From: a virus
Strand: one strand, 5' to 3'
Length of the DNA: 26,350 nucleotides
Virus record (IMG/VR): IMGVR_UViG_3300025000_000384
Location: 1 to 26,350 of that record
Made by a program: the position numbers and the translations under genes
Notes under the pieces: model-generated
Databases searched by the model: none
Told to the model about the DNA's origin: nothing
What the model saw: only the letters and a program-made list of their open reading frames with translations
In this document: positions 1-26,350 of the stretch, in pieces
How positions within the stretch are numbered: position 1 is the stretch's first letter
Layout: every line of letters starts with the position of its first letter

Positions 1-2
1 CC

Positions 3-857
3 TCTCCTGACAGCATCGTGAAGAAGATTACCATTCCGCAGATTGCCGATTACCTTGGCGTAGCGGAAGGGCTTATCAATCTGGCTGATGCGAAACAGGT
101 GAGCCTTGGTGATGATGAACCGTTGAAGGCTGCGCTTGCCGAGATCAAAGGGAAGAAGGAATCGAAGCAGTTGGCCGGCGCAGTGACGGCAATCGATAAG
201 GCATGGGACCCGACGAAGAGTGCCAAGGAAAACACCCTGACTGGTTTAGCGGCTGCTCTTGAAACTGCTCCTGACTCAGCAAGTGCAATCAAAGCCTTGG
301 AAGTCGTGTTGAAAGCGAAGGAAGAAAAGGAAACCGACATCGATTTCAAGGATGCCGGTCATGGCTGGATCATGTATACCAAAGGTCCAAAGAAGGGCCA
401 AAGGGAGCGTGTCCCGGTCAAGCCCGACAAGGAAGGTTCCGGTGCCGGTTCAAAGATGGGTGACGCGGAAAAAACCCTCTACAACCAGATGATCAAAGCA
501 TGGCAGGACATGAAGAAGATCACCAGTCTGCCGGCTGGTTCCAAGACTACCGTTGAAGAGTACGACCCGATCATGCAGACGACAAGGACGAAAGAAGTCA
601 CAGTGCAGAAAGAAACGGTCGATGCGGCAAGGGCTATCTATTACGGTCTTGAGAGACGCGGCATGGAGACGTATGGCTGGAAGCCGGACGCGACGAGTAT
701 CAATGCGAAGCAGCCGCAAAAGAAAGCACCGGAAGCAAGAAAGGCAAGCGCGAAAGATGTTGCCGCTGCGATCAAAGGCGCAACGACAAAACAGCAAGCA
801 ATCTTTCGACTCAAGGCAAAAGGTTTCACTCACGACGAAATGGGAAGGGAAATCTAA
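3..857 (+). CDS. 3' end of an unknown, probably virion-associated protein (partial)
   Basis: The reading frame is open to the left edge of the window. A GTG at 18 could start it, but it has no ribosome binding site and in-frame codons continue upstream of it, so I treat this as the C-terminal part of a longer protein. The visible 284 or so residues are hydrophilic and Lys/Ala/Glu-rich, with no membrane segment and no motif I recognise. A basic, glycine-containing stretch in the middle (around YTKGPKKGQRERVPVKP) looks like a flexible linker. The stop codon abuts the ATG of the giant virion-type gene, so the two are co-translated. The neighbourhood suggests a structural or head-assembly protein; that is inference from position only. 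Confidence 0.75.
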   Translation, partial: SPDSIVKKITIPQIADYLGVAEGLINLADAKQVSLGDDEPLKAALAEIKGKKESKQLAGAVTAIDKAWDPTKSAKENTLTGLAAALETAPDSASAIKALEVVLKAKEEKETDIDFKDAGHGWIMYTKGPKKGQRERVPVKPDKEGSGAGSKMGDAEKTLYNQMIKAWQDMKKITSLPAGSKTTVEEYDPIMQTTRTKEVTVQKETVDAARAIYYGLERRGMETYGWKPDATSINAKQPQKKAPEARKASAKDVAAAIKGATTKQQAIFRLKAKGFTHDEMGREI

Positions 858-3800
858 ATGGGACTGCTCGACTCGTTACCGGATGAAAAGGGCGGGATGC
901 TGGACTCGTTGCCTGATGAACCTGTTGCCAAGGTCGAAAAGCCGAAACGCTCTCTACTTGGGGAAGCAGGTGCCGGCGTAGCACAAACGACTTTTGGACT
1001 GCCGCAGATGGTGGGCGGAGTAACTAAGCTGGCTGGCGATGCGATAGGTAGTGAGACGGTCAGCGCCTTGGGTAAAGACGCTATAAACTATTGGGGCGAC
1101 AAAATGAAGCCCTACGCAGCGGAAGTACCGTCATTCACCGATATTGAAGACGCGGGAGACGCTGCGAAATACGTTGCTCATGGGGTGGGTGCGCTCGTCC
1201 CGACTGTCGCTGCGTCAGTCGTTTCAGGTGGTATCGGTGCCGGCCTTGCAAAAGAAGGTGTGAAGCGCGCTATTGCAAAGGAGATTGTTAAACGCGAACT
1301 CAAGCACGAAGCCGTTGACCTCATGGCGAAAGGTGCCGTCAAGGAGACTGTAAAGAAAGCCGTTACCAGGGGAGCAATAGCCGGAGCCGGCGCTGCGAGT
1401 TACGGCATGGAAGCAGGGAGTATCTACACAGATCAAGCCGAACAGGGCATTAAGAAACCGTTGAGGGCGGCGTTGACGGCGGTTCCTGCGGCGGCACTCG
1501 ATGTCATCCCTGAGTTAAGACTTCTGTCGAAGATCCCTGCGTTCAAAGTCTTACAGGAGATCCCCTTCTTCAAGACTGCCGAAGGGCGTAATGCCCTTGT
1601 CAGGGGGGGAAAGGAAGCTCTCAAGCAAGGCGGGGCGGAAGGCGTTACCGAATTTGCTCAGACGCTTATTGAGCGGTACGGTGCCGACAAGGAAGCGTTC
1701 TCGAAAGAAGGTCTGTTGGAAGCGGCGAACGCTGGCATCCTTGGGGGGATTGGTGGCGGCATGATGGGTGGCGTTGCTGGTTCAGTGCAGAAACCGGCGA
1801 CTGATACGAATCTGCTCAATGAGAACTCCGAAGAAACCAGCGACATCGCTCAAGAGATCCTGCGAGTCAGAAATCAGCCGGCTGTGCCAAGCGTACAGAC
1901 CGTAACAGAGCCGCCAGCAATGGCGGTTCCAGCCTACGAAGGCCCGGTAATGGACGCCGAAGCACCGACTCCTGAAGACCTGGAACTTCAGGCAATGCAA
2001 CGAGAGAATGAGAACTACCGTCAGCAGCAGTTGATGGACAAGCAGGACATCCCGACTGTCGAAGAGAAGTCCGTTCCGCAAGTCCCTTCGTCATTCAAGA
2101 CGGCAGACGGTAAAGTTTCAGTAAAGACAAAGGCCGTTGGTGAAGGCGTCTTTCAGGTCGAGACGACAAACATTGACGAGTACGGTCACAAGAAGACGTT
2201 TGTTCAAGAGATGAACGCGGAAGATGCGGTCAAGCACATCGACAACGTAACGCCTCCTGTAACGAGGGATCAATATCTTCAGGTCAAAGGAGTCAACGAT
2301 GAAGCAATGTCCGAAGTGCAGTCATCAAATGCTGAAGGCAACCAAGAAGTGTCCGAAGTGCGGGATGAAAGCGTAGGGTTCGATGAATATCTCAAGACTC
2401 CTGAAGGGGTCAACGAGTACCTGAAAAAAACCAAGGGCGTTACTGGACCAGCGAAAAAGATGGTCATGGACCGGTGGCGCAAGGAGTATGAAAATGATAG
2501 TCCAGAAACCGGAGGGGTGGTACGTCCAATCGGAGAAGGGGCGCAACCTGGGGGGGCCGTATCAGACACAGCAGCAAGCGCACTCCCGACAAGCGAAGGT
2601 GGAGGAATGCTGTCTGAGGGACAGACCGTCGAAACCGCGTCCTCCAAAGAAAGTAAAGCAAGTGATGAAGCGTCCAAAACGGCTCCCAAAGTAGTCATCA
2701 AGTCTTTATCCGACCTTCCCCCTGGACAACATGAGATAAAAGGCGCAGGGACGTTCCTCGTTGACGAGAAGGGGAGAGTAAAGATTCTTCGCGGGACTAA
2801 ACTTGAGTCAGTCGATCCGATGCGACGTAAGCTGGCAATCGACAAGTACAACGGGATGGTTCTCGCGGGAAAGCAGAAGGCGAATCGTGAAGCGTTGAAA
2901 GTCGGCAAGACGAAACAGAAAGCGATGGCAGAGGAAGCGCGGGGCATTGCGGAAGACGATGCTCCCTTTCTTCGTGCCGCTTTACAGAACGTCAAGGATG
3001 CCGACTTTGGCAAGATCAGCGTCGATGGCAACGAGACTGAAGCAACCTGGTCAACCTTTGGCGCATTGATTCCGTATATCAGAGGGATGGGTTTCAGCAA
3101 GGCCGATGCAGTGAAGATCATGGCGGAAGCGGTCGAGACGGGTAAACTCCCTCCTGAGAAGAATAAGGCGGAGAGAAGTTTGGTGGAGTCTGCGCTGAAG
3201 CATGAAAAGGAACGCATCGAGGAAGCGGAGAATCGCGTTGAGACTGAGGACGAGAGGCTTGCAAAAGCAGAGAGGGAGGCGATAGAGAACGAGGGCGGGG
3301 ATACGAGTTTTGACTTTTCGGACGATGAAGCAGCGGAGAACAACAAAGTATCTCAACGTTTAGAGGAAGCCAGATCATTCAAACATCGCAACAAATCCTA
3401 CGACGACATGATTGAGTACGGGGAGAAAGCAGATGGTGGCAAGGATGGTTTCTATTCTGAACTGTTCAAGTACGCCTTCAAGACTGCGAAGAGTTTTAAC
3501 GCGGTAATGACTGCCCAAAACGGCAATCCGGTGGGCGTAGAATATCAGGACTCCAAGGGTGAACGTTATGCGTATATCGCACCTGAACCGGGAGAAAAAG
3601 GCAAGTACCGCATCCAGTATTTTGATAAGGGTGGGTTTTCTTCTCATGCAGTGGAAAAAGATTTACCTACGGCTGTTACTGAACTGGTCAGGCAAGGCTT
3701 TACTACTGAGGCTAAAGAATCTCTTGACAAGGTAAGCGGCACTCTTGAATTTCAGCGGGGTAATGAGGTGTCTGCGCTAATTGGCAAACTGAATCGCGGG

Positions 3801-6800
3801 GAAATTGACCACGCCGAATTTGCCAAAAGGCGCGAAGCTATATACGAAGAACCGGCAGAGTCTACGCCCTTGATGGAAGGCGATCAATCCAAACTCTTCC
3901 CCACTCCCCCGACCTTTGGCAAGAAACCGCAAGGGACAGGAACCGTCGCTGAAACGCCGATGCTCACGGAAATGAAGGAGCGGGAAGCGGAGTCGAAGCA
4001 GACCTCCATGACCCTCGACATGCTTGGAATGCAGCAGATTTACGAATCGTTGACCGATGGGGTGATGAAGGAGCACGCGACAACCGCTTTGGATAAAGTC
4101 CGTAACACTCTCGACAATCCCGGTGGCCTTGGGACTCTTGGGAATTGGAAGCAATACCTGGCGAAGCGTTACAAGACTTTAGGGATGTTATCAGGCATCA
4201 AGGACTTCACGCATCAGATAACGAAGACCTTTGGTAAAGCCTCTGAGAATGACCGCAAGGCTATCTTTGAGTTTCTGACTGATAAACAGGGCGATGCGTC
4301 AACCATCTCTCCTGCTCTCAGAGAAGAGTCGATCAAGATGAAGCAGATGATCGAGGACATCGGGGATAAGCTCGTCGCTTATGGACTTATCACTCAAAAG
4401 GTCATGGACGAGCACCGGGGCGAATATCTCCCGACCGTCTACCTGAAACACATCCTGGGTAAAGAGGGTTTTCAGGCGATGGGTTCCGGAAAGAAACTCG
4501 ACCTGACCTACACGAAAAAGAAGTACCTCCGAAAGTCTCTCAAGGAACAAGGTCTGACTGAAGAAGAGATCGATCTGTTTATGAGAACGCAGATGGGGGA
4601 GATCAAAGACCCGGCCTATCTCTTGGCGAGAGCGTTTTCCATCCCTTCAAGAGACATGGCAATCATTGACTGGCTGGCGGAAATCGCTACGCATAGCGAA
4701 TGGGTAATGCCGAAGTCTCTTATCGAGTGGACGCATTCCGAAAACCCGGTAAGGAGATCAGGACGTGTCGAGTACAAGAAAAACGCTGACGGTTCCTTCG
4801 ACCTGAAGATTCACAAGACGAAGATGGTCGAGACGAAACACACTGTAACGGCTTCTGCTCTAGGGAAACTTATCGGTAGTGATAAGATTGCTGACTACAT
4901 TAAGGCCGGCAAGGGAAAGCAGCAGACGCGCAAGGATGAGGTAAAGGGAAAGGTCGTGTATAAAGCGACTCCCTGGAAGAAGGTGGGGCATATCCAGTAC
5001 AAGCTCAATCCTGACGGGACGTTTACCCTGAAGATCAAGGAGAAAGTAACTTCTGTTGATGAGTTGAGCGGTGTCAAAGATTTCAAGGGTCTGGTAGGAG
5101 AAAAGAAAGCCGATCAGATTCTTAACGACGAAGGGAAGGCGTTAGGGGGAAGGAAGGTCACTCCGTTCTGGCTGGCGGCGGAAGCGAAACGAATTAGGGA
5201 GATGATTCCGCATCTTCCCGAAGCGGATAGGGCGGAAGCGAAGGCAGTTGCAGACCGGATGCAAAGACTCTCCGACGAAGCAGACGTAAGCGGCAAACTC
5301 CCCGACGATTACCGGCAGATGCCCGACTCTGCGAAGTACGGCGCTCTGAGAGGTCTGGTAGTCCGGAAGGAGATTTACAGCGACCTGGTGGGCAACATCA
5401 ACATCTCCATCGGTGAGAAGTCTCTGCCTGAAGAATGGCTTGGGACGGGCGGCAAGATCACAAAACTTACCGGCATGTGGAAATGGGCTAAGGTCGCGGC
5501 CAACCCTCCGGCACAGGTGAGGAACTTCGTTTCCAACCTCGTCCTTCTCAACCTGTCGGGAATCCCGGTGTATCGAGTTCCGATCAGGATGGCGCAAGCC
5601 GTCAAGGAAATCAGGTCAAACGGCAAGCACTGGCAAGTCGCTAAGAAGTACGGTGTCAAGGAAGCGACATTCTCAAATACTGAGTTGGCGCGAATTGAAA
5701 CAGCCCTTATGGAGATGGCGAACAGAGACTACGGGTTTGCGCGTGGCATGAAGAAACTTGCTTCTTCTCTGGCGGCTCTTGATATGAAGGGGGCTAAAGA
5801 AGGTGCAGGCGCTGCGTTTAACCCGGTGAAACTTGCCGGGGCGAAGGTAGTCAACCTGACTGGTGATGCGTATCAATTCATGGAGGCGATGGGCAAGACG
5901 GCAAAGATTATTGATGAGATGGAGAACGGCAAGTCGGGTGAAGCGGCGGCAATGGAAGCTCACAAATGGCTCTTCGATTACTCGCTTGTCTCCCCTGGTG
6001 TCAAGTATCTCCGGAATGCGCCGATAGGCATACCCTTTATCACGTTCATGACGAAAGTCCTGCCTCGGCTCACTGAGGTTGCCGTCACAAAGCCCTGGCG
6101 CTTCACCCCATACGTTGCTATAGCCTGGGGAATGCAAGCGGCTGTAGCGGGAATGCTGGACGTTGACGACGAAGATCTTGACAAGCTGAGGGAAGCGTTG
6201 CCGGAATGGATCAGGGAAAAGCAGCATGTCTATTTCCTTCCTTTTAAAGACGACGCCGGCAGATGGCAGGTAGTAGACTTGGGTTACTTCTTTCCGTGGA
6301 CGCAGTGGACTACGTTTGTTGAAGATGTTGGGGAAGGCGACTTATGGAAAGCGATGCGAGGGTCCGGAATCCTGGGCGGTCCTCTCCCTGATTTGATCGT
6401 CGCCTTAAAGACCAACGTCGATCCCTTTACGCAACGGCCTATCATCGACAAGTACGCCGACCCTGCTGAAAAGGCTGCTCAGATGTTCGGTTATCTCTAC
6501 CAGATGGCAATGCCCCCCTGGTTGACGCAGCGAGGGACGGCGGGAAAACTGTACTCTGCCCTATCGGAGAACGTGGACAAATTCGGACTACCGAAAGCAA
6601 CCGTGAAACAGGCGGGTCTTTCAATGGCCGGCATCAACCTCTCTGGCTTTGACCCTGCCTTGACGAGAGGGCAGAACCTCAAGAGGATGGACTTTGAAAT
6701 CAGCGAAGTGCAGAGACAGGCGAAGAGTGAGTTGCAGAACAAGAATCTTTCCGACTCCGAACGCGAAGAGATAAGAGAGAAGTTCAAGAAACGCATCCAG

Positions 6801-6872
6801 AAAATGAATCTCAAGAAGATGAAGTACGCTGCCAACTCGATGCCGAAAGATCAGTCATTACTACAACGCTAA
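858..6872 (+). CDS. Giant (2004 aa) internal-virion / large polyvalent-type phage protein
   Basis: The ATG directly follows the previous stop and is preceded by an aagggaa ribosome binding site. The N-terminus repeats the motif LLDSLPDE/MLDSLPDE. Gly/Ala-rich hydrophobic segments at about residues 105-130 and 290-308 (GGIGGGMMGG) resemble membrane-active stretches of ejection proteins. A charged coiled-coil-like region lies near 780-815. The C-terminal third (from about 1535: GMWKWAKVAANPPAQVRNFV, then NAPIGIPFITFMTKVLPRL near 1720, then a hydrophobic helix) has the pattern I associate with C-terminal regions of giant podophage-type internal virion proteins and large polyvalent proteins. I see no certain peptidase, transglycosylase or polymerase active site. 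Likely role: packaged in the virion and ejected with DNA, or a multi-domain polyvalent protein; both are inference. Confidence 0.85.
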   Translation: MGLLDSLPDEKGGMLDSLPDEPVAKVEKPKRSLLGEAGAGVAQTTFGLPQMVGGVTKLAGDAIGSETVSALGKDAINYWGDKMKPYAAEVPSFTDIEDAGDAAKYVAHGVGALVPTVAASVVSGGIGAGLAKEGVKRAIAKEIVKRELKHEAVDLMAKGAVKETVKKAVTRGAIAGAGAASYGMEAGSIYTDQAEQGIKKPLRAALTAVPAAALDVIPELRLLSKIPAFKVLQEIPFFKTAEGRNALVRGGKEALKQGGAEGVTEFAQTLIERYGADKEAFSKEGLLEAANAGILGGIGGGMMGGVAGSVQKPATDTNLLNENSEETSDIAQEILRVRNQPAVPSVQTVTEPPAMAVPAYEGPVMDAEAPTPEDLELQAMQRENENYRQQQLMDKQDIPTVEEKSVPQVPSSFKTADGKVSVKTKAVGEGVFQVETTNIDEYGHKKTFVQEMNAEDAVKHIDNVTPPVTRDQYLQVKGVNDEAMSEVQSSNAEGNQEVSEVRDESVGFDEYLKTPEGVNEYLKKTKGVTGPAKKMVMDRWRKEYENDSPETGGVVRPIGEGAQPGGAVSDTAASALPTSEGGGMLSEGQTVETASSKESKASDEASKTAPKVVIKSLSDLPPGQHEIKGAGTFLVDEKGRVKILRGTKLESVDPMRRKLAIDKYNGMVLAGKQKANREALKVGKTKQKAMAEEARGIAEDDAPFLRAALQNVKDADFGKISVDGNETEATWSTFGALIPYIRGMGFSKADAVKIMAEAVETGKLPPEKNKAERSLVESALKHEKERIEEAENRVETEDERLAKAEREAIENEGGDTSFDFSDDEAAENNKVSQRLEEARSFKHRNKSYDDMIEYGEKADGGKDGFYSELFKYAFKTAKSFNAVMTAQNGNPVGVEYQDSKGERYAYIAPEPGEKGKYRIQYFDKGGFSSHAVEKDLPTAVTELVRQGFTTEAKESLDKVSGTLEFQRGNEVSALIGKLNRGEIDHAEFAKRREAIYEEPAESTPLMEGDQSKLFPTPPTFGKKPQGTGTVAETPMLTEMKEREAESKQTSMTLDMLGMQQIYESLTDGVMKEHATTALDKVRNTLDNPGGLGTLGNWKQYLAKRYKTLGMLSGIKDFTHQITKTFGKASENDRKAIFEFLTDKQGDASTISPALREESIKMKQMIEDIGDKLVAYGLITQKVMDEHRGEYLPTVYLKHILGKEGFQAMGSGKKLDLTYTKKKYLRKSLKEQGLTEEEIDLFMRTQMGEIKDPAYLLARAFSIPSRDMAIIDWLAEIATHSEWVMPKSLIEWTHSENPVRRSGRVEYKKNADGSFDLKIHKTKMVETKHTVTASALGKLIGSDKIADYIKAGKGKQQTRKDEVKGKVVYKATPWKKVGHIQYKLNPDGTFTLKIKEKVTSVDELSGVKDFKGLVGEKKADQILNDEGKALGGRKVTPFWLAAEAKRIREMIPHLPEADRAEAKAVADRMQRLSDEADVSGKLPDDYRQMPDSAKYGALRGLVVRKEIYSDLVGNINISIGEKSLPEEWLGTGGKITKLTGMWKWAKVAANPPAQVRNFVSNLVLLNLSGIPVYRVPIRMAQAVKEIRSNGKHWQVAKKYGVKEATFSNTELARIETALMEMANRDYGFARGMKKLASSLAALDMKGAKEGAGAAFNPVKLAGAKVVNLTGDAYQFMEAMGKTAKIIDEMENGKSGEAAAMEAHKWLFDYSLVSPGVKYLRNAPIGIPFITFMTKVLPRLTEVAVTKPWRFTPYVAIAWGMQAAVAGMLDVDDEDLDKLREALPEWIREKQHVYFLPFKDDAGRWQVVDLGYFFPWTQWTTFVEDVGEGDLWKAMRGSGILGGPLPDLIVALKTNVDPFTQRPIIDKYADPAEKAAQMFGYLYQMAMPPWLTQRGTAGKLYSALSENVDKFGLPKATVKQAGLSMAGINLSGFDPALTRGQNLKRMDFEISEVQRQAKSELQNKNLSDSEREEIREKFKKRIQKMNLKKMKYAANSMPKDQSLLQR

Positions 6873-6883
6873 AGGAGAGTCTT

Positions 6884-7282
6884 ATGAAGAAGTTGCTCAT
6901 TGTATTCGCGCTGTTGTTTGCTGTGGAGGCTCATGCAACCGGACTATCCAAGGTGAGTTTCCAACCGTATTCATCGCAGACACAAGTAACCTGTGTGGTC
7001 TATGGGATGGAGAAGTTACTGTTCACCGATCAGAACGGTTCGCATCCGTCGCAGTCGTTTGTGCTTGATCCTGATTTCAGAAGGTCGTTGAACTTGGGAA
7101 CGAAGACGATGGCTAACTACTCGACAACGCTTGGCGGGAAAAAGGTCAGGTACATCAAATATACCTGTACACAGACGGGAACGAATACGACTGTATCGGT
7201 AAAGCTCGGAGTGAACGGGTCAACAGCGATTCCTCTGACGCTGGATGAGGCGACGTTTGCGCTGAAAGAATCGGCTAACTAA
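6884..7282 (+). CDS. Small secreted protein, unknown function
   Basis: 132 residues with a strong aaaggagag ribosome binding site eight bases before ATG. The N-terminus is a textbook Sec signal peptide: MKK, a Leu/Val/Phe/Ala core, and a likely AHA|T cleavage site after residue 18. The mature part is Ser/Thr-rich, beta-strand-like, and has exactly two cysteines (37 and 95) that could form a disulfide in the periplasm. The gene lies between the giant virion-type gene and the beta-helix gene, with only 11 bases to the former. I do not recognise the family. A signal peptide is unusual for a virion component, which hints at export to the host periplasm or surface. Confidence 0.8.
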   Translation: MKKLLIVFALLFAVEAHATGLSKVSFQPYSSQTQVTCVVYGMEKLLFTDQNGSHPSQSFVLDPDFRRSLNLGTKTMANYSTTLGGKKVRYIKYTCTQTGTNTTVSVKLGVNGSTAIPLTLDEATFALKESAN

Positions 7283-7294
7283 GTGGAGGTGGTT

Positions 7295-9100
7295 ATGCGC
7301 TATATTTTAATGGCAGTCATAGCATTGCTCATCACCGGCAACGCCTGGGGTGCGGCCATCACCTCCGCACAATCCGGCAACTGGTCGGATACTGCAACGT
7401 GGACGGGTGAGGCTGTACCTGGTGATGGGGATACGTTCACCGTCGCAAATGGACATACTGTAACCATTTCAGATACACGCACTGTTGGCGACTTGACCAC
7501 TGCCGGGACGGTGACAGGCGTACTGGCAGTGGCATCTACCGCGAACCTTATAGCGAAAGGCGAGTTGTCTGTATCCTCTGCTACCGGTAGCATTGCGGCC
7601 AGTGCAGGTGCAGTCATTGACCAGAGTGGTGGTGCTTACAACCTGAAATTAAACACAACCACTGGTGGGACAAACTCCACTGTTTTCACTGGCACTGCCG
7701 ACAACAGAGTTTTGCTTAAGGGCGGCACCGGTAAAATCTATTATGGAAGTTCAACTGGCGGGACAACAACCAGTTGGGCATACGTCACTGTTTCCGGCTA
7801 CACAGACGCGACAACCGGACTGGCTATTGCCGGTAATGATGCAATCAGTCTTAACCATGTACGTTTTCTCAACACCGGGAAAATTGTGATTGGTGTTCTT
7901 GGCACTATGCCAGGTGCTTCCCCGTACAGCGTTACCAATTGCGACTTCAGAGGGCAGCCTGCCGGGACGCTGGTGTATTTCCAGAAGAAAAACGAACTGT
8001 CAACGTCAACTCGTACTATTTCGGGCAATACCTTTGTCGCCTCATCCCCGGTCTATAATAGTTCACTGGTAACAACCAGAGGCATTCAGGGCTTCACTAT
8101 CAACAACAACGTGTTTTACAACATCAAGTTTCTACCAACATCAGAAACACATAGTAACATTTTTGACGGTAACATTGTGTGGACAGATTCGACCGATGCA
8201 ACGTGGGTTGCCCAAATATCTTTCTACATGGGCAAGGGCAACACAGTATTTAAAAACGGTGTACTTGCTGCAACAACAGTAAACTGGCACGGGATAAATA
8301 TCTCCAATTCGACACTTGAAAATTCAGGTATGTCATATTTGGAAGATTCAGTACTGCAAAGTATCTGGGGTGGGGGCAGTGAGTCTCCCGCTAATGTAAT
8401 TATGTTGAGTGCTAATGACACCACCGTTCGCCGTAATATTTTGCTTGGCACATCCTCCGGGATACTTCCAGTAGCCTCTTCAACGTCAAATAACTACATC
8501 AAGAACAATACTTTCGTAAATTATGGAGCAGGTACAACGCCGTCAACTGTGCGGTTTCATGCTTTACTCTGTGAGTTCGCTGCTAGGGTTAGTGGTGATT
8601 ATGTCTTCAGCAGCAACCTGATGTATAACAACGGCCCATCTGCAAACTATGGTGTGGGCGGTACTGGCAGTGCTGACCTTACCGCAGCTGACTACAACGC
8701 TTTTTACAACATCCTTGATGCTAACCGCTACTCGAACACAACCGGAACATGGGGTGAGCACGATCTGACTGGTTCGGTAGACCCTCAATTTAAATACCCG
8801 ACACGGACCATAGATACCTATGCACAAGCCAACGGCGGGACAACGATGGCTGATTATTTCCTGGGAGCTGTAAAAAGGAATGGCGTTGATAAGGACGGCA
8901 ATGCAGCGGCTTTTAACGCTGTCTTTACCTCTGAGGCTTTATTGTCTTATGTCCGCGAAGGGTATGTACCGCAGAACACCACCCTCCTAACCGCTGGCGA
9001 GGGCGGCACCTACATCGGCGCGGTGCAGCCGGTGGCGGCTAGCGGTGCTGTACGCCCCCTTCACCGCAGCTTCAGTCTCAACTTCGGCATGGAGTTCTGA
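7295..9100 (+). CDS. Secreted parallel beta-helix protein (tailspike/adhesin-like)
   Basis: A GTG at 7283 is in frame, but that triplet belongs to the GTGGAGGTGGTT ribosome binding site of the ATG at 7295, so I start there (601 aa). The N-terminus is a Sec signal peptide (MRY, hydrophobic core, cleavage near AWGA|A). Next comes a block of the type SGNWSDTATW, VPGDGDTFTVANGHTVTISD, seen at the start of many phage and bacterial beta-helix proteins, then many Asn/Gly/Val turns (NNNVFYNI, NNTFVN, SSNLMYNN) typical of right-handed parallel beta-helix rungs. The C-terminus, FSLNFGMEF, alternates polar and hydrophobic residues and ends in Phe, like the last strand of outer-membrane beta-barrel proteins. 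Likely a surface or periplasmic carbohydrate-binding protein, or a host-range/exclusion factor; a virion tailspike is the alternative. Confidence 0.8.
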   Translation: MRYILMAVIALLITGNAWGAAITSAQSGNWSDTATWTGEAVPGDGDTFTVANGHTVTISDTRTVGDLTTAGTVTGVLAVASTANLIAKGELSVSSATGSIAASAGAVIDQSGGAYNLKLNTTTGGTNSTVFTGTADNRVLLKGGTGKIYYGSSTGGTTTSWAYVTVSGYTDATTGLAIAGNDAISLNHVRFLNTGKIVIGVLGTMPGASPYSVTNCDFRGQPAGTLVYFQKKNELSTSTRTISGNTFVASSPVYNSSLVTTRGIQGFTINNNVFYNIKFLPTSETHSNIFDGNIVWTDSTDATWVAQISFYMGKGNTVFKNGVLAATTVNWHGINISNSTLENSGMSYLEDSVLQSIWGGGSESPANVIMLSANDTTVRRNILLGTSSGILPVASSTSNNYIKNNTFVNYGAGTTPSTVRFHALLCEFAARVSGDYVFSSNLMYNNGPSANYGVGGTGSADLTAADYNAFYNILDANRYSNTTGTWGEHDLTGSVDPQFKYPTRTIDTYAQANGGTTMADYFLGAVKRNGVDKDGNAAAFNAVFTSEALLSYVREGYVPQNTTLLTAGEGGTYIGAVQPVAASGAVRPLHRSFSLNFGMEF

Positions 9101-9142
9101 CAAGTCTAAAAGTTACTGGCGTTCCCTCCTTCGCCGGGATTG

Positions 9143-9171
9143 GCCGCTCTGCAAAGGGCGGCTCTTTTTTT
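9143..9171 (+). terminator. Rho-independent terminator of the left plus-strand block
   Basis: GCCGCTCT and AGGGCGGC pair over 8 bp (one G-U) around a GCAA tetraloop, followed by TCTTTTTTT. It lies 43 bases after the beta-helix stop and closes the plus-strand operon. Confidence 0.92.
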
Positions 9172-9531
9172 AGAGGCAACTATTTTGTTTCTTCCCTGCC
9201 TGATAGGCCCACCGATGGTGAAGGATGTTCAAGCCTGATAACGCTCTCAATCCTAGAGAATACTCCATAAAATGTCCGGTTGCCCGTAACATTTCGCAGC
9301 GGCATGGCGTGTGCCGGAGTATCCTGTCAGAGATACAATCTGCGTCTTCCCCGTCCTATTTCTAGGACACTACAAGCGTATCAGTCGCCCCGCTCATAGT
9401 CATTTCGAACCTTGCGGCTCCCTCAGTATAGGGTCGAAACAAACTTTGTCTGCTAGCTGACACTTAGCCCCATTCTCTACTGTTTGCCAAGGCCCGAAAA
9501 TGGCGGGGCCGTAATTCCGATACCAAAACAA

Positions 9532-9564
9532 AACGGCCCTATGAATAATTTCACGAGGGCCGTT
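9532..9564 (-). terminator. Terminator-like hairpin within a set of competing stems
   Basis: AACGGCCCT and AGGGCCGTT form a perfect 9-bp stem with a 15-nt loop. On the minus strand it is followed by TTGTTTT, so it works best as a terminator for the leftward operon. Upstream copies of the same arm (GGGGCCGT at 9505-9512, GGCCCG at 9491-9496) can form alternative pairs. Confidence 0.65.
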
Positions 9565-9709
9565 CCTTTATAATCTTCACTTGTGGTGATTGTAATGCCT
9601 AGGGGATAATAGACGCGAAAGTTTTGACCATTTTTGGTTATCTGATTCCACCAAATGTGGTCTTTGTTATCGGAAGCGAATTTGAAGAAAGGGACTATTT
9701 TCACGCAAA

Positions 9710-9754
9710 AACCCCGGCTGCCTTGAGTTTGCGAGACTAACCGGGGCCGGGGTT
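9710..9754 (-). terminator. Terminator of the leftward recombination operon
   Basis: Read on the minus strand, AACCCCGGC pairs perfectly over 9 bp with GCCGGGGTT around a 27-nt loop, and the stem runs into a further TTT. It lies about 130 bases beyond the last minus-strand gene. The long loop makes it a weaker call than the plus-strand terminator at 9143. Confidence 0.55.
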
Positions 9755-9883
9755 CTTGGTACTGCACTGGTTGTATGAAATGATACCGTTGTCGGTGGGT
9801 TAAGTCAAATCTTCACCCGGTTAATCTCGCGGTACAAGATATACCACCGATAATGAGAACACTGCAAGCAAAAAGTTTACTTG

Positions 9884-10137
9884 TTACTCAGTCAGCGTGA
9901 AATCCACGTAAAACTTCTGCCCCGGCTTAAACTTCCCGCAAAGATCGGGATTGTTCACGGTCAATGTCAGCGAACCTGACGGCGTAAGCGGGCAAACGTG
10001 TTGTCTTCACTCTCACCATTTGGGCTAAAAGGTGCGTTTCCACAGACCGGATACGCTGACAGTTCTTCCCCTGTGACATCCCCGTTTACGCCTACGATAC
10101 GTTTCACTTGTCCTATCTGCATCTTCGCTCTCATCAT
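9884..10137 (-). pseudogene. Conserved small phage protein broken by a -1 frameshift
   Basis: A strong aaaggag site precedes ATG at 10137. The first frame reads MMRAKMQIGQVKRIVGVNGD, then about 30 more residues to EDNTFARL, and then hits a stop within eight codons. Shifting frame near 9985-9987 gives TPSGSLTLTVNNPDLCGKFK then PGQKFYVDFTLTE and a TAA at 9884-9886. Together the halves match a small phage family whose members run on as EDNT(F/Y)-x-(R/K)-x-TPSGxLTLTxxNPxLxGKFKPGxxFYVDFTPAE. That match is from memory, without a search. One base appears to be missing after the CGC TT of the minus strand. This is either a real inactivating deletion or a sequencing/assembly error; I see no classic slippery heptamer. 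It is the last gene of the leftward operon. Confidence 0.75.
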
Positions 10138-10152
10138 ACTGGTTAATCTCCT

Positions 10153-10326
10153 TTACTTGGATTTCAGCGCCGTCACTTCATTCCGCGCTTCCTGGGCAAG
10201 CGTCTTGACTTTCATCAGGGCGAGTCTCAGCCTTGTCCCTGCTGCCTTGATTCCCTTGTCGTAAAACTTTACAGCGTCATCATCTGCGGCGGCGATTGCT
10301 TCCTTGAGTTCCTGAAACTTATTCAT
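10153..10326 (-). CDS. Histone H1-like (Hc1-type) small DNA-binding protein
   Basis: 57 residues, started by ATG behind a perfect AAGGAGG site. It begins MNKFQELKEAIAAADDDAVK and continues with FYDKGIKAAGTRLR, LALMKVKTLAQEAR and a Lys-rich end. This matches the pattern of Hc1-type histone H1-like proteins (FYxKGNKAAGTRxRKAMQxIKxLAQEIR) found in Bacteroidota, Chlamydiota and phages. Such proteins are basic, helical and bind DNA non-specifically. Here it could compact or coat phage or host DNA. It sits 76 bases after rusA and 15 bases before the frameshifted gene, in the same leftward operon. Confidence 0.8.
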   Translation of the reverse strand: MNKFQELKEAIAAADDDAVKFYDKGIKAAGTRLRLALMKVKTLAQEARNEVTALKSK

Positions 10327-10402
10327 GTGCTTCCTCCTTGGTTGGTGTGGTGCTATTTTTTCTTCTTTCCCTTCTCAAGAGACGCAAGACGTATTGCGTC
10401 GA

Positions 10403-10861
10403 TTACAACAATGGCCCTTTGATCTCAGCTACAGTGATTATGACCCCTGGACAATCCGCGTAAACCTTCTTCACTTCCGGCATCAAGGCTACTTGCGAAT
10501 CGTCTTTCCAAATAACGCCGGTCAACGCGTCTTTGACACAGCGCACGAGTTTATCAAGGTCGGGTTTTACCGTGTGCCATACAGGAGCATCGGGGCGCAA
10601 CTGTTCGCTGTTCTTGCCGGCGCGGTAATGCCCCTTGATGCGCGGCATGTGGAAGGTAAGCGACAGTTTGACTGGTCCAAACATCATCGGCATGTTCTGC
10701 ATCTGAGCGATGGTTCCTATCATCGAGGCCCACGGTTTTTGTTTATCCCCGTTGGTCTGTGTGACGATTGCCCTATGCTTGCCGGATGCCTTGTTTTTGA
10801 TGACGAAGGCTTTTGCGCTGCCTTTAGCAACCGGGACACCTGGGACGAAGAAGGTAATCAT
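10403..10861 (-). CDS. rusA: RusA-type Holliday junction resolvase
   Basis: 152 residues. The N-terminus FFVPGVPVAKGSAKAF is the RusA family opening (GxPxxKxRxR-like). The core KPDLDKLVRCVKDALTG then VIWKDDSQVA carries the catalytic acidic cluster: Asp101, Asp103 and Asp120/Asp121 match the metal-binding aspartates of E. coli RusA. The position of the E. coli catalytic Lys76 appears to be Arg107 if the register is right. RusA dimers cut four-way DNA junctions symmetrically, which phages use to resolve recombination intermediates before packaging. Its ATG overlaps the stop of the upstream gene (TAATG), so it is translationally coupled. It fits with the RecE/RecT-like genes upstream in the operon. 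Confidence 0.93.
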   Translation of the reverse strand: MITFFVPGVPVAKGSAKAFVIKNKASGKHRAIVTQTNGDKQKPWASMIGTIAQMQNMPMMFGPVKLSLTFHMPRIKGHYRAGKNSEQLRPDAPVWHTVKPDLDKLVRCVKDALTGVIWKDDSQVALMPEVKKVYADCPGVIITVAEIKGPLL

Positions 10862-11490
10862 TATCCCTCCACTTCAGGCGGGTCAGGCCATTCTTTGTCA
10901 TCGTCTTCTTTGGGAGAAAAGAGATCCCTGACGTTACTGACCGACTGTTCAGCGGCAAAGTTGAAATCAGTCTGCAACTCTTCAGCGGTCAGGGTGACGG
11001 TTTCAACTTCCTCGTAAGTGTCGCAACGGATGATCCTCTTGACACCGTGTGGCACGTCGAACTCAGCGTAGCACTGCACGTCGCGTTCTTCGCAGCCGGC
11101 CTGGGTGATTTCGGCAATCTCGACGTAGCGTTCTTCTGTTTCATCGATCAGCTTCTTCGCCGCCTTGTCATACGCTTTCTTGTCGAGCTTCGCCTTTGTC
11201 CAAATGTTGATGAGGCGGGACATCTCTTCGCCGTTCTCCGACAACTCTTCCTGGGATAACTTGACGGGAAGTTTACGGGTGAACGGTTTGGACGTGTTGC
11301 CAGTCGAGACGGCTTCTGTCGTTTCAGGAATCGAGTTGGAATGATCGGCAAGACCATTGACTTCGTTTGTCTCGTCTCCTGCGGTAAAGCTGGTAAAGGG
11401 GCTGAAACACTCAAACTCTCTCCCCTCGCCGCCTTCCTGGGTGCAATCCGACCCAGCTTCTTTGCACGTTTCCAGTCTTTCACATTGCAT
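10861..11490 (-). CDS. Conserved phage protein with coiled-coil core and Cys-rich N-terminus
   Basis: 209 residues, ATG behind GGAGG with a 6-base spacer. Residues 1-30 contain four cysteines (C3, C9, C16, C28), possibly metal-binding. Residues of about 30-70 are Ser/Thr/Glu-rich and probably disordered. Residues of about 70-190 (KLPVKLSQEELSENGEEMSR, a helical Lys/Glu stretch, then EERDVQCYAEFDVPHGVKRI and CDTYEEVETVTLTAEE) follow a pattern I know from small hypothetical phage proteins of about 110-130 residues next to recombination genes. The N-terminal extension therefore looks like an addition. Function unknown. It overlaps the upstream gene by 11 bases and rusA by one. Confidence 0.8.
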   Translation of the reverse strand: MQCERLETCKEAGSDCTQEGGEGREFECFSPFTSFTAGDETNEVNGLADHSNSIPETTEAVSTGNTSKPFTRKLPVKLSQEELSENGEEMSRLINIWTKAKLDKKAYDKAAKKLIDETEERYVEIAEITQAGCEERDVQCYAEFDVPHGVKRIIRCDTYEEVETVTLTAEELQTDFNFAAEQSVSNVRDLFSPKEDDDKEWPDPPEVEG

Positions 11491-11860
11491 TTGCTACCTC
11501 CTTTGATTGTGTTGCAAATAACACTGCTTTTCTTAAATGGTCAGGGCATTGAGCAAGTTTGTAATAATGGCAACTCACGGTGCATGGTCTTGCTTTGCAG
11601 TAAAGTGGTTGCATCAACGGTATCCATCTTGAACAGGCCGGCGAACTCATGCGAATATCAGTGCCATAACTGTTAGTCCAATCCTTTTGGCGTAATTGGC
11701 ATTTCCAGTGAACCTGACCTGACCGCATTTCGTTGGAGTGCTTGTGCTTGCACGTCTTGCAACACTCTAGTTTCGGCCCACTGCCGGGACGTGCCGCGTA
11801 ACCATTTGCCTTGTACTTTACTTTTCTGGTTGGCGCGTTGCCAAAAAGATCGGTGTCCAT
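11480..11860 (-). CDS. Cys-rich zinc-ribbon-like phage protein with C-terminal extension
   Basis: 126 residues. The N-terminal 80 (GYAARPGSGPKLECCKTCKH ... KCQLRQKDWT ... GTDIRMSSPACSRW) match a common small phage family of the form GxCxxCxH ... YxKCxLxxxxWTxGxGTDIRxxxPACxxW, with metal-ligand cysteines at C34/C37, C54 and the PAC cysteine. The remaining 45 or so residues (YCKARPCTVSCHYYKLAQCP then DHLRKAVLFATQ) add another Cys cluster I do not know. The ATG at 11860 lacks a Shine-Dalgarno site. It lies 9 bases after the stop of the repeat gene and in the same frame, and 2 bases after the stop of a second repeat frame, so translation probably depends on re-initiation. Confidence 0.75.
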   Translation of the reverse strand: MDTDLFGNAPTRKVKYKANGYAARPGSGPKLECCKTCKHKHSNEMRSGQVHWKCQLRQKDWTNSYGTDIRMSSPACSRWIPLMQPLYCKARPCTVSCHYYKLAQCPDHLRKAVLFATQSKEVANAM

Positions 11861-11869
11861 GGTCAGTGA

Positions 11870-12190
11870 TTAGCCATAGCCATAGCCATTGCCATCGCCA
11901 TCGCCATTGCCATAGCCATAGCCATCGCCATAGCCATTGCCATTGCCATTGCCATCGCCATTGCCATCGCCATTGCCATTGCCATTGCCATTGCCATAGC
12001 CATTGCCATCGCCATCGCCATTGCCATAGCCATAGCCATCGCCATCGCCATAGCCATCGCCATTGCCATAGCCATCGCCATAGCCATCGCCATTGCCATA
12101 GCCATCGCCATTGCCATCGCCATTGCCATAGCCATTGCCATAGCCATAAGACGCTTGGCTGTTTTCCCCTATGAAAGTTTCCCTGTCCAT
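11870..12190 (-). CDS. (Y/N/D)-Gly dipeptide-repeat protein, 106 aa
   Basis: An AAGGAGG site four bases before ATG fixes the start, so this is a genuine translation signal and not just an open repeat frame. Fourteen unique residues (MDRETFIGENSQAS) are followed by 46 dipeptides, each Gly preceded by Tyr (15), Asn (17) or Asp (14), to the stop. Every Gly is GGC, and every variable codon is TAT, AAT or GAT, so only codon position 1 changes. Such a chain should be disordered or condensate-like, with Tyr stickers and Asn/Asp/Gly spacers. No family is recognised. It overlaps the upstream gene by 22 bases and is followed in frame, after one stop and three codons, by the Cys-rich gene. Confidence 0.7.
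   Translation of the reverse strand: MDRETFIGENSQASYGYGNGYGNGDGNGDGYGNGDGYGDGYGNGDGYGDGDGYGYGNGDGDGNGYGNGNGNGNGDGNGDGNGNGNGYGDGYGYGNGDGDGNGYGYG
11873..12148 (-). repeat. 46-copy NATGGC hexanucleotide tandem repeat (N = T, A or G)
   Basis: 276 bases made only of the minus-strand hexamer NATGGC (plus strand GCCATN). Five of six positions are invariant in all 46 copies; the first is T 15 times, A 17 times, G 14 times and never C. Longer sub-patterns recur: the unit order YNDYD twice in a row (units 9-18), and YYNDDNY at units 20-26 and 39-45. This implies segmental duplication by unequal exchange. All three minus frames and one plus frame (His-Ser/Cys/Arg) are open through it, a consequence of the repeat. 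Confidence 0.97.
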
Positions 12191-12510
12191 TTATCCTCCT
12201 TGCAACTGATGTGCATTATGGCTGTAAGCGGGTGGTATTCGATAGGAGGGCATTTGTCCAATACGGTTTTTGAGGTAGGACCGCCCTCGGCTATTTCGCC
12301 AAGCCCTTTCGTTGTTCCCCATACCCTGATGTGCGCGGCGTTTTGCAGCAAGTAGTCACCTGTGGGCAGGACTGAACGATTGCCGATTGCGACGAACCCG
12401 CGTTGAAGAACAACAATAAAAAGATCTCCGTGTATCTCGTTGCGGGTTGTAACGCTGTCTTCTCTAATGTAGGTAATATCATCGATTTTGATTGTTTCGG
12501 GTTTATTCAT
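12169..12510 (-). CDS. Conserved phage protein (WGTTKGLGE family; DUF6948-like architecture)
   Basis: 113 residues, with an AGGAGG site and ATG at 12510. The sequence has a beta-rich N-terminus (IKIDDITYIREDSV, GDLFIVVLQRGFVAIGNRS), then LQNAAHIRVWGTTKGLGEIA, GPTSKTVLDKCP and a C-terminal MHISCKEDKW. This order (IVxLxRGxVxVG, NAxxIRxWGTxKGLGELA, GPTxxTxLDxC, VxAVIxCxE.W) is one I recognise from many phage early regions. It resembles DUF6948-type proteins, but I cannot confirm the assignment. Function unknown. It overlaps the start of the repeat gene by 22 bases. Confidence 0.82.
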   Translation of the reverse strand: MNKPETIKIDDITYIREDSVTTRNEIHGDLFIVVLQRGFVAIGNRSVLPTGDYLLQNAAHIRVWGTTKGLGEIAEGGPTSKTVLDKCPPIEYHPLTAIMHISCKEDKWTGKLS

Positions 12511-12542
12511 GACTGTGTGCCTCCTTTTAATTTATGCTGCAT

Positions 12543-13286
12543 TTAAGAAAAGAGTCCCGACGCTTCCTGTTCTTCTTTGGTGCCGAACTCAGCTACTTCA
12601 GCCTTGCGGATCTCGGCTTCTTCTTCGGGGGAGATGGTGGTTTCACCGGTTGCAACTTCTGCGGCTTCGACTATTGTTGCTGGCTTGAACCGGTCTGTAA
12701 TAGCTGTACGGGTCTGTTCAGGAGTGCCGACATCAACGACTTCTTCGACAGTTTGCATACCCATAAGTATTTCGGGGGCGTACAGTCGGCCAAAGAAGGT
12801 TGCAGAGCGGTAGCGTAACATCAGTTCCGGCATGGTCTTCCATTTACTGCCTGACTTCTCAATCCAACCTTCAGCTTTTGCCATCGCCATAGACACTTGC
12901 GGAGATTCGAGCCGATCACTTGTAGCGAGGTCGGTTGCCCATGCCGTGCAAGTGCGTTTATCCCCTTCGCCGGTCATCTCGAAACGCAAGGGCGAAAACT
13001 TGCCGGTCGAGTTAATGGCGGCGATGATGAACTGCGAAGACCATGACGGTTTGCCGTGGACGATATAAATATTCTGCAAAACTGCGAGTGGTGACGCACC
13101 GATACGATTGGCGATTTCCAAGCCAATGATACAGTTAGGGATATTTCCCTTGAACTCTTTAGGCACGAGGTCGGACGTTGCCAATACCTTTGCTTGGCGC
13201 TGGATCAACTCGAAACCGGACGCGGTGCTAAAGCCTACCTGTGAATCGGTCTGTTCTTGTACCACGAGTTCATTCTTGTCAGTCAT
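12543..13286 (-). CDS. recT: RecT-like single-strand annealing protein
   Basis: 247 residues, AAGGAG ribosome binding site. Hallmarks of a phage RecT-type family are present: GFELIQRQAKVLATSDLVPK, NIPNCIIGLEIANRIGASPL, VLQNIYIVHGKPSWSSQFII, KFSPLRFEMTG, WIEKSGSKWKTMPELMLRYR and SATFFGRLYAPEILMGM. The C-terminal 50 residues are acidic and probably disordered. These proteins coat single strands and anneal complementary ones, usually with an exonuclease that exposes the strands. Such an exonuclease lies upstream in the same operon (15062-15997), and RusA lies downstream. Its ATG overlaps the stop of the preceding gene by ATGA. Confidence 0.88.
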   Translation of the reverse strand: MTDKNELVVQEQTDSQVGFSTASGFELIQRQAKVLATSDLVPKEFKGNIPNCIIGLEIANRIGASPLAVLQNIYIVHGKPSWSSQFIIAAINSTGKFSPLRFEMTGEGDKRTCTAWATDLATSDRLESPQVSMAMAKAEGWIEKSGSKWKTMPELMLRYRSATFFGRLYAPEILMGMQTVEEVVDVGTPEQTRTAITDRFKPATIVEAAEVATGETTISPEEEAEIRKAEVAEFGTKEEQEASGLFS

Positions 13287-13492
13287 GGGTATTTCTCCTT
13301 ATAGTAATCTTCCGTCACTGAGTAAGGCCGCTCATCCTTGTATCCGCAGAAGCATCTTTGGCTAGGAAGGAGGATCTTCGGGTTGGCCTTGGGAAACTTT
13401 TTTTGGCAACCAGGGCATTTTATCCCGAGTGCGTGCCTTAATTCCCGGTGGTGGTCTTTTAAGGCGCGATAATCGTCTATGGTGTCGCTCAT
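13283..13492 (-). CDS. Small zinc-ribbon-like phage protein
   Basis: 69 residues. It starts MSDTIDDYRALKDHHRELRH and continues with CPGCQKKFPKANPKILLPSQ then RCFCGYKDERP, giving two cysteine pairs (CPGC and CFC, with the order CxxC...CxC) that suit a zinc site. Small proteins of the form CPxCxxKxPKAxPxxLLPGQRC occur in phage early operons; function unknown. It is sandwiched between ATGA overlaps on both sides, so it is certainly part of the recombination operon. Confidence 0.8.
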   Translation of the reverse strand: MSDTIDDYRALKDHHRELRHALGIKCPGCQKKFPKANPKILLPSQRCFCGYKDERPYSVTEDYYKEKYP

Positions 13493-13764
13493 AGCGTTTC
13501 AAACCCTCCAACTGTCTCTTCTGCAACCGCCTCCTTGACATGCTGCTTCAAGGGAAGTTCAGGGATGCGCTTCGAGCCGGTGGGCAGGACTTCGATGGCA
13601 ATTTCTTTTTCTTCCACAATTTTTAAAACGTGTTTGCGATCAATGTATTCTTCTGTAACAAACGCAACGGTATCGAGCAACTTGCACAGCGTTCCTATTT
13701 CCTCCGCTGTCAGTTCTTTCGTGAGGATCTTCGCGTCATAGGATAGGTTGATATAGAGTCTCAT
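13489..13764 (-). CDS. Hypothetical protein, 91 aa
   Basis: Begins MRLYINLSYDAKILTKELTA, then a helical stretch (EEIGTLCKLLDTVAFV) and a beta/Lys-rich second half. The ATG has gggggaa upstream, and its stop overlaps the next start by ATGA. No family recognised. No signal peptide, membrane segment or metal motif. Confidence 0.75.
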   Translation of the reverse strand: MRLYINLSYDAKILTKELTAEEIGTLCKLLDTVAFVTEEYIDRKHVLKIVEEKEIAIEVLPTGSKRIPELPLKQHVKEAVAEETVGGFETL

Positions 13765-13765
13765 T

Positions 13766-13891
13766 TCACTTCCCCCTTTGTTTTAATTTAATATCCTTCT
13801 TGTCCAACTCATCGCTGCACTCGTCGCAAGCTGTCAGCCAGGTACAGCCGCAGTCTCGATAACCTAGTAGTCTTTTGAGGTAGGCTAGCAT
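13766..13891 (-). CDS. Tiny Cys-rich protein, 41 aa
   Basis: ATG at 13891 has a ggagag site upstream and overlaps the stop of the upstream gene. The protein begins MLAYLKRLLGYRDCGCTWLT, then ACDECSDELDKK and a Lys-rich tail. C14, C16, C22 and C25 (CxC...CxxC) form a plausible small zinc site. The stop lies one base from the ATG of the downstream 91-residue gene. Function unknown; coding status rests on spacing, ribosome binding site and cysteine pattern. Confidence 0.65.
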   Translation of the reverse strand: MLAYLKRLLGYRDCGCTWLTACDECSDELDKKDIKLKQRGK

Positions 13892-14079
13892 GTCTTTCTC
13901 TCCGCAAGGAACATCTCGCTATCACGAATCGCCCCGTTGATCCTGTTGACGCTCCACGTCCTGATAGTGTCTGAATTAACAAGCCTGTCGTGGCAGAAGA
14001 AGTAGGAGTTCGCGTAGATGTAGGCAATGCAGTCTATCAATTTGTCAATCTGCTGGCCCTTGCGGTACGTTCTCGACAT
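13885..14079 (-). CDS. Hypothetical protein, 64 aa
   Basis: A strong AAGGAGGG site precedes ATG at 14079, although the gene overlaps the end of the upstream diphosphohydrolase-like gene by 35 bases. The protein begins MSRTYRKGQQIDKLIDCIAY and contains YFFCHDRLVNSDTIRTWSV. I do not recognise it. It ends in TAG, which shows that TAG is used as an ordinary stop in this operon. Confidence 0.72.
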   Translation of the reverse strand: MSRTYRKGQQIDKLIDCIAYIYANSYFFCHDRLVNSDTIRTWSVNRINGAIRDSEMFLAERKTC

Positions 14080-14377
14080 TGTTAGCCCTCCTTATGGCTC
14101 CCCATAGCAGTCGTAAAGCATTCCAGGCAATTTGCGCTGCGTGATAAACTCCACCGTCCTTCTCGTTAATGGCTAAAGGTCCGTGTTCTTCAATCTCTTC
14201 CAGATGGCGTTTGATGGATGATATGAAGCGGCGGTTTTCGTTATCAAAATCTTTCTTCCAATTCTCGTAACCGTAGGTATCTTCACCGAACTTGAATACT
14301 GGTACAAGAGGCTTGACAAATGAAAGCGGCATCACGGAATAATCAAGTTTCCCTTGGTCAAATTTCAAACCACTCAT
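14045..14377 (-). CDS. dATP/dGTP diphosphohydrolase-like protein (DUF5664)
   Basis: 110 residues from the ATG at 14377, which I prefer over an in-frame ATG at 14395 because it overlaps the upstream stop as ATGA and has GGAGG upstream. The pattern KFDQGKLDYSVMPLSFVKPL, FKFGEDTYGYENWKK, RRFISSIKRHLEEI and GGVYHAAQIAWNALRLL matches the DUF5664 family (KFDxGKxxxxLLP...FGxxKYGxxNW...RHLxA...SGxxHLAHAxxNALFLL), described as the N-terminal domain of dATP/dGTP diphosphohydrolases and related to MazG-type all-helical NTP pyrophosphatases. Probable role: shaping the dNTP pool, or clearing host nucleotides if the phage uses modified bases. The classic Glu/His motif is partly divergent here (GGVYHAAQ). 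Confidence 0.78.
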   Translation of the reverse strand: MSGLKFDQGKLDYSVMPLSFVKPLVPVFKFGEDTYGYENWKKDFDNENRRFISSIKRHLEEIEEHGPLAINEKDGGVYHAAQIAWNALRLLWGAIRRANNVENVPQGPAD

Positions 14378-14598
14378 TCTGCCCGTTCCTCCCATATCTT
14401 TTCCTCGATTAACTCAAGTGCCTTGTCACTGAGCAATTCGTAAATATCAGCGCCATTGACGATGACCTGTTCAATCAAAGCGAACTCTTCTTCGTCAGGT
14501 TCGATCTTGAGGCCGTCTATGATGCGACCTTTCGAGGCAGGGGTGTAGTCATAGTGGACTTCCATTTCGATGCCGTGAAGGGTGATGAGGACTTCCAT
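14374..14598 (-). CDS. Conserved hypothetical phage protein, 74 aa
   Basis: Begins MEVLITLHGIEMEVHYDYTP, followed by an acidic half ending GADIYELLSDKALELIEEKI. The arrangement of an N-terminal beta hairpin (V-x-G-I-E-x-E-V-x-Y-D-Y-x-P) and C-terminal D-I-Y-x-L-L-S-D-x-A-L-x-x-I-E-E is familiar from small phage proteins of unknown function. Ribosome binding site AAGGAGT precedes the ATG. The stop overlaps the diphosphohydrolase-like start by ATGA. Confidence 0.8.
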   Translation of the reverse strand: MEVLITLHGIEMEVHYDYTPASKGRIIDGLKIEPDEEEFALIEQVIVNGADIYELLSDKALELIEEKIWEERAE

Positions 14599-14621
14599 TG
14601 TTTGACTCCTTAAACCTTTTT

Positions 14622-14665
14622 ATAACTATCGCTGCACCGGACGAGCCGGTGTGCTTGGTCGTTAT
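14622..14665 (-). promoter_or_regulatory. Intercistronic two-stem hairpin (weak example)
   Basis: CACCGG/CCGGTG (6 bp, loop CTCGT) sits inside an outer ATAAC/GTTAT pair with internal loops. On the minus transcript it begins three bases after the upstream stop and ends shortly before the AAGGAGT site of the next gene, like the stronger hairpins near 22.7, 24.0, 24.2 and 25.6 kb. Confidence 0.45.
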
Positions 14666-14667
14666 GA

Positions 14668-15027
14668 TTATCTTTTGTAGCCGGCATCTCGCTCTTGAAT
14701 ATGCTGTAATTTACGGCAAGGCTGGCAGCGATCTTGTGAATTGGCCGGGTTCCTGATTGCCTTTGCCGTTCTAAATTCATAGTTGCCACAATCACACCGA
14801 ACAACCTACCTACTCGGCCTCTCAGAAGACAATCCAATGACGACGAACCTACCGCACCTGATCCCTTTTAAATCAAGCTTGGTGCCGTGAGTGCCTTTCC
14901 ATGTCGGGGGTTTTATGTCCGTTGTGGTATAGCTTGACGGCTTAATTTTAGGGTCAAAATGAGTACCCTTGCCTGTCACCATCGCAGCCGTTTTGTCTTG
15001 CGGAATACTTGATGCTATCTTGTCCAA
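14668..15027 (-). pseudogene. Small Cys-pair phage protein interrupted by an in-frame TAG
   Basis: A TTG start at 15027 behind GGGGGTG reads 73 codons ending GIRCGRFVVIGLSSERPSR, then TAG at 14806-14808. The same frame continues without interruption for 45 codons: VVRCDCGNYEFRTAKAIRNP, then ANSQDRCQPCRKLQHIQERD and AGYKR, to TAA at 14668-14670. Related phage proteins, as I remember them, read GRFxVIGxSxxRPSRWVVRCDCGxYxxRxxKAI...DxCxxCxxxxxxQ with Trp at the TAG position, so a single TGG-to-TAG change explains it. The C-terminal half holds the CDCG...CQPC zinc-type cysteines, so truncation should remove the metal site. Amber suppression, readthrough or sequencing error are alternatives. Confidence 0.78.
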
Positions 15028-15061
15028 AAATTCACCCCCTAAGCCATAATCACTGGTGCCG

Positions 15062-15997
15062 TTATACTACCCAAGATGGAACATCGAACTCATGGTAGAA
15101 ATCACAGTCGTTTTTGATGATTAATGTGCCGTCACAGGTCTTTTCATAAACCTCGAACAGTGAAGGTAGATGCGGCGGCAATTCCAAATTTGGGTAACAC
15201 TTCAACTCCCGGCACTCCGCTTCGATAGTCAAGGCGCGACAGAAATCAATCTGGCCACGTTCAACAGCATACTGGCTAAACTTGCCGACTAATGGAGTGA
15301 ACGGAGGCTTTGTGCTCACGGCGGCTAATCTGGATTCCTCTATTTCAAGCCCCACTGAAGCCGCAGCGATGGAATACGCGCCGATCTGAAGCCTATACCC
15401 ATACTTCTCAATCGACCTATGAAACGCAAACAGCGACGAATCAGCCGTACTTTTGAGGTCGTTGATATACGGCTCGTCCAGATTATCAAGTCGAGATTTA
15501 ATACGGATGCCAGTTTCCCGGTCTGTGTAGATGATCGTGACTTCGTTCATTCCTGACTGGAACATCTTGCGCTTGACGACACAGGGATGCGTATCGATTG
15601 CCTTACACGCGCCTTCGATGATTACCTTGTCGTCGGCGGAAAGAATCGTCTTGCCCTGGTTCTGAGACTCGAAGAGATCCCAATAATGAATCGCGTTGAC
15701 TGTCTCGATGGACGGTCTAGCTGCATTACGCTGTGTGACAGTCGGCTTCTTAGGCGCATCGGCAGGGACGAAAGCGAACCGGGCATTGAGTGCATCGCGG
15801 CCTTCGAGTTTGAGGGCGTGGATGGCGTGGCCGAGGCTTAACGCACTCTTCTCTTCAATCGGCACTTGCGCTGACGCTGGATTGACGATCAGTTGACGGG
15901 CGTAGGAGGCGGAAAAATACTCAAGCTGGTGGTAAATATTCTCCGGTATGCCCTCGTAGATACCATCGGGTAAGGCGTAAACTTCGGCAAGCGTCAT
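15062..15997 (-). CDS. RecE-like PD-(D/E)XK exonuclease
   Basis: 311 residues. The N-terminus GIYEGIPENIYHQLEYFSAS, then ALSLGHAIHALKLEG, is the opening of the RecE/exodeoxyribonuclease VIII-like PD-(D/E)XK domain family. Core motifs are visible: Glu152 (MNEVTIIY), Asp171 (KSRLDNLDE), Asp180-Leu-Lys182 (INDLKST) and Gln204-xxx-Tyr208 (LQIGAY). These give the metal-binding and catalytic set for degrading double-stranded DNA from ends to leave single-stranded tails. The RecT-like protein downstream is the expected partner. The ATG overlaps the stop of the HNH/HTH gene by ATGA. Confidence 0.9.
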   Translation of the reverse strand: MTLAEVYALPDGIYEGIPENIYHQLEYFSASYARQLIVNPASAQVPIEEKSALSLGHAIHALKLEGRDALNARFAFVPADAPKKPTVTQRNAARPSIETVNAIHYWDLFESQNQGKTILSADDKVIIEGACKAIDTHPCVVKRKMFQSGMNEVTIIYTDRETGIRIKSRLDNLDEPYINDLKSTADSSLFAFHRSIEKYGYRLQIGAYSIAAASVGLEIEESRLAAVSTKPPFTPLVGKFSQYAVERGQIDFCRALTIEAECRELKCYPNLELPPHLPSLFEVYEKTCDGTLIIKNDCDFYHEFDVPSWVV

Positions 15998-16455
15998 GGC
16001 AAGTCCTCTACTTTGATTATATTTTTTAGTTTAAAATATCCAATGTCATAAACTGACGCGACTCGATCTAACCATATAAAATCTACGGGAGCAGTCAAAG
16101 AATATTCTATGCGTTTTAATTTTGTTTCTGACATTTTGAAACGTACTAATTTTATAAAATCGAAACGGGAAAGTTGACGTTCAATTCTTAATTTTCGCAA
16201 TTTACGACCATTGATTTTTACTATTAGGCACTGTTCAACTCTTTTCGGGTATATACTCCAACCTTTGTAAGAGGGCGGCTTCATTTCGCAATGACGAAGG
16301 CGATGACACCTAGAACATAGCCACACGACATCTAGCGGCTTTGAGTAATCTTCATGGTGCGCGTGTATGTGTTTTGTTGATCCACATTTTTGACAAGGTT
16401 GCGGGATAAGCAAACCTTGTTTTTTTGCTTTTGCTACTTGAGCATGAGGGTGCAT
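15994..16455 (-). CDS. HNH-type zinc-finger protein fused to an HTH-like domain
   Basis: 153 residues. Residues 20-56 (PCQKCGSTKHIHAHHEDYSK, then PLDVVWLCSRCHRLRH) form the Cys-Cys/His-His/Cys-Cys core seen in small phage HNH proteins, with C21/C24 and C47/C50 as zinc ligands and H33/H34 in the HNH position. The C-terminal half (INGRKLRKLRIERQLSRFDF, IKLVRFKMSETKLKRIEYSL, SVYDIGYFKLKNI) has the spacing of an XRE-type helix-turn-helix domain. The combination suggests a DNA-binding regulator, or an HNH protein with its own targeting domain; catalysis is not certain. The 3' half is more AT-rich than neighbouring genes, which could reflect transfer. It lies 6 bases after the repressor gene. Confidence 0.78.
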   Translation of the reverse strand: MHPHAQVAKAKKQGLLIPQPCQKCGSTKHIHAHHEDYSKPLDVVWLCSRCHRLRHCEMKPPSYKGWSIYPKRVEQCLIVKINGRKLRKLRIERQLSRFDFIKLVRFKMSETKLKRIEYSLTAPVDFIWLDRVASVYDIGYFKLKNIIKVEDLP

Positions 16456-16461
16456 GGTTGA

Positions 16462-16659
16462 TTATTCCTCTATGAAAAACTTACCTGGCACGTTGAACAC
16501 TTTTGCTAAACTATTTATCGTCTCAAGCCGTGGCGTATGTTTCCCTTTTTCAAGCTGCATATACTGCTGCCTAGAAAGCCCAGATTGTTCTGCAACGTAT
16601 TCCTGGGTATAACCGTTGGATTCTCTTAAATCTTTTAACCGGTCGCTGGCGAATTTCAT
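16462..16659 (-). CDS. XRE/Cro-CI family repressor
   Basis: 65 residues, essentially one helix-turn-helix domain: RLKDLRESNGYTQEYVAEQS, GLSRQQYMQLEKGKHTPRLE, TINSLAKVFNVPGKFFIEE. The recognition helix is around SRQQYMQLEKG. AAAGGAGA precedes the ATG. With no dimerisation or autocleavage domain, it resembles Cro or a minimal CI. It is the first gene of the leftward operon, divergent from the replication operon, and its promoter and a candidate operator lie in the gap, so it probably regulates itself and the replication genes. Confidence 0.88.
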   Translation of the reverse strand: MKFASDRLKDLRESNGYTQEYVAEQSGLSRQQYMQLEKGKHTPRLETINSLAKVFNVPGKFFIEE

Positions 16660-16684
16660 TCTTATCTCCTTTTGAGGTTGGCTG

Positions 16685-16713
16685 ATATTACTATGGCAAA
16701 TTTAGCATGTCAA
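16685..16713 (-). promoter_or_regulatory. Sigma70 promoter for the leftward operon
   Basis: On the minus strand: TTGACA (16713-16708), exactly 17 bases, then TAATAT (16690-16685). This gives a consensus -35 and a 5/6 -10, about 25 bases before the repressor ATG. It should drive the repressor and downstream early genes. Confidence 0.85.
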
Positions 16714-16744
16714 CAAATTATTTCAAGGCGTAATATTTTTGTTG
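16711..16744. promoter_or_regulatory. Candidate repressor operator (imperfect inverted repeat)
   Basis: CAACAAA (16711-16717) and TTTGTTG (16738-16744) are perfect inverted 7-mers around an AT-rich centre, 9 of 13 positions symmetrical per arm. The left arm overlaps the -35 of the leftward promoter, and a TAATAT (16731-16736) in the right half could be a rightward -10. Good position for an XRE repressor site; binding is inference. Confidence 0.5.
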
Positions 16745-16806
16745 CATTCCGTTTTTTTCTGGATTATGGTGGCGACAGATTTTCAGCCGATGGCAAAGAG
16801 GGCAAA

Positions 16807-17583
16807 ATGGGAAAGAAATGTAAAGGCCGGATGATAAACGTAGACATCTCTTTATCTCGCAAGGTAGGCAACTTATCCCCACACGCACTTTCACTCTTCT
16901 GTATGCTTATTCCACACTTCAACGCTCACGGTAAAATGCTGGCGAATCCTTATTTGGTCAAGGGTCTGGTCTGTCCTCTCATCGACTGGATGACCCCTGA
17001 ATTAATCCAGGCAAGTCTCATTGAAATTTCCGACAAGACAAACGTAAAATTCTGGCAGGATGATGACGGACTTTACTATCTTCACTCCTTAAATTGGACG
17101 GATCATCAAGAATTGAAGTCGGATCGATTAGGCCCTGATTATTTGCCTAGTTATGACCAATCCCGGATTAATCCCGGATTAGGTACTGAGAAGTCCAGCC
17201 AAGAGAAGTTAAGGTTAAGAGAAGTAGAAGGTAAAGAAGAAGGTAAAGATAAGGGCGAAGAAAAAAATAAAACTTCCCCTTCAGATCTTTTTGAACTTTG
17301 GAATGAAGTCGTTAAAACACCATGCGCCCTAAAGCTCAGCTCGTCTCGAAAAATAAAATCTGTGGCTCGACTAAAAGAAAGATCCCTTGAGGAATGGAGG
17401 CAAATTTTTGAACGGATTGCAGGGACTCCTTTTCTCCGCGGCAAAAACGACAGGGATTGGTTTGCTGACTTCGACTGGATCATTGCAAACGACAGCAATG
17501 CCGTGAAAGTGTTGGAAGGGAAATACGATAAGTGTGGGGGGAAAAGAACCCCTCAGAATGATTTGTTTTCAGGAGGGATTTAA
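16807..17583 (+). CDS. Replisome organiser / DnaD-like replication initiation protein
   Basis: The frame is open from 16672, but that part overlaps the divergent promoter region, so I start at the ATG at 16807 (258 aa; agaggg upstream). The N-terminal 110 residues (MINVDISLSRKVGNLSPHAL, SLFCMLIPHFNAHGKM, PELIQASLIEIS, YYLHSLNWTDHQE) match the winged-helix N-terminal region of phage replisome organisers. A highly charged Lys/Glu linker follows. The C-terminal domain (DLFELWNEVVKTPCALKLSS, SLEEWRQIFERIAGTPFLRG, DRDWFADFDWIIANDSNAVK) is the DnaD/helicase-loader-like module. It probably binds the origin and recruits the helicase encoded next, whose ATG overlaps its stop (TAATG). Confidence 0.85.
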   Translation: MGKKCKGRMINVDISLSRKVGNLSPHALSLFCMLIPHFNAHGKMLANPYLVKGLVCPLIDWMTPELIQASLIEISDKTNVKFWQDDDGLYYLHSLNWTDHQELKSDRLGPDYLPSYDQSRINPGLGTEKSSQEKLRLREVEGKEEGKDKGEEKNKTSPSDLFELWNEVVKTPCALKLSSSRKIKSVARLKERSLEEWRQIFERIAGTPFLRGKNDRDWFADFDWIIANDSNAVKVLEGKYDKCGGKRTPQNDLFSGGI

Positions 17584-19511
17584 TGCTAACCGTTCAAGAA
17601 ATAGTGCAAATGATGAACGACCAGGCAGAGCAAATAGCGCGGCACTTGTTGCCGGGTGGAAAGAACGAAGGGCGCGAATGGGTGGTAGGCTCGATAGATG
17701 GTGAACCTGGGCGGTCTATGAAGGTCTGTATCTCCGGTTCTAAGGTAGGAGTGTGGTCAGATTTTGCTGCCGGCACAAGTGGCGATTTGCTAGATCTTTG
17801 GCGGGAAACAAGGGGGCTTGGCAACAACAAGTCAACGCTTGAGGAAGTGAAGCAATATTTGGGCATCCAAGAATCTCCGCTCGATCCAGCGAAAAGGAAA
17901 GTTTACCGCAAGCCTTCGCCTCCAAAAGAAGCAAAAAAGGTTGTGGCTGGTTCTGCCGTAATGACCTACTTGACCGAGAAGCGTAAGTTGACTCCTGAAA
18001 CTATCGCCGCATACAAAATCGGTGAGATCGCTCAAGTTGGGCCGTGGGAAGGTTGGAAAAAGCAAGAACCCATGAAAGGGCCGTTCATTGTGTTCCCGTT
18101 TTTCAGGGGAGATGTTTTGTTAGGGGTGAAATACCTGCACCTTGAACGCAAAGACGGCAAAAAGATGACGCTTGTCGAGAAGGATTGCGAACCGACCTGC
18201 TTTGGCTGGCACGTAATAAACCCCGCTTCAAGAGAAGTAGTGGTATGCGAAGGAGAGCTTGATGCCGCTACGCTTTTCCAGTACGGGTTTCCTGCCCTGT
18301 CTGTTCCATTTGGAGGTGGCAAAGGTGACAAACAGCAATGGGTAGATTGCGATTGGCAATACCTTGAACCTTTCGACACAATCTACCTTTGCATGGACAA
18401 CGACAAGGAAGGCGATGCGGCTACTGAAGAAGTAATACAGAGATTGGGGGTACATCGATGTCGGATTGTAACTCTGCCATGTAAAGACGCTAACCAGTGT
18501 TTGCAGGAAGGAGTGACAACGGAAGAGATTGCTGCGTGTTTTGCAGCCGCTAAGTTTTTAGAGCCGGAAGAGTTGAAAAGAGCGAGTCATTTTACAAAAG
18601 AGGTAACTGCTGAGTTTTATCCAGAGGGAGGTAGGCTTCCAGGGTTTGATATGCCGTGGGCAAAAATACCTTTTCGGTTTCTGAGGGGTGAAGTAACCAT
18701 GTACAACGGTGTGAATGGCCATGGAAAGTCATTATTGACGGGGCAAATATCCATTAGTGCAGCAACACAAGGCGAGAAATCATGTATTGCCTCAATGGAG
18801 ATGTTGCCACAAAAGACCCTATTCCGAATGGTACGGCAAGCGGCTGGCAAGCGTTGTCCGGAAAGACAGGAAATCTCTGATTGTCTCGATTGGATGGGAG
18901 AAAACATTTGGCTTTTTCATCTAGTCGGCACTGCTAAAGCGGAACGCATGATGCAAGTATTTGAGTACGCCTATCGCCGTCACGGTATCAAGCAATTTGT
19001 TATCGATAGCCTCATGAAGTGCGGCATTGCTGAAGACGATTATCGCGGCCAGAAAGCGTTTATTGAAACGCTTTGCGATTTTGCTAACAAGACCGGAGCT
19101 CATATCCATTTAGTTGTGCATCCACGGAAGGGAGACGATGAATCGCGTCCGGTGGGGAAGATGGATGCGAAAGGAACAGGGGCTATATCCGATTTAATGT
19201 TTAATTCATTTTCTATGTGGCGTAACAAAAGTAAAGAACATCTTATCAAGGCACATGCTAACAATGAACCGCTGCCCAAGGGGGAAACTATAGATGACAT
19301 ACTGAAGCAACCTGACGCTATCTTGATTATTGATAAAGGCAGGTTTGTGGAAAAGGCCGAAGGTAAATACTTTCTTTGGTATGATGACGAGTCAATGCAA
19401 TACCATGACCGGCCAGGTCAACCACCTATTTCTGTCTTTGATGAACCATCAGTAAAAAATCCACCTCACTACACCGAAGATGCAGAACAACTATCTTACC
19501 CGTTTGAGTAA
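17583..19511 (+). CDS. Bifunctional TOPRIM primase / DnaB-type helicase (T7 gp4/Twinkle-like)
   Basis: 642 residues. The N-terminal 80 (VWSDFAAGTSGDLLDLWRE) occupy the place of the primase zinc-binding domain but lack its Cys/His ligands. The TOPRIM core shows CEGELDA (222-228) and DNDKEGD (272-278), the acidic metal ligands. The RecA-like helicase domain shows Walker A GVNGHGKS (376-383), a Glu-containing strand IASMEM (402-407), Walker B-like FVIDS (472-476), HLVVHPRK (509-516) with the glutamine/histidine-switch region, and KGTGAISDLM (530-539). It should unwind the fork as a ring and may prime. Without zinc ligands, sequence-specific priming may be reduced or need a partner. It is the main replication enzyme of the plus-strand operon. 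Confidence 0.93.
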   Translation: MLTVQEIVQMMNDQAEQIARHLLPGGKNEGREWVVGSIDGEPGRSMKVCISGSKVGVWSDFAAGTSGDLLDLWRETRGLGNNKSTLEEVKQYLGIQESPLDPAKRKVYRKPSPPKEAKKVVAGSAVMTYLTEKRKLTPETIAAYKIGEIAQVGPWEGWKKQEPMKGPFIVFPFFRGDVLLGVKYLHLERKDGKKMTLVEKDCEPTCFGWHVINPASREVVVCEGELDAATLFQYGFPALSVPFGGGKGDKQQWVDCDWQYLEPFDTIYLCMDNDKEGDAATEEVIQRLGVHRCRIVTLPCKDANQCLQEGVTTEEIAACFAAAKFLEPEELKRASHFTKEVTAEFYPEGGRLPGFDMPWAKIPFRFLRGEVTMYNGVNGHGKSLLTGQISISAATQGEKSCIASMEMLPQKTLFRMVRQAAGKRCPERQEISDCLDWMGENIWLFHLVGTAKAERMMQVFEYAYRRHGIKQFVIDSLMKCGIAEDDYRGQKAFIETLCDFANKTGAHIHLVVHPRKGDDESRPVGKMDAKGTGAISDLMFNSFSMWRNKSKEHLIKAHANNEPLPKGETIDDILKQPDAILIIDKGRFVEKAEGKYFLWYDDESMQYHDRPGQPPISVFDEPSVKNPPHYTEDAEQLSYPFE

Positions 19512-19522
19512 AGGAGAAATTT

Positions 19523-19711
19523 ATGTGGGCATTGAGTTACAGTATCCAACAAAAGGCTTTTCACATCGCAACATTACAACAAGAAACAGAGGCAAACATG
19601 AGGCGGTTTATAGAAGGTAAGGACGTGCATTACAACATCATTTTTGTCAGCGACGACAAAGAAGAGATTCACGCAAAGGCCGACGAGTTACGAGGCACCC
19701 TATGTCGCTAA
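19523..19711 (+). CDS. Hypothetical protein, 62 aa
   Basis: AAAGGAG precedes the ATG, 11 bases after the helicase stop. The protein begins MWALSYSIQQKAFHIATLQQ and ends with a charged helix (DDKEEIHAKADELRGTLCR). No family recognised. Its end overlaps the start of the next small gene by ten bases. Confidence 0.75.
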   Translation: MWALSYSIQQKAFHIATLQQETEANMRRFIEGKDVHYNIIFVSDDKEEIHAKADELRGTLCR

Positions 19712-19830
19712 TCGAAGAACTCGAACGCATCCGAGACGCAATCACCGACCTGGAATTTACCAATGAACGTTCATTGCAGGTTGACAGGTTGAATCTCGTC
19801 ATCGATTGGCTCAAGGAGAGGGAACAATGA
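19702..19830 (+). CDS. Small helical protein, 42 aa
   Basis: ATG at 19702 lies inside the end of the preceding gene. The product begins MSLIEELERIRDAITDLEFT and ends RLNLVIDWLKEREQ: two amphipathic helices, probably coiled coil. The upstream context (cgaggcacc) is a modest ribosome binding site, and its stop overlaps the next start as ATGA, so the three genes are coupled. Function unknown. Confidence 0.65.
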   Translation: MSLIEELERIRDAITDLEFTNERSLQVDRLNLVIDWLKEREQ

Positions 19831-20039
19831 CCACGTATAGCCTACTCAACGACACCATCCTCGTCTGCAATCCCGGTGAAGTACGTCAGGTCTGGACCGA
19901 TCAGCCTAACGAGCAGAAGTATCGCGTCTGGACGGAGCAGGAAGTGAGACTGGCGACGTTGCTTGACGAAAAGGATCTCTTGGAAATCGTCAAGCGCAAG
20001 AAATCGCCAAAAGGGTTTGTGTTTAAAGGTCAGGTATAG
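19827..20039 (+). CDS. Hypothetical protein, 70 aa
   Basis: An in-frame TTG at 19806 exists, but the ATG at 19827 has AAGGAGAGGG upstream and an ATGA overlap with the previous stop, which decides the start. The product begins MTTYSLLNDTILVCNPGEVR and contains LDEKDLLEIVKRKKSPKGFV. Beta-rich N-terminus, basic C-terminus, no known motif. Stop at 20039. Confidence 0.75.
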   Translation: MTTYSLLNDTILVCNPGEVRQVWTDQPNEQKYRVWTEQEVRLATLLDEKDLLEIVKRKKSPKGFVFKGQV

Positions 20040-20166
20040 GGTAGGGGCGAACGAGGTTAAGGCAGGAATTGATTTTGAGACAGGGTGAATGGTTGTGGTA
20101 GGGTTGGCAAAGTGAAACGTGCTATGGCGCAAATTTGGAAGGAATTGAAATCGAAGGGAGGGAGTG

Positions 20167-20322
20167 ATGGATGATGCGGAGATTTGCCCTTTTAAAGACG
20201 CGAAGTATTGCACTCGTCCTCACGTACACGTCAACGTGCGTCATTGCCGATGGGCGGCAAGGGTTCGGCACAAGGCGCAATCGGGCGGGTCGCTGGTGAG
20301 ATGCTGGAAGGGGAAGAAGTGA
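20167..20322 (+). CDS. Small Cys/His-containing protein, 51 aa
   Basis: GGGAGGGAG lies just before the ATG. The product begins MDDAEICPFKDAKYCTRPHV, continues HVNVRHCRWAARVRHK and ends in a Lys-rich tail. C7, C15, C27 and nearby histidines could bind zinc. The stop overlaps a GTG start of the next gene (GTGA). About 125 bases upstream (20040-20166) hold only very short frames. Coding status is moderate. Confidence 0.5.
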   Translation: MDDAEICPFKDAKYCTRPHVHVNVRHCRWAARVRHKAQSGGSLVRCWKGKK

Positions 20323-20600
20323 TATACAAACGCTGTGATAATCCGCCCTGCCACGAACTAGCACCGTACCCTGACCCGTATTGCTGCACACGGTGCAAGA
20401 AGAATCATCAGAGCCGGTTGTATCACTTGCGACACTTTGGCCCAACGCGACAGGAGAAGGTTGTCAGGAAGCAGCGCAAAAAGGTGATGACGGACGCGGA
20501 ACAGGAGCAGATTAACTTAACAGCAACACGGGCGATGGCGGCGAGGATGAAGCAGCCGCTTGATAAGATGGCAGCGCGGAGATATGGCGCGTTGTGGTAA
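20319..20600 (+). CDS. Zinc-finger-like basic protein, about 93 aa
   Basis: Start uncertain: GTG at 20319 has GGAAGGGGAAGAA upstream and a GTGA overlap with the previous stop; an in-frame ATG at 20301 is the alternative, and the frame is open further up. From the GTG, residues C6, C11, C22/C23 and C26 (KRCDNPPCHEL ... PYCCTRCKKNHQ) resemble a small zinc finger, followed by a very basic stretch (RQEKVVRKQRKKVM) and a helical tail. This suggests a nucleic-acid-binding protein; the partner is unknown. Confidence 0.7.
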   Translation: MIYKRCDNPPCHELAPYPDPYCCTRCKKNHQSRLYHLRHFGPTRQEKVVRKQRKKVMTDAEQEQINLTATRAMAARMKQPLDKMAARRYGALW

Positions 20601-20619
20601 AACGTGACCGGCTAATTGG
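20599..20619 (+). repeat. 21-bp exact direct repeat, copy 1
   Basis: Contains CGTGACCGGCTAATTGG, preceded by AAAA; identical to 22347-22367. It starts on the last bases of the upstream stop codon and ends just before the ribosome binding site of the next gene. No similarity continues on either side. Confidence 0.95.
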
Positions 20620-20627
20620 GGGGAGAT

Positions 20628-20816
20628 ATGAGTCAACAGGACTTGATTGAAATGTGCAACACCGCAATAACTGAAGGCCGTCGCCTGGAATTGCGTCTCA
20701 AAAAAGATCCGCCGGCTGATATGCCGAAAGGATTTTTGATCGAAGAGGATAAAGGGAAAGGTAGGCTGTACGAATTTAACCCCTGGAAGGTTAAGGCGTG
20801 GGCAATGGGGAAATGA
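20628..20816 (+). CDS. Hypothetical protein, 62 aa
   Basis: The ATG at 20628 has a GGGGGGAG site, chosen over an in-frame GTG at 20616 that lies within the 21-bp repeat. The product begins MSQQDLIEMCNTAITEGRRL and ends with LIEEDKGKGRLYEFNPWKVK. It is the last gene of the replication operon, ending one base before the terminator stem. No family recognised. Confidence 0.75.
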   Translation: MSQQDLIEMCNTAITEGRRLELRLKKDPPADMPKGFLIEEDKGKGRLYEFNPWKVKAWAMGK

Positions 20817-20850
20817 AAAAGAGGCCGAGGAATTAACCTCGACCTCTTTT
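20817..20850. terminator. Bidirectional terminator between convergent operons
   Basis: AAAAGAGG-C-CGAGG and CCTCG-A-CCTCTTTT pair over 14 positions with one mismatch around loop AATTAA. The A-run on one side and T-run on the other serve transcripts from both directions. Genes on either side end within three bases of it. Confidence 0.93.
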
Positions 20851-20852
20851 CT

Positions 20853-21014
20853 TTATCTAGCATGACACACGGTACATGGTTGGTATTCTCCGTCCTTGCT
20901 TATCACAATCCCCTCATGCCTTGTTACTTCTTCTGGTGGCTTTACCATAAGCGCGGCAAATATCGCCAGTGCTATCAAACTTCCGATCAGCGTCCTCTTC
21001 TCCCGTCTCTTCAT
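20853..21014 (-). CDS. Mini membrane protein (53 aa) with a C-terminal CXXCH motif
   Basis: AAGGAGGG with a 6-base spacer precedes ATG at 21014. The N-terminus is strongly basic (MKRREKR), followed by one hydrophobic segment (TLIGSLIALAIFAALMV), so the C-terminus should face the periplasm. The exported part is only about 29 residues (EGIVISKDGEYQPCTVCHAR at the end) and holds CTVCH, the covalent haem c attachment motif, three residues from the C-terminus. It could be a membrane-anchored mono-haem peptide, a bait for cytochrome maturation, or a two-Cys/His metal site unrelated to haem. It overlaps the next gene upstream by 101 bases in another frame and ends at the bidirectional terminator. 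Confidence 0.72.
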   Translation of the reverse strand: MKRREKRTLIGSLIALAIFAALMVKPPEEVTRHEGIVISKDGEYQPCTVCHAR

Positions 21015-21111
21015 GTCTTACCCTCCTTGTGATGTAATACACAGTCTCAGCTAAGATATAGGCCATTCCTATCAGTAGTAGATGAGACTGAATCCAGTTG
21101 ATGATTTTCAA
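20914..21111 (-). CDS. Small membrane protein (65 aa) overlapping the CXXCH gene
   Basis: The frame is open from 21138. I choose the TTG at 21111 because GAGGGGGG lies four bases upstream and TTGA overlaps the previous stop. The product begins MKIINWIQSHLLLIGMAYIL, then AETVYYITRRV: one membrane helix followed by a charged, probably cytoplasmic or periplasmic tail (HEETGEEDADRKFD). The last 33 codons overlap the start of the CXXCH gene in a different frame. No lipobox or holin motif is evident. Function unknown. Confidence 0.6.
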   Translation of the reverse strand: MKIINWIQSHLLLIGMAYILAETVYYITRRVRHEETGEEDADRKFDSTGDICRAYGKATRRSNKA

Positions 21112-21449
21112 AATTCCCCCCTCAATCTCGCTGCACATATCGCGGCGGTGATGTCTTCTTTCGTGTGGCCGGCAGCTATTAAGGCTTTCTGTTGCCAGTT
21201 CTTGACCTTGATTTCGCAGGCGTAGACGATCTTCTGAAGTTTCAGGTATTGCGTGTCAACGGACATGAGATAGACGCGCCTGGTTGTGACGTTGTTGGTC
21301 CGTATCATCATCAACTGGTAAACTTGACCGGCGAATCGTAACAGAGGGCGCTCTTTTGACCATAGAATCGGAATGGTCGTGACGGTTTTCGGGTTGATCG
21401 CTCCGAGTTCCAGGCAGGCGTAAGGCTGCGTGCGTTTTTGTTTTTTCAT
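21108..21449 (-). CDS. Hypothetical protein, 113 aa
   Basis: ATG directly follows the previous TAG, with GGGAGGG upstream. The product begins MKKQKRTQPYACLELGAINP, has a beta-rich centre (LLRFAGQVYQLMMIRTNNVT) and a helical, basic C-terminus ending ITAAICAARLRGEF. No family recognised and no membrane segment. Its stop overlaps the TTG start of the small membrane protein. Confidence 0.75.
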   Translation of the reverse strand: MKKQKRTQPYACLELGAINPKTVTTIPILWSKERPLLRFAGQVYQLMMIRTNNVTTRRVYLMSVDTQYLKLQKIVYACEIKVKNWQQKALIAAGHTKEDITAAICAARLRGEF

Positions 21450-21731
21450 CTACCCTCCCGCCCGTTTAGGTAGCCAACGGAATGTCTTTTTGTTCTTGCG
21501 GTGCTTGGCCCCGTGGCTTGGTTCGTCTCGATATGATTCATGGTAATAGACCCATGTTTCCTGACCCGACAATGATGGGATCTCAAAGGACGGCGCTTTG
21601 ATCCCCGGTTCCAGGTGGCCGGCAGCTTCAAGCATCCTTTGCTGAACTTTCCAGATTGGCAAGCATCGCGGGTGGATCTGTTTCTTACCATAACAACTTT
21701 CCACGTGACGATTACAGACGGGACATATCAT
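21450..21731 (-). CDS. Zinc-finger-like protein, 93 aa
   Basis: The frame is open from 21839, but the ATG at 21731 overlaps the upstream stop (ATGA) and has GAGGAAGAG upstream, which fixes the start. The product begins MICPVCNRHVESCYGKKQIH then PRCLPIWKVQQ; C3, C6, C13 and C23 with two histidines suit a zinc site. The C-terminal half (ETWVYYHESYRDEPSHGAKH) is His/Arg/Lys-rich. Possibly a nucleic-acid-binding protein; function unknown. Confidence 0.75.
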   Translation of the reverse strand: MICPVCNRHVESCYGKKQIHPRCLPIWKVQQRMLEAAGHLEPGIKAPSFEIPSLSGQETWVYYHESYRDEPSHGAKHRKNKKTFRWLPKRAGG

Positions 21732-21886
21732 TTCTCTTCCTCGTTCAAGCTCTCGATGATGACTTGCTCTGCTTCTTCGAGGGTATAGTGACACGTTGGG
21801 CAATGATTTCTGAATGTCCAGACATGGCAGAGAGGACAACTATGCCCCTGCTTCCGCTTCACATATGGATTTTGCATACTTTGCAT
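21728..21886 (-). CDS. Zinc-ribbon protein, 52 aa
   Basis: Start chosen at ATG 21886 behind GGGGAGG; an ATG at 21877 is also possible. The core HSCPLCHVWTFRNHCPTCHY has two CPxCH knuckles (C17/C20 and C29/C32) typical of a zinc ribbon, followed by an acidic helix (LEEAEQVIIESLNEEEK). Both knuckles also fit CXXCH, but there is no export signal, so zinc rather than haem is expected. Overlaps the upstream gene by 28 bases. Confidence 0.7.
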   Translation of the reverse strand: MQSMQNPYVKRKQGHSCPLCHVWTFRNHCPTCHYTLEEAEQVIIESLNEEEK

Positions 21887-22047
21887 AGTGCATCGCCTCC
21901 CCGTGTCTCGCATAATTCCGATGATGCCCGTTGCAATCCTGGGTTGCAGATCGCGGCGAACAAACCTTTGACTTCAGTCTGTCTCCAATAGTGGTAAACT
22001 TTGGCGCTTTCCCTGACTTTGGCTTTGAATTTTGGCGGTCGTTTCAT
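21859..22047 (-). CDS. Small basic protein, 62 aa
   Basis: First gene of this leftward operon. ATG at 22047 has GGGGAGGGAG upstream; an in-frame upstream start at 22107 would run through the operator region and is less likely. The product begins MKRPPKFKAKVRESAKVYHY and ends GGDALCKVCKIHM, with C34, C46 and the pair C55/C58 as possible metal ligands. Unknown function. Confidence 0.7.
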   Translation of the reverse strand: MKRPPKFKAKVRESAKVYHYWRQTEVKGLFAAICNPGLQRASSELCETRGGDALCKVCKIHM

Positions 22048-22068
22048 GGCTCCCTCCCCTTTTTGAAA

Positions 22069-22086
22069 GTGTAGAATATTCTTGTC
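22069..22086. promoter_or_regulatory. Half-conserved copy of the palindromic operator
   Basis: GTGTAGAATATTCTTGTC keeps the first 14 bases and the last base of the perfect palindrome at 22145-22162. It lies 21 bases upstream of the first ATG of the leftward operon, and its right end overlaps a minus-strand TTGACA (22087-22082). Confidence 0.7.
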
Positions 22087-22144
22087 AAGCAAAATATTCA
22101 CACGCATTTTTAAGTTAGAACTAGAACTGTGGCAGCTTCAGATG

Positions 22145-22162
22145 GTGTAGAATATTCTACAC
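22145..22162. promoter_or_regulatory. 18-bp perfect palindrome, probable operator
   Basis: GTGTAGAATATTCTACAC is its own reverse complement over all 18 bases. A 15/18 copy lies 76 bp away (centre to centre). Paired palindromes upstream of an operon are typical of dimeric repressor sites; the protein that binds is not identified here. Confidence 0.8.
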
Positions 22163-22346
22163 ATCATTTTTATTGGAAACGTGTGCTATAGTCTTAATTG
22201 TAAGGCCGTCAGATAGCGTCAGTCTTCTGACGTGCTGCAATGTTTAACGATGTCGGTTAATCAAGACCTTGGTGGGAGGATAAGCATTCCCTCCCCCCAA
22301 TACCCCTCTACCCTTCCGAGTTCTCAAGGGTAAAACCAATCAATCA
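22163..22346. other. Gene-free stretch between two leftward operons, with a possible rightward promoter
   Basis: No gene is visible. A plus-strand extended -10 (TGCTATAGT, 22184-22192) lies just right of the palindrome, but no good -35 and no plus-strand gene follow. Two hairpins are downstream: CGTCAG-TCTT-CTGACG near 22216-22231 and TACCCTT...AAGGGTA at 22309-22332. A short untranslated RNA is conceivable; evidence is weak. Confidence 0.4.
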
Positions 22347-22367
22347 AAAACGTGACCGGCTAATTGG
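22347..22367 (+). repeat. 21-bp exact direct repeat, copy 2
   Basis: Identical to 20599-20619. Here it lies six bases beyond the stop of the minus-strand 103-residue gene, in opposite orientation relative to its neighbouring gene. The two copies bracket the terminator, the six-gene minus-strand operon and its operators (1748 bp apart). Confidence 0.95.
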
Positions 22368-22373
22368 TAAATG

Positions 22374-22685
22374 TCATCGGTCAAGAGTACGGAAACGCTC
22401 GATGTAAACGTCATTTTCTGGAAAATATGCAAGGTCGCCGTTGTCGTGGATTTTCGGTTCAAACAATTCAATGATGGCGCTGTACTTGCTGTATTGTGTC
22501 CAGGTGTCAGCCTCGTTCTTTTCGGATTGGTAAAGGTCTTTTGCTCGGTCAAGATTGTTGATGATGACAAGCTCTTTCCGGCGTACCTCTTCAAACTTTC
22601 CGCCTCTTTTGCGCTCGGTCACGATGCACCGGACTTTGTAAATATGGATACCGGCAAGCCTTAAATGTGCGGCTGTGGCTGTCAT
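22374..22685 (-). CDS. Hypothetical protein, 103 aa
   Basis: AGGAGGGAA precedes ATG at 22685. The product begins MTATAAHLRLAGIHIYKVRC, has a basic stretch (VTERKRGGKFEEVRRKELVI) and ends FPENDVYIERFRTLDR. Alpha/beta composition, no motif I know. It is the last gene of the MoxR/VWA operon and is separated from the VWA gene by a strong two-stem hairpin. Confidence 0.78.
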   Translation of the reverse strand: MTATAAHLRLAGIHIYKVRCIVTERKRGGKFEEVRRKELVIINNLDRAKDLYQSEKNEADTWTQYSKYSAIIELFEPKIHDNGDLAYFPENDVYIERFRTLDR

Positions 22686-22702
22686 GGTCGTTCCCTCCTA
22701 TT

Positions 22703-22756
22703 ATTGATCGCTCTATCGCTTCCCTGTGGCATTCAGGGAAGCTAACAACGATTAAT
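22703..22756 (-). promoter_or_regulatory. Intercistronic two-stem hairpin D
   Basis: Inner stem GCTTCCCTG/CAGGGAAGC (9 bp, 7-nt loop) inside an outer stem of 8 bp with one mismatch (ATTGATCG/CGATTAAT on the plus strand), internal loops 6-7 nt. On the minus transcript it begins at the stop of the VWA gene and ends directly before the AGGAGG of the next gene. Confidence 0.75.
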
Positions 22757-23972
22757 GACCGGGGCGGAGGCGCACTAGCTCCCCGAATGGGGGAGGGCTG
22801 GCTTGATAGCCTCCAAGGTTCACCCATAACACCGGGATTCCTGGGTCGGTTCCGAATGAACTACAACACATATCAGTCAAAACGATGATACATGCCGGGG
22901 GTTCTTCAAGGGTGGCGACGTGTTCAAAGATCGGGGCAAAGTCGGTGCCTCCCCCCCCTTTAGCGGTTAATTTCAGCGGTCGCATATCGGGTGTGATAAC
23001 TTCGGTCTGAGTAATTCGCGTGTCAAAACAAGAGTCAATAACGGTCATGTTGTATTGCCCCATCATATCATCAAGTTCACTGGCGAATTGGTTCTGAAAT
23101 TCATCGGTGTATGTGCTGCCGGATGTATCGCGGTAGGTGGCTGCCGCTCCCATTTCCTGGTTGTAAAGTGAGGGAAGAATAAGACCTCTTGAAAAATAAC
23201 GCGGGTTCGGGCGCTTCCAGGTGTAATCATTTCTCGCGGTGCGGTCGATGAATTGTCTTAAAGCCTCTCGCCAGTCAACGACAGGCTCTAAAAGCTCGTC
23301 AACGTACCGTGCAAGGCTGCCGGGTAGCTTACCTGCCATTTTTGCGGCTTGCGCTGCCTGCTGAGTGGCGATTTTCCAGTCTTGAGCGTTTTGGGCTTTG
23401 TCGCTTTCACTTGCGGCTTGTCCGTCTTTTCCTGGCAAGTCCCTAACTTCGCCACATTTGCCGGGATCGCCTAAATTTGGCTCCTGCGGTCCTTTGCCTT
23501 GTTTCCCTGGTCCGTTGCCTGCTCCGTTTCCCTTCCCCGGTCCTGGGCCTTGCGGTGGCTCTGGGATAAGGTTATAAATTGCTTCCGCTTCCAGGTTTGC
23601 AAAGGCGGGATTGTTAAGGTGGTCTTTGGGTAACTGCATGCCTGCGGTAAGGATCAAAGGGTTTATAGCCATGTCTGCGGCGATATTCCAGCGTTGCGGG
23701 TCGCGTTCTCCCCGTCTGCATTGGTGAGCGTTGGCAAGGTGCATAACTTCGTGGCACAAGACCCCTTTAAGCTGGTCAATGGGCAAAGAATCAACAAAGG
23801 CGGGGCAATAGCCGATTGATACTCCGTCGGTCCACATGGTTCGCTGCTCGGGGTTCGGGATGTACTCCATCGGGTCTTCGATCAACTTGGTTTTGAGGGC
23901 GAGTGAACCAAAAAAGGGCTGGTCAAGAATCAATCCGGCTCTGGCTTTCTGCATTTTCTGTTGTGCTGTCAT
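22752..23972 (-). CDS. VWA-like / putative metallopeptidase-domain protein (CobT-like partner of MoxR)
   Basis: The frame extends to 24215, but AAGGAGGAATT places the start at ATG 23972 (406 aa); the longer version would swallow a hairpin and another small gene. Residues of about 50-85 hold GVLCHEVMHLANAHQCRRGE, an HExxH zinc motif (His74, Glu75, His78) as in the putative metallopeptidase domain found with VWA-like proteins. A Gly/Pro linker follows at 138-170. The VWA-like domain shows the MIDAS motif Asp282-x-Ser284-x-Ser286 (YRDTSGSTYTD), the GGGGTDF turn and VLTDM. It lacks export signals. Families like this act with MoxR AAA+ ATPases in metal insertion or protein remodelling, and a MoxR-type gene is upstream in the same operon. 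Whether it cleaves protein is unknown. Confidence 0.88.
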   Translation of the reverse strand: MTAQQKMQKARAGLILDQPFFGSLALKTKLIEDPMEYIPNPEQRTMWTDGVSIGYCPAFVDSLPIDQLKGVLCHEVMHLANAHQCRRGERDPQRWNIAADMAINPLILTAGMQLPKDHLNNPAFANLEAEAIYNLIPEPPQGPGPGKGNGAGNGPGKQGKGPQEPNLGDPGKCGEVRDLPGKDGQAASESDKAQNAQDWKIATQQAAQAAKMAGKLPGSLARYVDELLEPVVDWREALRQFIDRTARNDYTWKRPNPRYFSRGLILPSLYNQEMGAAATYRDTSGSTYTDEFQNQFASELDDMMGQYNMTVIDSCFDTRITQTEVITPDMRPLKLTAKGGGGTDFAPIFEHVATLEEPPACIIVLTDMCCSSFGTDPGIPVLWVNLGGYQASPPPFGELVRLRPGH

Positions 23973-23989
23973 AATTCCTCCTTTCTGTG

Positions 23990-24041
23990 TTGATTGCTTA
24001 ATGATGCCCCTGAATAGATCAGGAGCACGATAAACAATCAA
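23990..24041 (-). promoter_or_regulatory. Intercistronic two-stem hairpin A
   Basis: On the minus transcript an outer 11-bp stem (UUGAUUGUUUA with UAAGCAAUCAA) encloses an inner 8-bp stem (GCUCCUGA with UCAGGGGC). The only non-Watson-Crick pairs are one G-U in each, which would be C-A mismatches on the other strand. It begins with the stop of the 37-residue gene and ends before the AAGGAGG of the VWA gene. About 50 bases nearly identical to hairpin B. Confidence 0.85.
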
Positions 24042-24151
24042 GCATGTTCTTTGTCTTTTAACTGGCGCTTGAGGTCTTGTATAAGTCGGCGTTGCAAAAT
24101 CACAATAATGTTTGAAAGTATTAAAGCCGTCCAAAGCATCATAGTTTCCAT
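24038..24151 (-). CDS. Tiny membrane protein, 37 aa
   Basis: AAAGGAGGG lies five bases before ATG 24151. The product begins METMMLWTALILSNIIVILQ and ends RRLIQDLKRQLKDKEHA: one membrane helix then an amphipathic, Lys/Arg-rich cytoplasmic tail. Its stop forms the first bases of hairpin A, and hairpin B ends just before its ribosome binding site. Could tether a partner of the VWA/MoxR set to the membrane or be an unrelated small phage membrane protein. Confidence 0.68.
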   Translation of the reverse strand: METMMLWTALILSNIIVILQRRLIQDLKRQLKDKEHA

Positions 24152-24167
24152 CTTGCCCTCCTTTCTG

Positions 24168-24219
24168 TTGATTGCTTAACCATGCCCCTGAACGATTCAG
24201 GAGCACGATAAACAATCAA
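24168..24219 (-). promoter_or_regulatory. Intercistronic two-stem hairpin B
   Basis: Same element as hairpin A: outer 11-bp and inner 8-9-bp stems, with G-U pairs only on the minus transcript. The stop codon of the 77-residue gene lies in its first bases, and the TCCTTTCTG side next to the following ribosome binding site is conserved with copy A as well. Confidence 0.85.
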
Positions 24220-24449
24220 TAATAAATAATCTTCTGCTCTTTCGCCTGTTCGGAGATTTCGGAAGCAAGTTTCCTTGCGGCGTCTCTCCATTTGGTCATA
24301 TCGTCTTTAGCTTCGCCGGGGCTGTAGTACTGTAAGTCTTCGGTTATTATCTGGGCGCTTTCTCTCAAGCATTTATGCAATGCTCTGATTACGTCACATT
24401 GTTGGCCGGGTGATAAATTGGTTACGTCTAAAATGATTTGTTTTTGCAT
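24216..24449 (-). CDS. Hypothetical protein, 77 aa
   Basis: AAAGGGG precedes ATG 24449. The product begins MQKQIILDVTNLSPGQQCDV, then a helical stretch (RALHKCLRESAQIITEDLQY) and a Lys/Glu-rich end. Fully soluble by appearance, no known motif. It lies 12 bases after the DUF3150-like gene and ends within hairpin B. Confidence 0.78.
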   Translation of the reverse strand: MQKQIILDVTNLSPGQQCDVIRALHKCLRESAQIITEDLQYYSPGEAKDDMTKWRDAARKLASEISEQAKEQKIIYY

Positions 24450-24461
24450 GGTAGCCCCTTT

Positions 24462-25319
24462 CTAGGCTGCATTCATCCAGCCTGCCATTTTGTTCATGAT
24501 CTCGGCGCAATCGTCGGCTACGGCCTTGCGGGTCTTCTTGTCGATTCTCAACGTCTCCGGTTCGTATGCCGTCAATCTGGCGGAAACTTCCTTTGTCAGT
24601 CGGTCAAGCTCGGCGTCTCCTGCGATATTCAAGCGGGGTAACAGGTCCACGAGTTCAACGATATTACCAACAAGAGAATCCCTGAAAATAGCATCGGGAG
24701 TGCTCAACCGTTCCGCCATTGCGGAGACTGCGGTATGCAAGCGGCTCCATACGTCTCTCATGGCTGCGTCTTGTGCTTGCTGGCTTCTCGCGTCAAGCTC
24801 GGCCTTTATCCGGTTAACTTCGGCGTCTCCAAGATCAACGCGAAAGTCTGACGCATCGGGCAACGGGTCAACTTGCGTCTCAAAAGAGTATTTACTGATG
24901 ATGTTTTCTGCTGAAGGATAATCAGATTGTACGAACAAAGAATTGAGGCGTATTTTAGCATCCTCGACTAATGCGGGGTACTCGGTCAAAAACTCGCTGA
25001 CTGCTGCCTGGAATGCGGCTTTATGTTTTCGCATCCCTTCCGAGTAGGCGAAAAAATTAGCGGCTGGTAGAATCCGTGCTCCGTCATCGTTCCAGGGAAG
25101 GGTTTGTGTATAGTGGAAAGTTCTGGCGTCTCCTGCTGCGCTCTGGACCTTTTTTAATGCGTTGGTGGCGATAAGGGCTTTATTATACCTTCCGGCGTCG
25201 TTCGAGGTCTGGTATTCCTCTTTTACTTTCGCGGTTGCGGTCTTGTCCAGTTTCCTGGCGCTCCAGATTGAAATTGAGAGTCGGGCAAGCATGGCTTTTT
25301 TGCTGATTACGTGTGTCAT
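24462..25319 (-). CDS. DUF3150-like phage protein associated with MoxR/VWA genes
   Basis: 285 residues, AAGGAG ribosome binding site. The pattern LARLSISIWSARKLDKTATA, SNDAGRYNKALIATNALKKV, FHYTQTLPWNDDGARILPAA, VSEFLTEYPALVEDAKIRLN, DPLPDASDFRVDLGDAEVNR is that of a phage and mobile-element family I associate with DUF3150, usually encoded between a MoxR ATPase and a VWA protein. The second half is mostly helical. Function unknown; conserved linkage suggests a subunit or substrate of the AAA+/VWA machine. The name is a recollection of the family pattern, not a search result. Confidence 0.78.
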   Translation of the reverse strand: MTHVISKKAMLARLSISIWSARKLDKTATAKVKEEYQTSNDAGRYNKALIATNALKKVQSAAGDARTFHYTQTLPWNDDGARILPAANFFAYSEGMRKHKAAFQAAVSEFLTEYPALVEDAKIRLNSLFVQSDYPSAENIISKYSFETQVDPLPDASDFRVDLGDAEVNRIKAELDARSQQAQDAAMRDVWSRLHTAVSAMAERLSTPDAIFRDSLVGNIVELVDLLPRLNIAGDAELDRLTKEVSARLTAYEPETLRIDKKTRKAVADDCAEIMNKMAGWMNAA

Positions 25320-25322
25320 GGT

Positions 25323-25532
25323 TTAATGCTCCTTTCGTTGTCTGCGGTCGTTTCCGCGTGATGTAAAGCACTGGTTAGGGCAAAGGTTGCAAGGTTTCTT
25401 GTCTACAACAAAATACAAGTCAATTAAAAAGTCTGCTCCGCGTGGCGTCTCCATCAGTTTGCAGCCGTGCCTTACGAGGTCTGCTAAATCTGGCTGTGGC
25501 TTGTGCCTCCGTTCCTGTAGTCGTCTAGTCAT
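25323..25532 (-). CDS. Small Cys-containing basic protein, 69 aa
   Basis: AGGAGGGAAAGGAG precedes ATG 25532. The product begins MTRRLQERRHKPQPDLADLV, then GCKLMETPRGADFLIDLYFV, and ends KKPCNLCPNQCFTSRGN plus a basic tail. CNLCPNQC (C48, C51, C55) with C24 may bind a metal. It lies between the MoxR-type and DUF3150-like genes and ends 3 bases before the latter. No family recognised. Confidence 0.72.
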   Translation of the reverse strand: MTRRLQERRHKPQPDLADLVRHGCKLMETPRGADFLIDLYFVVDKKPCNLCPNQCFTSRGNDRRQRKEH

Positions 25533-25583
25533 CTCCTTTCCCTCCTGTAATGAATTACCGTATATCTCTAGGCGGCTGTAACT

Positions 25584-25629
25584 GCTTATCTGAACCGTTA
25601 AGGGTCTTAACGGCTCAATAAACGGTCAA
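25584..25629 (-). promoter_or_regulatory. Intercistronic two-stem hairpin C
   Basis: On the minus transcript, GUUUAU with AUAAGC forms the outer stem and GAGCCGUUAAG with CUUAACGGUUC the 11-bp inner stem (3-nt loop), with G-U pairs again. It shares TTGA--GTTTA and TAAGC with hairpins A and B, starts just after the MoxR stop, and ends about 50 bases before the next ribosome binding site. Confidence 0.7.
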
Positions 25630-25630
25630 G

Positions 25631-26350
25631 CTAGATTAACAGACTGCTATGATTGGCCGCCCACCGGACAAAGCCCCTTGAACTGGTAACGGTCGGGGCG
25701 AGTTTGACCGCGTCACGCATCAAAAGGACCGAAAATTCAGCGGGTAGCCGGTCGCAATATTCCGCAAGCCGATCAATCGTATTATCTGAGGCTTTGCGGC
25801 TCAAAGCACCACAAAGGGCGTAAAGGGTCGCGGGGTCGGTCGGCACTTCTCCTGCCTGGGGATTCATCAGAATCGCGTCGGGGTTCGGGAGGTTGCGACA
25901 GATACGGAGAAAACCTAAAAACTCTGCTGCGAACGCTTCACCGGCTGCGCCTGCAATCACTGGATATTCAAGCTCCTGGGCTATCCCAAGATTTAAGATC
26001 CTGCCGACATTGGCAACGGTTCTAGGGCATGGGCTGTTAAACAAGTCGGGTGATGGCTTAAAGTCGTGCAGCAGATTCGGGCGGAAACGGACAAAACTGA
26101 TTAACTCGGTCGGCATGTTGTTGGACAGCGCCCAATTGCACCATGAGTCAAGATCAGGCTGTAACTCTACGATGGTCGTAAAGCGGGATTTAACAGGCTC
26201 TAAAAGTCCCGATACTCCGGCGCGGTCCTGGCGGCGGTTGGTGGCTCCGATAAAGCAAACGTGGTCGCTGACTTTATGACCGTTCACGCGGCGTGCTAGG
26301 ATGAGTTGCATTGCTGCGGCTTGCGTGGCGGGTGGCGCTTGTCCAAGATC
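25631..26350 (-). CDS. MoxR-type AAA+ ATPase, C-terminal part (gene runs off the window)
   Basis: The frame is open to the right edge, and the residues before the first ATG (DLGQAPPATQAAA) fit the end of a Walker B segment of the MoxR form (L-D-E-L-x-x-A-P-P-x-x-Q-x-A-x-x-x), so the gene is cut by the window, not started at 26311. Next come VSDHVCFIGATNRRQDRAGV (sensor 1 Asn) and LLEPVKSRFTT (arginine finger). The C-terminal lid follows, with long helices and ISFVRFRPNLLHDFKPSPDL. MoxR ATPases work with VWA proteins to remodel or activate others; the VWA partner is 2 kb downstream. The Walker A part lies outside the window. Confidence 0.9.
   Translation of the reverse strand, partial: DLGQAPPATQAAAMQLILARRVNGHKVSDHVCFIGATNRRQDRAGVSGLLEPVKSRFTTIVELQPDLDSWCNWALSNNMPTELISFVRFRPNLLHDFKPSPDLFNSPCPRTVANVGRILNLGIAQELEYPVIAGAAGEAFAAEFLGFLRICRNLPNPDAILMNPQAGEVPTDPATLYALCGALSRKASDNTIDRLAEYCDRLPAEFSVLLMRDAVKLAPTVTSSRGFVRWAANHSSLLI

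Follow-up and report, generated by a model that had tools for sequence, protein, structure and literature searches.

Hairpins of the REP and BOX type lie between genes of one operon, where they can stabilise the upstream mRNA, and are dispersed in the host genome. In bacteriophage T7, the RNase III signals R0.3, R0.5, R1, R1.1, R1.3, R4.7, R6.5 and R18.5 are intercistronic hairpins of 50-60 nt, several of them per genome. Ten RNase III sites have been counted in T7 (PMC9135205), and R1.1, which lies between genes 1.0 and 1.1 and is a 60-nt RNA whose asymmetric internal loop is 4/5, is cut into products of 47 and 13 nt (PMC6121014). Cluster K mycobacteriophages carry a further repeated element, SAS/ESAS, upstream of the translation starts of some genes; its function is unproven, and ESAS comprises an imperfect 17-bp inverted repeat with a 4-13 bp spacer that is tied to the 13-bp start motif GGGATAGGAGCCC (PMC3203893).

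Here we describe four hairpins (A-D) in a 26.35-kb virus fragment, henceforth the window, meaning the whole stretch of DNA analysed. Its minus strand reads as a single operon from position 26350 to ~22374, encoding in this order a MoxR-like ATPase, a 69-aa ORF, a DUF3150-like protein, a 77-aa ORF, a 37-aa ORF, a DUF2201 VWA-like protein and a 103-aa ORF. Hairpin D follows the MoxR gene, B the 77-aa ORF, A the 37-aa ORF and C the VWA gene (Table 1).

Table 1 Genes, hairpins and predicted cleavage zones of the MoxR/VWA operon (window coordinates).
Feature	Position	Strand	Remarks
MoxR-like AAA+ ATPase gene	25631-26350	minus	PHROG 1297 ATPase, E 1.7e-51; cut by the window end
Hairpin D	25579-25628 (extends to 25575-25631)	minus	2 nt past the MoxR TAG stop (25631-25633)
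Hairpin D, 3' internal loop	25588-25591	minus	predicted cleavage zone
69-aa ORF	25323-25532	minus	between hairpin D and the DUF3150-like gene; without family match
DUF3150-like gene	24462-25319	minus	E 5.5e-4, under the Pfam cut-off
77-aa ORF	24216-24449	minus	terminates in hairpin B
Hairpin B	24168-24219	minus	52 nt; TGA stop (24216-24218) of the 77-aa ORF inside the outer arm
Hairpin B, 3' internal loop	24178-24181	minus	predicted cleavage zone
37-aa ORF	24038-24151	minus	flanked by hairpins B and A
Hairpin A	23990-24041	minus	52 nt; TGA stop (24038-24040) of the 37-aa ORF inside the outer arm
Hairpin A, 3' internal loop	24000-24003	minus	predicted cleavage zone
DUF2201_N/DUF2201 VWA-like protein gene	22752-23972	minus	E 1e-58
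Hairpin C	22703-22756	minus	TAA stop (22752-22754) of the VWA gene inside the outer arm
Hairpin C, internal loop UUA/GAUA, 3' side	22714-22717	minus	predicted cleavage zone
103-aa ORF	22374-22685	minus	downstream of hairpin C; without family match

The four hairpins have a common geometry of ~10 bp, an asymmetric 3x4 internal loop, 9-10 bp and a terminal loop of 3-7 nt, and they share an internal-loop motif, with UUUAU or UUGUUAG on one side and a GAUA-like sequence opposite. Folding of minus-strand RNA from short flanked stretches, compared with 200 dinucleotide shuffles each, gave sense-strand z-scores of -3.9 (C), -5.5 (A), -6.1 (B) and -6.5 (D), and for none of the four did any of the 200 shuffles fold as well as the real hairpin. 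Exact matches to the outer-stem pair TTGATTG...CAATCAA number two, against an expectation of 0.00. These data bear out a preliminary description of the locus, according to which at least four hairpins of the same architecture occupy intercistronic gaps of the MoxR/VWA operon, each on or next to the upstream stop codon, with A and B near-identical over ~50 bases. The 5' outer arm contains the stop codon in three of them (A, B and C), and D follows its stop codon at a distance of 2 nt. A and B show 89% identity across a 54-nt direct repeat around the 37-aa ORF. The span first assigned to D, 25584-25629, is corrected to 25579-25628. That D, A and B end just before the next ribosome-binding site held for A and B, which lie 8 and 6 nt from the GGAGG of the VWA gene and of the 37-aa ORF, respectively, but not for D, 33 nt from the next GGAGG in a gap 98 nt long; C, 4 nt from the GGAGG of the 103-aa ORF, is also close. 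When junctions between genes were scanned across the window, such a hairpin was present in three of the 22 minus-strand same-direction junctions (B, C and D) and in none of the seven on the plus strand; the junctions were those of a simple gene caller, and A was missed because the preceding 37-aa ORF falls under the caller's limit.

Strong, G+C-containing inner stems placed after stop codons could act as intrinsic transcription terminators attenuating the operon. This reading is largely refuted by the missing T-run after each of A-D and by a terminator scan that picks none of them, and as the internal loop would be unhelpful too, we consider it extremely improbable. Hiding of the ribosome-binding site was likewise rejected, since exposure of the GGAGG is unchanged upon in silico deletion of A, B or C.

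The covariance-model search of relatives that the preliminary description had proposed returned copies in related contigs. Five near relatives carry the element, and diverged copies occur in two contigs at 42% VWA identity. By the full model, there are four copies each in the window, L004 and L005, three in L003, two each in L006 and L007, and one each in L002 and L139; elsewhere in those contigs, which reach 69 kb in length, no significant hit was obtained. L004 and L005 are two very similar phages. In the close relatives the size of the element is near-constant, at 50-54 nt. The repeat is confined to one operon per contig, save one weak candidate elsewhere: a 12-bit hit on the other strand of the L003 contig (57495-57554), right after a stop codon and before a Shine-Dalgarno (SD) sequence.

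Twelve copies drawn from the window, L002, L003, L004 and L007 align nearly all in one register, with an outer stem of 10 bp, an internal loop with three 5'-side and four 3'-side nucleotides, an inner stem of 10 bp and a terminal loop of at least 5 nt. In this alignment, 84% of cells are paired, compared with 70% after shuffling and 31-51% with the partners slid. Two-sided changes are seen at 11 of the 20 pairs; because the alignment mixes hairpin types, they reflect shared geometry and not ortholog covariation. A leave-out model, for which only D and the types of L007 and L004 were used and A, B and C were withheld, placed A and B right behind D on the sense strand in an unfiltered run on the window (26.1 bits with E = 0.0018 and 25.6 bits with E = 0.0023, respectively). 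Hairpin C reached a marginal 11.8 bits (E = 3), and this model would accordingly tie it only loosely to A, B and D.

Beyond these contigs, L140 and L141 (42% DUF3150 identity) gave no model match, pattern scans of all viral contigs for A-, D- and C-type hairpins retrieved the same close relatives only, a nucleotide search of annotated phages having the operon found no match, and an Rfam 15 scan of the window yielded no family above its gathering score. In the annotated MoxR-VWA phages Kc283, JWAlpha, Presley, CRP-7, PA5oct and phiFa no related element was seen, and their gaps are mostly too tight. Since the gaps at the MoxR-VWA genes of N4-like phages are tight and free of such hairpins, the element is dispensable for operon function.

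Restriction to a single operon, together with the common internal-loop motif, is what one might expect if an RNA-binding protein of phage or host recognised the hairpins and thereby controlled the operon, for instance through autoregulation by an operon product. Against this speak the unoccluded SD, equally exposed without A, B or C, the persistence of the hairpins while adjoining genes change, and the lack of an identified candidate binder; we therefore hold such a role to be improbable.

Comparison of orthologous copies allowed selection on the hairpins to be assessed. Among the window, L003, L004 and L139, hairpin D shows no more than two changes in 50 positions (0, 1 or 2); at third codon positions, the MoxR gene upstream of it differs by 27-34%, figures that leave out the L002 rows, in which a different gene was compared, and the rest of D's gap differs by ~8-26%. 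Hairpin A is identical over 52 nt in the window, L003, L004 and L005, with VWA third positions differing by 29-43%. Stem substitutions between orthologs maintain or improve pairing: G-U to G-C in D of L002, U-G to U-A in D of L004, and A-C to A-U in C of L003; the remaining two differences in D of L002 both fall in the terminal loop. In the sense RNA, 29 cells are G-U versus 8 that are A-C. The preliminary description had seen G-U pairs in the sense transcript only for A, B and C, with D as the exception, which proved partly wrong: D forms three G-U pairs in the sense RNA next to one C-A mismatch (G-U in the antisense), and C has one of each. A T/G mismatch is kept at the same pair in all four hairpins, which would be unexpected of a DNA palindrome read by a protein and thus supports RNA-level selection.

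Scored with the full model, the copies in close relatives reach 50-58 bits on the sense strand (47 for the E type) and 13-25 on the antisense strand, although the scored sequences also trained the model. Absence of copies or compensatory changes from related phages, or conservation of primary sequence alone and equally on both strands, had been named beforehand as refuting evidence; copies exist, and the strands score differently. Among these few, closely related orthologs, selection acting on the sense-strand RNA structure, as initially proposed, is supported by the orthologous copies themselves, the pairing-preserving substitutions, the strand-specific G-U pairs and the high model scores, and the same evidence lends support to the suggested role in transcript stability or processing.

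The genes next to the hairpins are less constant than the hairpins. Upstream of A lies the 37-aa ORF in the window, DUF3150 in L003, and a homologue of the 37-aa ORF in L004 and L005, where the same hairpin A follows this ORF and the gene downstream of it differs from that of the window. Hairpin C sits directly behind the VWA gene in the window and in L004, and behind an additional ORF in L003. In L002, D is preceded by an unrelated ORF, HNH endonuclease-like as judged by eye, that shares the same TAG stop. These differing neighbours of A, C and D suggest that genes have been gained or lost immediately 5' of a retained hairpin.

One way to account for this turnover is that the copies are boundary DNA of gene cassettes, i.e. 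joints at which homologous recombination adds or removes small genes, any RNA role being secondary. An identical hairpin A beside different genes in four contigs, the direct A/B repeats flanking the 37-aa ORF and the HNH-like ORF of L002, which precedes D and uses the same stop codon, all fit such joints. A pure DNA joint, however, would not be expected to show RNA pairing signatures, strand asymmetry and a G-U bias, C and D are single-copy types, and paired attC core boxes are absent, so that we judge this explanation quite improbable. Integron attC sites were rejected in their own right: the paired RYYYAAC/GTTRRRY boxes are missing, with no box on either strand of A, C or D and one isolated box in B. 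The turnover might alternatively point to a structured RNA family serving as a 'stop-codon cap', whereby small genes arriving just 5' of a retained hairpin would keep a preformed site for processing or recognition, whose reader might be a dedicated protein of phage or host in place of ordinary RNase III; we regard this as distinctly unlikely.

The statement in the preliminary description that no named element resembles these hairpins was too strong, as they match the T7 RNase III signals in layout and position and are placed comparably to SAS/ESAS. Relative to the 10 bp, 3x4 loop and 10 bp of the window hairpins, T7 sites combine an outer stem of 9 bp, a 4x5 loop and an inner stem of 10 bp; in both, the asymmetric internal loop is one nt longer on the 3' side and the terminal loop is short. 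Seven T7 sites, folded here at what we take to be their positions and aligned, had 94% of cells paired. R4.7 (10 bp, 3x3-4, 10 bp in 50 nt) folds almost the same as hairpin A (11 bp, 2x3, 10 bp in 52 nt). In T7, R0.5, R1 and R18.5 have the stop codon within the lower stem, R4.7 has it immediately ahead of that stem, and the next ribosome-binding site is downstream of the hairpin, an arrangement that is strict for A, B and C in the window and looser for the more distant D. Our gap scan, applied to T7, recovered R0.5, R4.7 and R18.5, plus four other hits.

The two sets differ in their primary motifs (ACUC-AAGG...CCUU-UAUGAU in T7 versus GUUUAU/UUGUUAG...GAUA in the window), and the window hairpins, unlike the T7 signals, are almost restricted to one operon. 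A covariance model of T7 sites found R6.5, which was absent from its training set, but scored the window hairpins at noise level, so the likeness to T7 is architectural. From this comparison, the hairpins likely do the same job as the T7 signals, with or without common descent. Resemblance to ESAS lies in A, B and C being imperfect inverted repeats 4-8 nt before the SD. ESAS repeats follow a common consensus within a genome, whereas the window elements vary in their stems and keep their geometry; unlike ESAS, they sit on the upstream stop. The 13-bp GGGATAGGAGCCC motif was not found on direct reading of the four window gaps, which have GGAGG-type SDs instead. REP/BOX-type hairpins differ from the window hairpins in that the latter belong to one phage group and one operon and have a conserved internal loop.

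Taken together, we favour, with a probability of roughly 0.55, the interpretation that the hairpins are intercistronic mRNA processing or stability signals akin to the T7 'R' sites, with the 3' side of the internal loop as the putative cut site of host RNase III. The operon would be transcribed as one polycistronic message. After translation has ended at the stop codon within or next to the outer arm and the ribosome has departed, the element (50-54 nt) would fold as a stack of two helices, each roughly one turn long, with the asymmetric internal loop between them. Cleavage by host RNase III on the 3' side of this loop would leave the upstream mRNA with a protective 3' hairpin and provide the downstream mRNA with a fresh 5' end ahead of its ribosome-binding site, so that neighbouring genes could have separate mRNA half-lives and doses. 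A likely use would be unequal dosing of the AAA+ ATPase, its VWA partner and the small proteins. RNase III is present in nearly all bacteria. A search for phage-encoded RNase III (PF14622) found none in six of these phage records, with matches in 8 of 14 control genomes, and the enzyme would thus be the host's. Counting against this interpretation are the missing T7 motifs, the marginal leave-out score of C, the N4-like MoxR-VWA phages that lack such hairpins, and the weak sequence rules of RNase III, under which numerous hairpins of similar size might be cleaved.

Stems as stable as these (-23 to -31 kcal/mol), positioned on the stop codon and lacking a U-tract, might also work uncut, blocking 3'-5' exonucleases and thereby stabilising the upstream mRNA after cleavage or decay elsewhere, in the manner of REP-type stabilisers. 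A mere roadblock, though, needs neither a conserved internal-loop geometry nor a near-constant size, and we consider this alternative unlikely.

If RNase III processing is indeed the function of these hairpins, T7-style processing at intergenic hairpins would not be a peculiarity of T7; it would have arisen or persisted, with different motifs, in phages unlike T7, where its main place of use would be an AAA+/VWA operon with partners that might be required in unequal amounts. With a near-identical element beside different genes, the idea that genes are gained where an RNA processing site is retained also becomes testable.

L002, a near relative of the window phage, differs at two of the places where the operon's two-stem hairpins sit. 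The stop codon that ends MoxR in the other phages here closes an HNH endonuclease-like ORF (a reading by eye), which separates the MoxR gene from hairpin D, the element behind that gene elsewhere. A near-perfect palindrome occupies the place of the relatives' hairpin C, the element behind the VWA gene. The L003 phage carries a hairpin resembling those of the operon in an intergenic position outside it, on the opposite strand.

Features at and beyond the operon hairpins
Feature	Location	Strand	Position or note
16-base repeat CAATTAGCCGGTCACG	window 20603-20618, 22351-22366	-	two copies
Hairpin AAGAGGTCGAGG...CCTCGGCCTCTTTTT	window 20816-20867	-	strong; ordinary terminator-like structure
Two-stem hairpin TTGATTGTT...AGCAACCAAA	L118 17695-17754 (L003's contig 57495-57554)	+	post-stop, pre-SD
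HNH-like ORF	L002 about 3400-4090		between MoxR gene and hairpin D
Palindrome	L002 7232-7289		immediately 5' of start of gene after VWA
Two-stem hairpins	L037 6901-6951; L025 9045-9095; L031 9038-9095		behind stop codons; more distant VWA phages
Hairpin of different shape	L140 about 3890-3930		behind stop of MoxR-like gene

Invariably on the operon strand, CAATTAGCCGGTCACG also occurs twice in each of three relatives and once in L002's contig; one copy lies directly 5' of an SD in the contigs of L003 and L004. The terminator-like hairpin has a similarly structured counterpart in relatives. Separately, GCCATN hexamers (ATGGCN on the minus strand) form a long array at window 11819-12207 (19-20 copies in register), and other arrays (GGTCGN, TCTAGG) occur elsewhere in the L004 and L007 contigs.

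The post-stop hairpins of L037, L025 and L031 share a GAGCAA 3' arm and gave no match with the covariance model of the window family. Since L140, a phage at 42% DUF3150 identity, has a differently shaped hairpin after the stop of its MoxR-like gene, conservation of this site may extend past the family.
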